Source: Gammaproteobacteria bacterium (GTDB lineage Bacteria; Pseudomonadota; Gammaproteobacteria; Pseudomonadales; Pseudomonadaceae). From it: a stretch of DNA of 64,000 nucleotides. The stretch lies in the NCBI GenBank assembly GCA_012728415.1, contig JAAYFD010000045.1, positions 1 through 64,000 on the forward strand, written 5' to 3'. A program made the translations under genes and the position numbers. Shown here piece after piece: positions 1 through 64,000 of the stretch. Each line of letters opens with the position of its first letter. The first letter of the stretch is position 1. The notes beneath the pieces were generated by a model that searched no databases, was not told the origin of the DNA, and was given only the letters and a program-made list of their open reading frames with translations.

Positions 1-589
1 GCGCACACTGATGGCAACGGAAGACGGAACGCCGCAGGGTGGGATTATCTCCCCCTGTCTGGCCAACGCCACTCTAAATGGACTGGAAACCGGACTAAAA
101 GCACATTTGTGTGAACAGTTCGGAAAAACGAAAGGAAGCAAACTCAAGGTCAGCGTGGTGCGTTATGCCGATGATTTCGTGGTACTGGCCAGCTCGAAAG
201 AACTGGGTGAAGTAAAACACAGGCAGCTTTATCAGCTTGCCAGTACGGACCTCGTGCGACATAAACGGTTGCCGGAGGCCTACAGTCCCTTTGACCCGGA
301 GCACGAGCTGAAATGGGAAAAGCTCAGAGTTGAACGAATGCGGCACACGCTGCGTTACAGCAAGGAAATACTGAAACTACTCATCAGGCAAGAAGGGAAA
401 TGTGCACTGTGCGGGCATGAAATCAGCAAGGAAACTGGCTGGCACGACCACCACATCGTCAGACGAGTGGATGGCGGGCCGGATACGCTGAAAAACCGTG
501 CAGTACTTCATCCGAACTGTCATCCACAGCTTCACAGCCGAGGCATGACACAACCCTTAAAATACAGCGGTATAAGGAACAGCCGCTAG
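1..589 (+). pseudogene. Group II intron reverse transcriptase/maturase, 3' part with internal deletion
   Basis: The frame is open from the window edge, so the N-terminus lies outside. Two parts are recognisable. The first is the reverse transcriptase palm, with the TPQGG motif and the catalytic YADD box followed by FVVLASSKE. The second is a C-terminal HNH endonuclease domain with CALC, a DHHIVRR segment and a closing NCHPQLH. Group II maturases normally carry the rest of the palm, the thumb and the X (maturase) domain between these parts. Here the join comes about ten residues after YADD, so roughly 200 residues appear lost in frame. The protein probably cannot support splicing or mobility. 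The intron RNA domains V and VI follow directly. The family call is firm; calling it a pseudogene is inference. Confidence 0.85.
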
Positions 590-633
590 TCACTGTAATC
601 GGGGCAGTGTAAACTCGCCCTATTCATAAACTT

Positions 634-667
634 GAGCCGTATGCGGGGAAACTCGCACGTACGGTTC
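634..667 (+). ncRNA. Group II intron domain V
   Basis: This is a 34-nt hairpin with the form of bacterial group II domain V. It starts GAGCCGTATGCG, has a GGGGAAAC tip and ends CGCACGTACGGTTC, so both strands pair along nearly the whole length with the usual two-base bulge. It lies 44 bases after the stop of the RT/HNH ORF, which is the normal place. Domain V is the catalytic core of the ribozyme and its sequence looks intact even though the encoded protein is not. Confidence 0.85.
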
Positions 668-708
668 TTAGGGGGGGATGGGCCAGTAATGGTCTGTCCC
701 TACCCGAC
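668..708 (+). ncRNA. Group II intron domain VI and 3' splice end
   Basis: After domain V comes a G-rich strand, a CCAGTAATGG tip and a pyrimidine-rich return strand ending CTACCCGAC. This fits domain VI with a branch-point adenosine, and the AC at 707-708 fits the usual AY end of group II introns. The exact 3' boundary is inferred from the motif. If correct, the 3' exon starts at 709, only 66 bases before the lptD start codon. Confidence 0.65.
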
Positions 709-774
709 GATCCCGTGTTCGAGCTGCACGGGAAACTCAGCACCTGAATTGCAGGCAGTACGGATTCTGACACA

Positions 775-3558
775 ATGACTCACCCTTATAAGGTTTTACG
801 GCCCAGTGCACTGGCATTGGGTATTTTTACTGCGCTTCACCCACTCGGCATGACACAGGCGCTGGCCGATGAATTTAACTGTACCGTCGGCCCCGACGGC
901 CAGTGGCTGTGTGTGACCGAAGAAAAAACCCGGGTGGCCCCGCGCCCAGTCCAGCCATCAGCGCCCGTTGTCAGTCAGCCTGGCAAACAGCACACCATAA
1001 GTGCCACTGCGCCAGAACCGGCAACTGCCTCCACCTCTTCAGAGTCAGCACAGATTCGCCGCAGTACGGCTGCCAACCCCTACGCCCACCTGGACTGGAT
1101 CCCGCGTGAACAGCTCAGTGACGCCCAGCGAGCCGAAATCGCTCCTTACTGCGCGGGCACCTACTCCGAACCGGCACGCCTGGGCAAAGATGACGACACA
1201 CCGCTTAATCAGGCTCCGATTTTCGCCAGCGCCGACAGCTCCAGCTACAACCAGCCACGACAGATCACCACCCTGGACGGCAATGTGATATTGCGACAGG
1301 CCAGCTTGCAGTTCACCGGTGACCGTGCCGAGCTGGACCAGCAAGCCAGCCTTGGCCGGCTCGAAGGCAATGTCAGCCTGCGTGACCAGGATGTCCTGAT
1401 CGTGGGGGATCACGCACAAATCCAGCTCGACTCAGGTGAAGCCCAGGTCGACAATGCCGAGTACGTACTGCACTCAATGCAAACCCGCGGCAACGCCAGT
1501 TATATCAAACGCCAGGAAGAAGGCATTATCCGGCTGAAAAGTGGCAGCTACACCAGCTGTACTCCGGGCAACAATGACTGGCACCTGCAAAGCAACAACA
1601 TCACCCTGAACCCGGAAACCGGCTTTGGTACCGCCACCAACGTCACATTACGGGTGAAAAATATTCCGGTGTTCTATACACCCTATATACATTTCCCGAT
1701 TGATGACCGCCGTCAGTCAGGTTTTTTGCCGCCCAGCATCAGTTATAGCAACAACAAGGGACTGGACCTGACCACCCCTTACTACATCAACCTGGCGCCA
1801 CATATGGATGCCACCCTTTACCCCAACTACATGAGTGAGCGCGGCTTGCTGACCGAGGGTGAATTCCGTTACCTGAGCAAAAACAGCAAGGGCCAGATCG
1901 GCGGCGCCTGGCTGGGCAACGACCGGGAAAAAGAACGCAAACGCCAGTCCGAATACAAACAGGACCGCTGGATGTACAGCTGGCAACACCAGCATGGTTT
2001 CAACAACCGCCTGCTGGCCGAGGTCGATTACACCGACATCAGCGACCCTTACTATTTCCAGGACCTGTCGTCCAATATCCGCGAGTCGTCCGACACCACG
2101 GTTGACCAGCGTGCCGGCCTGCGCTGGCGTGGTGACAGCTATACCGCCGGGCTCAACCTGCATGCCTATGAGCGGGCCAACGTCACCGATATCACGCCCT
2201 ATAACAAGCTGCCACAGCTAACCCTAAACGGCCGGGTACCCGGTGAATGGGGCGGCCTGCAGCTGGCGTACCAGAGTGAGCTGGTACGTTTTGAGCGTAC
2301 CCTGGAAAAAGGCAACTTCACCAATCGTGACGGCGATAGCGAACGGTGGCGTGATGACCGCCTCAGTGGCATCAACCGTGCCGAAGGCAGCCGCCTGCAC
2401 CTGGAACCGACCCTCAGCCTGCCCATGAGCTGGGACTGGGGCTTTATCAAGCCTGCCCTGAAATATGCTTACACCAGGTACGACCTGACTCTAGATCGCA
2501 AAGGCAAAAATGACTTCATCAAACAAGGCCGACGTTTCAAGAGTAGCACCAGCCGCAGCGTGCCCGTTGCCAGTATCGACAGCGGCCTGTACTTCGACCG
2601 CCCAACGCAGATGCTCGGCAAAAACTACACGCAAACACTGGAACCACGCCTGTTCTATCTCTATGCGCCCTACAAAGAGCAGCATGACATTCCACTGTTT
2701 GATACCAGTGAAAGCTCGTTCAGCTACTCCAGCCTGTGGCGTGATAACCGCTTTAGTGGCCGCGACCGCATCGGTGATGCCAATCAGGTTTCCCTTGGCC
2801 TGACCTGGCGCTGGCTGGAAGAAAATGGCTTTGAGCGTCAGCGCGCAGCCATTGGTCAGGCGTATTATCTGTCCGACCGCAAAGTGCTGCTGTCTGCCGA
2901 CCACAAAAACGAATACAAAGACTATTCGCGCAACACCACCAGCCGCTCCCCGTATGCCATGCAGTATATGCTACGCCTCAACCAGGACTGGCGTTTCAAC
3001 GCTGACTGGGCCTGGGACCAGGACGAGCGTGCAACCCGGGCCGGCAGTCTGATGTTCAACTACCAGCCGGAAGACAACCTGAACAAAATCATCAACTTCG
3101 GCTACCGTTATAAAAACGATGGCGTCTACTTCAATGAGGACCTGGGTCGTTACGTAACCGGTAGCGGTGACTACGTACAAACACTGCCCGACGGCACCAA
3201 AAAAGTTTACAAAGACTTTTACAAGGTTGAACAAACTGACGCCTCCATCATGTGGCCGGTGTTCCAGCGCTGGAACGCCATCGCCCGCTGGCAGTTTGAC
3301 TACAACCGCAGCCGCACCCTGGACGCATTTGGCGGCTTCGAGTACAGCAACTGCTGCTGGAAAGTTCGTCTGGTCCAGCGTTACTGGATCGATTATGACG
3401 AGCGCAGCATGTCACCCGACGACAACCGCCGTCCGGATCGCGGCATCTTCCTGCAGGTCATCCTGAAAGGACTGGGCGGTGTAACCGGCAACAAGGTAGG
3501 CACCTTCCTCGATGAAGGCATCCCTGGCTATCAACGACGTGAGCAACATGGCTATTAA
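775..3558 (+). CDS. lptD: LPS-assembly outer membrane protein LptD
   Basis: LptD is the outer-membrane barrel that, with LptE, inserts lipopolysaccharide into the outer leaflet. The 927-residue product has a signal peptide ending near QALA|DEF. A periplasmic OstA-type jellyroll lies around residues 150-260, followed by a large C-terminal barrel rich in alternating Tyr/Trp strands. Cysteines at 36 and 46 and the adjacent pair at 860-861 match the arrangement used for disulphide formation in the family. The ATG at 775 gives a good signal peptide but has only a weak Shine-Dalgarno. A group II intron end lies just upstream, so the native promoter may have been displaced. surA overlaps its 3' end. 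Confidence 0.96.
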   Translation: MTHPYKVLRPSALALGIFTALHPLGMTQALADEFNCTVGPDGQWLCVTEEKTRVAPRPVQPSAPVVSQPGKQHTISATAPEPATASTSSESAQIRRSTAANPYAHLDWIPREQLSDAQRAEIAPYCAGTYSEPARLGKDDDTPLNQAPIFASADSSSYNQPRQITTLDGNVILRQASLQFTGDRAELDQQASLGRLEGNVSLRDQDVLIVGDHAQIQLDSGEAQVDNAEYVLHSMQTRGNASYIKRQEEGIIRLKSGSYTSCTPGNNDWHLQSNNITLNPETGFGTATNVTLRVKNIPVFYTPYIHFPIDDRRQSGFLPPSISYSNNKGLDLTTPYYINLAPHMDATLYPNYMSERGLLTEGEFRYLSKNSKGQIGGAWLGNDREKERKRQSEYKQDRWMYSWQHQHGFNNRLLAEVDYTDISDPYYFQDLSSNIRESSDTTVDQRAGLRWRGDSYTAGLNLHAYERANVTDITPYNKLPQLTLNGRVPGEWGGLQLAYQSELVRFERTLEKGNFTNRDGDSERWRDDRLSGINRAEGSRLHLEPTLSLPMSWDWGFIKPALKYAYTRYDLTLDRKGKNDFIKQGRRFKSSTSRSVPVASIDSGLYFDRPTQMLGKNYTQTLEPRLFYLYAPYKEQHDIPLFDTSESSFSYSSLWRDNRFSGRDRIGDANQVSLGLTWRWLEENGFERQRAAIGQAYYLSDRKVLLSADHKNEYKDYSRNTTSRSPYAMQYMLRLNQDWRFNADWAWDQDERATRAGSLMFNYQPEDNLNKIINFGYRYKNDGVYFNEDLGRYVTGSGDYVQTLPDGTKKVYKDFYKVEQTDASIMWPVFQRWNAIARWQFDYNRSRTLDAFGGFEYSNCCWKVRLVQRYWIDYDERSMSPDDNRRPDRGIFLQVILKGLGGVTGNKVGTFLDEGIPGYQRREQHGY

Positions 3559-4840
3559 ACCGATGAAAGCCCTGTGTCTGGCACTAGCGCTGGCCACAGG
3601 CAGCAGCTTTGCTGCCGAACAACCCCTGGACCGCATTGCCGCCATTGTCGATGACGGCATCATCATGCACAGCCAGTACACCAAGCGGCTAAACGAGGTG
3701 CGCAACACCATTGCCCAGCGCGGCGGCGAACAACCACCCGAGGACGAACTGCGCCAGCAAGTGCTGGACCGGCTCATCCTTGACGAACTACAACTTCAAA
3801 TCGCCGAACGTTCCGGCATTCGCATCGGTGATGAAGAGCTCAACGCAACCATCCAGAGCCTGGCCGAACGCAACAACACCAGCCCACAACAGTTTCTGCA
3901 GTCTCTGGCCGAGGCCGGCAATATGTCGGTACACAATGTACGCGAACAAATCCGCCAGGAAGTCACCATCAACCGGGTGCGCCAATACCGGGTATCCGAG
4001 CAGATCCAGGTCACCGAGCAGGAAGTGAAAAACTTCCTCAACTCGGCCCTTGGCCAGATGCAACTGGCTGACGACTACCACCTGGCCAATATCCTGATCC
4101 CGCTGCCCGACAACCCGACCGCTGACGAGATCGAGCAAGCCCAGGCACGTGTCAACGAAGTGTTGCAGCGCCTGGACAAAGGCGAAGACTTTCAGCAACT
4201 GGCGGTACGCTTTTCCGCCAGCGAAAACGCCTTTGACGGCGGCGATATGGGCTGGCGCAAGGCCGCACAGCTGCCTCCGCCTTTTGACAGCGCAGTGGCG
4301 CAGATGCAGCCGGGAGACGTCAGTGAGCCCATGCGTACCGCCGGCGGCATCATTCTGATCAAGCTGCTGGACAAAGAAGGGGCTGACGATGCCAGCTATC
4401 GCGAAGAAGTGCGCGTCCGCCACATCCTGCTAAAACCCAGCGAAATTCGCTCGCCCGAGGCGACCGAGCAGCTGGCGCAGCGCATTTATGAGCGCCTGAA
4501 AAATGGCGAAGATTTTGCCGGACTGGCCCGCCAATTCTCTGAAGATCCTGGCTCAGCCCGCAATGGCGGTGAGCTGGACTGGGTCAGCCCTGAAAGCCTG
4601 GTGCCGGCATTCCGTGAAACCATGGCCCAAACTGCCATTGGCGAGCTGTCACACCCTTTTGCCAGCCAGTTTGGCTGGCACGTACTGCAGGTGCTGGACC
4701 GGCGCTTTAGCGACAGCACCCTGGAGCAACGCGAACAGCAGGCACTTAACCTGCTGCACAGCCAGAAATACGAAGAAGAGCTGCAACTCTGGCTCAGGGA
4801 GATTCGTGACGAAGCCTACGTGGAGATCAAAGAACCATGA
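3548..4840 (+). CDS. surA: Periplasmic chaperone/peptidyl-prolyl isomerase SurA
   Basis: SurA escorts unfolded outer-membrane proteins, LptD among them, across the periplasm to the BAM machine. The 430-residue product has a signal peptide ending near SSFA|AEQP, a SurA N-terminal domain (about 25-165) and two parvulin domains, seen from YHLANIL and from VRVRHILLKPSE. I chose the ATG at 3548, inside the last codons of lptD, because GTGAG lies just before it. A longer reading frame from 3512 would put a charged stretch before the signal peptide. Overlap with lptD suggests coupled translation, and pdxA overlaps its stop codon. Confidence 0.95.
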   Translation: MAIKPMKALCLALALATGSSFAAEQPLDRIAAIVDDGIIMHSQYTKRLNEVRNTIAQRGGEQPPEDELRQQVLDRLILDELQLQIAERSGIRIGDEELNATIQSLAERNNTSPQQFLQSLAEAGNMSVHNVREQIRQEVTINRVRQYRVSEQIQVTEQEVKNFLNSALGQMQLADDYHLANILIPLPDNPTADEIEQAQARVNEVLQRLDKGEDFQQLAVRFSASENAFDGGDMGWRKAAQLPPPFDSAVAQMQPGDVSEPMRTAGGIILIKLLDKEGADDASYREEVRVRHILLKPSEIRSPEATEQLAQRIYERLKNGEDFAGLARQFSEDPGSARNGGELDWVSPESLVPAFRETMAQTAIGELSHPFASQFGWHVLQVLDRRFSDSTLEQREQQALNLLHSQKYEEELQLWLREIRDEAYVEIKEP

Positions 4841-5820
4841 CCCTGCGTTTTGCCCTTACCCCGGGCGAACCGGCCGGAATCGGCCCCGACCTGTGCCTCA
4901 TGATGGCACAGGCAATACAACCCTACCCCGTCATTGTAATAAGCAATGCCGACATGTTGCGTCAACGCGCCATACAACTGGCGCTTGAAGTACAGGTTAT
5001 CGAGGTCGAACCACAGCAGCTGCCCGACCAGCCGGCACCTGCCGGCAGCCTGTATGTCCTGGACACACCCCTGTACCAGCCTGTTGTAGCAGGCCAGCTC
5101 AATGAAGCCAACGCGCAACACGTGCTGGAAACCCTGACCCGGGCCGGCCAGGGCTGCCTCAACGGCCAGTTTGACGCCATGATTACAGCCCCGGTGCACA
5201 AGGGCATCATCAATCAGGCCGGTGTACCCTTTTCCGGTCATACCGAGTTTTTGCAGCAACTGACCGGAGCGCCGCGCGTGGTCATGATGCTGGCTACGCA
5301 CGGCCTGCGTGTCGCACTGGTCACCACCCATCTGCCACTGCGTGATGTGGCCGATGCTGTCACCGCCGACCGCATTGAAAGCGTCACCCGGATTCTGCAC
5401 CAGGATCTGCAAGACAAGTTTGGCATTCAAAACCCGCACATTCTGGTCTGCGGACTCAATCCCCACGCGGGTGAAGATGGCCACCTCGGTCGCGAAGAGC
5501 TGGATATCATCACTCCAGCACTGGACAACTTGCGTGCCGAAGGCCTTAACCTGACGGGGCCACTACCGGCCGATACGCTGTTTACCCCGATGAACCTGAA
5601 GCATTGCGATGCTGTTCTGGCGATGTATCACGATCAGGGGCTGCCCGTACTAAAACACAAGGGCTTTGGCGCCGCAGTCAATATAACCCTGGGCATGCCG
5701 ATTATCCGCACCTCGGTTGATCACGGCACCGCACTGGACCTGGCAGGCACCGGCAACATCGACACCGGCAGCCTTGAGATTGCCCTGGTTACAGCCTTCC
5801 AGATGGCCTCCAGCCGGTAA
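4837..5820 (+). CDS. pdxA: 4-hydroxythreonine-4-phosphate dehydrogenase PdxA
   Basis: PdxA oxidises 4-phosphohydroxy-L-threonine in the DXP-dependent route to pyridoxal phosphate. The product is 327 residues, the normal length. It opens with the family signature TPGEPAGIGPD and carries the metal-binding histidines in FSGHTEF, LNPHAGEDG and MYHDQGLPVLK. The ATG overlaps the surA stop as ATGA, so translation is probably coupled. In Pseudomonas the rsmA (ksgA) and apaH genes usually follow pdxA. Here repeats, a terminator and a convergent slyD follow instead. Confidence 0.96.
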   Translation: MTLRFALTPGEPAGIGPDLCLMMAQAIQPYPVIVISNADMLRQRAIQLALEVQVIEVEPQQLPDQPAPAGSLYVLDTPLYQPVVAGQLNEANAQHVLETLTRAGQGCLNGQFDAMITAPVHKGIINQAGVPFSGHTEFLQQLTGAPRVVMMLATHGLRVALVTTHLPLRDVADAVTADRIESVTRILHQDLQDKFGIQNPHILVCGLNPHAGEDGHLGREELDIITPALDNLRAEGLNLTGPLPADTLFTPMNLKHCDAVLAMYHDQGLPVLKHKGFGAAVNITLGMPIIRTSVDHGTALDLAGTGNIDTGSLEIALVTAFQMASSR

Positions 5821-5835
5821 CCCCCAGACCACCCC

Positions 5836-5951
5836 TGTAGGAGCGGCTACAGCCGCGACCTGTGCCACCCCGTTCAGGCATTGTTCGCCACTGAAGTGGC
5901 TCCTGCAGTGGCCAGGCGGTTCCTCCTGCACCAGCGGCTACAGCCGCGATC
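5836..5951. repeat. REP-like palindrome cluster
   Basis: There are three related short palindromes. TGTAGGAGCGGCTACAGCCG begins the copy at 5836-5858. An inverted variant with GCCACTGAAGTGGC lies around 5885-5905, and CCAGCGGCTACAGCCGCGAT lies at 5931-5950. They resemble Pseudomonas REP sequences, and the same core recurs at 15478, 44354, 44425, 54787, 54862 and 56310. Confidence 0.75.
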
Positions 5952-5975
5952 AACAACGCCAAGGCGAGCAGATAC

Positions 5976-6013
5976 AAAAAAGCCTCTTGCACGGCATGTG
6001 CAAGAGGCTTTTT
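5976..6013. terminator. Bidirectional terminator between pdxA and slyD
   Basis: The stem AAGCCTCTTGCAC/GTGCAAGAGGCTT encloses GGCAT and is flanked by an A-run on the left and a T-run on the right. It can therefore end transcription from both convergent genes. Confidence 0.9.
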
Positions 6014-6033
6014 GCTGTTTGACTGGTCAGCAA

Positions 6034-6519
6034 TCAGTGCTGATGCCCACCTTCGCCATGGGCATGTCCGTGCTCCAGCTCTTCTTTGGTGGCAGCTCGC
6101 ACATCAATGACCTTTACCTTGAAGTTCAGGCGCTGGCCAGCCAGCGGATGGTTGCCATCAACGGTCACCTGGTCACCTTCAATATCCCGGATGGTCACAA
6201 CCTGCATGCCGCCATCAGGCGCGGAAGCATGAAACTGCATGCCCACCTGCAACTCATCTACACCCTCAAACATGTTGCGGCTTAATGTCGCAACCATCTC
6301 CAGGCTGTACTCACCATAGGCGTCTTCCGGCTCGACACTGACCTCAAGTTCATCACCGGCACGTTTGCCGGCAAGGGCCTGCTCCAGCCCCGGAATGATA
6401 TTGGCCGCCCCGTGCAGGTAAGCCAGCGGCTGCGAACCCTCGGAGCTGTCCAGCACGTCTCCTTCCTCGTTGCGCAAAGTGTAGTCAATGGCCACGACTG
6501 CGTTATCGGCGATTTGCAT
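6034..6519 (-). CDS. slyD: FKBP-type peptidyl-prolyl isomerase, SlyD family
   Basis: The 161-residue protein has an FKBP fold split by an insert-in-flap domain, as in SlyD. The N-terminal strand AVVAIDYTLRNEEGDVLD and LHGAANIIPGLEQAL belong to the FKBP part. EPEDAYGEYS to TVDGNHPLAGQRL covers the insert and return. The C-terminus is a short histidine-rich tail (HGHAHGEGGHQH), typical of the nickel-binding SlyD tail but shorter than in E. coli. It is a cytoplasmic folding helper and possible metallochaperone. It stands alone, convergent with pdxA. Confidence 0.92.
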   Translation of the reverse strand: MQIADNAVVAIDYTLRNEEGDVLDSSEGSQPLAYLHGAANIIPGLEQALAGKRAGDELEVSVEPEDAYGEYSLEMVATLSRNMFEGVDELQVGMQFHASAPDGGMQVVTIRDIEGDQVTVDGNHPLAGQRLNFKVKVIDVRAATKEELEHGHAHGEGGHQH

Positions 6520-6738
6520 AATATAAACCTGTTTTTATGAATGACCGGACAGTTTAACCGGTGACAAAAACGAATGCGACTTTAGATTAACTAGACCGAT
6601 AGCAGTATTGACCTTGTTTGATGCCCACCTGAATATTAAGCCTATTTTTCGGGGACCCGAGCCGCCCGACAACAACAATACGCCGGCAGGTCAACATATA
6701 AACATTAAACAACTCCAAACCAACCTAACGAGAAAGAT

Positions 6739-7926
6739 ATGTCCGGACGCAATATTTTAGTGATCAACAGCGGTAGCTCATCCATCAAGTTCGCCTTGGT
6801 CAATGAGAATCAGGATGATTTCATCATCGAAGGGCTGGCCGAGCGGATCGGCACCCCGGATGCCGAGGTGACCTGGAAGGAAAACGGCGAGAAAAAACAC
6901 CTGCAACTGGGTGACGCCGACCATGCCGAGGCCCTTGCCCAAATCCTGCCTCACATACAGAAAGCCGCCGGCACCCTGACAGGTATCGGGCACCGTGTTG
7001 TGCATGGCGGTTCCCAGGTTCACGAAGCCTGCTTGCTGACACCCGACGTAATCAGCGTCATTGAAGCCAACGCTGCGCTGGCGCCACTGCACAACCCGCC
7101 GGGCCTGATGGGCATCAACGCGGCCATCAGCATCTACCCTGAGCTTCCGCACGTTGGCGTATTCGACACCGCCTTCCACCAAACCATGCCTGAGCATGCC
7201 TACCGCTACGCCATCCCGGAAGAACTCTACACCGAGCACAAAATCCGCCGTTACGGCTTCCACGGCACCAGCCACATGTATGTCAGCCGCAAGGGAGCAG
7301 AAATGGCCGGGCTGCCGGTGGAGGACAGCTGCTGGCTGGTGGCTCACCTGGGTAATGGCTGCTCCGCCACGGCCGTGGTCAATGGCGAAAGCCGTGATAC
7401 CACCATGGGCCTGACCCCGCTGGAAGGCCTGGTCATGGGTACCCGCTCAGGCGACGTTGACCCAAGCCTGCAAGTACACCTGCACCGTACTTTTGGCTGG
7501 AGCGCCCAGGAAATAGAAACCCTGCTCACCAAAAAGAGCGGTCTGCTGGGTGTGTCCGGCCTGTCCAACGACATGCGCACGCTGATTGAAGCCAGTGAAA
7601 AGGGTGACGAAAAGGCTGCCTTGGCCATTGAAATTTTTTGTTACCGCCTGGCCAAGTCACTGGCCGCCTTGTCCTGCGCACTGCCCCGTCTGGATGGCCT
7701 GCTGTTCACCGGTGGCATTGGCGAAAACGCCACCCTGATCCGCAAGAAAACCCTCGATCACATGCGCGTATTCAACTTCAAGCTGGACGACCAGGCCAAC
7801 CAGAGCTGCGTACGCGGCCAGGGCGGCAAGATCAGCGCCGACGGACATCCGCTGGTGCTGGTCGTACCGACCAACGAAGAGCGCCAGATCGCCATTGAAA
7901 CGCTGGAAGTCATCGATGCGCAATAA
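6739..7926 (+). CDS. ackA: Acetate kinase
   Basis: AckA transfers phosphate between acetyl phosphate and ADP, giving ATP and acetate. The 395-residue length is typical. The N-terminal phosphate-binding motif [13 protein letters not shown], the signature [14 protein letters not shown], the catalytic-region HGTSHMYVS, the TRSGDVDP loop and FTGGIGENA are all present. The gene sits upstream of pta with a 70-base spacer containing a hairpin, so the two form the acetate overflow module. AACGAGAAAG lies before the ATG as a plausible ribosome binding site. Confidence 0.97.
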
Positions 7927-7940
7927 CAGGTAACATGGTG

Positions 7941-7966
7941 AAGCCGGTGCCCAGCACCGGCTTTCT
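7941..7966 (+). terminator. Hairpin between ackA and pta
   Basis: AGCCGGTG and CACCGGCT form an 8-bp stem with a CCCAG loop followed by TTCTT. It looks like a weak intrinsic terminator that could lower pta transcription relative to ackA or protect the ackA 3' end. Its function is inference. Confidence 0.55.
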
Positions 7967-7996
7967 TCTGTAACAGTTTTTACACAGGATTTCAGA

Positions 7997-10087
7997 ATGC
8001 ATACTTTTTTGCTTGCTCCGACCGGTTTTGGCGTGGGCCTGACCTCTGTCAGCCTTGGCATGGTACAAGTTCTGCAAAACGCCGGCATGCGGGTTGGTTT
8101 CCTCAAGCCCATTGCCCAACCCCACCCCAGCGAAAGCGGCGCCGAACGCGTCAGCCAGCTCATGGCCAGCCTGTACAACACTGCACAGCCAGCCAGCCTG
8201 GACCTGGCCAAGGTCGAGCGCATGGTCGGCACCGGCCAGATTGACGAGCTGATGGAAGAAATTGTCAGCATGCATCAGGACATGGCTGACAACTACGATG
8301 TCATTATCGTCGAAGGCATGACACCCTCACGCCAGGCTCAATACGTCGAGCGTATCAATGCCAGCCTGGCCCGTACCCTGGACGCCGAAGTGATCCTGGT
8401 CAGTGCCCAGCAAAGCGAAGACCTGGATCAAATATCCGACCGCATCGAAGCACAAGCACAGCTGTTTGGTGGCACCAGTGATCCCAAAGTGCTCGGAGTC
8501 GTCATCAACAAGGTGACCAGCCCAACCCTGAACGGTTTCGCCGAGAAGCTCAAAGGACACCTGCCAGCACTGCGCAAGGGCGACCTGCACCTGATCGGCT
8601 GCATCAACGCCCGCGAAGAGTTGAATGCACCGCGCAGCTCCGATTACGCAGCTTTTCTCAAGGCTGACCTGATCAACAAGGGCGAGCTGGAAGAGCGCCG
8701 TGTGCAAAAGGTCATTCTTTGCTCACGCACTGTTGCCAACATAGTACCGCTGCTGCAAGACGGTGTACTGGTCGTGGTACCGGGTGATCGTGACGATGTC
8801 ATCCTGGCCGCCAGCCTCGCCGAGATGAGTGGCGTACGCTTGGCCGGCCTGCTGCTGACTGGTGGCTATGTGCCCAATGCCAGCATCATGGAAATGGGCA
8901 AAGGAGCCCTGCAAGGCGGCTTGCCGGTCATGAGTGTAGCCACCGGCTCGTACGATACCGCCTATCAGGTGACCCGCCTGCCACGCGCCATCCCGGTAAC
9001 CGACCTTGAGCGTGCCCGTAACACCAGCGCGCACATTGCTTCCTATCTTGACCAGACCTGGCTAACTGCCCGCTGCGCCACCGATCGCGTACCGCTGCTG
9101 TCACCGCCGGCGTTCCGCTATCAGCTGGTCAAGCGCGCACAGGCGGCCAACAAACGCATTGTCCTGCCAGAAGGCAACGAGCCGCGCACCATTCGCGCCG
9201 CCGCCATCTGCCAAGAGCGCGGCATTGCCAACTGCGTACTCATCGGTAATCCGGACGAAATTCATGCCGTTGCCAAACAGCAGGGCGTCACCCTGCCTGC
9301 CGGCATCGAAATCATCGACCCAGAAAGCATCAAGCAAAAGTACGTCGCACCCATGGTCGAGCTACGCAAAAGCCGTGGCCTGACCCCAGAGCAAGCCGCC
9401 GAGCAGCTCAGCGACACCGTGGTGCTGGCCACCATGATGCTGGCCGAAGACGACGTCGACGGCTTGGTATCGGGCGCGGTACACACCACCGCCGACACCA
9501 TCCGCCCGGCCCTGCAACTGATCAAGACCGCACCCGGCTACAGCCTGGTGTCCTCGGTGTTCTTCATGCTGCTGCCCGATCAGGTACTGGTTTACGGTGA
9601 CTGCGCCGTCAACCCCAACCCTGATGCCGATCAGCTGGCAGAAATCGCCCTGCAAAGCGCCGAGTCGGCCACTGCCTTTGGCATCGATCCCAAGGTTGCC
9701 ATGATCAGCTTCTCTACTGGCAGCTCCGGCGGCTCCGGTGCCGAAGTGGAAAAAGTCATGGAAGCCACCCGCATTGCCCAAGAAAAAGCACCGCACCTGG
9801 CCATCGATGGTCCGCTGCAGTACGACGCGGCCAGCGTAGAAAGTATCGGCCGCTCCAAGGCTCCCGACAGCGCGGTAGCCGGTCGTGCTACTGTGTTCGT
9901 ATTCCCCGATCTGAATACCGGTAACACCACCTACAAAGCGGTACAGCGTAGCGCCAACGTGGTCAGTGTCGGCCCGATGCTGCAAGGTTTGCGCAAACCC
10001 GTCAACGACCTGTCCCGTGGTGCCCTGGTAGAAGATATTGTCTTCACCGTGGCCTTGACTGCCATACAGGCGGCGGCACAGGACTAA
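7997..10087 (+). CDS. pta: Phosphate acetyltransferase (long form)
   Basis: Pta interconverts acetyl-CoA and acetyl phosphate, the partner step to AckA. The 696-residue product is the long three-domain form. It has an N-terminal P-loop-like domain beginning FLLAPTGFGVGLTSVS, a central DRTGG domain around 210-330, and the catalytic PTA/PTB domain from about residue 375. The catalytic domain carries IVLPEGNEPRTIRAA, DGLVSGAVHTTADT and FSTGSSGGSGAEVEKV. AGGA lies before the ATG. A strong terminator follows. Confidence 0.97.
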   Translation: MHTFLLAPTGFGVGLTSVSLGMVQVLQNAGMRVGFLKPIAQPHPSESGAERVSQLMASLYNTAQPASLDLAKVERMVGTGQIDELMEEIVSMHQDMADNYDVIIVEGMTPSRQAQYVERINASLARTLDAEVILVSAQQSEDLDQISDRIEAQAQLFGGTSDPKVLGVVINKVTSPTLNGFAEKLKGHLPALRKGDLHLIGCINAREELNAPRSSDYAAFLKADLINKGELEERRVQKVILCSRTVANIVPLLQDGVLVVVPGDRDDVILAASLAEMSGVRLAGLLLTGGYVPNASIMEMGKGALQGGLPVMSVATGSYDTAYQVTRLPRAIPVTDLERARNTSAHIASYLDQTWLTARCATDRVPLLSPPAFRYQLVKRAQAANKRIVLPEGNEPRTIRAAAICQERGIANCVLIGNPDEIHAVAKQQGVTLPAGIEIIDPESIKQKYVAPMVELRKSRGLTPEQAAEQLSDTVVLATMMLAEDDVDGLVSGAVHTTADTIRPALQLIKTAPGYSLVSSVFFMLLPDQVLVYGDCAVNPNPDADQLAEIALQSAESATAFGIDPKVAMISFSTGSSGGSGAEVEKVMEATRIAQEKAPHLAIDGPLQYDAASVESIGRSKAPDSAVAGRATVFVFPDLNTGNTTYKAVQRSANVVSVGPMLQGLRKPVNDLSRGALVEDIVFTVALTAIQAAAQD

Positions 10088-10104
10088 ATCTTCCCTGCAA
10101 AACC

Positions 10105-10142
10105 AAACCGGCTGCTGGAGCAATACCAACAGCCGGTTTTTG
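10105..10142 (+). terminator. Terminator after pta
   Basis: AAACCGGCTG and CAGCCGGTTT form a 10-bp stem followed by a T-run, 17 bases after the pta stop. Confidence 0.88.
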
Positions 10143-10343
10143 TTACCTGAAGGTTCACCCAGCCAGCCATTGCAAACGAAGCAACATCAGCCTGTCCAAA
10201 GGCTTCAGCGTATAAAGCACACATACAATTGAGCCAAAAGCCAAATAGCGTTCACAACAGTTGCAAACCCAGTGTCTCGCTACCAGCATCGCGAAGCGAA
10301 GCCAGCGCAACCACCGGCACCAGATCTCCGCAAAACAGGCTGC

Positions 10344-11012
10344 TCAGATAGAAAGATCCAGCCCCTGTTGCCAAAACGCGATTTCCAGCCGGATGGCATC
10401 ACGGAAAATCGTCACCAACTCCTCGAAGCGGCGTGACGTCACCTCCGCCAGACGCTCATCAAGCCAGGCTTCTTCGGCACGGCGGGCGGCCTGAAAACCT
10501 TCACTCTCATACATCCTGATCCAGGCTTCATAGGGGTTGTCGTCGCCACGCAATGTTTCGGCACGGGAGTTGATCCAGTCCGCTACCACCGCGTAACCGA
10601 CCAGGCAAGGCGCCAGTGCCACATGCATGTCGAGCAGGTCACCACGATTGCCTGTATCCAGCACATAGCGGGTATAGGCCATGGTGGCACGGGCTTCGGG
10701 CAACGCAGCCAGCTCTTCTTCGCTGATACCCCACTGGCGACAGTAGTCAACGTGCAGGCCCAGCTCAAGGTCAATGATGGTTTTCAGCCCGTCCAAACTA
10801 TGGCGTAGCTCAGCAATATTGCGACTCTTATAGGTCGCCAGCGCATAGGCACGGCCAAAGTGGATCAGGAACAGATAGTCCTGCTTCAGGTAATGGCGAA
10901 AAACATCCTGCTCAAGCGTGCCTTCACTCAGCTGACGCACAAACTCGTGCTCGATATAGGCACGCCATTCGTCATGGCAGGCAGCCGTCAGATCAGTAAA
11001 AGAATAACTCAT
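10344..11012 (-). CDS. tenA: TenA-family aminopyrimidine aminohydrolase (thiaminase II)
   Basis: TenA hydrolyses degraded thiamin pyrimidines so that they can be salvaged. The product is 222 residues and all-helical. The likely nucleophile is Cys136 in APCLVGYAVV, and a conserved Glu near the C-terminus lies in RLEIAFWQQG. The start chosen is the ATG at 11012 because a strong GGAGG lies just before it; a frame starting 15 bases earlier begins inside that site. A TPP riboswitch about 100 bases upstream shows that it belongs to the thiamin regulon, next to thiC on the same strand. Confidence 0.93.
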   Translation of the reverse strand: MSYSFTDLTAACHDEWRAYIEHEFVRQLSEGTLEQDVFRHYLKQDYLFLIHFGRAYALATYKSRNIAELRHSLDGLKTIIDLELGLHVDYCRQWGISEEELAALPEARATMAYTRYVLDTGNRGDLLDMHVALAPCLVGYAVVADWINSRAETLRGDDNPYEAWIRMYESEGFQAARRAEEAWLDERLAEVTSRRFEELVTIFRDAIRLEIAFWQQGLDLSI

Positions 11013-11017
11013 GGTAC

Positions 11018-11042
11018 CTCCGGTCATAACAGCGATCCGGAG
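11018..11042 (-). promoter_or_regulatory. Predicted Shine-Dalgarno sequestering stem of tenA
   Basis: On the minus strand CTCCGG (11042-11037) can pair perfectly with CCGGAG (11023-11018), which contains most of the tenA Shine-Dalgarno. It lies between the TPP aptamer and the start codon. This fits translational control by the riboswitch, in which ligand binding would favour this stem. The pairing is seen; the switching is inference. Confidence 0.55.
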
Positions 11043-11111
11043 AACAGGCGGGTATCGGCAGAGAAGCCCGGAAGCATGGCTACGAGTCTGTAGATGAACG
11101 TCCGGGCCACC

Positions 11112-11215
11112 GCTTGATTCCTACGCCGGTACGAACCGGATCAGGTTCAACAGGACCAGCGCTTGGAATCACTCCCTGCGCCATCTCAGCCAGAATCACC
11201 GGCACCCTGTCAAGC
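11112..11215 (-). promoter_or_regulatory. TPP riboswitch (THI element) for tenA
   Basis: Read on the minus strand, the conserved THI-box parts appear in order: CTGAGATGGCGCAGGGAG, then GAACCTGATCCGGTT and TACCGGCGTAGGAAT. The closing P1 stem is TCAAGC/GCTTGA between 11210-11215 and 11112-11117. It binds thiamin pyrophosphate and lowers expression of thiamin genes. It precedes tenA. Confidence 0.93.
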
Positions 11216-11298
11216 AAGTAAGAGCGAGTGTAGCAAATTGGCCGCGACTGTGCCCGGCAAGGCCAGGTCACGCCTCCCAACAAGAGTACGGCGCACCA

Positions 11299-11394
11299 GC
11301 AGGCAGGGCGAAGCCAGAGCCACGCATCAGCACCTGTGACGAAGCTTGCTTCGGAGCGGATGCGGAGTGTTGCGCAGCGCCTCGCCCTGCCTGC
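11299..11394. repeat. Nested inverted-repeat element downstream of thiC
   Basis: The outer arms are GCAGGCAGGGCGAAGC and GCCTCGCCCTGCCTGC, 16 bp with one mismatch. Inside lie CGCATC/GATGCG and a core CGAAG-CTTG-CTTCG. The whole 96-nt stretch can fold into one long hairpin. It lies 18 bases beyond the thiC stop, so it may end or protect the thiC transcript. Confidence 0.6.
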
Positions 11395-11411
11395 AAAACC
11401 AGAGCCAAAAA

Positions 11412-13475
<2,064 letters not shown>

Positions 13476-13520
13476 TCAAACAACCGTCAGGGGAACCTAA
13501 AAATATAAGGAATACACCAC

Positions 13521-13552
13521 AAAAAAGGGACGCAACCGAAAAGCTGCACCTT
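13521..13552 (-). terminator. Probable riboswitch-controlled terminator before thiC
   Basis: On the minus strand an imperfect stem GGTGCAGC-TTTTCG-GTTGCGTCC is followed at once by CTTTTTT. It begins three bases after the P1 stem of the aptamer. This is the place for the intrinsic terminator of a transcriptionally acting riboswitch. The stem contains a mismatch and a wobble pair, hence the moderate confidence. Confidence 0.55.
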
Positions 13553-13554
13553 CT

Positions 13555-13640
13555 CTTGTTTCCTACGCGGGTACTAACCCGATCAGGTTCAACGGGATCC
13601 GGCTTGCGCCAATCTCAGCTCCAAAGAGCACCCCGACAAG
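13555..13640 (-). promoter_or_regulatory. TPP riboswitch (THI element) for thiC
   Basis: Read on the minus strand, GGGGTGCTC, GGAGCTGAGATTGGCGC, GTTGAACCTGATCGGGTT and GTACCCGCGTAGGAAAC appear in the order of the THI box. CTTGT/ACAAG (13636-13640 with 13555-13559) closes P1. It precedes thiC and mirrors the second copy in front of tenA. Confidence 0.94.
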
Positions 13641-13786
13641 ATGAGCAACCATCTAAGCAGAGTTCCTGCCGGGCTGCAAGCAGGCGACCTCATGCCACTC
13701 CAGGGTCACAACATGAATGCTTGACCGCAACAGGTGCAGACCTTAGCCTTGGCCCATTGTCAAACTCGGTTGGAAAGGATACACAG

Positions 13787-15217
13787 ATGCGCCCTCTTTA
13801 CAGTCTGCTGCTTGCTGGCTTGCTGGTTGCCCCGGTTCAGGCCGCACCCGCTGACCATCATCCTTCCGGGTTGCTTGATGTTTACCGTCTGGCAGTGACC
13901 AATAATGCCGAACTGGCCGCAGCCCACGCCGCCTATCAGGCACGCAGCGAAAATGTACCCCAGGCCCGCGCCGGGCTGCTACCGCAACTGGGACTGGAGG
14001 CCAGCAACAACAGTAGCCGCACCACAGTAGATACCCGCGAACTGGGCGAGCAAACCAGCAAACGCCACACTTACAGTTATCAGGCCAGCCTGAGCCAGCC
14101 GCTGTTCCGGCTGGACCGCTGGTATCAATTGAAAACCGCACAAGCCGACAGCGAACAAGCCGCACTGGAACTGTCCGCCACCGAACAGGCGCTGATCCTG
14201 CAAAGCGCAGAGGTGTATTTCGCCATCCTGCGCAGCCAGGATAACCTGGCCGCCAGTCAAGCAGAAGAACAGGCGTTCCAGCGCCAGTACGAGCTGGCCA
14301 GAGAGCGTTTCAATGTGGGCCTGTCGGACAAGACCGATGTGCTCCAGGCCCAGGCCGCCTACGACACGGCCCGCGCCAACCGGATGCAGGCCGAGCAACA
14401 GGTTGCCGACGCCTTTCAGGCACTGGAAACCCTGACCGATCACCAACTGCACGCCGTGCAGGGGATACGCCACGAGTTGCCTGTGCAGCCACCCCGGCCC
14501 AATGACGCCGGCGCATGGGTAGATCGTGCATTGGCCGACAATCTGCAGCTGCGTGCCATGGACCTTGCACTGGAAGCCGCACAACAGGACTTGCGCACCC
14601 GCAAGGCGGGCCACGCACCCACCCTCGATGCCATCGCCCAGTATCAGAAAGGCGACAACGACAGCCTGGGGTTTGCCAACCGCGGCATGCAGGGCAGCCC
14701 AACCTATAACCATCATGCCGAGCAAGCGGTTATCGGCTTGCAGTTGAATATTCCGCTGTACACTGGTGGCGCTACTTCATCGCGGGTGCGTCAGGGTGTA
14801 CATCAGCTACATAATGCCGAATACAGCAAAGAAGGCCTGCGTCGCCAAACAGTGCAAAACGCCCGCAACCTGCATCGTGCCGTAAATACCGATGTTGAGC
14901 AGGTACAGGCGCGTAAACAAAGCATCATCTCCAGCCAGAGCGCCGTAGAGGCGACACAAATCGGCTATGAAGTAGGCACCCGCACCATTGTTGACGTGCT
15001 GGATGCTCAGCGCCAGCTGTATGCAGCGGTGCGCAACTATAACAACGCCCGCTACGACTATATTTTGAATCACCTGCGCTTGCAGCAAACAGCCGGCAGC
15101 CTCAGCCCCGACAGCCTGAAGGCGCTGAATGAATACCTGTATCCCGATTACGATCCCAAGCGCGACTTCCTGCCGCCCGACCTGGAACAGGCTGCTGCCG
15201 AGAATCTGCGCAGATGA
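13787..15217 (+). CDS. tolC: TolC-family outer membrane efflux channel
   Basis: TolC trimers form the outer-membrane and periplasmic duct for tripartite pumps and type I secretion. The 476-residue product has a signal peptide ending near VQA|APAD and the two-fold repeated coiled-coil/barrel layout. NVGLSDKTDVLQAQAAYDTA closes the first half and VGTRTIVDVLDAQRQLYAA the second. I use the ATG at 13787 because GGAAAGGA precedes it and a signal peptide follows; the open frame further upstream runs through the thiC riboswitch antisense. It is divergent from thiC, as in Pseudomonas. Confidence 0.93.
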   Translation: MRPLYSLLLAGLLVAPVQAAPADHHPSGLLDVYRLAVTNNAELAAAHAAYQARSENVPQARAGLLPQLGLEASNNSSRTTVDTRELGEQTSKRHTYSYQASLSQPLFRLDRWYQLKTAQADSEQAALELSATEQALILQSAEVYFAILRSQDNLAASQAEEQAFQRQYELARERFNVGLSDKTDVLQAQAAYDTARANRMQAEQQVADAFQALETLTDHQLHAVQGIRHELPVQPPRPNDAGAWVDRALADNLQLRAMDLALEAAQQDLRTRKAGHAPTLDAIAQYQKGDNDSLGFANRGMQGSPTYNHHAEQAVIGLQLNIPLYTGGATSSRVRQGVHQLHNAEYSKEGLRRQTVQNARNLHRAVNTDVEQVQARKQSIISSQSAVEATQIGYEVGTRTIVDVLDAQRQLYAAVRNYNNARYDYILNHLRLQQTAGSLSPDSLKALNEYLYPDYDPKRDFLPPDLEQAAAENLRR

Positions 15218-15300
15218 CAAAAAGCAGGTATGGCAGTGAGTCAATATGAAACGGCCCACACTCAACCTTCTATAAGAGCCGCTTTGTCTCGCAGTGCTCT

Positions 15301-15392
15301 GGCCTGGTCAGGGCGCTCCGTCAGGCTGACGCTGGCTCGTGTCACTGTCGTGCCACAAACCGCTAATGCCTGACTTCTGCCCTGACCAGGCC
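15301..15392. repeat. Nested inverted-repeat element 1 between tolC and hisG
   Basis: GGCCTGGTCAGGGC and GCCCTGACCAGGCC are exact 14-bp arms enclosing 64 bases. Inside, TCAGGC pairs with GCCTGA, and an alternative small hairpin CGTCAG-G-CTGACG exists. Confidence 0.7.
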
Positions 15393-15475
15393 CGAACCTG
15401 CCTTGTGCAGATGGCAGGCGCAGAAAACTGAATCATTGTGCCCCGTTCTCAGTATCTGTTTGCGCTCAAGCCTCT

Positions 15476-15500
15476 GCACGAGCCGCTTTGGCGGCGAAAG
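15476..15500 (+). repeat. REP-like palindrome
   Basis: GAGCCGCTTTGGCGGCGAAA has the same layout as the repeats around 54787 and 54862 (GAGCCACTT-GTGGCGACAAA). Confidence 0.55.
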
Positions 15501-15596
15501 GAGTTCATACAGCCACAGAGTTTTTAGTGCATGGTGGCTTGCCTCTGAAAAAAGCATTCAGCAGGGAGGTTGCGAGTCTGCGCCTTTATTACCGAG

Positions 15597-15689
15597 CAGG
15601 GCTGGCAAGACCGGAGTAAAGCCTTGTCGGCATGGACGCCGCAAGCGGCCGTGACGACACCAGCTTTACGCAGCGTCTTGCCAGCACTG
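15597..15689. repeat. Nested inverted-repeat element 2 between tolC and hisG
   Basis: The outer arms are GCTGGCAAGAC/GTCTTGCCAGC (15601-15611 and 15675-15685). They are followed inward by GTAAAGC/GCTTTAC and a GCCGC-AA-GCGGC core, so again the whole unit can fold as one long hairpin. Confidence 0.65.
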
Positions 15690-15797
15690 CCCACACCATT
15701 CAGACAAAACTATTGTGCCCACCTGTCCAGCCTGCACCAAAAGACAGAATCCCCGTACAGAAGACAGTCAAAACCAACAAACCAAAAATGAAGCGGC

Positions 15798-16427
15798 TTA
15801 CTCCATCTCGGCAACCGCCTGCTCCATGATCTCCATCAGGGCACGGATTTTCGCGTGCTTGGTTTTCATCGAGGCCGGATTTACCACCAGCCTTGAACTG
15901 ATATGGGCAATCAGCTCCTGCGGTTCCAGCCCGTTAGCTCGCAGCGTATTGCCGGTATCCACCACGTCGATGATCTTGTCGGCCAGACCAACCAGAGGTG
16001 CCAGCTCCATTGAGCCATACAGCTTGATCACCTCGACCTGGCGGCCCTGCTCGGCGTAATAACGCTTGGCCACATTGACGAACTTGGTCGCCACACGCAG
16101 GCGTCCTGCCGGTTCGGGCACGCCGGCGGGACCGGCGGTCATCAGCTTGCACCTGGCAATCTTCAGGTCCAGCGGTTCGTACAGGCTCTGGCTGCCGTAC
16201 TCCATCAGTACGTCCTTGCCCGCCACACCAATATCGGCAGCTCCCTGTTCAACATAGGTCGGTACATCGGTCGCACGTACGATCAGCAACCGCACGTCTT
16301 CACGGGTCGTTGGTATGATCAGCTTGCGGCTCTTGTCCGGATTTTCTGCCGGTACGATACCGGCCCGCTCCAGTAATGGCAGGGTGTCATCCAGGATGCG
16401 GCCCTTGGATAATGCGATGGTCAGCAT
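15798..16427 (-). CDS. hisG: ATP phosphoribosyltransferase HisG, short form
   Basis: HisG joins ATP and PRPP in the first step of histidine synthesis. At 209 residues this is the short form, which lacks the C-terminal regulatory domain and works with a HisZ subunit, not present in this window. It opens [15 protein letters not shown] and has the [15 protein letters not shown] segment and the PRPP-binding loop [16 protein letters not shown]. It is the last gene of the mla-ibaG-murA-hisG run, five bases after murA. Confidence 0.95.
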
Positions 16428-16432
16428 GATTT

Positions 16433-17955
<1,523 letters not shown>

Positions 17956-17962
17956 GAATTTC

Positions 17963-18280
17963 TTACCTCTTGTCTTGAGTGTGTTGTGCCGGCTGAAGCA
18001 CTTCAGCCAGCTCGCATACATGAGCCATCTGCCGCATATCTTTGGGTAGCGGTGCCACCGAGTATTGTTTGCCCAGTGCCTGTGCATCACGCATGATCGC
18101 CAGTATCAGCGCCAGACCAGCACTATTGGAGCGCGTAACCGCTGAGCAGTCGATCAGGATTTGCCCCGCGGCAGCACCCTGCAGCAGCTGACCGGCCCGC
18201 ACACGCAGCTGTGGCGTGCTGTCGTGGTCCAGTACACCGCCCAGTCGCAAAACGCCTGCCTGCAGCTCAACCTCCCCCAC
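17963..18280 (-). CDS. mlaB: STAS-domain protein MlaB
   Basis: MlaB is the small cytoplasmic STAS subunit that binds the MlaF ATPase and is needed for activity of the MlaFEDB complex. The 105-residue product has the STAS layout: LRLGGVLDHDSTPQL, then ILIDCSAVTRSNSAGLALI with the conserved Ser-Asn-Ser turn. Its start overlaps the mlaC stop by a base. Confidence 0.9.
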   Translation of the reverse strand: MGEVELQAGVLRLGGVLDHDSTPQLRVRAGQLLQGAAAGQILIDCSAVTRSNSAGLALILAIMRDAQALGKQYSVAPLPKDMRQMAHVCELAEVLQPAQHTQDKR

Positions 18281-18924
18281 TAGACGCTCCCTGCCTTGCG
18301 GGCACGTGCAACGCTATCAACCCAGTTGTCAATCACTGCATCCAGGTTGTTGCGGTTGCGCTGCATGGCTTCGGCAAACTGGTCACGAAACAGCTTGCCC
18401 AGGTTGATACCTTCGATAATCACATTGCGCAACAGCCAGCGGCCCTCTATTTTGACCATGGTGTAGGACACCGGATGCACTGCACCGTCCTTGCCGGCCA
18501 CCTCCATGCGCACTTCGGTACGCTGTTCACCTTCCGGTGCAGCAGGCGGCAAGATACGCACACCTTTGTTGTCAAACTCCAGCAAGGCATTGCCGTAGAA
18601 CTGCATCAGGCTTTGTTTGAAGTTATCCTGAAAGCGCTGCATTTGTTCGGGCGTAGCCCGACGCGAATAGCGTACAGTCATCACACTGCGTGCTACACCC
18701 TCGACATCCACTGCCTCGCCAATCAGACGGTCCATGGCGTCATAAAATGTCTGCGGCTCCTGGCGATAAAGCTCGCGGTTGGCGTTCAGGTCGGCAAACA
18801 GCTCGCCGGTCACCCGTTCAACAGTTTCGTGGGCGGTTTGCGCCTGCAGCAAGCCGGAAAACACGGTCAATACGGCCAGCAATACAAGGCGCAGCGGCAT
18901 GACCAGAAATTTTGGTTTAGTCAT
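18280..18924 (-). CDS. mlaC: Periplasmic phospholipid-binding protein MlaC
   Basis: MlaC shuttles phospholipids between the outer-membrane MlaA complex and the inner-membrane MlaFEDB complex. The 214-residue product has a signal peptide ending near GLLQA|QTAH and the Tol-Tol-Ttg2 family pattern, including MTVRYSRRATPEQMQRFQDNF and IEGRWLLRNVIIEGINLG. It overlaps mlaD by 8 bases. Confidence 0.94.
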   Translation of the reverse strand: MTKPKFLVMPLRLVLLAVLTVFSGLLQAQTAHETVERVTGELFADLNANRELYRQEPQTFYDAMDRLIGEAVDVEGVARSVMTVRYSRRATPEQMQRFQDNFKQSLMQFYGNALLEFDNKGVRILPPAAPEGEQRTEVRMEVAGKDGAVHPVSYTMVKIEGRWLLRNVIIEGINLGKLFRDQFAEAMQRNRNNLDAVIDNWVDSVARARKAGSV

Positions 18925-19381
18925 TGGTGTTCACCGAGTTCATCAAGAATTTGCCAATCAGTTCTTCCAGTACCAGCGAAGACTGGGTGTCGTAAATCTC
19001 GTCATTGTGGGCCAGCACATCATCTTCGCCCCCCACACTCAGGCTTATGTATTTTTCGCCCAGCAAACCGGCAGTCACAATGGAGGCGGTGGTGTCGGTG
19101 GGCAGGTTATCAACCTGCTTGTCGATGGCCAGCTCGACCCGGCCCATGAAGCTGTCATGGTCCAGGGTGATTTTTTGTACCTTGCCCACTGTGACACCGG
19201 CCATGGTGACCTTGCCACGCGTAGTCAGGCCTGCCACATTATCGAAATTGGCGTACAGGGTGTAGGTGTTATCCTGGCCACCCAGGGTCAGGCCGCTGAC
19301 CCGCAGCGCCAGCAGCAGCAATGCGGCAATGCCAGCCAGGATGAACAGGCCTACAGACAGTTCCAGGGCACGAGTGCGCAT
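18917..19381 (-). CDS. mlaD: MCE-domain protein MlaD
   Basis: MlaD forms a hexameric ring on the periplasmic face of the Mla transporter. The 154-residue product has one N-terminal transmembrane segment (about 8-27) and one MCE domain from YTLYANFDNVAGL to GEKYISLSVGGEDD. Its ATG overlaps the mlaE stop as TGATG. Confidence 0.94.
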   Translation of the reverse strand: MRTRALELSVGLFILAGIAALLLLALRVSGLTLGGQDNTYTLYANFDNVAGLTTRGKVTMAGVTVGKVQKITLDHDSFMGRVELAIDKQVDNLPTDTTASIVTAGLLGEKYISLSVGGEDDVLAHNDEIYDTQSSLVLEELIGKFLMNSVNTND

Positions 19382-20178
19382 CAGAAATCTCCAAACATGA
19401 GTGCTGTCAAAACAAAGTCCAGGCCCAGCACGGCCAGCGAAGCATAAACCACAGTGCGCGTTGTGGCACGGCTGATACCCTCAGAGTTGGGCACACAGTC
19501 ATACCCCTGGAAGACTGCAATCCAGGTCACCACAAAAGCAAAGACCACACTCTTGATCATGCCGTTGATCACATCTTTGTGAAAATCCACCGAGGCAATC
19601 ATGTTGCCCCAGTAAGAACCTTCGTAAACACCCAGCCAGTCCACCGCCACCATGGCCCCCCCCCAAATACCCACCACGGTAAAAATGGCCGACAGCAACG
19701 GCATGGAAATGAAACCGGCCCACAGCCGCGGGGCAATAATGTACTTGAGCGGGTCCACACCGATCATTTCCAGGCTGGACAGCTGCTCGGTAGACTTCAT
19801 GTTGCCAATTTCGGCAGTCAGTGCCGAGCCGGCGCGTCCGGCAAACAGCAGCGCGGTAACCACCGGACCAAGCTCGCGCAGCAAGGTGAGCGCCACCATT
19901 TGGCCAACTGCCTGCTCGGAGCCGAAATCCACCAGAATGGTATACCCCTGCAGCGCCAGCACCATACCAATAAACAGCCCGGATACCACGATAATGGCCA
20001 GCGACAGCACACCTACAAAGTACAGCTGGCGCACCAGCAGATGCCAGCCAGTTCCGGCACCACGGCGGCCAAACAGCACATGCATCAGGGTGATGCCAGA
20101 GCGCCCCATGGCGCCAATCACATCAATGCCGGCCCGCCCCAACAGCTGCAGCCGCTCCAGCGCGGAATGCTTAGCCAT
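19381..20178 (-). CDS. mlaE: Phospholipid ABC transporter permease MlaE
   Basis: MlaE is the inner-membrane permease of the Mla system. The 265-residue product has several hydrophobic segments and the conserved MlaE core, for example [26 protein letters not shown] and [15 protein letters not shown] use the ATG at 20178, which overlaps the end of mlaF. The longer open frame to 20280 is an extension inside mlaF. Confidence 0.95.
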
Positions 20179-20986
20179 GGTTACCTCCCAGCAAGTCAGT
20201 GCGGTAATCCGGTGCATTAAAATGAAAAGGCACCGGACCATCCGGACTGCCCTGCATGAATTGCAGAATGCGCGGGTCACCCGAGTTCATCAGCTCTTCG
20301 GGCGAACCCTGCCCCAGCACCTGGCGGTCGCCCACCACATAAAGATAGTCGGCGATGCTGGCGGTCTCAGCCAGGTCATGCGACACCACAATACTGGTAA
20401 TTCCCAGTGCATCATTGAGCAGGCGGATCAGCCGTACCAGCACACCCTTGGCGATTGGATCCTGACCGACAAAGGGCTCGTCATACAGCAAAATGTCAGG
20501 ATCCAGCGCAATCGCACGGGCCAGGGCCACACGGCGCTTCATGCCTCCGGACAGCTCATCCGGCATCAGGTCGATGGCACCGCGCAAACCCACAGCCTGT
20601 AGTTTCATCAGCACGATATCGCGGATCAGCTCGTCAGTGAGCTGTGTATGCACGCGCAGCGGGAAGGCGACATTCTCGAAAACATTCATGTCAGTGAACA
20701 GTGCACCGCTCTGGAACAGCACACCAAACTGCTTGCGGGCCTCAAACAGCCGCCCGCGTGACAGCGCATGCAAATTTTGCCCATTAACCAGCAGCTCGCC
20801 CTTGTGGGGTTTGAGCTGAGCGGCAATCAAGCGCAGCAGGGTAGTCTTGCCACACCCGGACGGCCCCATGATACCTGTTACCTGTCCGCGCGGAATACGC
20901 AGGTCGATTCCTTCGAAGATGGCACGTGTACCCCGCCTGAAAGTGACGCCCCTCAGTTCAACGGCGCTATCGGTATCTGTAGTCAT
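20171..20986 (-). CDS. mlaF: Phospholipid ABC transporter ATPase MlaF
   Basis: MlaF powers the Mla transporter, which keeps the outer leaflet free of surface phospholipid. The 271-residue product has Walker [10 protein letters not shown], the signature [14 protein letters not shown], Walker B ILLYDEPF and the H-loop VVSHDLAE. It heads the operon; kdsD is divergent across a 206-base gap. The ATG at 20986 has only AGG upstream. Confidence 0.96.
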
Positions 20987-21192
20987 GTGCTGCCTGGTTC
21001 CCCCAGCACACCGGCACCTGCCGATGTGCATAAAAGGGTGAATGGTACCACTGTGCCCAATACAGCTAAAGTCTTGCCGGCAAATAGCGTTCTGCCCGCC
21101 TTCATCGCACCCCGTCCCGGCACGGAACCAAACGACACTATAAGCGGACAGAGGTTTTAGCATATAATCCTGTTTTTGTTCTCTAAACCTGC

Positions 21193-22182
21193 ATGAGCAC
21201 GATGAGCCAAATTCCTGCCAGCCGCCTTATCGAATCGGCACAGCGCACCATCAAGCTGGAACAGGCCGCCATTGCCGACCTGTCTGCGCGTATTGACGAC
21301 GGCTTTGTTCACGCCTGCCAGCTGATACTGGACTGCCCCGGCCGTGTTGTCGTGGTTGGCATGGGCAAGTCCGGCCATGTTGCCCGCAAGATTGCTGCAA
21401 CCCTGGCCAGCACGGGCACGCCGGCCTTCTTCGTTCACCCCGCCGAGGCCAGCCATGGCGACATGGGCATGATCACTGCCAGCGATGTCGTTCTGGCCCT
21501 GTCCAACTCGGGCACCACCAGCGAAATCGTTACCCTGCTGCCGCTGATCAAGCGCCTGGGCATCCCTTTGGTGAGCATGACCGGCAACCCGCAATCGATA
21601 CTGGCCCAAAGTGCCAGCGTCAACCTGGATGCCGGCGTAGAAAAAGAAGCCTGCCCGCTCAACCTGGCTCCCACATCCTCCACCACCGTCAGCCTGGTGC
21701 TGGGCGATGCACTGGCCCTGGCCCTGCTGGAAGCCCGCGGCTTCACCCCGGAGGACTTCGCCTTTTCTCACCCTGGCGGTGCGCTGGGCCGCCGTTTACT
21801 GCTTAAGGTTGAGCACGTGATGCACAGCGACAACGAACTGCCGGCCGTCAGCCGAGGTGCACCGCTGCGCGAAGCACTGCTGGAAATGACCCGTAAAAGC
21901 CTGGGCATGACCCTGATCCTTGACGACTGTGGCAGCCTGGCAGGCATTTTTACCGACGGTGACCTGCGCCGCGCACTGGATCGCGGCCTGGACGCCCGCA
22001 ACGCCATCATCGACGATGTCATGACCGTGGGTGGCAAAACCGCACGTCCCGACATGCTGGCCGCCGAAGCACTGAAAATCATGCAGGACTTCAAGATCAA
22101 CTCACTGCCAGTAGTCAACGACCAACAACAGGCAATTGGTGCCCTCAACATGCACGACCTGCTGCGTGCCGGAGTAATGTGA
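21193..22182 (+). CDS. kdsD: Arabinose-5-phosphate isomerase KdsD
   Basis: KdsD converts ribulose 5-phosphate to arabinose 5-phosphate, the first step to Kdo of LPS. The 329-residue product has an N-terminal SIS domain (VVVVGMGKSGHVARKIAATL, LALSNSGTTSEIVTLLPLIK) and two CBS domains from about residue 210, including GIFTDGDLRRALDRGL. ATGs at 21193 and 21202 are both possible. It heads the kdsD-kdsC-lptCAB run. Confidence 0.96.
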   Translation: MSTMSQIPASRLIESAQRTIKLEQAAIADLSARIDDGFVHACQLILDCPGRVVVVGMGKSGHVARKIAATLASTGTPAFFVHPAEASHGDMGMITASDVVLALSNSGTTSEIVTLLPLIKRLGIPLVSMTGNPQSILAQSASVNLDAGVEKEACPLNLAPTSSTTVSLVLGDALALALLEARGFTPEDFAFSHPGGALGRRLLLKVEHVMHSDNELPAVSRGAPLREALLEMTRKSLGMTLILDDCGSLAGIFTDGDLRRALDRGLDARNAIIDDVMTVGGKTARPDMLAAEALKIMQDFKINSLPVVNDQQQAIGALNMHDLLRAGVM

Positions 22183-22718
22183 TGCTGGACGTCAACAATA
22201 TCAACCTGCTGGAACGGGCACGCAAGGTACGCCTGGTGGTCTTTGACGTCGACGGCGTACTGACTGACGGCCGCCTCAACTTCCTGCCCGACGGCACCGA
22301 ATTCAAGAGCTTCAGCACCCTGGACGGCCAGGGCATCAAAATGCTGATGAACCATGGCATCCAGACTGCCATCATTACCGGGCGCACCTCCGAGGTGGTA
22401 AAAAACCGCGCCGCCAATTTAAGCATCCCCACCCTGATCCAGGGCCGCGAAGACAAGCGCACCGCACTGGACGAAGTGCTGGCAGCGTTACAGCTGGGGT
22501 ATGACGATGTCGCCTACCTCGGAGACGACCTGCCCGATTTGCCAGCCATCCGCTGTGTCGGTCTGGGTGTCGCTGTGGCCAACGCCAACAGTTTTGTACG
22601 CCTGCATGCCGATGCTGTCACCAGCTTGCGCGGCGGTGAAGGCGCAGCCCGTGAATTATGCGAGTTCATCCTGCATGCCCAGGGCATGCTGGATGCGGCC
22701 CGTCAGGCCTATCTGTAG
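22182..22718 (+). CDS. kdsC: 3-deoxy-D-manno-octulosonate 8-phosphate phosphatase KdsC
   Basis: KdsC removes phosphate from Kdo-8-phosphate. It is a HAD-superfamily enzyme of about 178 residues. Motif I is FDVDGVLTDG, the motif II threonine is in IITGRTSE, and YLGDDLPDLPAI is motif III/IV. The ATG at 22182 overlaps the kdsD stop as TGATG and has GGAG seven bases before it. A GTG at 22179 is less likely. Confidence 0.95.
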   Translation: MLDVNNINLLERARKVRLVVFDVDGVLTDGRLNFLPDGTEFKSFSTLDGQGIKMLMNHGIQTAIITGRTSEVVKNRAANLSIPTLIQGREDKRTALDEVLAALQLGYDDVAYLGDDLPDLPAIRCVGLGVAVANANSFVRLHADAVTSLRGGEGAARELCEFILHAQGMLDAARQAYL

Positions 22719-22727
22719 GTTGCACCC

Positions 22728-23297
22728 ATGATCAAACCAGTCCGCAACTGGCTCATCCTGCTCCCGGCGGCCGCACTGGTTGCAGCGCTGGGTTACTGGA
22801 ACCTCGACTCCGACAGTGCGGCCCGGGCAACCCGCGGCGGCAGCGGCCCGGTCACCATTGATTTTTACATGACCAACAGCCATACCACACAGCTGAACGA
22901 TGCGGGCCAGCTGCACTACGAGTTTTCCGCCAGCCGGGTTGACCACATACAGGAAACCGATATCAGCCTGATGACGCTGCCCGACCTGCACTTGCATCGC
23001 GGAACTGAACACCCCTGGCTTATCAGTGGCCTGCGCGGCGAAGCCGGGCCCGATGGCAACGAGATCCAGCTGTTCGAACAAGTTCGCGTCAATCGCACTG
23101 ACGCCCGTGGCCGGCCATTTTTACTTGCAACCGAACATCTGACCTACCTGCCTGATACCGATCACGCTTTTACCGACCTACCCGTACAAATCGACAGCGC
23201 CCAGGGCGTAACCACTGCCAATGGCATGGATGCCTACCTGAAACAGGGAACCGTACACCTGCGCTCTACCGTCAGAGGACGTTATGAAACCGAATAA
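22728..23297 (+). CDS. lptC: LPS export protein LptC
   Basis: LptC is a bitopic inner-membrane protein that hands LPS from the LptB2FG transporter to LptA. The 189-residue product has an N-terminal transmembrane segment (about 7-23) and an LptC/OstA-like beta-jellyroll. LHYEFSASRVDHIQET and FLLATEHLTYLPDTDHAFTD are typical of the family. It overlaps lptA by 14 bases. Confidence 0.93.
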   Translation: MIKPVRNWLILLPAAALVAALGYWNLDSDSAARATRGGSGPVTIDFYMTNSHTTQLNDAGQLHYEFSASRVDHIQETDISLMTLPDLHLHRGTEHPWLISGLRGEAGPDGNEIQLFEQVRVNRTDARGRPFLLATEHLTYLPDTDHAFTDLPVQIDSAQGVTTANGMDAYLKQGTVHLRSTVRGRYETE

Positions 23298-23820
23298 CCT
23301 ATCCGCCCTTCTGCTTGCCGGCTGCTGCCTGTTGCCGGCCATGGCCAGCGCCCTGCCCTCGGACAGCGAGCAGCCCATCCACATTCAGGCCGATACTGCC
23401 GACCTGGACGATAAAAAAGGCACCGCCATCTACCGTGGCGATGTGGTGATTACCCAGGGCACCCTGAAGATTACCGGCCACACCGTCACCCTGGTCCAGG
23501 GCAAGAATGGCGATGTGGAATACTTCAAGTCTGTCGGCAACCAGGCTTACTATGAGCAAATCCCCAACGAGGGTGATGACCTGCTCAAGGCCTGGGGTAA
23601 TACCATCGAATACTTCATGCCCAAAGATACCATCGTCATCACTGACCAGGCCAAGGTCAGTCAAAGCGGCAACACAACACGCGGCGAGAAAATCACGTAC
23701 AACATCAAGCAGGAACAGGTCAATGTCGGCCGCGCCCAGCCCGGCAGCGTCACTCAGCCCGAGCCCCGGGTACACATGGTGATCCAGCCCAAGAAAAAAA
23801 GCGGAACTGAACACGAATGA
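23284..23820 (+). CDS. lptA: LPS transport periplasmic protein LptA
   Basis: LptA units form the periplasmic bridge that carries LPS to LptD. The 178-residue product has a signal peptide ending near ASA|LPSD and an OstA jellyroll from [21 protein letters not shown] to [11 protein letters not shown]. The ATG lies within lptC, and the stop overlaps the lptB start as ATGA. Confidence 0.95.
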
Positions 23821-24542
23821 GCACCCTGATCGCAGAAAACCTGGCCAAATCCTACAAAGGACGCCAGGTGGTCAAAGATGTCTGCCTAAGCATTGGGAGT
23901 GGCCAGGTGGTGGGTCTGCTCGGCCCCAACGGAGCTGGCAAGACCACCTGTTTCTACATGATTGTCGGCCTGGTACGTGCCGATCATGGCCGCATCAGTA
24001 TCGACGGCCAAGACATCAGCCATATTGCCATGCATGGCCGCGCCGCTGCCGGACTCGGTTACCTGCCACAGGAAGCCTCGATTTTTCGCAAGCTGAGTGT
24101 GCGCGACAACATCATGGCCATCCTCCAGCTGCGCAAGGATCTCGACAAGGCTCAACGCGATGATCAGCTGGAAAGCCTGCTGCAGGAATTTCACATCACC
24201 CATATCCGCAACAGCACGGGCATGAGCCTGTCCGGCGGTGAGCGTCGCCGTGTAGAAATCGCCCGCGCGCTGGCCACCAACCCGAAGTTCATCCTGCTTG
24301 ACGAGCCCTTTGCCGGTGTTGACCCCATCTCCGTTGGCGACATCAAGCAAATCATCCAGCACCTGAGCAGCAAAGGAATTGGCGTACTCATCACCGACCA
24401 CAACGTACGCGAAACCCTCGACATCTGCCAGACCGCCTACATCGTCAACGAAGGCACCATCATCGCCTCCGGTACACCACAGGAAGTCATGGATAACCGC
24501 ACCGTACGCAAAGTCTACCTGGGACAGGACTTCAGGCTTTAA
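23817..24542 (+). CDS. lptB: LPS export ABC transporter ATPase LptB
   Basis: LptB drives LPS extraction from the inner membrane. The 241-residue product has Walker [10 protein letters not shown], the signature [15 protein letters not shown], Walker [14 protein letters not shown] and the switch histidine in [12 protein letters not shown]. Its permease partners LptF and LptG are not in the window, which is usual. Confidence 0.97.
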
Positions 24543-24747
24543 GGCATTCCCTCGCACCGTCCTCCTTGCAGCTGCCCTGGCAGGTGACCACTGCACCATA
24601 CAGCCAACCGCATCACCTCACCAAAACCTGCCAGGCCGCACATCAAATTTGTCAAGACTGGTCAAACAGGATAATTTCAGGCATATATCTTGCTTGGGTC
24701 GCCGGTTTTTCCGGTGACATACCCTGACCTGGAGATTGCCTGTATCC

Positions 24748-26253
24748 ATGAAAGCCTCGCTCGTCCTCAAAATGGGCCAGCAGCTGACGATGACCCCGCA
24801 GCTGCAACAAGCCATCCGTCTGCTGCAAATGTCCACCCTCGACTTGCAGGACGAAATCCGCGAAGCCCTGGAGTCCAACCCGATGCTGGAACGCCAGGAA
24901 GATGCCGAAGCGGACGGTCATGCCAGCGAGGCAGACCCGCTGGCCGAAGCAGCAGAAAACCACGAAACCAGCGAAAAAAAACCCGAACCTCAAGAACCGC
25001 CGACGCCTGAGCATGCTGACAGCAGCGAAAACACCACCGACCTGGAGCGCATCCCCGACGAGCTGGCTGTAGATACTTCGTGGGAAGATATTTACCAGAC
25101 CAGCGCCAGCAACCTGCCAGTCGCCGACAGCGAAGACTGGGACTTCACAGCCACGACAGCCAGCGGCACCAGCCTGCAGGACCATCTGTTCTGGCAGCTC
25201 AACCTGTCCAGCCTCGACGAACGCCAGGAATACCTGGCCACCGCACTGATAGACAGCATAAACAACGATGGCTACCTGGAAAGCAGCCTGGAAGAGCTGC
25301 TGGCTGGACTGGACCCCGCCTTCAGCTTCAGACTCACCGAGCTGGAAGACATGCTCGCGCACATCCAGCAGTTCGACCCGACCGGCGTCGGGGCCCGCGA
25401 CCTGCGCGAATGCCTGCTGTTGCAGCTGGCCCATCTGGACAAGCATACCGACTGGCTGGCCGAGGCACGCCTGCTGTGTGACAAGCACCTGGAGCTGCTC
25501 GGCAACCGTGAATACAACCTCCTGATGCGCCTGATGCGCCTCAGCGAAGATGAGTTGCGTGCAGTGGTACAGCTGATCCAGAGCCTGGATCCGCGCCCCG
25601 GCTCACATATTGAAGAAACCGCCGCCGAGTACATAGTTCCTGACGTAATCGTACGCAAAGACAAAGACCGCTGGGTAGTCGAGCTCAACCCCGAAGTCGC
25701 GCCCCGTTTGCGTGTCAATTCGCTCTATGCCAGTTACGTCCGGCGTGCCGACAACAGCACAGACAACACGTTCATGCGCAACCAGCTGCAAGAAGCACGC
25801 TGGTTCATTCGCAGCCTGCACAGCCGCAACGAAACCTTGCTCAAGGTATCCACGGAAATCCTGACCCGCCAGCTGGCGTTTTTCGAACACGGCCCGGTAG
25901 CCATGAAGCCCATGGTACTGGCCGACATTGCCGAAGCCATCGAAATGCACGAATCAACCATCTCGCGTGCCACCACACAAAAGTACATGCACACTCCCCG
26001 TGGCATTTTCGAGCTGAAGTACTTTTTTTCCAGCCATGTCGGCACCGACCAGGGCGGCGAATGCTCCTCCACCGCCATCCGCGCCATGATCGAACAGCTG
26101 GTAGCAGCAGAAAACCCGCAAAAGCCGCTCAGTGACAGCAAAATCGCCGCACTGCTGGCCGACCAGGGCATCAAGGTCGCACGACGCACCATTGCAAAAT
26201 ATCGCGAGGCGCTTAACATCCCCTCATCCACCGAGCGCAAACAGCTTTTTTGA
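24748..26253 (+). CDS. rpoN: RNA polymerase sigma-54 factor RpoN
   Basis: RpoN directs polymerase to -24/-12 promoters, which need an enhancer-binding activator. The 501-residue product has the glutamine-rich region I at the N-terminus ([20 protein letters not shown]), an acidic region II around 55-110, and a core-binding region. The helix-turn-helix contains [15 protein letters not shown], and the C-terminal RpoN box is [11 protein letters not shown] take the ATG at 24748, which matches homologues; GGAG lies 13 bases upstream, slightly far. TTTGTC and GATAAT 16 bases apart near 24650-24676 may be its own promoter. Confidence 0.95.
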
Positions 26254-26522
26254 CTTCTGGCAGGCTACACCTAGCAGATAACAGCGCAAGCATGGCAAGG
26301 CCGTGGCACCACATAATAAGCACCAACCGCACAATGCATTTTTTACATCCAGCAACACTGTACTTCCACCAGCCCCAAAGACCTGCCGGACATGAAGTAT
26401 CCCGGGCCGGCCATACACCGAATAACACCACTGCAAAACCGATGCGCTTTAAAACACTCCCCCATTTAAAATTATTTGCAGTACACTAACCGCAGATATA
26501 CCCACCACCGAAGGAGAGCATT

Positions 26523-26831
26523 ATGCAAATCACCATTACCGGTCATCAGCTGGAAATTACAGAAGCGCTACGCGACTACGTAAACAACAAGTTCAGCCGC
26601 CTGGAGCGTCACTTTGACAAGATCACCAGCATCCGCGTAACCATGGGTGTAGAAAAAATCAAACAAATTGTGGATGCCACCATTCTGATTGCCGGTGGCG
26701 ATGTGGTCGCCCAGGCCGAGCACGAAGACATGTATGCCGCCATCGACCTGTTGGTGGACAAGCTCGACCGCCAGCTGCTGAAACACAAGGAAAAGCAGCT
26801 GGGTCGCCAAAAAGGTGCAATTGAGCGTTAA
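26523..26831 (+). CDS. hpf: Ribosome hibernation promoting factor, short form
   Basis: HPF binds the 30S subunit in resting cells and helps form 100S dimers. The 102-residue product is the short form, with the beta-alpha-beta-beta-beta-alpha fold seen in MQITITGHQLEITEALRDYV and HEDMYAAIDLLVDKLDRQL. AAGGAGAG lies seven bases before the ATG. The rpoN-hpf-ptsN order is the usual one. Confidence 0.95.
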   Translation: MQITITGHQLEITEALRDYVNNKFSRLERHFDKITSIRVTMGVEKIKQIVDATILIAGGDVVAQAEHEDMYAAIDLLVDKLDRQLLKHKEKQLGRQKGAIER

Positions 26832-26834
26832 TCA

Positions 26835-27308
26835 ATGATGCGCCTCGAAAACATCCTGTCCCCGGCACGTTCCCGCATGAACGTGCCAGGCGGCAGCAAG
26901 AAAAGGGTGCTGGAGTTCATCGCCGCGCTGTTTGCCGCAGACCAGCCCGACATCAACTCCGATCTACTGTTTGACAGCCTGATCGCCCGCGAAAAGCTGG
27001 GCTCCACCGGTTTTGGCAACGGTATCGCCATACCCCACTGTCGCCTGGCTGGCTGCACCACCCCGATGGGGGCTATTTTGCATCTGGACAGCCCGGTGGA
27101 CTTCAATGCCATTGACGGGGCCCCGGTCGACTTGCTGTTTGTATTGCTGGTGCCAGAAACTGCCACCGAGCAACACCTGGCCCTGCTGCGACAGATCGCC
27201 GCCCTGTTTGACAACGACACCTTACGCGAACGTCTGCGCAACGCTCCGGACAACCAGGCCCTGTACCAGACAGCGCTGGCAGCCGCACCCACAGTGGAGA
27301 TTGCCTGA
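26835..27308 (+). CDS. ptsN: Nitrogen PTS enzyme IIA PtsN (EIIA-Ntr)
   Basis: PtsN is the phosphate acceptor at the end of the nitrogen phosphotransferase chain and acts by protein contacts rather than sugar uptake. The 157-residue product has the active histidine His68 in [11 protein letters not shown]. It lies three bases after hpf and directly before rapZ. Confidence 0.95.
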
Positions 27309-27310
27309 GC

Positions 27311-28195
27311 ATGCGCCTGGTCATCGTTAGCGGCCGTTCCGGCTCTGGGAAAAGCACCGCCCTGGCCGTGCTGGAAGACAACAACTTTTACTGCATCGAC
27401 AACCTGCCGGCATCACTGCTGCCAGAGCTTGTCAACCGCACTTTGCTGACCGCCGAGCAGGCCCCGGCCCGGCTGGCCGTATCCATCGACGCCCGCAACC
27501 AGCCACAACACCTGGAGCAGGTGCCCGGCCTGCTGGCCAGTCTCAAAGAAAAAAACATCCCGTTCGAAATCCTTTATCTGGATGCCGATGATGCAACCCT
27601 GCTCAAGCGTTTCTCGGAAACGCGCCGTCGCCACCCCTTGACCGATCATGAGCGCTCGCTGTCCGAGGCCCTTGCTTACGAGCGCGAGCTGCTGCAGCAA
27701 CTGGCTGACGCAGCTGACATTACCATCGACACGACCCAGCTAAACCTCTACCAGCTGGGCGACCTGATCAAACTGCGGTTGCTGAACAAGCCCGCCTCGG
27801 GCACTGCTTTTCTTCTTAAGTCTTTCGGTTTCAAACGGGGCCTGCCCATTGAGGCAGACTTCGTTCTTGACGTGCGCAACCTGCCCAACCCTTACTGGCA
27901 ACCCGAGTTGCGCGCATACAGCGGATTCCAGCAACCGGTCATCGATTACCTGGACCAGCAAGAAGAAGTTCAGGAAATGTTCGCCGATATTCTGCACTAT
28001 CTGCAAAAATGGCTGCCGCGAGTCGGCGCCAGCAACCGTGCCTATGTCACCATTGCCATTGGCTGCACCGGCGGACAACACCGATCAGTCTATATGGTGG
28101 AACGTCTGGCAGCGAACTTGCGCCAGAGCATGGACAATATCCAGGTACGCCACCGCGATGCCAAAGCTTTCCAGCCCGGCCATGAATCGTCATAG
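27311..28195 (+). CDS. rapZ: RNase adapter protein RapZ
   Basis: In E. coli RapZ guides RNase E to the GlmZ sRNA and so controls glucosamine-6-phosphate synthesis. The 294-residue product has an N-terminal P-loop GRSGSGKST (8-16) and the conserved C-terminal domain with [10 protein letters not shown] and [19 protein letters not shown]. Whether it acts on an RNA here cannot be told from the sequence. Its end overlaps ptsO. Confidence 0.94.
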
Positions 28196-28478
28196 CTGCA
28201 CACTGCTGATTACCAACAAGCGCGGCCTGCATGCCCGCGCCTCGGCCAACTTTGCCAGTCTGGCCGCCAGCTTTCCCTGCGATATCCGCCTTGGACACTC
28301 ACCCGGCAAGCTGTGCAATGCCAAAAACATTCTCGAAGTCATGATGCTTGCCGCCAGCCCTGGTACCGAGCTGCACTTGCAAGCTGAGGGCGAACGGGCG
28401 GCCGAAGCCATTACCGCCTTGCAGCGACTGGTCAACGCCCGCTTCCATGAGGACCAGAGCTTCCCGGCAACGCCCTGA
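28182..28478 (+). CDS. ptsO: Nitrogen PTS phosphocarrier protein NPr
   Basis: This 98-residue HPr-like protein passes phosphate from PtsP to PtsN. The active histidine is His17 in [13 protein letters not shown]. The second HPr motif [16 protein letters not shown] lacks the regulatory serine of Gram-positive HPr, as expected for NPr. The ATG lies inside the last codons of rapZ. The 3' end overlaps the convergent SRAP gene by 47 bases. Confidence 0.93.
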
Positions 28479-29091
28479 TGCATTCGGGACCATCAACTTG
28501 CGGATCATTCACCAGAGTCGACACCTTGCGCTCCTGTAGCGGCTGTGCCGGCAATGCCAGCAGATTCAGCACTTCCTCATAGGTGGTGGCCGGGTCAAGC
28601 CAGGCATCCAGATCTGCTGCGGCAATCAGCACCGGCCGCCGCAAATAGGCAGCGGCACGTGTGAGCATGGCCAACCCCTGATATTCACGCCCGAATACCG
28701 GATACGGCTCCCACAGTGCGGCCATGTAAAAAAGCTTTTCCGGCCGACTCAACCAATAGGGCTGTTTGCGCGTCCCTGCCGTGCCACGCCACTCAAAAAA
28801 ACCGTTGGCCGGCAGCACAGCTCGACGACAGCCCAGTGCTTCGGAAAAAAACTCCTGCCCACCCACGGTCTCGCTACGCGCATGCTCCACCACATGGCTC
28901 AGGTTCTTCGACCAGCGCGGCGTAAAACCCCATAACGCTTGCTGCCACTGCCTCACCCCATCCGCTTTGCGCAGCATCCACACCGGCTGGCGCGGTGCAA
29001 TATTCCAGCGCGCTACGAAACCTGCCGGCAACTGCGGCAACTGCGGCTGCAGTGGCGCCGGCACATGGTAAAAACTGTAACGGCCACTCAT
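28432..29091 (-). CDS. SRAP-domain protein (YedK/HMCES family), possibly without catalytic Cys
   Basis: SRAP proteins crosslink to abasic sites in single-stranded DNA through a cysteine right after the initiator Met. The family is clear from GRYSFYHVP, RWNIAPRQPVWMLR, LWGFTPRWS, HARSETV and LPANGFFEWRG, which keeps the active-site Asn and Glu. However, the chosen ATG, with GGAAG seven bases upstream, is followed by Ser (MSGRYS) in place of the expected Cys. The usual HxRMP histidine motif is also replaced (YLRRPVLIAA). The 219-residue protein may bind DNA without forming the usual thiazolidine crosslink, or belong to a divergent subgroup. Confidence 0.85.
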   Translation of the reverse strand: MSGRYSFYHVPAPLQPQLPQLPAGFVARWNIAPRQPVWMLRKADGVRQWQQALWGFTPRWSKNLSHVVEHARSETVGGQEFFSEALGCRRAVLPANGFFEWRGTAGTRKQPYWLSRPEKLFYMAALWEPYPVFGREYQGLAMLTRAAAYLRRPVLIAAADLDAWLDPATTYEEVLNLLALPAQPLQERKVSTLVNDPQVDGPECIRALPGSSGPHGSGR

Positions 29092-29217
29092 AAACACACT
29101 TCCTTCCGGACCCCGGCAGACCGGAGCTGGCCAGTCCGCCCACATACAGCCTGTGCAGCACAAACACAGCCATGCTTCACACCGGCAAGCACACTGCCCC
29201 GCAGACAACAATCGGCG

Positions 29218-29223
29218 TATAAT
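29218..29223 (+). promoter_or_regulatory. Possible -10 box of the PlsC-like gene
   Basis: An exact TATAAT lies 52 bases before the start codon at 29276. CTGCCC about 18 bases upstream could serve as a weak -35. Confidence 0.4.
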
Positions 29224-29275
29224 AGCGCATTAATTCTTGCAGGCTGTCCGACACAGCCATGAAACAGAGAGACCC

Positions 29276-30433
29276 ATGGGTTCATTTGACAATATCCGTC
29301 CCTATAACGATGACGAAGTGGTGGCAGTGCTGCAGCGGCTAAGCACAGATCCTGACTTTCTCAATGTCATTCTACGCTATCGTTACCCGGCCCTGGCCAA
29401 CAGCCTGGGCTGGCTGCTGCGCCCACTGGTTGCCTGGCGCCTGCGCAAAGAAATTGCCGGCATCAGCAATATTGCCGACCTGCAGGCCCGGGTTGCCCCC
29501 TACGTCGAGCACTCGGTGAGAAAAGCTACCGACGGCATCAGCTTTACCGGCATCGACAATCTCGATCCGGATGGCGTACACCTGTACCTGGCCAACCACC
29601 GCGATATAGTAATGGACCCGGCCTATGTGAACTACGCCCTGTACCAGGCCGGCTTTGCCACACCGCGCCTGGCCATCGGTGACAACTTGCTGCAAAAACC
29701 CTTCATCAGTGACCTGATGCGTCTGAACAAAAGCTTCATCGTGCCCCGCTCGGTTACCGGACGACGGGAAAAGCTTGAAGCCTTTCAGCAGCTGTCCAGC
29801 TACATCAACCACTCCATGTTAAATGAGCACAGCTCTGTCTGGATAGCCCAGGCCGAAGGCCGGGCCAAGGACGGTGACGACCGTACCGATAGCGCCATCC
29901 TGAAAATGCTACACATGTCGCAACGCCAGCTCGACTTCGTTCCCGCCATTGCCCGGCTCAACCTGACGCCAGTTGCCATCAGTTACGAATATGACCCTTG
30001 TGATCTGGACAAGGCACGAGAGCTCTACATTCTCGCCACAACCGGCAGCTACGAAAAGCAGCCGGGCGAAGATGACGCCAGCATTGCCAAAGGCATCACG
30101 GGTTACAAAGGACGGGTTCACGTGCACTTTGACGCACCACTGACCAGCGGCTTTGCCGACGCCCGCGAACTGGCCAATCGCGTCGACCACCTGATCTGGC
30201 AGGATTACCGCCTGTTTCCCGTCAACTATCTGGCCTGGCATCAATGGAACAAACGCGATACCAGCCTGTCAGTACCCGCAGTTGAAGATGTCTTCAGCGC
30301 GGCCGAGGTGGAAAGTGCCCGCACTTTCTGGCTGCAGCGCTTGCAGCAATGCCCGGCGGAACACCAGCCCTACCTGGTCATGCAATACGCCAACCCGCTG
30401 CAAAATCAATACCGCAGCCTGGCAGCCCTTTAA
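29276..30433 (+). CDS. PlsC-like glycerolipid acyltransferase family protein
   Basis: This 385-residue protein belongs to a group of Pseudomonas proteins annotated as 1-acyl-glycerol-3-phosphate acyltransferases. The lipid acyltransferase core is seen in [15 protein letters not shown] and, further on, in [11 protein letters not shown], which resembles the EGTR-type block. The acyltransferase HX4D motif reads as HRDIVMD here, with five residues between His and the last Asp. No long transmembrane segment is obvious apart from a hydrophobic stretch near residues 40-55. The substrate is unknown. The start at 29276 has AGAGAGA upstream. Confidence 0.75.
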
Positions 30434-30453
30434 AAACTATTCGCAGGTTTATC

Positions 30454-31332
30454 ATGTCCTGGTTACAAATCCGCCTTGCCGTTACCCCTGAAAACGCCGC
30501 CCGCCACGAGGACCTGCTGCTGGCCATGGGTGCCGTTTCCGTCACCTTCATGGATGCCGAAGACCAGCCCATCTATGAGCCGGAACTAGGAACCACCCCC
30601 CTGTGGAGCAAAACCCATCTGCTCGGGCTGTTTGACAGCGGCCTGGATGCATCCGCACTGGAACAGGCCCTAAAGCAGGCCTTTGCCGACGAGCTGCCGC
30701 AATACAGTGTCGAAGAGCTGCCCGAGCAGGACTGGGAGCGCAGCTGGATGGACGACTTCAAGCCGATGCGTTTTGGCCGCCGTTTGTGGATCGTGCCCAG
30801 CTGGCACAGCACGCCCGAACCTGACGCCGTCAACATGCTGCTCGATCCCGGACTGGCCTTTGGCACCGGCACCCACCCAACCACGGCCCTATGCCTGGAG
30901 TGGCTGGACGGACACCAGCTGGACGGCCTTGATGTGCTGGATTTTGGCTGTGGCTCCGGCATTCTGGCCATCGCGGCCCTTCTGCTGGGAGCCCGTCATG
31001 CCACCTGTACCGATATCGACCCACAGGCACTGGAAGCTACCGCAGCCAATGCCGGCCGCAACGCCATCGAGCCCGGCCGCTACAGCCTGTACCTGCCAGA
31101 AGCCATGCCAGGGCAACATCACGACCTGGTGTTGGCCAACATTCTTGCCGGACCCCTGGTCGAGCTGGCTCCCCAACTGGCCGCACAGTGCCGCCCGGGT
31201 GGACACCTGGTGCTGTCCGGCATTCTTGCCGAGCAGGCCGACCAAGTACGCGAGGCCTATGCTGATCACTTCAAACTGGACCCTGTCCGCACGCTGGACG
31301 GCTGGGTCCTTATGAGCGGTATCCGTCAATAG
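30454..31332 (+). CDS. prmA: Ribosomal protein L11 methyltransferase PrmA
   Basis: PrmA methylates lysines and the N-terminus of ribosomal protein L11. The 292-residue product has an N-terminal substrate-binding domain with [21 protein letters not shown] Rossmann SAM domain follows, with [25 protein letters not shown] and the LANILAGPL motif. The ATG at 30454 is 21 bases after the preceding stop, with AGG before it. Confidence 0.95.
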
Positions 31333-31338
31333 CCTGCC

Positions 31339-32442
31339 ATGAGCAAGACATTTCTGACCCGGTGTCCACACTGCAGCACCCGCTTTCGCGTTAACAGCCA
31401 GCAACTGTTTGCCGCCCAGGGCGCCGTGCGCTGCGGCTCGTGCATGCAGGTATTTAATGCGCGCCTGTTTCTGGAGCAGGACAGCAGTCAGCAAGCCGAA
31501 CCTGACACACTTGACTCGCTTAAAATTCATGATGACATGGATATCGACCTGGACAGCCCCGACTTCGAACAGGAGCTGGCCCGGCTTGCCCGCCAGGAAG
31601 CTGAAGAACACAGCGAACCGGTCTGGAGCTCTCCATCCGCCTGCGATGAGGGCCAGGAAAAAGCCCACAGCCACAAAGAGGCTGACGCACCACCCATACA
31701 GCCACCAGGCTACGCAGCTATAGCTGACCTTCCGCCCAATCCGGACGAGTCCGATTCAAACGAACATGAAGACAATGAAAGCGAACTGCCAGTTTTTCCG
31801 CACGAAACGCAAAGCCCGGCACTCACAGCCATAGACGATGCAGACGACGACCACTCTGTGCCGCCGGCCTCTGGCCGGCGTTACGAGCCTGTGATCAGCG
31901 CTGACGATTTTGACGCCATTGATGACGGCCCCCTGATGCTGGAATGGCAACCCGCCAAACACAACCGTCTTGCCTGGGTCTGGGCTTTGCTCTGCCTGCT
32001 GGCAGCATCCGGCCTTGTCCTGCAATACAGCCTCTACAACCTGGAGCAACTGGCTCGCCAGCCAGCAGTCCGGCCCTGGCTGCACGGGGTCTGCAACCTG
32101 CTCGGCTGCAAGGTGCCTGAGCAGGTGGATGTCAGCCTGATCACCAGCAGCAATCTTGTGGTACGTCCGCACGCGGAGTTTGCCCAGGCCCTGAGCGTGG
32201 ACGCCATCATTTACAACCGCGCCAGCTTTGCCCAGCCGTTTCCTTTGTTGCAGCTAAACTTCATGGATGACAACCAGCAAGTACTGGCCAGCCGCAACTT
32301 CAGGCCGGACGAATACCTCGGGGGTGAACTGGCCGGACGCAGCAGCATGCCAGCCCAAACACCGATCCGTATCGCACTGGATGTTCTGGTGCCCGATGTC
32401 CAGGCCTCCCGCTATAACCTCAGGTTCCTGCCACCCGGATAA
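31339..32442 (+). CDS. Zinc-ribbon DUF3426 membrane protein
   Basis: The 367-residue protein begins with an MJ0042-type zinc ribbon (RCPHCSTRFRVN then VRCGSCMQVF, four cysteines). It continues with a long acidic, low-complexity linker (about 50-205) and has one transmembrane segment (about 212-234, WVWALLCLLAASGLVLQY). It ends with a DUF3426 domain, probably periplasmic, containing FAQPFPLLQLNFMDDN. It follows prmA by six bases, the usual neighbour. Function is unknown. Confidence 0.85.
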   Translation: MSKTFLTRCPHCSTRFRVNSQQLFAAQGAVRCGSCMQVFNARLFLEQDSSQQAEPDTLDSLKIHDDMDIDLDSPDFEQELARLARQEAEEHSEPVWSSPSACDEGQEKAHSHKEADAPPIQPPGYAAIADLPPNPDESDSNEHEDNESELPVFPHETQSPALTAIDDADDDHSVPPASGRRYEPVISADDFDAIDDGPLMLEWQPAKHNRLAWVWALLCLLAASGLVLQYSLYNLEQLARQPAVRPWLHGVCNLLGCKVPEQVDVSLITSSNLVVRPHAEFAQALSVDAIIYNRASFAQPFPLLQLNFMDDNQQVLASRNFRPDEYLGGELAGRSSMPAQTPIRIALDVLVPDVQASRYNLRFLPPG

Positions 32443-32480
32443 GGCGCCTGTCACGCTGCAGGCAACCTGCATCCCTGCTA

Positions 32481-33287
32481 CTACCTCACCAGCAACACGT
32501 CACAGGGCGGATTTTCCAGAAAATACTGCGCCAGACTGCCCAGCAATGCATCAGCCAGCACACCACGGCCATGCTTACCCAGTGCCAGCAGCTGCGGGCG
32601 GTACGCCTCAATTGCTGCCGACAGGCAATCATGCAACTCGCCATGCAGCAGCGCCTGGCTGATTGCCGCACCCCCGGCAGGCATTTTTGCCTGCTCGTCA
32701 GCCACCAGCTGGGCAAACAGCCCGGCCTGCCACTCATGCTCATCCGTACTGCAGCCATGCACCTGCGCCTGCTCCAGTACATGCACGGCATGGATGCTGG
32801 CGTCCGCTGCCAACAAAGCGCGGGTTTTATGCAAGGCATTGCAGGCGCAGCGGGAAAAGTCCATTGGCACCAGTGCCTGCCGGTACGGCGCAAGCTGCGC
32901 GTCCACCACCAGCAAAACAGCGGCGGTACTACGCTGCAGCACCCGTTCCAGCGTGGTGCCGGAAAAATACAGGGGTGACTCCTGATGGTGGTCCCCCATC
33001 ACCAGCAAGTCGACACTGCGTGCCTTTTGCTGGGCCACCATTTTTTGCACAGGCCGTCCGGTCACAATCACCAGCTCGGCGCCGGCCAGCCCAAGCTGCT
33101 CCAGCTGGCCGCCAATCAGTTCACGTGCCGCCTCACGGTTATGCTCCAGCACCTGCTTTGGCAGGTGTTCTTCCTGCACATGCAACACAGTCAGCCGTGC
33201 TCCATGCTGCGCCGCCAGCAGCGCTGCCCGCTGCAAGGCCAGCCAGGCATGATCGCTCAGGTCATGCGCCACCATAATGTGCTGCAT
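32481..33287 (-). CDS. Tandem universal stress protein
   Basis: The 268-residue product has two Usp domains. The first begins MQHIMVAHDLSDHAW and includes LLVMGDHHQESPLYFSGTTLERV. The second begins QALVPMDFSRCACN and ends LGKHGRGVLADALLGSLAQY, with a G-2x-G-9x-GS ATP-binding pattern. The start at 33287 is one base after the stop of the sulfhydrylase gene, with that gene's GGAGG serving as an upstream site, so translation is probably coupled. Confidence 0.87.
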   Translation of the reverse strand: MQHIMVAHDLSDHAWLALQRAALLAAQHGARLTVLHVQEEHLPKQVLEHNREAARELIGGQLEQLGLAGAELVIVTGRPVQKMVAQQKARSVDLLVMGDHHQESPLYFSGTTLERVLQRSTAAVLLVVDAQLAPYRQALVPMDFSRCACNALHKTRALLAADASIHAVHVLEQAQVHGCSTDEHEWQAGLFAQLVADEQAKMPAGGAAISQALLHGELHDCLSAAIEAYRPQLLALGKHGRGVLADALLGSLAQYFLENPPCDVLLVR

Positions 33288-33288
33288 A

Positions 33289-34563
33289 TTATTTGGCAGC
33301 CTCCAGCGCCTGACTGAGATCGGCCAGAATGTCATCAATGTGTTCGATGCCTATGGACAGACGGATCAGGTCCTGGCTGACGCCCGCCTTGATGCCTTCC
33401 TCAGGCGACAACTGCCGGTGGGTGGTACTGGCCGGGTGGCAAGCCAGCGTCTTGGCATCACCTATGTTGACCAGGCGGTAAATCATTTTCAGTGCATCAA
33501 TGAAGCGCGCACCGGCTTCCTGGCCACCCTTGATGCCAAAGCTGAGAATGGCGGACGGCTTGCCACCATAGTATTTTTGCGCCAGCGCATGCTCGGGATG
33601 ATCCTCCAGACCAGCATAGTTGACCCATTCCACCATGGGGTGCGCCTTGAGATACTCGGCCACTTTTTGCGCATTTTCACAATGACGCTCCATGCGCAGT
33701 GACAGGGTTTCCATGCCCTGCATGATCAGGAAGGAGTTGAACGGCGACAACGCAGCGCCCATATTGCGCAGCGGCACCACCCGGCAGCGGCCAATAAAGG
33801 CAGCCGGGCCAAAGGCCTCGGTATACACCACGCCATGGTAGGACACATCCGGCGTGTTGAGCAGCGGGAAGCGCTCTTTGTGCTCGGCCCAGGGGAACTT
33901 GCCCGAATCAACAATGGCCCCGGCAATGGTGGTGCCATGGCCGCCGATGTACTTGGTCAGGGCATGCACCACAATGTCAGCGCCATATTCGATCGGGCGA
34001 CACAGTGCCGGCGAGGCTACGGTGTTGTCCACAATCAACGGCACGCCATGACGATGGGCCGCTTCGGCCAACGCCTCAATATCCACCAGCGCACTGGACG
34101 GATTGCCAATGCTTTCGCAAAACACCGCCTTGGTTTTATCATCGATCAAGGCTTCCAGGCCGGCAATATCATCGTGATCGGCAAAGCGGACTTCAATCCC
34201 CTGGCGCGGCAGGGTATGGGCAAACAGATTGTAGGTGCCGCCATACAGCTTGGAAACCGAAACAATATTGTCACCCACCTCGGCAATTGCCTGGATGCTC
34301 ATGGTAATCGCCGCCATACCGGAGGCTACAGCCAGTGCCGCCACCCCCCCTTCCAGCGCAGCGATGCGCTGCTCAAGCACATCGGTGGTCGGGTTCATGA
34401 TGCGGGTATAAATGTTGCCGGGCACCTTGAGGTCAAACAGGTCGGCACCGTGCTGGGTATCATCAAAGGTGTAGGATGTGGTCTGGTAGATCGGCACCGC
34501 GGCAGAGCGGGTGGTCGGATCAGACGTGTAGCCAGCGTGAATGGCAAGGGTTTCCAGCTTCAT
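33289..34563 (-). CDS. metY: O-acetylhomoserine sulfhydrylase (PLP-dependent)
   Basis: This 424-residue Cys/Met metabolism PLP enzyme makes homocysteine from O-acetylhomoserine and sulphide. It starts [10 protein letters not shown]-like ([16 protein letters not shown]) and has [21 protein letters not shown]. The PLP lysine is in [14 protein letters not shown], and [11 protein letters not shown] is typical of the MetY branch. Length and motifs favour MetY over MetZ or MetB. The Usp gene follows directly. Confidence 0.9.
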
Positions 34564-34721
34564 GACAAACCTCTATTTATATCGGGGGCAAGAAATGCTG
34601 TTCAGCATGCCGCTGCCCGCCCATGCGGTCAAGCATGCTTGCTGCCAGACTCGCACTCTGGCGTCAGGGGCCTTACAATGGCTGCTTAATTTTATACCAT
34701 CAGGCCAACTAAGGGTTCCAT

Positions 34722-35744
34722 ATGCAAGACCAGGGTTTGTTGCTGGTAAATCTGGGCTCGCCCCGCTCCACCGCTGTCAGTGACGTGCGTCAGTATCTTA
34801 ACCAGTTCCTGATGGACCCCCACGTTATCGATCTGCCCTGGCCCTTGCGTCGTCTGCTGGTCAGCCTGATCCTGCTCAGGCGTCCAGCCGAATCTGCCGA
34901 AGCCTACAAACTGGTCTGGCAACCAGAAGGCTCGCCGCTGATCGTCATCAGCCAGCAATTGCGTGACGCCGTCCGTGAACTCTGGCCACACGGCCCGGTC
35001 GAGCTGGGCATGCGTTATGCCGAGCCATCCATCGAGTCTGCCTTGCTCAGTCTGGCTGAACAGGGTGCCAACAGCGTCCTGCTGGCTCCGCTATACCCAC
35101 AGTATGCAGACAGCACAACTACGACCGCCGTTCAGGAAGCCTACCGCATTATCAGCAAGCACAACCTTGCACTGAAACTGCGCATCCTGCCGGCTTTTTA
35201 TAACGATGACGGCTATATTCGTGCACTGGTTGCCAGCGCACAACCGGCACTTGCAAGCAGTTTCGACCACCTGCTGCTCAGCTTCCACGGACTCCCCGAA
35301 CGCCACCTGACCAAGCTGGACCCAAGCAAAAGCCACTGCCTGCAAAGCACCGACTGCTGTGCGCAGCCTCCCGCCGAAGTGCTGGCCACCTGCTATCGCG
35401 CCCAATGCATGCAAACTGCAACACTGTTTGCCGAGCAAGCCGGCCTGCAGCCGGAACAATGGTCAGTCTCTTTCCAGTCCCGCATGGGCCGGGCCAAATG
35501 GATTGAGCCCTACACCGAAGAGCGACTGAACGAGCTGGCGCGGCAGGGCGTAAAAAAACTGCTCGTCATGTCGCCAGCCTTTGTTGCAGACTGTATTGAA
35601 ACCCTTGAAGAGCTGGCCATCCGCGGTCGTGAGCAGTTTATTGCCGCCGGCGGCGAAGACCTGCAGCTGATTCCCTGCCTGAATAGCCACCCAGACTGGG
35701 TCAGCGCACTGGCCCGCCTCTGCATGACTCACCGCCTGGCCTAG
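34722..35744 (+). CDS. hemH: Ferrochelatase HemH
   Basis: HemH inserts Fe2+ into protoporphyrin IX, the last step of heme synthesis. The 340-residue product opens [17 protein letters not shown]. It contains [16 protein letters not shown], the catalytic histidine in [12 protein letters not shown], and a Glu-rich helix [11 protein letters not shown]. Cysteines cluster at [10 protein letters not shown] and TCYRAQCM. A terminator directly follows. Confidence 0.96.
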
Positions 35745-35773
35745 GCAGGCTCCCGCCAGCCTGCCTGTTTTCC
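35744..35773 (+). terminator. Terminator after hemH
   Basis: AGGCAGGCT and AGCCTGCCT form a 9-bp stem, followed by GTTTT. It starts at the hemH stop codon. Confidence 0.8.
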
Positions 35774-36083
35774 TGCCACACGGGCACTGGCCGGCAACGC
35801 AGCCGGCCGCAGCGCCAGACGACAGGCGTTTCAGTCACTTTGGCAGCACAGAACTCTTGCGCTTTATTGCTGCGCGGTTATCCTAGTATCCAGTACCACT
35901 GGTTGATCAGCCCAAGCCAGGGCAGCCGAGGCTTTGGGAGCAGACACTGCTCCGGCCTACAAACACCCGGATGAGGCACATCAACACGGTATCGAAGTAT
36001 CACGCGCGGGTTTGGTCAATAACACTAACCAGGCCGGCGACAAGGCACACCCCTTCATCAGCAAAACGAGGCCACACTCCCTC
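35774..36083 (+). other. Leader region before phoH
   Basis: This region holds a GGCCGGC-AACGCA-GCCGGCC hairpin (35790-35809). A promoter-like pair follows: TTGCGC (35857-35862) and TATCCT (35879-35884) with a 16-base spacer. The reading frame of phoH stays open here, so the stretch 35934-36083 could be coding if translation starts further upstream. miaB, the usual upstream neighbour in Pseudomonas, is absent. Confidence 0.5.
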
Positions 36084-37094
36084 TTGGACAGTACGACATC
36101 GATTCACCGCTTTGCCCTGGATGGCTTTGAAGCCGCCCGTTTCGCCAATATGTGCGGCCAGTACAACGAGCACTTGCGCCTGATTGAGCGCCAGCTCGGA
36201 GTCAACATCCGCAATCGCGGCGAGCAATTCGAGCTGCTTGGCGACAAAGAAACCATCCATAAAACGGAAGCCTTCTTGCGCAACCTCTATCGTGAAGCCA
36301 AAGAACGCGAGCTAGGCCCCGACGATGTGCACCTGCTACTGCAAGAATCACGCATGCACCCTCCCCCTTCTGTACCGGCACAGGAGGCTGCCACTCGCAA
36401 CGGTGTCGTGTTGCGCACGCGCAAAAAGACCATCCGACCACGTGGCCGCAATCAGCAGGGCTACGTCCGCTCGATCCAGCAACACGATATCAACTTTGGT
36501 GTCGGTCCGGCTGGTACCGGCAAAACCTATCTTGCGGTAGCCTGTGCGGTGGATGCTCTGGAGCGTGGCACCATTGAGCGCATCCTGCTGGTACGTCCAG
36601 CCGTGGAAGCGGGCGAAAAGCTTGGCTTTCTGCCTGGAGACCTGAGCCAGAAAATCGACCCTTACCTGCGCCCCCTCTACGATGCCCTCTACGAAATGCT
36701 CGGGACCGACTACGTCAACCGGCTGATTGAACGTCAAGTTATTGAGGTAGCCCCGCTGGCATATATGCGTGGCCGCACCCTGAACAACAGCTTTATCATC
36801 CTGGACGAAAGCCAGAACACCACCCGCGCACAGATGAAAATGTTCCTGACGCGCATAGGTTTCGGCTCTACCGCAGTCATTACCGGCGATATTACCCAGA
36901 TTGACCTGCCGCGCGGCAGCCAGTCCGGCCTCAAGCATGTCCTGCATGTGCTGCAAGATGTCAAAGGCCTGGGCTTTACCTTTTTCGACTCGACCGACGT
37001 GGTACGCCATCCACTGGTCCAGCTGATTGTCGAGGCCTACGATGCCTTCGACCTGCAACAACAGGCAGACAGTCCCGATGAACCTGCAACTTGA
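36084..37094 (+). CDS. ybeZ: PhoH-like ATPase (YbeZ)
   Basis: This PhoH-family P-loop ATPase has Walker [10 protein letters not shown], Walker [10 protein letters not shown] and the downstream [14 protein letters not shown]. An N-terminal RNA-binding-like segment contains [21 protein letters not shown]. It belongs to the ybeZ-ybeY-corC-lnt group and probably works with YbeY in rRNA handling. No ATG precedes the conserved [13 protein letters not shown] region, so the start must be a rare codon. TTG at 36084 gives about 336 residues, the family norm, with GAGG 11 bases upstream. TTG at 35934 would give 386 residues but a poorly placed ribosome binding site. Confidence 0.9.
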
Positions 37095-37539
37095 CCTGCA
37101 GCTGGCCAGCAATGCGCCCGGCCTGCCCGCTGCCACCGATTTCGAACTCTGGTGCAGGACAGCACTGAGCCAAACCCATGACGCAGCCGAACTCACCCTT
37201 CGTATCGTCGACGAAGAAGAAGGCCGCAAACTCAACCACCAATGGCGCGGCAAAGATTACGCCACCAACGTACTGTCCTTCGCTGCTGACATACCGCCCG
37301 GCATCCTCGAAATTCCTCTGCTCGGTGACCTGGTTATTTGCGCCCCGGTCGTGGCTCGCGAAGCCAGCGAGCAAGCTAAAAGCAGCAACGCCCACTGGGC
37401 TCACCTGGTTATCCACGGGTGCCTGCATTTGCTGGGGTATGATCACATCGAAGAAGAAGAAGCCAAGACAATGGAAAACCTTGAGCGCCAGCTTTTGGCC
37501 AGCCTGAACTACCCCGACCCCTATGCTGAACATGAATAG
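37078..37539 (+). CDS. ybeY: Endoribonuclease/rRNA maturation factor YbeY
   Basis: YbeY is a zinc metalloprotein needed for 16S rRNA 3' processing and ribosome quality control. The 153-residue product has the defining metal site [11 protein letters not shown], and [10 protein letters not shown] precedes it. The start at 37078 overlaps the end of the PhoH gene by 17 bases. Confidence 0.95.
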
Positions 37540-37556
37540 ACGGAATTGCCTACATC

Positions 37557-38396
37557 ATGAGTGACGACAATTCGAGTAACGGACATAAAACCTGGCTGGA
37601 CAAACTTGCCCAAGCCTTCAATCAAGAGCCGAAAACCCGTCAAGAGCTGTTTGCCCTGTTGCGTGAAGCCAACCGCAACAACCTGCTGGACGATGATGCC
37701 CTGGGCATTGTTGAAGGCGCCATGGAAATAGACGAACTGAAAGTGCGCGACATCATGATCCCCCGCTCACAGATGATCTGCATCCAGGCCGACCAGACCC
37801 CGGAAGAGTTTCTTCCTGCTATCATTGATGCGGCCCACTCGCGCTATCCGGTGATTGGCGAAAACACCGACGAAGTACTGGGCATTCTGCTGGCCAAAGA
37901 CCTGCTCCCGCTCATTCTGCAGCGACCCGATACCTTCAATCTGCGCCAGTTACTGCGTCCCTGCACCTTTGTGCCCGAGTCGAAGCGCCTCAACGTGCTG
38001 CTCAAGGAGTTTCGCGCCAATCACAACCACATGGCCATTGTTATTGACGAGTACGGCGGCGTTGACGGGCTGGTTACCATCGAAGACGTACTGGAGCAGA
38101 TCGTCGGTGACATTGAAGATGAGCATGATATTGATGATGACAACTTCATTCGCCAGCTGCCGACCGGCGACTTTGTGGTCAAGGCACTGACGCCGGTAGA
38201 AGACTTCAACGCGTTCTTCAAAAGCGGTTTTTCCGAGGACGATTACGACACCATTGGCGGTGTCGTCATGAGCGCCTTCGGCCACCTGCCCAAACGCAAT
38301 GAAACCATCGAGCTGGAACAATGGCGCTTTCGGGTAGTCAACTCTGACAGTCGCCGCCTGCACCTGCTGCGGGTCAGCAAAATTCACCGGGGGTAA
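37557..38396 (+). CDS. corC: CorC/YbeX-type CBS domain protein
   Basis: The 279-residue cytoplasmic protein has two CBS domains (from VRDIMIPRSQMICIQ to LVTIEDVLEQIVGDIEDE) and a C-terminal CorC_HlyC domain (DDYDTIGGVVMSAFGHLPKRNE). CorC proteins have been linked to magnesium and cobalt efflux and, in this operon, to ribosome-related stress. It follows ybeY by 17 bases. Confidence 0.94.
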   Translation: MSDDNSSNGHKTWLDKLAQAFNQEPKTRQELFALLREANRNNLLDDDALGIVEGAMEIDELKVRDIMIPRSQMICIQADQTPEEFLPAIIDAAHSRYPVIGENTDEVLGILLAKDLLPLILQRPDTFNLRQLLRPCTFVPESKRLNVLLKEFRANHNHMAIVIDEYGGVDGLVTIEDVLEQIVGDIEDEHDIDDDNFIRQLPTGDFVVKALTPVEDFNAFFKSGFSEDDYDTIGGVVMSAFGHLPKRNETIELEQWRFRVVNSDSRRLHLLRVSKIHRG

Positions 38397-38414
38397 TGTT
38401 TTTGCCACCGGCTG

Positions 38415-38445
38415 GCATAGCCAGCTTTCTGGCACCTGGCTATGC
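38415..38445 (+). terminator. Hairpin after corC
   Basis: GCATAGCCAG and CTGGCTATGC form a 10-bp stem with an 11-base loop. No T-run follows, so it may attenuate rather than stop transcription into lnt. Confidence 0.45.
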
Positions 38446-38611
38446 ATGGCCATACAAGACCACGGCCGAAGGCTACACCCCTGGGTAACGGCAGGGTAAC
38501 CGCTTACAACAATATTTTTTGCCATAGCTTTTCCAGGCCTGTATCCCGATAACAAAGTCAGACACACCATCAACCACTCCGGCCCAGTCACCGGCCCAAG
38601 GACTTTCATCT

Positions 38612-40129
38612 TTGCAATCCATACAACACTCACGCTGGATACGCCACCTGCTGGCACTGCTGGCTGGCGGTTTGCTAACCCTGTCACTGGCTCCTTTCGA
38701 GCTATGGCCACTGGCGCCGCTGTCCTGTGCCCTTTTCTACCTGTTGTTACAGAATGTCACCAGCCGTCAGGCCACCCTGACAGGCTGGCTCTACGGCTTC
38801 GGCCTTTTCGCGTCCGGTGCCAGCTGGGTCTATGTCAGCATTCATGACTATGGCTCGGCCCCCCCGTTGCTGGCCAGCTTCCTGACTTTGCTGTTTGTTG
38901 CCAGCCTGGCGCTGTTTCATGCCCTGCACGCCTGGCTCTGGGTGCGTTATTTTCGCAGCTCCAGGCACAGCCTGCCCGGCGCACTGGCATTTGCTGCCCT
39001 CTGGGTAGCGCTGGAAATCTTTCGTGGCTGGTTCCTGACCGGCTTTCCATGGCTGTACGCGGGTTACAGCCAGCTCAGTGGCCCGCTGGCGGGCCTGGCT
39101 CCACTGGGTGGAGTCTGGCTGATCAGCTTCGCGCTGGCCTTCAGTGGCGCGCTGGTGATACAGCTGTTCTGCCATCATATGCAACGCCACCAAGTGGTGC
39201 TCCGTACCCTGCTGCTGCCCACCCTGTGGCTGAGCAGCATGTTGCTGCACCAGCACGAATGGACCCGTCCCGCAGGTGCACCACTGTCTGTAGCCGTGTT
39301 TCAGGGCAACATCGAACAAAACCTCAAATGGGATCCGGACCAGCTCGGCTCCCAGCTTGATCTCTATCGCGAAATGACACTGACTGCCAGCAGCGCCGAT
39401 ATTTTGCTCTGGCCAGAAACGGCCGTACCGCTGTTTCAGGACAGCGCCCAGCCCTGGCTGGACTTTATGCACGAACGTGCCCTGGAGCGTGGCAGCACCC
39501 TGATTACCGGTATTCCAATACGTCATATCGACCCAGACGGACATCGCCGCTTTTACAACGGCATCACTGTTCTGGGCGAGGGCTCAGGCGAGTATCTGAA
39601 GCAAAAGCTGGTGCCCTTTGGCGAATATGTTCCACTGCAAGACTGGTTGCGCGGCCTGATCGAGTTCTTTGACTTGCCCATGTCCGACTTTGCCCGCGGC
39701 CCAACCGGTCAGCCGCCCCTGCAAGCCCGCGGACACAGCATCGCACCCTACATTTGTTACGAAGTGGTTTATCCGGAGTTCGCCACAAAACTGGCAGCGC
39801 AAAGCGATATTCTGCTGACCATCAGCAATGACACCTGGTTCGGCCGCTCAATTGGCCCGTTGCAACACCTGCAAATGGCACAGATGCGTGCACTGGAAGC
39901 CGGTCGCTGGATGATCCGTGGCACCAACAACGGTGTCAGTGTACTGGTGGACCCGTTTGGCCAGATCACCGCCGAGATTCCCCAGTTCGAACAAGCCATT
40001 CTGCATGGCCAGGTGGTACCCATGCAGGGACTAACTCCCTACCTGCGCTTTGGCTCATGGCCGCTGAGCATTCTGTGCACGCTGCTGTTGCTCTTCACCG
40101 CCCGGCAAAAACGCAAACACCGGTCCTGA
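38612..40129 (+). CDS. lnt: Apolipoprotein N-acyltransferase Lnt
   Basis: Lnt adds the third acyl chain to lipoproteins in the inner membrane. The 505-residue product has six or more hydrophobic segments in the first 220 residues and a C-terminal nitrilase-fold domain. The catalytic triad is visible: Glu269 in WPETAVP, Lys332 in KLVPFGEYVP and Cys382 in YICYEVVYP. The start is a TTG at 38612 with AAGGA nine bases upstream; no in-frame ATG precedes the first membrane segment. Confidence 0.95.
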   Translation: MQSIQHSRWIRHLLALLAGGLLTLSLAPFELWPLAPLSCALFYLLLQNVTSRQATLTGWLYGFGLFASGASWVYVSIHDYGSAPPLLASFLTLLFVASLALFHALHAWLWVRYFRSSRHSLPGALAFAALWVALEIFRGWFLTGFPWLYAGYSQLSGPLAGLAPLGGVWLISFALAFSGALVIQLFCHHMQRHQVVLRTLLLPTLWLSSMLLHQHEWTRPAGAPLSVAVFQGNIEQNLKWDPDQLGSQLDLYREMTLTASSADILLWPETAVPLFQDSAQPWLDFMHERALERGSTLITGIPIRHIDPDGHRRFYNGITVLGEGSGEYLKQKLVPFGEYVPLQDWLRGLIEFFDLPMSDFARGPTGQPPLQARGHSIAPYICYEVVYPEFATKLAAQSDILLTISNDTWFGRSIGPLQHLQMAQMRALEAGRWMIRGTNNGVSVLVDPFGQITAEIPQFEQAILHGQVVPMQGLTPYLRFGSWPLSILCTLLLLFTARQKRKHRS

Positions 40130-40190
40130 CACAACGCCATCGGCTGCCAGCCTGTCTTTGTACCTTTATTCGTACAGACATACACCCCAT

Positions 40191-40293
40191 GCAGGTGCAG
40201 GCGTGCTCGCACACAGGCATCCGTCATGCAAGAATTTTGCACAGATGCCGCATTGTGCCGGGCCGTGCACGACCAGCTTCGCACCTGCAGCTG
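40191..40293. repeat. Nested inverted-repeat element between lnt and tldD
   Basis: The outer arms GCAGGTGC/GCACCTGC, middle arms GGCATC/GATGCC and an inner GCAA/TTGC pair line up to make a single long hairpin of about 103 nt. Confidence 0.5.
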
Positions 40294-40328
40294 CAAGCCG
40301 GGGCATGGTCACCCTGCCAAAGCGTGCA

Positions 40329-40352
40329 AGCCCCCAAGACTGTCGGGGGGCT
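40329..40352 (-). terminator. Hairpin after tldD
   Basis: On the minus strand AGCCCCC and GGGGGCT form a 7-bp GC stem 13 bases after the tldD stop. There is no clear T-run. Confidence 0.5.
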
Positions 40353-40364
40353 GGCAGCAATGAA

Positions 40365-41804
40365 TCAGGCCGTTCCACCGACGGTGATGGCATCGATTTT
40401 CAACGTGGGCTGCCCAACGCCAACCGGCACCGTCTGCCCCGCCTTGCCACACATGCCAACGCCACTGTCGAGCGCCAGGTCATTGCCAACCATGGACACA
40501 CCGCGCATGCATTCAGGGCCATTACCGATCAGGGTCGCACCCTTGACCGGTGCAGTAATTTTGCCATCTTCTATCAGATAGGCTTCGCTGGTAGAAAAAA
40601 CAAACTTGCCGCTGGTGATATCGACCTGGCCACCCCCCAGGCTGGCGCAATAGATGCCTTTCTTCACCGAGCGCAAAATTTCTTCCGGTTCCGACTCGCC
40701 AGCCAGCATGTAAGTGTTGGTCATTCGCGGCATGGGCAGGTGGGCATAGGACTCGCGCCGGCCATTGCCGGTACTGGCAACACCCATCAGGCGGGCACTC
40801 AATTTATCCTGCATGTAACCACGCAGGATGCCCTTCTCGATCAGCACGGTATTCTGTGCCGCCACACCCTCATCATCCACCGACAGCGAACCACGACGGC
40901 CAACAAGGGTGGCATCATCTACAATGGTGCAGAGGGGCGAAGCCACCTGCTGACCAACCAGCCCGCTATAGTTGGAGCTGCCCTTGCGGTTGAAGTCACC
41001 CTCCAGACCGTGGCCAACTGCTTCATGCAACAGCACACCACTCCAGCCCGGCGCCATCACCACCGGCATGCTGCCAGCAGGCGCCGCGACCGCCTCAAGG
41101 TTGACCAGTGCCTGGCGTACCGCTTCGCGGACGTATTCATAGGCACGGTCATTTTCCAGGAAATAATGATAGTCAGTACGGCCACCGCCACCATAGCTGC
41201 CACGCTCACGGCGGCCATTGTGCTCAACAATCACACTGACGTTACAGCGCACCATGGGTCGTATATCAGTCGCCAGGGTGCCATCCAGTGCAGCCACCAG
41301 CACATGCTCCCAGGCGCCGACCAAGTTCAGGCTGACCTGACTGACCCGGGCATCAAGGCTGCGGGCATAGGCATCCAGCTGCTTTAGCAGCTCAACCTTT
41401 GCTTCTGCTGTCAGTACATGCAACGGCGTATCTTCCGGGTACAGCCTGGTCACCGGCTGCTTTAATAACGGCTGAACAGCTGCCCGCGCGCCACTGCATA
41501 CAATGCTGCGTGATGCCTGTGCAGCCTGCAACAAAGCCGGCAAGTCAATGCTGTTGCTATAGGAAAAGCCGGCTTTCTCACCGGCCAGTGCACGCACGCC
41601 AACCCCTTGGTCCAGGTTGAAACTGCCTTGTTTGACGATACCTTCTTCCAGTGCCCAGGACTCAGTCATGCGACGTTGGAAGTACAGGTCACCGGCATCA
41701 ACACCGGGGCCGGCCATCTGTGCCAGTACAGCATCCAGATCGGACAGCTGCAGACCATTGGCTGCCAACAAAACCTGTCCGGCATCTTGTGTCTGATATG
41801 TCAT
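40365..41804 (-). CDS. tldD: Metalloprotease subunit TldD
   Basis: TldD is the catalytic partner of TldE (PmbA) in a zinc protease that trims unfolded peptides and matures some ribosomally made peptides. The 479-residue product carries the HExxxH zinc motif in [14 protein letters not shown]. It also has the family segments [30 protein letters not shown] and [15 protein letters not shown]. No TldE gene is in the window. Confidence 0.95.
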
Positions 41805-41859
41805 TAATTTTTTGCTCCTGATACGCTCGGCACCCTGGCCGCAGTTTCCGGCGGACGGC

Positions 41860-42186
41860 TCAAGCCTTGGGTGGCACGGGCATGGGAAAGCTCATGATGT
41901 TATTGCCGGCAGCCTCGGTAATGCGGGCCACACCCAATCGCTCAACCTCGTCAATACGAATGATTGTGTGCATGGGAATATAGCTGCGGATAACCCCTTC
42001 GAACTGGGCCTTGAGCTTTTCTTCACTGGGATCGATCACCATCTGGGTACGTTCACCAAACACAAACTCTTCAACTTCGAGAAAGCCCCACAGGTCACTT
42101 TGATATATGGCCTTGGCATAAATTTCAAAGACCTGGTCCTGGTTAACAAAAATGACTTTGAAGATTTGCGTATCTTCTTTGCTCAT
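41860..42186 (-). CDS. DUF1820 family protein
   Basis: This 108-residue protein of unknown function starts [24 protein letters not shown]. It contains [19 protein letters not shown] and the proline-rich end [10 protein letters not shown]. There is no signal peptide or membrane segment. It lies 55 bases upstream of tldD on the same strand and may share its transcript. Confidence 0.8.
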
Positions 42187-42663
42187 AATTTCTGGCTCTA
42201 TCGCTATCGAACAAACTGGGGCCGTATTCTAGCCTGAACACGGATCTTTTGTGCAGCTGGCAGGCCTTGTAGCACTCCAGCAACGTACAAATGCAAACTT
42301 TACGGCATACAGGAGCCGCAGACTACCCGTTTGCCGCCTGATAAAACAGCAGCGGGGCAAGATCTCTCCCGTTGCGGTTTCACTTCAACACACCAGGTGC
42401 TCATTGCATCACTTCTGTGCGAGCAACTACAGCCACGCTCCGCCCATACCGCCTGCCCACAACAGCGACAAGACGCCCGGCTGGCCACCCAAAGGAGGCG
42501 CTGAACAGCATTGAAGAAGCGGCCAGGGTCAGGCAAGAATCGGTAAAAGTCGCAGTACTGGTCGCAAACGCGCATTTTGAGCCGTTTATCAGCAGTACCC
42601 TGGCACTACCCCTGCACTTCCCAGGGGTTTTCTGCAGAAATACGACGAGCCCTGATAAAAAGC
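42187..42663. other. Intergenic region upstream of the sRNA candidate
   Basis: I see no supportable gene here. Short open frames on both strands (for example 42300-42575 on the minus strand) have no family features and no convincing ribosome binding sites. The DUF1820 promoter must lie at the left end. Confidence 0.5.
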
Positions 42664-42696
42664 TTGCACAACCAAACAAGAATGATTATCATCTGC
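42664..42696 (+). promoter_or_regulatory. Promoter with overlapping Fur box
   Basis: TTGCAC (42664-42669) and TATCAT (42687-42692) are 17 bases apart, a plausible sigma-70 promoter. Over the -10 lies AATGATTATCATC (42681-42693), which matches 12 of 13 positions of the Fur core AATGATAATCATT apart from the free centre base. Iron-loaded Fur would block this promoter. Confidence 0.7.
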
Positions 42697-42699
42697 ATC

Positions 42700-42803
42700 A
42701 CTGGCTAATCACCAGCGAGCAGTCCGCAACCCTTACAGGTTACGGTATCTCCTCATCAGGCTTAACACGGTGTTTGACCCGTCCTTGCGACGGGTCTTTT
42801 TTT
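42700..42803 (+). ncRNA. PrrF-like Fur-regulated small RNA
   Basis: About eight bases after the -10 begins a stretch of some 104 nt that starts ACTGGCTAATCACCAG, which forms a small hairpin. It continues with a single-stranded-looking segment TATCTCCTCATCAGGCTTAA and ends in GACCCGTC-CTTGC-GACGGGTC followed by seven T. Both neighbouring genes are on the other strand, so the terminator needs a transcript of its own. The CTCCTCATCAGGCT block and the layout resemble, from memory, the iron-responsive PrrF RNAs of Pseudomonas, which shut down iron-rich proteins when iron is scarce. No database comparison was made. Confidence 0.7.
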
Positions 42804-42844
42804 GCCTGAAATCCGGGCACCAGCCGCTTGTCAGTCCCGACAAT

Positions 42845-42888
42845 AAAAAAGCCCGGATGCGACACATCGCATCCGGGCCTGCTTTTTG
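42845..42888 (-). terminator. Terminator after the DUF1329 gene
   Basis: GCCCGGATGCGA and TCGCATCCGGGC form a 12-bp stem with a CACA loop. On the minus strand a run of T (the A-run at 42845-42850) follows. Confidence 0.88.
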
Positions 42889-42898
42889 CCGCAAAAGC

Positions 42899-44269
42899 TT
42901 AACGCACGCCCGACTGGCGCAGCGCTGCTGGTGTGAACTCACCAGAAGTGGCTACCGCATTAAACTCGTAAGACTGCTTTTCCTCATTTTTCATCCCCAT
43001 GGCCAGGTAGCGACCAGACTGGATGTCGTACAGGGTCTCGAACGCATACCAAGGCACTTGCTGGGCAAAATACTGCATGGCATGGGCTTCGGCCACACGC
43101 CACAGGTTGCCACGGCCGTCATAATGGTCAATTACAGCCGCCTGCCAGGTATCTTCGTCAATATAGAAATCACGCTTGGCATAAATGTGACGCTCGCCTT
43201 CTTTCAGGGTTGCGGTTACGTGCCAGACACGGTGCAGCTCGTAGCGGGGCAGATCCTGGTTGATATGACCCGCCTTGAGAATGTCGCTGTACTTCAGCTC
43301 GGGCGAGTCCAGACGGTAGTTGTTATAGGAAATATACATTTCCTTCTTGCCATGCAGCTCCCAGTTGTAGCGGTCTGGCGCACCGTTGTACATATCCAGG
43401 TTATCGGAGGTACGCAGACCGTCCGCGGCGGTACCTGGACCGTCATAGGAGACCTGCGGCGCACGACGTACACGACGCTGACCCGCGTTGTACAGCCAGG
43501 CCAGACGCGGCTCGGCAACCTGGTTAACCGTTTCGTGTACCAACAACACGTTACCGGCCAGACGCGCCGGCGCAGTCACGTTTTGCTTGAAGTAAAACAG
43601 GATGCTGCTGGGTTTGTCCGGATCATAATCGCGCAGCTTATTGGGGAACACAAACTGCTCGTCAAAGTACACCAGCGAGTAGGAACCGTTAGTCTGTGGG
43701 GTGGCCTGAGTCACCTTGCGCTTGACACTGCCGCCACGGTAGCGGGTGATGTGGTTCCAGATCACTTCCAGACCGTTTTGCGGAATCGGGAACGCGTTGG
43801 CCACCTTGAAGTTTTCCAGGCCGTTACCGTCCTGCACCAGGTTCACAGCGGTCGCGTTATCACGGGTTGCGTCTACCACCTCTTGTGGCACGGCTGCCGA
43901 ACGGTGTGTCTTGTAGACATGCATTTTATAGGTGTCGGGATAGCGCTTGAACATGGCCTGCTGCCCGGGCGTCAGCTTGTCCTTGTACTGCTCCATATTC
44001 TGCGCAGTGATGGTAAACAGCGGCTGCTCGCCAGCAAAAGGGTCGGCCATAAAGCCACGGTCATCCACCTTGGCGGCAGTGGTGGACAGGCCACCGGTCC
44101 ACTCGGGGATGGTACCCTCGGCATTACCCGCCTTTTCAGCACCAATCGGGGTCAGGCTGGTACCCAGCCTGGCTGCTTCATCGGCAGACACTGCGGCCAT
44201 GACACTGGCGGCAAACAGTGACAGGACAAAGGTTGCCCCGGTTTGCATCAAGGTTTTTTGTACTTTCAT
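42899..44269 (-). CDS. DUF1329 outer-membrane lipoprotein-sorting-like protein
   Basis: The 456-residue protein has a signal peptide ending near SVMA|AVSA and then the DUF1329 domain, with LGTSLTPIGAEKAGNAEGTIPEWTGG-type start, FAGEQPLFTI, NHITRYRGG and LWRVAEAHAMQYF. DUF1329 proteins have a LolB-like fold and usually stand next to a DUF1302 protein and an RND transporter in hydrophobic-compound export or wax synthesis regions. Here only the DUF1302 partner is present, upstream on the same strand. Confidence 0.88.
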   Translation of the reverse strand: MKVQKTLMQTGATFVLSLFAASVMAAVSADEAARLGTSLTPIGAEKAGNAEGTIPEWTGGLSTTAAKVDDRGFMADPFAGEQPLFTITAQNMEQYKDKLTPGQQAMFKRYPDTYKMHVYKTHRSAAVPQEVVDATRDNATAVNLVQDGNGLENFKVANAFPIPQNGLEVIWNHITRYRGGSVKRKVTQATPQTNGSYSLVYFDEQFVFPNKLRDYDPDKPSSILFYFKQNVTAPARLAGNVLLVHETVNQVAEPRLAWLYNAGQRRVRRAPQVSYDGPGTAADGLRTSDNLDMYNGAPDRYNWELHGKKEMYISYNNYRLDSPELKYSDILKAGHINQDLPRYELHRVWHVTATLKEGERHIYAKRDFYIDEDTWQAAVIDHYDGRGNLWRVAEAHAMQYFAQQVPWYAFETLYDIQSGRYLAMGMKNEEKQSYEFNAVATSGEFTPAALRQSGVR

Positions 44270-44353
44270 AATCTGTCTTCCTGCTTATGCGTGTTCTGTT
44301 TTTATCTGGCTGTGCGCTTGGCGCACGGCCTGCATATTCATGGGTGACGCTGG

Positions 44354-44448
44354 TGTAGGAGCGGCTTTAGCCGCGACCCAATACCCAAATATCCACACAG
44401 GATGTGTACAGTATGCGGGGTAAATCGTGGCTAGCGCCGCTCCTACAG
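44354..44448. repeat. Inverted REP-like pair between DUF1302 and DUF1329 genes
   Basis: TGTAGGAGCGGCTTTAGCCG begins one repeat (44354-44377), and its inverted partner TCGTGGCTAGCGCCGCTCCT begins at 44425. Together they form a BIME-like unit whose RNA can fold into a long hairpin inside the likely DUF1302-DUF1329 transcript. Confidence 0.8.
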
Positions 44449-44457
44449 GTTGTAGCC

Positions 44458-46428
44458 TTAGAAGTTCATGCCAAAGGTCAGGGATACGAAGTCACGGTCC
44501 TTCAGGGTGTTGTAGCGCCCCCCAAAGAAGTTGGTGTACGACAGGCCTGCTGTATAAGTGTGCTGGTAATCCGCATCCAGGCCTACGCTGAGGGCTTTGG
44601 CACCTTCGTTGAACAAGCCGTTCGGACCATAGCCTTTCACGTCATGTGAGAACGCCATGTTGGGCTTCAGGTTGACACCGGCAAACACGTCACTGTAATC
44701 CAGCTGGCCGCGCACGCGGTAGCCCCAGGAGTTTTTGGTGACGTAACCCTTGTCTCCATAGCGAGCCATTGAGGTCTCATTGGGGTCGACAGCGCTGCCA
44801 GTGATGCCGAAAATCGGATCACGCCCATAGCGGTTTTTGCGTTTGCTTTCCAGGCCACCCACATGAGCATATCCGACCTCACCAACCAGGGTCGCCCGCT
44901 CTGCACCAAGCACCTGATCAAAAAAGTGGGTAAAGGTGGTTTGCAACTGGGTAATTTCTTTCCGGTTATACCCCTTCTGTATCGCTCCGGGCAACGACCC
45001 GCCCGTCAGGACGCTCGCCAGCGCCAGGGTCATTTGCTGTGTGTTGATTTGTACTGGCGCATTCGGGCGATAGCTGATTTCGCCCTGCCATGCAGTCCCC
45101 GTAGGCAAGGTAGTAGAAAAGCTCAGACCATACAGCCGAATGTCCTCAGGGTAATCCATCATGTAATAACCATTACCCACCGCTACTGCTGCACCCGCCA
45201 GAGTCATGGACTGCTGAAAAAGCGGGTTGGCCATTCCACCCGGAGGCAACGGACTGCCTGCCGTCCACGCCTGGCCACTGCCCAGCCAGCCTGGAACACC
45301 TGCCTGGCTGACCCCCAGCGTGTTATAGATACCTTGTGCGGCTGCACCCACGCCCGCCAGGGCCGCAGCGTCAGCGTTTTTCATACTCAGAAACGGTGTA
45401 CGGCTATGATAATTCATGAAATAGGCGCCGTATTCCGTGTTGTCTCCCATCCAGCGAAGTGCCATGCCCCACTGCTTGTCATCCTTCGCTGTTTTGTCTT
45501 TCGCGCGTTTGATCCGCAGCCCTTCATAAGGCGAATACCCCAGCCCTACATCAGCCGTGGATACAGGGGCCAGCCCTGGTGCCAGTGCATTCAGGCCATC
45601 GACCCCCATCAGCAAGTCCGTCAGTTGGCGGTCAAGAATATGATAGTTGTCATTACAGCCATTGGCAGCAACATCTGCACCAGAAAAGAATGTGCCACAG
45701 TTGTCCACCACAGTCTGCTTCCAGCTCAGCTGGTAGAAGGCTTCGGCTGACAGGCGGTCGGTGATGCTCTGGGAAACATAGAACATGTTGACCGGAATCA
45801 GGCCTTCTTTCAGCTCGGCACCCGGACGACGGAATGCAGACACGTCAATCGGGTTGATCGAGTTGATCGAGTTCATGATGAAGGTACTTTCACCCCAGCT
45901 GACCACCTGCTTACCCAAGCGAACGGTACCCGGCTGATCGCCGATCATGTAGTTGTGGAACAGGAAGGCATCGAGAATTTCCGCACCACGGGTTTTGGCA
46001 CCCTCTTTGCGGCCACGGTTGCTGATATGACGCTTGTCTGGATCAGGATGGCGCAGATTCTGGTCGTGCAGTTTGAAGTCATACCAGTATTTGCCACGGA
46101 CAAACATACCGCTGTCTTTGTAGCGCAGCTCCAGGTCGTGCAAACCTTTGAAAATTTTCGAGAAACTGTCGCCTTTTTTGAAGTTCAGCCGGCCATCGTC
46201 ACCCGTCTGGGTATAGCCGGTACCGCCGTTGGCGTTACCAATAAATTTTTTGTCTCTGGACGCAGTGGACCAGCTGGCACCAACTGACAGTGAGCTGTCA
46301 AAAGAGCCTTCAATTTCCCCGATATTGAAGTTGATTGCCATGGCCGGCGCTGCCAGCACGGAAGCCAGGCTTACGGCCAGTGGCAACCGGGCCAACTGCC
46401 AGATCTGCTTGCGGGTCGTCATCATCAT
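44458..46428 (-). CDS. DUF1302 outer-membrane protein
   Basis: The product is about 656 residues, with a signal peptide ending APAMA|INFN and DUF1302 features: IGEIEGSFDSSLSVGASW, VRLGKQVVSWGESTFI, NSINPIDVSAFRRPG and a barrel-like Tyr/Gly-rich C-terminus ending SLTFGMNF. It is probably an outer-membrane beta-barrel channel for hydrophobic compounds; substrate unknown. Three consecutive ATGs occur at the start (46428, 46425, 46422) after GGAG; the middle one has the best spacing. Confidence 0.87.
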   Translation of the reverse strand: MMMTTRKQIWQLARLPLAVSLASVLAAPAMAINFNIGEIEGSFDSSLSVGASWSTASRDKKFIGNANGGTGYTQTGDDGRLNFKKGDSFSKIFKGLHDLELRYKDSGMFVRGKYWYDFKLHDQNLRHPDPDKRHISNRGRKEGAKTRGAEILDAFLFHNYMIGDQPGTVRLGKQVVSWGESTFIMNSINSINPIDVSAFRRPGAELKEGLIPVNMFYVSQSITDRLSAEAFYQLSWKQTVVDNCGTFFSGADVAANGCNDNYHILDRQLTDLLMGVDGLNALAPGLAPVSTADVGLGYSPYEGLRIKRAKDKTAKDDKQWGMALRWMGDNTEYGAYFMNYHSRTPFLSMKNADAAALAGVGAAAQGIYNTLGVSQAGVPGWLGSGQAWTAGSPLPPGGMANPLFQQSMTLAGAAVAVGNGYYMMDYPEDIRLYGLSFSTTLPTGTAWQGEISYRPNAPVQINTQQMTLALASVLTGGSLPGAIQKGYNRKEITQLQTTFTHFFDQVLGAERATLVGEVGYAHVGGLESKRKNRYGRDPIFGITGSAVDPNETSMARYGDKGYVTKNSWGYRVRGQLDYSDVFAGVNLKPNMAFSHDVKGYGPNGLFNEGAKALSVGLDADYQHTYTAGLSYTNFFGGRYNTLKDRDFVSLTFGMNF

Positions 46429-46922
46429 GCTACTCCGAACGTTTATTTTTTTGGTTATATCTCCCTGCCTGGTATGCAGGCCGGGGTGTTGAAGCAATGG
46501 GCAAGGCTTCTACTCATGGCAGCCCTGCTCACTTAAGCAACACTTTAGCAGTAGTTTGATGCAGCTACTGTGCCACAAAAGTATATGACCAGTAAGTCAA
46601 TTCCAGTCACGTTACTTGATCGGGCTCAAGGGCAGGTTATTTCTGTGGATATGCAATACAGACAGCTGCTTGCAGGGTAAACCTTGGGCCTGAGAACACA
46701 GCAAGAGTTTCCTTTGGTAACACAAAGCGTCACCGGTAACACCCTTTGCTAGAGAGCACAGAGAGCTTTAGCAGCAAGCCGACTGCCGGGGTATGGGTAG
46801 GGTCGCAACTGAAGTCGCCCGTGCAGGGTAAGTCACTTGTACAAGCAAAGGTCCAGCGACGCTGGACCGTGTTTTTCAGTGCTCATAAATAAGGCGGGTG
46901 TATAGGGCTATGAAAACACAAA
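46429..46922. other. Intergenic region upstream of the DUF1302 gene
   Basis: No gene is supported. Two direct copies of GGTAACAC lie at 46716-46723 and 46735-46742. The first copy sits within CTTTG-GTAACA-CAAAG. They may be binding sites for a regulator of the DUF1302-DUF1329 pair. A strong hairpin at 46850-46876 ends the region. Confidence 0.45.
46850..46876. terminator. Hairpin after pgeF, T-run on the plus strand
   Basis: GGTCCAGC-GAC-GCTGGACC is followed by GTGTTTTT on the plus strand and by TTTGCTT on the minus strand. It may serve pgeF, which ends 50 bases away on the minus strand. The better T-run nevertheless points to a plus-strand transcript. Confidence 0.6.
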
Positions 46923-47669
46923 TTACAGGTTAGCCGGGGCTGTCAACCATATCAGGCTGGCCATGCGTCCGGTGACAGCCTGGCGGCGGTAGGAATAAAA
47001 GCGCGAGTCGGTGAGTGTACAAAAGCCGCCGCCATATACGGCGACGACACCAGCCGCAGCCAGCCGGATACGTGCCAGCTCGTACAGGTCAGCCAACCAG
47101 TGGCCGGAGCGGCCTGAAGGCACAAAAGCCCTTGCAGCCTCTGCATGCTGTGCAGTAAACGCCTGGCGCACTTCGGGCCCTACCTCATATACCTCAGAGC
47201 CTATCGCTGGCCCCAGCCAGACCAGCAGCTGCCTTGGGTCCACCTGCATCGCAACCAGGGTGTTTTCCAGTACGCCACCCGCCAGACTGCGCCAGCCAGC
47301 ATGGGCCGCAGCTACCCGGGTGCCGTCCCGGTCAGTAAACAGCACTGGCAAACAGTCTGCCGTCAGAATGCTGCAGGCCACACCCGGAGCAGCGCTCCAG
47401 CTGGCATCAGCCGTAGCCAGCGTACCGGGGCTGGCCTCAACCACTGTGGCGCCATGCACCTGTTCAAGCCAGACTGGCGAACACTCCAGCTGCTGCTCCA
47501 GCACATCTCGATTGGCCTGTACCTGCCGGTCATTATCGCCAACATGGTCACCCAAATTAAAACATTCAAAAGGTGCAAGGCTGTCACCGCGCGCACGCGT
47601 TGTTACGCAGGCGCGAACGTTCGCGGGGGCCGGCCAGTCCGGCACTATCAAGTCAAAGGGAGCAGTCAT
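46923..47669 (-). CDS. pgeF: Peptidoglycan editing factor PgeF (laccase-domain, YfiH)
   Basis: PgeF removes wrongly built muropeptide precursors containing L-Ser; its family also shows purine nucleoside phosphorylase activity. The 248-residue product has the zinc-site residues in LEQVHGATVV, LTADCLPVLF and AAHAGWRSLAGGV. It overlaps the rluD stop by four bases, so translation is coupled. Confidence 0.92.
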   Translation of the reverse strand: MTAPFDLIVPDWPAPANVRACVTTRARGDSLAPFECFNLGDHVGDNDRQVQANRDVLEQQLECSPVWLEQVHGATVVEASPGTLATADASWSAAPGVACSILTADCLPVLFTDRDGTRVAAAHAGWRSLAGGVLENTLVAMQVDPRQLLVWLGPAIGSEVYEVGPEVRQAFTAQHAEAARAFVPSGRSGHWLADLYELARIRLAAAGVVAVYGGGFCTLTDSRFYSYRRQAVTGRMASLIWLTAPANL

Positions 47670-48637
47670 GCACCGAAATCCTCTGCATCCTGCTCAAGCA
47701 GATGCAGCAACCAATCCATGTCTTCAGGCCGGTTTGCCTGCCAGCTGCAACGCTCACCCGTGGCCGGGTGGTCCAGCTCCAGCTTCCAGGCATGCAACGC
47801 CTGACGCGGAAAGCCTTTCAACGCATCAACCAGTGTCGGGCTGGCAGCGGGCGGAATCCGAAAGCGTCCACCATATTGGGGATCCCCCACCAGCGGGAAC
47901 CCCTCGTGAGCCATGTGTACGCGAATCTGGTGAGTACGGCCAGTTTCCAGTTGCACCCGCACATGGGTATAGCTGCGAAAACGCTGCACCACCCGAAAAT
48001 GACTGATCGCCTGTTTGCCGCCCTCGTTGACCGCCATTTTTTGACGTTGCTGCGGGTGACGGCCAATCGGCGCATCTATGGTGCCACCAGAGGTCACTAC
48101 ACCACAGACAACGGCCTCGTAAGTACGCCCCACACTGCGCGCCTGCAGCTGCTCAACCAGCCGGGTATGCGCCAGCAGGCTCTTGGCCACCACCATAATG
48201 CCGGAGGTGTCCTTGTCGAGCCGGTGCACAATGCCGGCACGGGGAATATCACGCACCTGCGGCACATGGTGCAGCAGGCCATTGAGCAAAGTGCCACTGG
48301 CATGGCCGGCAGCCGGGTGCACGACCAGCCCGGCCGGTTTGTCAAGCACCAGCAGGTGCTCGTCTTCATAAATGATATTCAGCGGAATATCCTGTGCCAG
48401 CCACTCGCCCTGTGCTTCCTGCTCGGCCTTTAACTGCAACAGGGCGCCACCATAGACAATGTCCCGTGGACGCAGCTGCTGTCCGTCTGCGGTCAGGCTG
48501 CCATCACGAATCCAGCCGGTGAGCCGCGAACGGGAAAAGTCATCAAACATCTGTGCCGCCACCTGGTCCAGCCGCTGGCCACCCAGCTCATCCGGTACCC
48601 TGGCCTCCAGTTCAATCTGTTCTATAGCAATCGACAT
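47666..48637 (-). CDS. rluD: 23S rRNA pseudouridine synthase RluD
   Basis: RluD makes pseudouridines 1911, 1915 and 1917 in helix 69 of 23S rRNA. The 323-residue product has an N-terminal S4 domain ([22 protein letters not shown]) and the catalytic Asp in [15 protein letters not shown]. It has [12 protein letters not shown]-like [13 protein letters not shown] and ends without extension. It is divergent from bamD. Confidence 0.95.
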
Positions 48638-48881
48638 AAGCTTTCTGTTTCCTTGCCTGCGCCAGCACAGTCACTGTCGCGACTGGGCGGGTGCGAATCC
48701 TTTGGTTTCTGCAAGCAGGTTATGGTTAAATGCACTCACTCCCCGCATACCCTGCGGGGGAAACAACTATAACAGGGCAGCGGTCAAACTGCTGCTGCCC
48801 TGCCGTTTTTTTGCACAGGCACGTACGGTGGCAGCAGGCTTTTGCCCCGTCCAGCTTTCCATACTTAGGCGATACCCAATC

Positions 48882-49853
48882 ATGCGCGTACAGCATCTGT
48901 TTTTTCTGGCTTTATTCAGTTTCCTGGCTGCCTGCTCGGGCAAGAAGGTCGTCGATGAAAATCTCAGCGAACGCGAGCTCTACGAACAGGCTCAGACCGA
49001 CCTCAACAAGAACAACTACTCGGCTGCGATCCGCAAGCTGCAGGCCCTGGAGTCACGTTACCCCTTTGGCCGCTATGCCGAACAGTCGCAACTGGAGCTC
49101 ATGTACGCCCACTACAAAAACCGTGACTATGAGGCAGTCAACGCCACGGCTGACCGTTTTGTGCGTCTGCACCCCCAGCATGAAAATGCTGACTATGCCT
49201 ACTACATGAGGGGCCTGGCAGCATTCGAGCAGGATCGCGGTATTCTTGCCCGTTTCCTGCCACTGGACATGACCCAGCGTGATCCAGGCGCCACCCGTGA
49301 CTCCTACAATGAGTTCGCACGCCTGATCCAGCGCTATCCCAACAGCCAGTACGCACCAGACGCCAAGCAGCGCATGATCTACGCACGCAACCTGCTGGCT
49401 GACTACGAGGTGCATGCTGCCCGCTATTACATCAAGCGCAAAGCCTATGTGGCCGCCCTCAACCGTGGCCGCTATATTGTAGAAAACTTCCAGGGCACGC
49501 CTGCGGTACCCGACGGTCTGGCCATCATGGTACAAAGTTACCGCATCCTGGGCATGGACGACCTGGCCGACGACAGCCTGGCAACCCTGCAAGCAAACTA
49601 CCCGGAACACCCCAGCCTGACCACTCGTGCCAAGAAACGCAGCAAAAAACAGGCCCGCCGCGACAGCTTCAACCCGGACTACAAAGAAGCTGCCTCACGC
49701 TCATGGCTTAACAGGGTCAGTTTTGGTCTGCTGGGCAAAGACAACCGCCTTGAGCGGCCACCCGTGCGCACCCAGGCCGACCGCGAAATGCAGCGTCAGA
49801 TCAAGGAAGCAGAAGAAAGTCTGCCCAAGGAGATCCGCAAGAAAGCCAACTGA
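48882..49853 (+). CDS. bamD: Outer membrane assembly lipoprotein BamD
   Basis: BamD is the essential lipoprotein of the BAM complex. The 323-residue product has a lipobox LAAC with Cys18 and five TPR-like repeats, seen in [34 protein letters not shown] and [15 protein letters not shown]. The C-terminal 80 residues are basic and longer than in E. coli BamD, as in Pseudomonas. The start at 48882 gives the right signal peptide; the open frame upstream lies antisense to the start of rluD. Confidence 0.95.
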
Positions 49854-49866
49854 TCTGCTGCACAAT

Positions 49867-49890
49867 GAAAGGCACCTGCGGGTGCCTTTT
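49867..49890 (+). terminator. Terminator after bamD
   Basis: AAAGGCACC-TGCG-GGTGCCTTTT forms a compact stem ending in T residues, 14 bases after the bamD stop. Confidence 0.85.
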
Positions 49891-50262
49891 AAAGGCTGGA
49901 GCACTCTTGACCTATATCAACCCACACAGGTTTAACACTGTGGATTAGCCCTTGGTCGCAAGCAGGCCAGTTGGTTTTCCACTAATCATCACGTAAAGTG
50001 ACTGACCACTGAGTTTGCATGGGTCGCTGTTGAATCAAGACCTGGCGCACTGGTTGTTTGAGTATTTGTAGCAAAGCCCGGCTTTATCACAGGTACCAAA
50101 ACCGCTCACCGGAAGCTTGCACATCCATTGCCAGCCACTCCGGCTGCTCCAAACCGGAGCACAGAGCGAGTGCAAAGCCTTCCCTGCTCGACTGCTTCTT
50201 GGCAACCAGTAGCAAAGCGCTTTTGCGCAGGTTTTCATTGATAGATACAAAGGATGCACATT
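49891..50262 (+). other. Long leader of the cold-shock gene
   Basis: This is about 370 bases without a gene. Cold-shock genes usually have a long structured 5' leader that changes fold with temperature. Several local inverted repeats are present, such as CTCCGGCTGCTCCAAACCGGAG (50138-50159) and AAGCGC-TTTT-GCGC (50215-50228), but no specific thermosensor could be assigned. Confidence 0.4.
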
Positions 50263-50475
50263 ATGTCCACACGCCAGACCGGTACCGTCAAGTGGTTCAA
50301 CGATGAAAAAGGCTTCGGCTTCATTACCCAGGAAAACGGCCCTGACCTGTTCGTCCACTTCCGCGCCATTGAAGGCACCGGCTTTAAAACCCTGAAAGAA
50401 GGCCAACAAGTTACTTTCGAAGCGGTGGAAGGCCAGAAAGGCATGCAGGCAGACAAGGTACAAGCCATCAGCTGA
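50263..50475 (+). CDS. Cold-shock domain protein (CspA family)
   Basis: This 70-residue single-stranded nucleic acid-binding protein keeps RNP1 (KGFGFI) and RNP2 (LFVHF). It starts [12 protein letters not shown]. The start at 50263 has AAAGGA eight bases upstream. Whether it is cold induced or constitutive cannot be judged from the coding sequence. Confidence 0.95.
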
Positions 50476-50491
50476 TCACCTGCTGCCCCGC

Positions 50492-50520
50492 AAAGCCCCT
50501 CCATGTCAGGGGCTTTTTTA
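50492..50520 (+). terminator. Terminator after the cold-shock gene
   Basis: AAAGCCCCT and AGGGGCTTT form the stem, followed by a T-run. Confidence 0.9.
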
Positions 50521-50583
50521 TTTGTACTGGGCATTTTTCTGTCGGACAGCTAGAATCAGGCGGCTTTCCGTTACGAGGTTTTC

Positions 50584-51081
50584 ATGTCCAGAACGATGCT
50601 CCAACCCCAGGGACAATTCCCCCGTGCCAGCCTGATCCGCCGCTTTGCCGCCATGTTTTACGATTTCATGCTGTGCACCGCACTGGTCATGGTGGTGACC
50701 TGGATTTATCAGCAAGGTATCTTGCGCCTGATCCATGGTGCCGACCGTCTCAAGGCGCTGGCCGAAAGTGGCGCTCTGGATCACGACCCTGTGCTGGCCA
50801 GCCTGGTACTGCTCAGCCTGTTTGCTTTCTTCGCCAAATTCTGGACCCACAGCGGCCAGACACTGGGTATGCAAGCCTGGAACCTCCGCGTACAGAACGC
50901 CGATGGCAGCCGCATCAGCCTGATGCAGGCGCTACTGCGCTTCGTCATCGCGATTTTTTCCTGGCTATGCCTGGGGCTGGGTTTCTGGTGGCAGCTGTGG
51001 AGCAAAAACAAAGCCACCTGGCACGACACCTACTCGGAAAGCATGACCGTCCAGCTGCCCAAAGGTGCACACAAAAAGTAA
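50584..51081 (+). CDS. RDD family membrane protein
   Basis: The 165-residue protein has the RDD pattern: RRFAAMFYDFMLC at the N-terminus with Arg and Asp in the first membrane helix. Further helices lie at about 32-42, 70-86 and 117-140. The conserved QTLGMQAWNLRV is present. Function is unknown; some members act in ion exchange. Confidence 0.87.
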   Translation: MSRTMLQPQGQFPRASLIRRFAAMFYDFMLCTALVMVVTWIYQQGILRLIHGADRLKALAESGALDHDPVLASLVLLSLFAFFAKFWTHSGQTLGMQAWNLRVQNADGSRISLMQALLRFVIAIFSWLCLGLGFWWQLWSKNKATWHDTYSESMTVQLPKGAHKK

Positions 51082-51252
51082 GCATATAAGGGGTTAAGTT
51101 CATTAATCACTTTTCAACACATGTCCTGGTCCCTTTATAGATCCGCCTTGCTTGCCGGTCCGCCCCTTTTTGGCAGCCCCTTGAGCCATACCGGACAAAG
51201 GCCGATAATAGGCGGCTATTTTCTGACCAGTCACCCCGCCAACGGAAGCATC

Positions 51253-52995
51253 ATGAAAGACCACATTCGCCAGCTTGTACACTCCGCCCTGCAGCAGCTT
51301 GTCGCCGACGGCATATTGCCCGCCGACCTGCAGCCCACTATTCAGGTGGAGAACGCCCGCGACAAGGCCCATGGTGACTTCGCCAGCAACATCGCCATGG
51401 TGCTGGCCAAATCCGCCGGTATAAAGCCTCGCGATCTGGCAGAAAAAATCCAGGCCGCACTGCCAGCAGACACGCAGGTCAGCAAAGTAGAAATTGCCGG
51501 CCCGGGTTTTCTCAACTTCTACCAGAACCATGCCGCACTGGCACAGCGTCTGGATGCAGCCCTGGACGACAGCAAACTGGGTGTACCCGCTGCCGATCCG
51601 CTGCAAACCATAGTGGTCGACCTGTCCTCACCCAATCTGGCCAAGGAAATGCACGTCGGCCATCTGCGCTCCACCATCATCGGCGATGCCGTAGCGCGGG
51701 TATTAGAATTTCTTGGCCACAAGGTGATCCGCCAAAACCACGTTGGTGACTGGGGCACCCAGTTTGGCATGCTGCTGGCTTACCTTGAAGAGAACCCGGC
51801 AGCACAGCAACAGGGATTATCCGATCTGGAAGAGTTCTACCGTCAGGCCAAAGAGCGTTTTGACGAAAGCGAAGACTTTGCCAACCGCGCCCGCGAACTG
51901 GTGGTCCAGCTGCAGGCCGGTGAAGAAACCTGTCTGCGCCTGTGGCGCAACTTCAACGAAATTTCCCTGAGCCACTGCCAGGAAGTCTATGACCGTCTGG
52001 GTGTCAAACTGGACATGAATGATGTGCGCGGTGAAAGTGCTTACAACGAGGCACTGCCCGGCATCATTGCCACCCTGCAGAAAAAAGGCCTGCTCACAGA
52101 AGACCAGGGCGCCCAGTGCATCTTCATGGAGCAGTTCAAAAACAGCGAAAATGCCCCCCTGCCGCTGATCGTCCAAAAGGCCGATGGCGGGTACCTCTAT
52201 GCCACCACCGACCTGGCTGCAGTGAACTACCGCCACACCGAACTGAAAGCTGATCGCGTGCTGTATTTTGTCGACCAGCGCCAGGCGTTACACTTTCAGA
52301 TGACTTTTGCTGCAGCTCGTCTGGCCGGTTTTGCTGACGACAACATGCAGCTGGAACACATGGGCTTCGGCACCATGAACGGTGCCGATGGCCGTCCGTT
52401 CCGTACCCGTGATGGTGGTACCGTCAAGCTGATCGACCTGCTTGATGAAGCCGAGCAGCGCGCCTACACGCTGGTCAAAGAAAAGAACCCGGACCTGGAC
52501 GAAACCGAACTAAAACACATTGCCCGGACAGTCGGCATTGGCGCGGTCAAGTACGCCGACCTGAGCAAGCACCGCGCCAGCGACTACAGCTTCAACTTCG
52601 ATCTGATGCTCAGTTTCGAGGGCAACACTGCGCCCTACATGCTCTATGCCTACACCAGAGTGGCCAGCATTTTCCGTCGCCTGGAGCAGTCCATGGATGA
52701 CAGCCTGCCCGGCAGCATTCAGCTGCAAGAGCCGGCCGAACAAGATCTGGCCGCCGCCCTGGCACGCTTTAGCGAAGTCCTGGGCAACCTCGCCGACAAG
52801 GGTACGCCACATAGCCTGTGCACATACCTGTATGAACTGGCTGGCCTGTTCTCCAGCTTTTATGAACAATGCCCAATTTTGGCTGCCGAACAGGAAGAAA
52901 CCCGCAACAGCCGTCTGCGCCTGGCTGCCCTGGCCGGACGCACACTGCGCCGCGGGCTGGATTTGCTCGGCATCAAGACCCTGGAGCGCATGTAA
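51253..52995 (+). CDS. argS: Arginyl-tRNA synthetase
   Basis: ArgS charges tRNA-Arg. The 580-residue product has the N-terminal Add-1 domain, the HIGH motif as HVGH in [13 protein letters not shown], and the KMSK region as [13 protein letters not shown]. The C-terminal DALR anticodon-binding domain ends TLERM. The ATG at 51253 has GGAAG upstream; the frame open to 51121 gives an implausible hydrophobic extension. It precedes the SPOR gene by two bases. Confidence 0.96.
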
Positions 52996-52997
52996 CC

Positions 52998-53660
52998 ATG
53001 GCAGCACGCAAAAAGGCCGCACCCAGGCGCGGCGCAACCCGCTATCAAGAGCCACCCCGCAAGCCAGTCAGCCCGCTGGTCTGGATCACCTGCGGGCTGG
53101 TGCTGGGAATTCTGCTGATGTCCCTGTTGAAGCTGGAGCCTGGCAAAGACAACATCAAACGTGAAACCGCCCAGCCTGCGGCCAGCAAGCCTGCTGCCAA
53201 ACCACAGCCTTCAACTGCAGACAACAAGCCAAAATACGAATTTTACACGCTGCTTCCCGAGTCTGAAGTCATAGTGCCGCCCGATGCCCTGCCGGAAAAA
53301 GCACCGCCACCGCCCAGCGCCAAGGAGGCAGAAGCTCAGCGCAAAGCTTCTGCAGCACGCGCCCAGGCCTTGCTTGACGGCAAGCAGCCACCGCCGGCTC
53401 CGCCACGCAAAGAAGTCACCCAGTTTTATCTGCAGGCTGGCTCCTTTCCCGAGCGTGAAAAGGCTGAGGCCGTACGTGCCCGCCTGCTGTTGACCGGCCA
53501 GAATGTGCATATCGAACCCGGACAGGTTGCCAACAAAACCTGGTACCGCGTATTGGTAGGCCCTTTCGCCAGCCGCGAACAGCTTAACCGGGCACAAACC
53601 CAGCTGTCACAAAACGGCTTCAACAACCTGCTGCTGCAACAGCGCAAGGCACGGATATAA
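52998..53660 (+). CDS. ftsN: SPOR-domain cell-division protein, FtsN-like
   Basis: The 220-residue protein has a basic cytoplasmic N-terminus, one transmembrane segment (about 31-47, VWITCGLVLGILLMSLL) and a Pro/Ala-rich periplasmic linker. A C-terminal SPOR domain (about 145-218, FYLQAGSFPEREKAEAVRARL to NNLLLQQRKARI) would bind denuded septal peptidoglycan. The position between argS and hslV matches the gene called ftsN in Pseudomonas. Confidence 0.87.
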   Translation: MAARKKAAPRRGATRYQEPPRKPVSPLVWITCGLVLGILLMSLLKLEPGKDNIKRETAQPAASKPAAKPQPSTADNKPKYEFYTLLPESEVIVPPDALPEKAPPPPSAKEAEAQRKASAARAQALLDGKQPPPAPPRKEVTQFYLQAGSFPEREKAEAVRARLLLTGQNVHIEPGQVANKTWYRVLVGPFASREQLNRAQTQLSQNGFNNLLLQQRKARI

Positions 53661-54087
53661 ACGCGCCCGTCACCGACGGGCCTTTCCGCCAACTGACGGG
53701 ACTTATGCTGTTCCATTGAGTGCGCGATAAAAATACAGATATCCGCCTGCTCCCGCATCAGGTTGTTACCCCGTTTGACCCGGTAACAACACCTGCACAA
53801 GCACAGTACCTGTACCGCTCATAGCCCAGGCTCTCTTCTAGAGCTGGCAGGGCTCAACACCGCCTGCTTGCCCCTGTAAAAACTGTTCCAGGTTATCTAT
53901 GCCGCTCCAGCCCGCTTGCAGCCCAGTCAAGCTGTGGCATCCAGCAGCCTACAACCTCTCTGGTCATGCTTCGCTGTGGCCAGATAACAGCTATGGCTGG
54001 AAAGCTTCACCTCAACACAGGCAGCGCTGGACGCAGAGGCATCCACAAGACCTGTCCGGCAACTGCCATGGCCAGTCCTTCCTCCCC
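53661..54087. other. Intergenic region ftsN-hslV
   Basis: It starts with a CCCGTC-ACC-GACGGG hairpin followed by CCTTTCC (about 53666-53687), a likely ftsN terminator. The rest has short inverted repeats, such as TCTGG/CCAGA inside CCAGCAGCC/GGCTGG around 53940-54001, and no supportable gene. Confidence 0.5.
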
Positions 54088-54116
54088 CTTGAATTTCACA
54101 GAGTCTGCCCCCAACT
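54088..54116 (+). promoter_or_regulatory. Heat-shock (sigma-32-type) promoter of hslVU
   Basis: CTTGAAT, a 13-base spacer and CCCCCAACT match the sigma-32 consensus CTTGAA-N13-17-CCCCATNT in all but a few positions. It ends 36 bases before the hslV start codon. hslVU is a heat-shock operon in E. coli, so the placement makes sense. Confidence 0.75.
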
Positions 54117-54152
54117 CCTGCTGATACCGTCCAAACAGCCGGAGACACACTC

Positions 54153-54683
54153 TTGACTACAATCGTATCCATCCGTCGCAACGGCAAAGTCGTTATGGGG
54201 GGTGATGGCCAGGTATCCCTGGGCAACACCGTTATGAAAGGCAACGCCAAAAAAGTGCGTCGCCTGTATAAAGGCGAAGTACTGGCCGGCTTCGCCGGTG
54301 CCACCGCTGATGCCTTTACCCTGTTCGAACGTTTTGAAGGCCAACTGGAAAAACACCAGGGCCATCTGGTCCGCGCCGCGGTTGAACTGGCCAAAGACTG
54401 GCGCACCGATCGCAGCCTGAGCCGACTTGAAGCCATGCTGGCAGTCGCCAACAAGGACGCCTCCCTGATCATTACTGGTAATGGCGACGTGGTTGATCCC
54501 GAGCACGGCCTAATCGCCATGGGCTCTGGCGGCGCCTATGCCCAGGCCGCAGCCATGGCCCTGCTGGAAAATACCGAGCTGAGCGCTCGCGAAATAACCG
54601 AAAAGGCCCTTCACATTGCCGGCTCAATCTGCGTATTTACCAACCAGAACCTGACTATAGAAGAGCAGGACAGTGAAACCTGA
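54153..54683 (+). CDS. hslV: ATP-dependent protease peptidase subunit HslV
   Basis: HslV forms the two-ring proteolytic core of HslUV. The 176-residue product opens with the nucleophile Thr right after the initiator ([20 protein letters not shown]) and has [15 protein letters not shown] and [16 protein letters not shown]. The start codon is TTG with GGAG eight bases upstream. REP-like repeats separate it from hslU by 260 bases. Confidence 0.96.
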
Positions 54684-54786
54684 CCCGGAGCGGCCTGACA
54701 GCATCCATTACCAGGCCCGCCGCATAAGCTACTGTAAAAGCCGCTTCATACGCCTCTTTGAGGCTGCTGGAGGAGCCATTAGCTTC

Positions 54787-54901
54787 TGTGCAAGCCACTT
54801 TAGTGGCGACAAAAACAGAAACCAGGCAATACCGATCGCGGCTGCAGCCGCTCATACACACTGTGCGAGCCACTTCTGTGGCGACAAAAACAGGAACCAG
54901 A
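54787..54901 (+). repeat. Direct pair of REP-like repeats between hslV and hslU
   Basis: Two copies of about 40 bases (54787-54826 and 54862-54901) share the form TGTGC-AGCCACTT-GTGGCGACAAAAACAG-AACCAG with only a few differences. A third, inverted palindrome with GCGGCTGCAGCCGC lies between them (54837-54850). Confidence 0.8.
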
Positions 54902-54943
54902 CATTTGTGGCTGCCCCAGGCCAGCCACCGACGGAGATCTTCC

Positions 54944-56269
54944 ATGTCCATGACACCCCGTGAAATTGTCCACGAACTCAACCGCCACATCATCGGCCAG
55001 GATGAGGCCAAACGCGCCGTTGCCATCGCCCTGCGCAACCGCTGGCGCCGCATGCAGCTGCCCGAAGAGCTGCGCATCGAAGTCACTCCGAAAAACATCC
55101 TGATGATTGGCCCGACTGGCGTCGGCAAGACTGAAATTGCCCGTCGCCTGGCCCGTTTGGCCAATGCGCCCTTCATCAAGGTGGAAGCAACCAAATTCAC
55201 AGAGGTCGGCTACGTCGGTCGCGATGTCGAATCCATCATCCGCGACCTGGCCGATGCCTCGGTCAAGATGCTGCGCGAACAGGAAGTACAAAAGCTTCAA
55301 CACCGCGCCGAAGACGCTGCCGAAGAACGTATTCTCGATGCCCTGCTACCTGCCGCACGCAGCGGCTTTGAAGAAGAATCTCGCGGTGAGGACAATGCCA
55401 CCCGTCAGCTGTTTCGCAAACGCCTGCGCGAAGGACAGCTGGACGACAAAGAAATCGACATCGAAGTGGCAGAAGCCCCCATAGGGGTAGAAATCATGGC
55501 GCCACCCGGCATGGAAGAAATGACCAGCCAGCTGCAAAGCCTGTTTTCCGGCATGCACAAGGATCGCAAAAAAAGCCGTAAAATGCGCGTTGCCGATGCC
55601 TTCAAGCAAATCCGCGACGAAGAAGCCGCACGCCTGGTCAATGAGGAAGAGCTAAAAGCCCGCGCCCTGGAAGCGGTAGAGCAAAACGGCATTGTCTTTA
55701 TTGACGAAATCGACAAAATCGCCAAGCGTGGCAACACGGGGGGGGCCGATGTATCCCGTGAGGGTGTTCAGCGTGACCTGCTGCCACTGATCGAAGGCTG
55801 CACCGTCAACACCAAACTGGGCATGGTCAAAACCGACCACATCCTGTTCATTGCCTCCGGCGCTTTCCATCTGAGCAAGCCCAGCGACCTGGTGCCCGAG
55901 CTGCAAGGCCGTCTACCCATTCGCGTCGAGCTGAAAGCCCTGACTCCGGATGACTTCCAGCGTATCCTCAAGGAGCCCCAGGCCTCACTGACCGAACAAT
56001 ATGTGGCCCTGCTGGCTACCGAGGGCCAAGACCTCGCCTTCACCGATGACGGCATCCAGCGCATCGCCGAAATCGCCTGGCAGGTCAATGAGAAAACCGA
56101 AAACATCGGTGCCCGCCGTCTGCACACCTTGCTTGAGCGCCTGCTGGAAGAGCTGTCCTTCAGCGCCGGAGACGGCACAAGCCAGCCGGTGCAAATCGAT
56201 GCGGCCTATGTGGACAAGCACCTGGGCGAGCTGGCCAAGGATGAAGACCTGTCCCGCTATATCCTGTAG
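54944..56269 (+). CDS. hslU: HslUV protease ATPase subunit HslU
   Basis: HslU unfolds substrates and feeds them to HslV. The 441-residue product has Walker [10 protein letters not shown], Walker [11 protein letters not shown], an inserted I-domain (about 110-240), sensor II region [17 protein letters not shown] and the conserved C-terminal tail LSRYIL that docks into HslV. The start at 54944 has GGAG seven bases upstream. Confidence 0.96.
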
Positions 56270-56309
56270 CAGCTTCACTGAAGGCACAGGGCTGGCACTT
56301 TGCTTTTGT

Positions 56310-56380
56310 ACCAGCAGCGCTAGCCGCGATCAAAGCCCGGGCGCGCAGCAGACGTGGCTAAAGCCGCTGGTGCAGGAGCG
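56310..56380. repeat. Inverted REP-like pair after hslU
   Basis: ACCAGCAGCGCTAGCCGCGA begins the first (56310-56332) and GTGGCTAAAGCCGCTGGTGC the second (56354-56380). They are in inverted orientation, close to the hslU stop. Confidence 0.6.
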
Positions 56381-56425
56381 TTCATGCTTCCAGCGACACG
56401 GCTTTTACCGAACACAAATGGCGAC

Positions 56426-56466
56426 AAAGTGGCCAGGTGCGCTCAAGAAATATACCTGGCCACTTT
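56426..56466 (+). terminator. Hairpin after hslU
   Basis: AAAGTGGCCAGGT and its exact complement ACCTGGCCACTTT form a 13-bp stem with a 15-base loop. The T-run is short, but the stem is the strongest candidate end for hslVU. Confidence 0.7.
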
Positions 56467-56625
56467 AACACCCACCTTCTTTAACACCTTGAGCCTGCAT
56501 ATTTCACCACATGCAGGTACAGATGAAACATGCGGATTAGCGGCACACCACACCCATCTCCATAGTGCCCCGCTTTAATTGTGTTAGAGTTCAACAGGCT
56601 TATGACTAGAACAGACAGGTCAATC

Positions 56626-57000
56626 ATGCGCATTCCGAGCAAAATCCGCCTGAACACCGCCGATAACCAGCTGGAGCTTGGCTATGCCAACGGCGACAAA
56701 TTCACCCTGCCTGCCGAGTTTTTGCGTGTGCTTTCGCCTTCAGCCGAAGTACAGGGTCACGGCAACCCCGTGCTGCAAAGCGGCAAACAGTTTGTCCGCC
56801 TGACCAATGTACAGGCCGCCGGCAACTATGCCCTCAAGCTGACTTTTGATGACGGTCACGACACTGGCCTTTACACCTGGGATTACCTGTTCCGGCTCGG
56901 CAGCCAGCAAGAACAGCTGTGGCAGGACTACCTGAAGCAACTCAGCGCTGCCAACCAGTTTCGCGACCCCAGTCAGTCGGCGGTGAAAATCATGCTCTAA
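56626..57000 (+). CDS. DUF971 (GBBH-like N-terminal) protein
   Basis: The 124-residue protein belongs to a small family resembling the N-terminal domain of gamma-butyrobetaine hydroxylase. It carries PSKIRLNTADNQLELGYANG, LPAEFLRVLSPSAEVQGHG and TGLYTWDYLFRLG. It follows hslVU, as in Pseudomonas. Function is unknown. The ATG at 56626 has AGGT upstream; one at 56602 is possible. Confidence 0.85.
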   Translation: MRIPSKIRLNTADNQLELGYANGDKFTLPAEFLRVLSPSAEVQGHGNPVLQSGKQFVRLTNVQAAGNYALKLTFDDGHDTGLYTWDYLFRLGSQQEQLWQDYLKQLSAANQFRDPSQSAVKIML

Positions 57001-57044
57001 GCGCCTGCCAGTGGCAACCAAGCACAAATCTTCTCCACACCAAG

Positions 57045-57081
57045 CCGGTTCGGGCCGGACGCAGCATCCCGCCCGAACCGG
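57045..57081 (+). terminator. Hairpin after the DUF971 gene
   Basis: CCGGTTCGGGC and GCCCGAACCGG form an exact 11-bp stem with a 15-base loop. No T-run follows. Confidence 0.5.
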
Positions 57082-57156
57082 TCAACGCCGTGCAAGAGGC
57101 TGCCCCACACATCGTGCCGCCCAGGGCAACCCCCATTTCGTGTACAGTCCCGGCCT

Positions 57157-60100
57157 TTAACCCTCATCCCTGACCCTGAACCAGGCCGCATACAGAGCCG
57201 GCAAAAACAGCAGGGTCAGCGCGGTGGCCACTACCAGTCCGCCCATGATGGCCACTGCCATTGGCCCGAAGAACACGCTGCGTGATAGCGGAATCATCGC
57301 CAGCACCGCGGCCATGGCTGTCAGCACTATGGGGCGGAAACGGCGCACCGTGGCATCGATAATCGCCTGCCACTGCGTATGTCCGGCTGCGATGTCCGTT
57401 TCGATCTGATCAACCAGAATCACCGAGTTACGCATGATCATGCCTGAGAGCGCGATAGTCCCCAGCATGGCAATAAAACCAAACGGCTTGCCGAACAGCA
57501 GTAAAAACAGCGTGACGCCAATCATGCCCAGCGGCGCGGTCAACAGCACCATGAACATGCGTGAAAAACTGCGCAGCTGAATCATCAGCAAAGTCATGAC
57601 TGTCAGGCCGAACAATGGCATCCCGGCAGCAACCGATTTGCTGCCACGCTCGGAGTCTTCCACCGTACCACCCACTTCCAACAGATAGCCGGCCGGCAAA
57701 CTCTCACGGATGCCATCAAGGAGCGGACTGATGGCCCCGGTCAGGTCCACCGCCTGCTGTCCGCCATAGACATCCGCCCGCACCGTCACAGTCGGCAGGC
57801 GGTTACGGTGCCAGATAATGCCCTCCTCAAAACCGTACTCCAGCTCGGCCACCTGCGACAATGGAATATGGGTACCCAATGCGGTCGGAATCGACAGCTG
57901 CGCCAGGTTGCCCAGTTGCTCGCGATCCTCTTCGGAGCCACGCAGCAGAATCTCGATCAGCTCGTTATCTTCACGGTAGTGACTGATCGGCGTACCAGAC
58001 AGCGCCCCCTGCAAAAAGCGGGCTATCTCGGCACTGCTGGCACCCAGCGCACGGGCACGATCCTGATCCACATTCAGCCGTACCACTTTGCTGGGCTCTT
58101 CCCAGTCCAGGTGCACGTTGCTCAGATGGGGGTTTTCGCGCATCACGGCAGCCACCTCACGGGCATGTTTGCGCACGATGTCGATATGCTCGCCCGACAC
58201 GCGGAACTGCACCGGATAGCCCACCGGCGGACCGTTCTCCAGCCGGATAACCCGGCCACGCAGATGCGAATAGTCGTTATGCAGCAGCTCGATCAGCCAG
58301 CTGCGTAAACGTTCCCGGTGTTCCAGGTCTTCGGTCAGCAATACAAACTGGGCAAAACTGGCTGCAGGCAGCTGCTGATCAAGCGGCAGGTAAAAGCGCG
58401 GCGAGCCGGTACCCACATAAGACACATAGTTGAGCAGCCCATCCTGTTGCGCCAGCTCGGCTTCCAGCCGCTCCACTTCAGCCCTGGTGGCCTTGAGCGA
58501 ACTGCCTTCGGCCAGCTTGAGGTCAATCAGCAATTCCGGGCGATTGGAGTCAGGAAAAAACTGCTTGGGCACCAGGCTAAAACCGGCGATAGCCACGGCG
58601 AAGGCCGCCACGGTCAGGCCAATGACCACCCAGCGATGGCCCACACACCAGGTCACCACAGCACGCACCCGCAAATAAAACGGCGTGGCATAAGGATCGT
58701 GCTCGCCCTTGGTACTGCCGTATTTTTCTGCCTTGATACGACCCAGGTCCGGCAGCAGCTTGTCCCCCAGATAGGGTACAAACAACACTGCGGCAAACCA
58801 GGATACAACCAGTGATAACGCCACCACCTCAAAGATCGAGCGGGCATACTCGCCCACGCTGGACTGGGCCGTGGCAATCGGCAAGAACCCGGCTGCGGTA
58901 ATCAGGGTACCGGTCAGCATCGGGAAGGCAGTGCTGGTCCAGGCAAAGCTGGCCGCACGCAAGCGGTTCCAGCCCTGCTCCATTTTGATCGCCATCATCT
59001 CCACGGCAATGATCGCATCATCCACCATCAGCGCCAGCGCCAGCACCAGTGCACCCAGCGATATGCGGTGCAGGCCGATGCCAAAATAGTGCATCAGCGT
59101 AAAGGTCAGTGCCAGCACCAGCGGAATGGAAAACGCCACCACCAGCCCGGTGCGCACACCCAGCGAAAAAAAGCTCACCAGCAATACAATTACCAGCGCC
59201 TCGACCAGGACCTGAACAAACTCGCCCACCCCACGTTTCACTGCAGTTGGCTGGTCAGAAACCTTGTGCAACTCCATGCCCAGCGGCAGCTCGTGCTGCA
59301 AGCGGGCAAAGGTTTTCTCCAGAGCCCGGCCCAACACCAGAATGTCACCACCCTGCTTCATGGACACGGCAATGCCCAGCGCATCCTCGCCCATAAAACG
59401 CATGCCCGGCGCCGCCGGATCATTAAAACCACGATGCACATCGGCCACATCTCCCAAACGGAGGGTGCGCTCGCCAATACGAATCGGAAAATCACGGATC
59501 TGACGTACCGAATCAAAACGCCCACTGATGCGCAGCTGAATGCGGTCCGTCAGCGTTTCATAAAACCCGGTGCCGCTCACCGCATTTTGTGCATCCAGCG
59601 CCTGTTGCACTTGCGGCAGGGAAACACCCAGACTGGCCAGCCGTGCATTGGCAATCTCGATCCAGATTTTTTCTTCCTGGACACCAATCAGCTCGACCTT
59701 GCCCACGTCCTTCACCCGCTGCAGTTCCAGCTGCAGACGCTCGGCATAGTCCTTGAGGATGGCATAGTCATAGCCGGTACCGGTCAACGCATAAATGTTG
59801 CCAAAGGTAATGCCGAATTCGTCATTGAAAAACGGGCCCTGAATCTCGCGCGGCAAGGTATGGCGAATATCGGCAACTTTCTTGCGAATCTGGTACCAGA
59901 GCTCGGGAATATCTTTCGAGCGCATGCTGTCGCGGGCAGCAAAAATCACCTGCGACTGGCCCGGACGGGAAAACGAGGTAATCCGCTCGTACTCGCCGGT
60001 TTCCATCAGTTTTTTTTCAATGCGCTCGGTCACCTGGCGCGACACTTCCTGAGCGGTGGCGCCCGGCCAGCGGGTGTCGATCACCATTGCCTTGAAAGTA

Positions 60101-60225
60101 AAGGGCGGATCTTCGCTCTGGCCCAGCTTGCTGTATGAAATGGTCCCGGACAGCATGATCACCAGCATCATGAACAGCACCAGCGGACGGTTGTTCAACG
60201 CCCAGGCAGACAGGTTAAATTTCAT
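57157..60225 (-). CDS. RND efflux permease, TriC-like
   Basis: This 1022-residue inner-membrane pump protein has twelve predicted membrane segments in the usual 1+5+1+5 layout and two large periplasmic loops. The proton-relay Asp pair is in LALMVDDAIIAVEMM. In the fourth-from-last region the AcrB Lys position is Arg (SGMIMRNSVILVD). LGQSEDPPFTFKAMVI, RQVTERIEKKLMETGEYERI and the rest of the N-terminal half recall TriC of P. aeruginosa from memory. Substrates are unknown. The adaptor gene lies five bases upstream; no outer-membrane channel is adjacent. Confidence 0.9.
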   Translation of the reverse strand: MKFNLSAWALNNRPLVLFMMLVIMLSGTISYSKLGQSEDPPFTFKAMVIDTRWPGATAQEVSRQVTERIEKKLMETGEYERITSFSRPGQSQVIFAARDSMRSKDIPELWYQIRKKVADIRHTLPREIQGPFFNDEFGITFGNIYALTGTGYDYAILKDYAERLQLELQRVKDVGKVELIGVQEEKIWIEIANARLASLGVSLPQVQQALDAQNAVSGTGFYETLTDRIQLRISGRFDSVRQIRDFPIRIGERTLRLGDVADVHRGFNDPAAPGMRFMGEDALGIAVSMKQGGDILVLGRALEKTFARLQHELPLGMELHKVSDQPTAVKRGVGEFVQVLVEALVIVLLVSFFSLGVRTGLVVAFSIPLVLALTFTLMHYFGIGLHRISLGALVLALALMVDDAIIAVEMMAIKMEQGWNRLRAASFAWTSTAFPMLTGTLITAAGFLPIATAQSSVGEYARSIFEVVALSLVVSWFAAVLFVPYLGDKLLPDLGRIKAEKYGSTKGEHDPYATPFYLRVRAVVTWCVGHRWVVIGLTVAAFAVAIAGFSLVPKQFFPDSNRPELLIDLKLAEGSSLKATRAEVERLEAELAQQDGLLNYVSYVGTGSPRFYLPLDQQLPAASFAQFVLLTEDLEHRERLRSWLIELLHNDYSHLRGRVIRLENGPPVGYPVQFRVSGEHIDIVRKHAREVAAVMRENPHLSNVHLDWEEPSKVVRLNVDQDRARALGASSAEIARFLQGALSGTPISHYREDNELIEILLRGSEEDREQLGNLAQLSIPTALGTHIPLSQVAELEYGFEEGIIWHRNRLPTVTVRADVYGGQQAVDLTGAISPLLDGIRESLPAGYLLEVGGTVEDSERGSKSVAAGMPLFGLTVMTLLMIQLRSFSRMFMVLLTAPLGMIGVTLFLLLFGKPFGFIAMLGTIALSGMIMRNSVILVDQIETDIAAGHTQWQAIIDATVRRFRPIVLTAMAAVLAMIPLSRSVFFGPMAVAIMGGLVVATALTLLFLPALYAAWFRVRDEG

Positions 60226-60230
60226 GCCTG

Positions 60231-61328
60231 CTACTCCTCGCCAACAACAACCGGACGGTTTTCCGGGTCCAGCGCCCTTACCTGCATGCCTTCACGCAAC
60301 AGGTGTACACCAGCTGCCACCACCCATTCGCTGCCCTGCAAGCCCTGCTCAATCAGCACATGCTGGTCGTCATAACCACGCATGCCAACCGGCTGGCGGC
60401 GCACCAGACCCTGTCCGGCATCCAGCACCCAGACAAAAGCCTGTTGCCCTTCGCCATCCACTGCAGACAGCGGCACCAGCCAAACCTGGTCATCCCGGGC
60501 ACTGACATGCACCCTGGCGCTCTGACCCAGCTCGACAGCGGCCTCCCCCGCCAGGCTGACCCTTGCGCTAAACGTACGCGAGCGCGGATCAGCCGACTGC
60601 GCCAGCTCACGAATTTCACCGGCCAGCCGCTGCTCCGGCCGGTTCAGCAGGCTCACCTGCACAGGCTGGCCCAGCGCAAAGCCGGCATAAGCCTGCTCCG
60701 GAATGCTGAACTCCACCTCACGCTGACCGTCGGCCGCCAGCACAAATACCGGCTGACCCGCTGCCACCACTTGCCCGGCCTCAACCCGGGTCTGGGCAAT
60801 GATGCCGCTCTCGGGGGCCAGCAAACGGCCATACTGCAACTGGTTTTTGGCATGCTCCAGTGAAGCGCCGGCCTGTTCAAGCCGTGCCCGGGCACGCTTT
60901 TCATTGGTCTGCAGACTATCAAGCTGAGACTTGCTCAACAGATTGCTCTGATATAGCTTGCGGTAACGCTCCAGTTCGTCACGCGCCAGCGCCAGGCCGG
61001 CCCGGGCTTCTGCCTGCTGGGCCAGCATGGCCTGCACCTGCAGCTGCAAATCGGACGGATCCAGCTCGGCCAACAGCTCGCCGGCACGAACACGCTGACC
61101 GGTCTGTACCAGCCGCCGCGTCACCTTGCCGCCTACACGAAAGGCCAGCTCCGGTGCAAAGCGGGCCCGCACCTCACCCGGATACATGCCTGCCCCCTGG
61201 TGTGCCGGCTCGGGCTGTACCACCAGCACTGGCCGTGGCGGCTGCTCCTGCTCCGGCGGTTGCTCGCAACCTGCTAACAACAGGGCACCCAAAAAGCCTG
61301 CCAAACCGAAAAAAACTCTATGTTTCAT
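60231..61328 (-). CDS. RND efflux periplasmic adaptor lipoprotein
   Basis: This 365-residue membrane fusion protein bridges the RND permease and an outer-membrane channel. It has a lipobox LLAGC with Cys21 and lipoyl-type half-motifs around FRVGGKVTRRLVQTGQRVRAGELLAELD and LAPESGIIAQTRVEAGQVVAAGQPV. An alpha-hairpin of about 60 residues separates these halves, and beta-barrel and membrane-proximal domains follow. TriABC has two adaptors; only one is present here. Confidence 0.9.
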   Translation of the reverse strand: MKHRVFFGLAGFLGALLLAGCEQPPEQEQPPRPVLVVQPEPAHQGAGMYPGEVRARFAPELAFRVGGKVTRRLVQTGQRVRAGELLAELDPSDLQLQVQAMLAQQAEARAGLALARDELERYRKLYQSNLLSKSQLDSLQTNEKRARARLEQAGASLEHAKNQLQYGRLLAPESGIIAQTRVEAGQVVAAGQPVFVLAADGQREVEFSIPEQAYAGFALGQPVQVSLLNRPEQRLAGEIRELAQSADPRSRTFSARVSLAGEAAVELGQSARVHVSARDDQVWLVPLSAVDGEGQQAFVWVLDAGQGLVRRQPVGMRGYDDQHVLIEQGLQGSEWVVAAGVHLLREGMQVRALDPENRPVVVGEE

Positions 61329-61598
61329 GCAAGGAATCCTGCGAATTTAAACATGCGTTTTTATTATTTGAATAACGCAGAATACCCCAGACTCCAGTGG
61401 ACAGATAGCTTTTGACACAGGCCTGCCAATAAAAAATACGCCAGCCCGAAGCCAGACTCCAGTGGCAGGATGCCATCCCCTGGCGTTTCGTGCCCCCGGC
61501 CGCTTTTATTCAATGTTTATCCAGTTCCCCTCCCGCATGACTTAAGTGACGATCGGCTGGTATCCTTACGCCCTGTTTTTTTGCCCAGGTTGCAGACC
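61329..61598. other. Divergent regulatory region, RND pump and purine permease
   Basis: Two exact direct copies of CCAGACTCCAGTGG lie at 61387-61400 and 61452-61465, 65 bases apart. They lie upstream of the adaptor gene and could be operator sites. No regulator gene is next to the pump. Confidence 0.4.
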
Positions 61599-62891
61599 AT
61601 GCTTGAACGTCTTTTCCAGCTTGAAGCCCACAACACAACCGTACGTACGGAAGTCATTGCCGGGATCACCACTTTCCTCACCATGGCCTACATCCTGTTC
61701 GTCAACCCGCCAATGCTGGCGGAAACGGGCATGGACCTGGGTGCGGTGTTCGTCGCCACCTGCCTGGCGGGCGTGATCGGCTCACTGATCATGGGCCTGC
61801 TGGCCAACTACCCCATTGCCCTGGCACCGGGCATGGGCCTGAATGCCTTTTTCACCTATACAGTCGTGCTGACCATGGGCTACAGCTGGCAGGTGGCACT
61901 GGGCGCGGTATTCCTGTCGGGGCTGATTTTCTTTGCCATGTCGCTGTTCAAGGTGCGCGAGTGGATCATCAATAGCATTCCCTTGCCGTTACGCTCGGCC
62001 ATTAGCGCCGGTATCGGTCTGTTCCTGGCGCTGATTGCGCTGAAAAATGCCGGCATCGTAGTGGCCAATCCGGCGACACTGGTCGGCCTTGGCGACCTCA
62101 GCCAGCCTGGTCCGATCCTTGCCGTGCTTGGATTCATGGTGATTGTCGCACTGGTTTACCGTCAGGTCACCGGCGCGGTGATGATCGGCATCCTGCTGGT
62201 CACCGGCCTGTCCATACTGATGGGCCTGTCGTCACTGGACGGCATTGTCAGCCTGCCGCCGAGCCTGATGCCAACCCTGCTGCAGCTGGATATTGCCGGA
62301 GCGCTGGATGTCGGGCTGGTCAGCGTGATTTTTGCCTTTCTGTTCGTTGACCTGTTTGATACTTCAGGCACTCTAATTGGCGTGGCCCAAAGAGCCGGCC
62401 TGATGGATGAAAAAGGCCAGATGCCCAAGCTGGGCAAGGCGCTGCTGGCCGACAGCACCGCCACCATGGCCGGTGCCTGCATGGGCACCTCCACCACCAC
62501 CAGCTTTGTCGAGTCGGCGGCGGGTGTCGCCGCCGGCGGCCGTACCGGACTGACCGCCTGCGTGGTGGCCGCACTATTTTTGCTCAGCCTGTTTTTTGCG
62601 CCGCTGGCCGCTGCCATTCCTGCCTACGCCACCGCGCCGGCACTCTTCTTTGTTGCCGTGCTGATGACCGAAGGTCTGGCCAAAATCGACTGGCAAGACC
62701 TGACTGTCTCCGCTCCGGTGGTGGTCGCCGCACTGACCATGCCGCTGACTTTTTCGATTGCCAATGGCATCGCCTTCGGGTTTATCAGCTGGACCGCCAT
62801 CAAACTGCTGGCGGGCCGTCATCGTGACCTCAACCCGGCCTTGTGGATTCTGTCAATCCTGTTCGTCATCAAGCTCGGCTTCTTCCCTTGA
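61599..62891 (+). CDS. NCS2-family purine permease (AzgA-like)
   Basis: This 430-residue membrane protein has many hydrophobic helices and AzgA-subfamily motifs: [16 protein letters not shown] at the N-terminus, [34 protein letters not shown] and [23 protein letters not shown]. It is probably a proton symporter for adenine, guanine or hypoxanthine; the exact base is not predictable. The start at 61599 begins the conserved [17 protein letters not shown] segment; the frame upstream is not conserved. Confidence 0.9.
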
Positions 62892-62913
62892 TCACCACGG
62901 TGCCCTGACAACC

Positions 62914-64000
62914 ATGCCATATAACACTGATTACTCCATGACCGCCTACAACGCCCAGCTGCAGGCCAAACAGAAACGCCTGCAACAGCTGTTGGCACCC
63001 TTTGCCAGCCCGCAGCCAGAGGTTTTCGCTTCCGCCCCGCAACACTTTCGCCTGCGTGCCGAGTTTCGCATCTGGTTTGAAAGCGGCGTCGGCCATTACG
63101 CCATGTTCAGCCCGGGCGACAAGCATCACCCAATTTTGCTTGAACAGCTGCCCATTGCCAGCCAGCGCATCAACGAGCTGATGCCACAGCTGAAGGCTGC
63201 CTGGCAGGCCGAACCCGAGCTGTCACACCGCCTGTTTCAGGCCGAGTTCCTGACCACATTGTCGGGCGAAGCACTGGTTACCCTGTGCTATCACCGCCCG
63301 CTCAACGAAGACTGGATGGTCGCCGCGCAACCGGTCGCCGAAGCACTGGGCATTCAGCTTATTGGCCGTTCACGCGGCAAACGTCTGGTGCTGGACAGGG
63401 ATTACGTCACCGAGCGACTCACCGTTGCCGGCCGCGAATACAGCTACCGCCAACCTGAAGGGGCCTTTACCCAGCCCAACGGCGGCGTCAACCAGCACAT
63501 GCTGAACTGGGCCCACGAAGCACTGGGGCAGCGTAATGACGACCTGCTTGAGCTCTACTGCGGTAACGGCAATTTTACCCTGCCACTGTCTACCCGGGTA
63601 CGCAAAGTCCTGGCGACTGAAATCAGCAAAACCTCGGTGAATGCTGCCCTGGCCAATCTGAACGACAACGGCATCGACACTATCGAGCTGGTACGGCTGT
63701 CTGCCGAGGAGCTGACCCAGGCCCTTAACGGCACCCGTGTGTTCCGCCGCCTGGCACACATCAGCCTTGCAGAGTACAATTTCGGCACTGTATTTGTGGA
63801 CCCGCCCCGTGCCGGCATGGACCCGGACACCTGCGAACTGGTACGGCGTTTTGAGCGTATTCTGTATATATCCTGCAACCCGACAACCCTGGCAGAGAAT
63901 GTCCGGCAATTAAGTGACACCCACCGGATCATCCGCTGTGCATTGTTTGACCAGTTTCCCTGGACCGGGCATATCGAGGCCGGAGTGGTTCTAGAGCGAT
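62914..64000 (+). CDS. trmA: tRNA (uracil-5-)-methyltransferase TrmA (3' end cut)
   Basis: TrmA makes 5-methyluridine at position 54 of tRNA. The frame is open from 62914 to the window end, giving 362 residues, so only a few C-terminal residues should be missing. It has the SAM motif [22 protein letters not shown], and the catalytic Cys in [30 protein letters not shown] is close to the family's normal C-terminus. There is a 22-base gap from the permease. Confidence 0.95.

Follow-up and report, generated by a model that had tools for sequence, protein, structure and literature searches.

The window, a stretch of 64,000 nt from contig JAAYFD010000045.1 (GCA_012728415.1, a Gammaproteobacteria bacterium of the Pseudomonadaceae; its numbering is used throughout), encodes an SRAP-like protein in which, of the four catalytic residues, Glu105 alone is left. 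Our best reading, to which we assign a probability of about one half, is that the protein represents a Pseudomonadales SRAP-fold subfamily which no longer makes the stable suicide crosslink through a Cys2 thiazolidine but retains the fold and the remaining conserved residues, and which would act as a binder of ssDNA and AP sites, capable at most of a transient Schiff base or weak AP-lyase activity. Strong selection maintains the shape of the protein although most of the welding chemistry is lost, and the subfamily thus probably has a different job.

A preliminary description of this DNA had noted an SRAP homologue with a Met-Ser-Gly-Arg start, and the gene is indeed a real open reading frame for a complete SRAP protein, located on the minus strand (Table 1). 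Membership of the SRAP superfamily follows from the PF02586 score (124.5 bits against a cut-off of 27.1) together with the fold match. The significant matches of the AF2 model (pLDDT 85.6) are SRAP structures only, with a Foldseek E value of 2e-14 to 6NUA and a VIA Z score of 23.6 to the C2A variant of YedK (8D2M). The ATG start (29089–29091) is preceded by a GGAAGG stretch, and the 46 codons upstream of it contain no stop. In-frame starts within this segment are one ATG (Met-Trp), a GTG (Met-Phe) and, further out, two TTG codons; formally, a TTG 24 codons and a CTG 26 codons upstream would be Met-Cys starts. The latter two were rejected because they place the Cys more than 20 residues ahead of the Gly-Arg that trails Cys2 in SRAPs, out of register with the motif, and because no such start is present upstream in either of the two nearest orthologues. 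Both of these are from Thiopseudomonas (75% and 58% identity), and both have Ser2. Neither an alternative start giving Met-Cys nor a Cys2 conserved in close orthologues, the two explanations against which the preliminary description had guarded, thus accounts for the residue, and on sequence grounds Ser2 is not a sequencing error. At its other end the gene overlaps npr tail to tail by 47 bp (28432–28478), and at its C-terminus the window protein exceeds the commonest clade length, 205 aa, by 14 aa.

Table 1. Features of the SRAP-like locus in window coordinates
Feature	Position	Strand	Basis and remarks
SRAP-like CDS	28432..29091	(-)	219 aa, MSGRYSFYH...; PF02586 5.6e-36, 124.5 bits; AF2 pLDDT 85.6
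Codon 2, AGT = Ser2, replaces crosslinking Cys2	29086..29088	(-)	Alignment and clade counts
His70, at place of catalytic YedK Asn75	28882..28884	(-)	Alignment; context H-A-R-S-E-T
Glu100 = YedK Glu105, kept	28792..28794	(-)	E105 in 110/110 clade members
Arg151-Arg152-Pro153 = YedK R162-R163-P164	28633..28641	(-)	Preceding His160 loop shortened
Cys204	28480..28482	(-)	Invariant in 80-row clade alignment; some canonical SRAPs have Cys204 too, so not diagnostic
184-bp head-to-head intergenic region	29092..29275	(.)	Without the DUF2007 and CPXCG genes common to most clade loci
Acyltransferase (PF01553)	29276..30433	(+)	PF01553 6.7e-8; divergent neighbour conserved across clade
NPr/HPr-like phosphocarrier	28182..28478	(+)	PF00381 2.5e-24; tail-to-tail 47-bp overlap with SRAP-like gene

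The active site was compared with that of E. coli YedK (MG1655 sequence) in an alignment into which only SRAP ORFs found by phmmer were entered (L057 was left out, and the frames of L038 and L042, both MTSR, were read by eye). At position 2, where crosslinking SRAPs have Cys, the window protein carries Ser; it has His at Asn75 and Glu at Glu105. The region of the HxRMP/HDRRP motif reads A-Y-L-R-R-P (xLRRP), and since the loop is about six residues shorter than in YedK, the catalytic His160 has no counterpart. The absence of Cys2 (AGT, Ser2) and of the HxRMP motif, and the retention of the Glu of FFEWRG (Glu100, YedK E105), all agree with the preliminary description. Its further claim that the active-site Asn remains was mistaken: the Asn in question belongs to NIAP (YedK N37), and the catalytic N75 is His70 here, a position that is H or Q in 110/110 clade members. 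At 20 positions with a conservation of 95% or more across 38 canonical SRAPs, the window protein changes three of the four catalytic residues and none of the 16 others (Fisher p 0.0035, a guide only, as intact catalytic residues were the criterion for the canonical set, whose rows are moreover related). The kept residues presumably contact DNA. Cys204 was considered as a substitute nucleophile peculiar to altered SRAPs and rejected, being present also in intact-site SRAPs (5/8; also L189, L220 and L221).

Scanning named genomes with an alignment of 29 rows turned up 80 loci, which are the best 80 of 591 confirmed relatives and come from Thiopseudomonas, Denitrificimonas, Pseudomonas, Azotobacter, Stutzerimonas, Serpens and MAGs (Gammaproteobacteria/Pseudomonadaceae); the nearest among these 80 is Thiopseudomonas denitrificans. 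The subfamily is present in P. aeruginosa PA7, P. putida, A. vinelandii and many other Pseudomonadaceae. Of two guesses at the locus in P. aeruginosa PAO1, PA4632 carries the listing Peptidase_M48 ('Proteolysis'), and PA4634 drew no papers. The clade has a sharp boundary, with 135 ORFs at 295 bits or more and every other match at 163 bits or less. The best out-of-family match reaches 154 bits in an order-wide sample (390 genomes), and the best outsider 157 bits in a class-wide sample (274 genomes), where all eight outsiders read have the intact C2/N75/E105/H160 site. Together with loci from our genome searches, the best 80, taken nearest to the window protein first, form a set of 110 distinct clade members. 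Of these, 53 have Cys at position 2, 52 have Ser and 5 have Thr, Cys2 thus being missing in 57, counts that describe this sample and not frequencies in nature. Position 75 is His in 93 members and Gln in 17, and Asn in none, while Glu105, R4, R77, R162, R163 and P164 are each found in all 110. The conservation of Ser2 that the preliminary description had proposed to look for in relatives holds for the two nearest orthologues but not clade-wide, where Ser2 (52/110) and Cys2 (53/110) are both common.

Among 36 genomes of the same family (G000–G035), 29 code for a protein closely related to that of the window, G007 and G023 for a more divergent relative in the same place, and G014 for another SRAP only; the remaining four gave no SRAP match at E 0.001 (one of them, G001, is 87% complete). 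Another SRAP is also held by 13 of the 29 genomes with a window-type SRAP. The idea that Ser2 occurs only where a canonical SRAP serves as backup was dropped, as no such pattern is seen (another SRAP in 8 of 19 S/T2 genomes and 5 of 10 C2 genomes, by hand count). A second SRAP gene, also sought at the suggestion of the preliminary description, was not found in the window's own genome (2.8 Mb, about 90% complete). That description left a choice between a non-crosslinking binder or lyase and a paralogue that has changed role, which are the right options, but because the own genome, 90% complete, shows no second SRAP, the protein is a paralogue of a canonical SRAP only across the wider family. 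Elsewhere, G662 (six) and G134 (five) have unusually many SRAP matches, which may be prophage or repeat copies. L035 (G013) has two other SRAPs, one with T75/Q105 and one with H75, Cys2 and His160 being kept in both, and L039 (G015:C2:458330-458974) is an SRAP match with a canonical start, a LexA box and an in-frame TAG.

The clade protein is under purifying selection, with a median dN/dS of 0.10 and a maximum of 0.27 (197 of 200 pairs drawn from 299, 80–98.5% identity); for the window protein and T. denitrificans, dN is 0.17 and dS 1.15. On the clade tree, position 2 has changed between Cys and non-Cys at least four times, and Ser2 is encoded by both codon families (AGY 32, TCN 20). A small second residue permits loss of the initiator Met, and C, S and T, the only residues found at position 2 in the 110 members, are all small enough for this. 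A coupling of Gln75 with Cys2 was suggested by the raw counts and discarded, the association not being significant on the tree (three to four independent pairs).

Altered SRAPs also occur in other lineages of the order, referred to here as f8, g5, f36 and f37. In the family f8 (six genomes) the four positions read C2, N75, D/Q105 and T/G160, and in g5, a genus of the window's own family (two sequences), S/T2, S75, I/L105 and G160. All four catalytic residues are lost in the family f36, which has A/T2, C75, V/I/L/A105 and S/T/G160 in 17/17 loci read (the best match of each genome; L185–L186, L188, L192, L198 and L207–L218), and the one f37 sequence has A2, T75, D105 and S160. With the active-site columns and Cys204 excluded, these sequences and the window clade form one clade, both in a quick tree that included 29 of the 110 clade rows (55 rows, SH-aLRT 90) and in a careful tree from which three long-branch rows (L020, L031 and L193) were taken out (54/54 rows, bootstrap 100, SH-aLRT 91). 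Four changes between intact and altered sites suffice in all on both trees; apart from that of the subfamily, they fall on single sequences (L005 and two in L035). Because of the one clade and these few changes, the trees place a single alteration of the site in the subfamily, in this sample, after which different branches lost different residues. R4, P40, W61, W67, A76, E79, R95, W106, R162, P164 and W175 are kept in every branch examined; R77 is lost in g5. By majority residue, f36 has changed four of four catalytic positions and none of the 16 other conserved ones (p 0.0002, with an intact-site reference set and related rows).

The chemistry to be expected can be gauged from YedK, as described in PMC9436759. 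Without the Cys2 thiolate, SRAP yields AP-lyase products instead of crosslinks, and the C2A and C2S variants are trapped by borohydride as a Schiff base. Glu105 is the key residue for the lyase chemistry, C2A/E105Q being 25-fold slower than C2A and C2A/H160Q only 2.5-fold. His160 acts in ring opening, and its loss slowed crosslinking about 10-fold; residue 75 contacts Cys2, and the effect of N75A is mild. DNA binding is retained in the Glu, His and Asn mutants (PMC9436759).

Since the window protein resembles a natural C2S variant that lacks Asn75 and His160 and has the Glu, we expect binding of ssDNA and AP sites without a stable crosslink, and AP-lyase activity that is slow at most. On our best reading, the protein could not tie itself stably to AP sites in ssDNA through a thiazolidine, and by analogy with YedK the loss of His160 should slow ring opening of the AP site. 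ssDNA and AP sites would still be bound. More tentatively, removal of the Met could expose the α-amine of Ser2, which, helped by the invariant Glu100, might form a transient Schiff base with the AP site; β-elimination may then release the site, so that a slow AP lyase would replace the permanent cap. Some of the members that keep Cys2 (53/110) may still crosslink slowly. Speaking against lyase chemistry, Glu105 is gone in the sister lineages (V/I/L/A in 17/17 f36 loci, I/L in both g5 sequences), so that the subfamily, taken together, has no need of it. The operon partners described below, CPXCG and DUF2007, are not known repair genes, which also counts against our best reading.

An acyltransferase gene (PF01553) lies head to head with the SRAP-like gene in 107 of the 110 distinct clade loci with enough flank, and is unlinked in three. 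The gap is 831 bp or less in 97 of the 107 and 1.3–3.5 kb in the other 10. The acyltransferase link is common to f8 and g5, and was not found for intact-site SRAPs within the flank examined (1.5 kb for many). Between the two genes, on the strand of the SRAP-like gene, lie genes for CPXCG (PF14255) and DUF2007 (PF09413) proteins (Pfam run on examples), the latter family being described as 'putative prokaryotic signal transducing protein'. Both are present in 88 of the 110 clade loci, as in L154, L138 and L143, DUF2007 alone in 12, CPXCG alone in 3 and neither in 7; DUF2007 occurs in 6/6 f8 loci, CPXCG in 2/2 g5 loci, and neither in the 17 of f36. Because one or two genes usually occupy this space, only 14 loci had a gap below 400 bp in which to search for a shared motif. 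Both genes are missing from the locus in the window and in the other two genomes of its genus. A search of the entire own genome gave no DUF2007; the absence of CPXCG there is read from the missing neighbour, as the genome search was silent and its controls were silent too. On the far side of the SRAP-like gene, npr, rapZ, ptsN, hpf and rpoN are found in Thiopseudomonas, Denitrificimonas, the near relative G020 and some MAGs, and not in the other clade loci within the flank examined. In the 17 f36 loci the SRAP gene lies beside a gene for an M16 peptidase (17) and is divergent from one for a TetR-like regulator (17), behind which comes a PF01553 acyltransferase (16; Pfam assignment on L207 only) that was not matched by the acyltransferase of the window at E 1e-6.

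The LexA consensus is CTGT-N8-ACAG. This strict box was absent from 110/110 clade members within both 300 and 1000 bp upstream, and a looser pattern was found in 1 of 111 clade upstreams. The strict box is present in 6 of 34 other SRAPs, all six of the same family and with intact sites (the 34 were kept from 48 ORFs as distinct, having the start motif and exceeding 150 aa, and were compared together with YedK). We expect the window protein to act outside the SOS regulon.

A close rival to our best reading is a pure binder, i.e., a non-catalytic pseudo-SRAP whose groove takes up ssDNA or a different ligand, which has no N-terminal chemistry and serves as a sensor, regulator or scaffold, Glu100 having a structural role. 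It is brought close by the missing Glu of f36 and g5, which shows that the subfamily can do without even that chemistry, by the loss of all four catalytic residues in sister lineages where other conserved positions are kept (4/4 versus 0/16 in f36), and by the cluster with DUF2007 and CPXCG proteins, divergent from the acyltransferase. However, a Glu105 present in 110/110 members and a position 2 held to C, S or T are more than a pure binder needs, and we regard this account as possible, though on balance not probable. The head-to-head acyltransferase in 107/110 loci, the lack of a strict LexA box in all 110 and the PF01553 acyltransferase near the f36 loci, which are otherwise different (16/17; Pfam on one), could also mean that DNA has been abandoned and that the fold serves another ligand or partner tied to the acyltransferase. 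This appears unlikely given the retained canonical residues; moreover, slow rearrangement may be all that lies behind a conserved neighbour, the gap is as wide as 1.3–3.5 kb in 10 of the 107 loci, and the f36 acyltransferase is unmatched by that of the window at E 1e-6.

That the protein is still a crosslinker, forming a stable adduct through Ser2 or another nucleophile with His70 replacing His160, we consider very improbable. No residue other than His or Gln occurs at position 75 in the clade, and the YedK residue contacts Cys2, which would suit such a role, but the pairing of Cys2 with Gln75 is not significant on the tree, and SRAP is reported to form no crosslinks without the Cys2 thiolate, lyase products arising instead (PMC9436759). 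Hardly any weight can be given to gene decay or to an error in the sequence or start call, even though Thiopseudomonas lacks both partner genes, the C-terminus extends into npr, and the upstream TTG and CTG are formally Met-Cys. Three genomes of the genus, and the family at large, show an open frame and maintained synteny, the dN/dS of 0.10 and the window–T. denitrificans values (dN 0.17, dS 1.15) argue against decay, and the two nearest orthologues have Ser2 and no upstream Met-Cys start.

The second-position Cys has been described as 'absolutely conserved ... always the second amino acid' and as 'invariant' in PMC3765255 and PMC9436759, respectively. This rule contrasts with a selected subfamily that lacks Cys2 in 57/110 clade members and 17/17 f36 loci and has lost the Asn and His in addition. 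Among the matches listed, open-access titles and abstract openings held nothing on Cys-less SRAPs or on SRAP with DUF2007, most subscription papers being outside this range. For such genes, the Pfam name 'SOS response associated peptidase' would mislead. The subfamily offers a natural experiment that could tell the DNA-binding parts of the SRAP site from those that do chemistry, and poses the question of what SRAP does without crosslinking. A more far-reaching proposal, speculative and in our view rather doubtful, is that a suicide crosslinker has turned, in a vertically inherited subfamily, into a reusable or non-catalytic receptor for AP sites or ssDNA, forming a module with DUF2007 and CPXCG proteins and tied to the divergent acyltransferase. 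If true, a repair protein would have been re-employed in signalling, outside the SOS response.

Compared with E. coli YedK (PDB codes 6NUA, 6KCQ and 8D2M), the window protein has the same fold (Z about 23) and the same R4, R77, W106, R162, P164 and Glu105, but at about 25% identity it differs in having Ser for Cys2, His for Asn75 and a deleted His160 loop. The fold of the human HMCES SRAP domain is similarly close (Z 23.5 for 5KO9 and 23.2 for 6OEB), whereas HMCES has the crosslinking Cys2 (PMC9436759) where the window protein has Ser. The other altered Pseudomonadales SRAPs (f36, f8 and g5) belong to the same clade, and f8 and g5 have in common with the window clade the acyltransferase as well as a single one of its two operon partners; the subsets of the active site that were lost differ, f8 retaining Cys2 and Asn75. 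As in the engineered YedK variants C2A and C2S (PMC9436759), residue 2 carries no thiol and Glu105 is present, but the window protein is natural and vertically inherited, and is without Asn75 and His160 as well.
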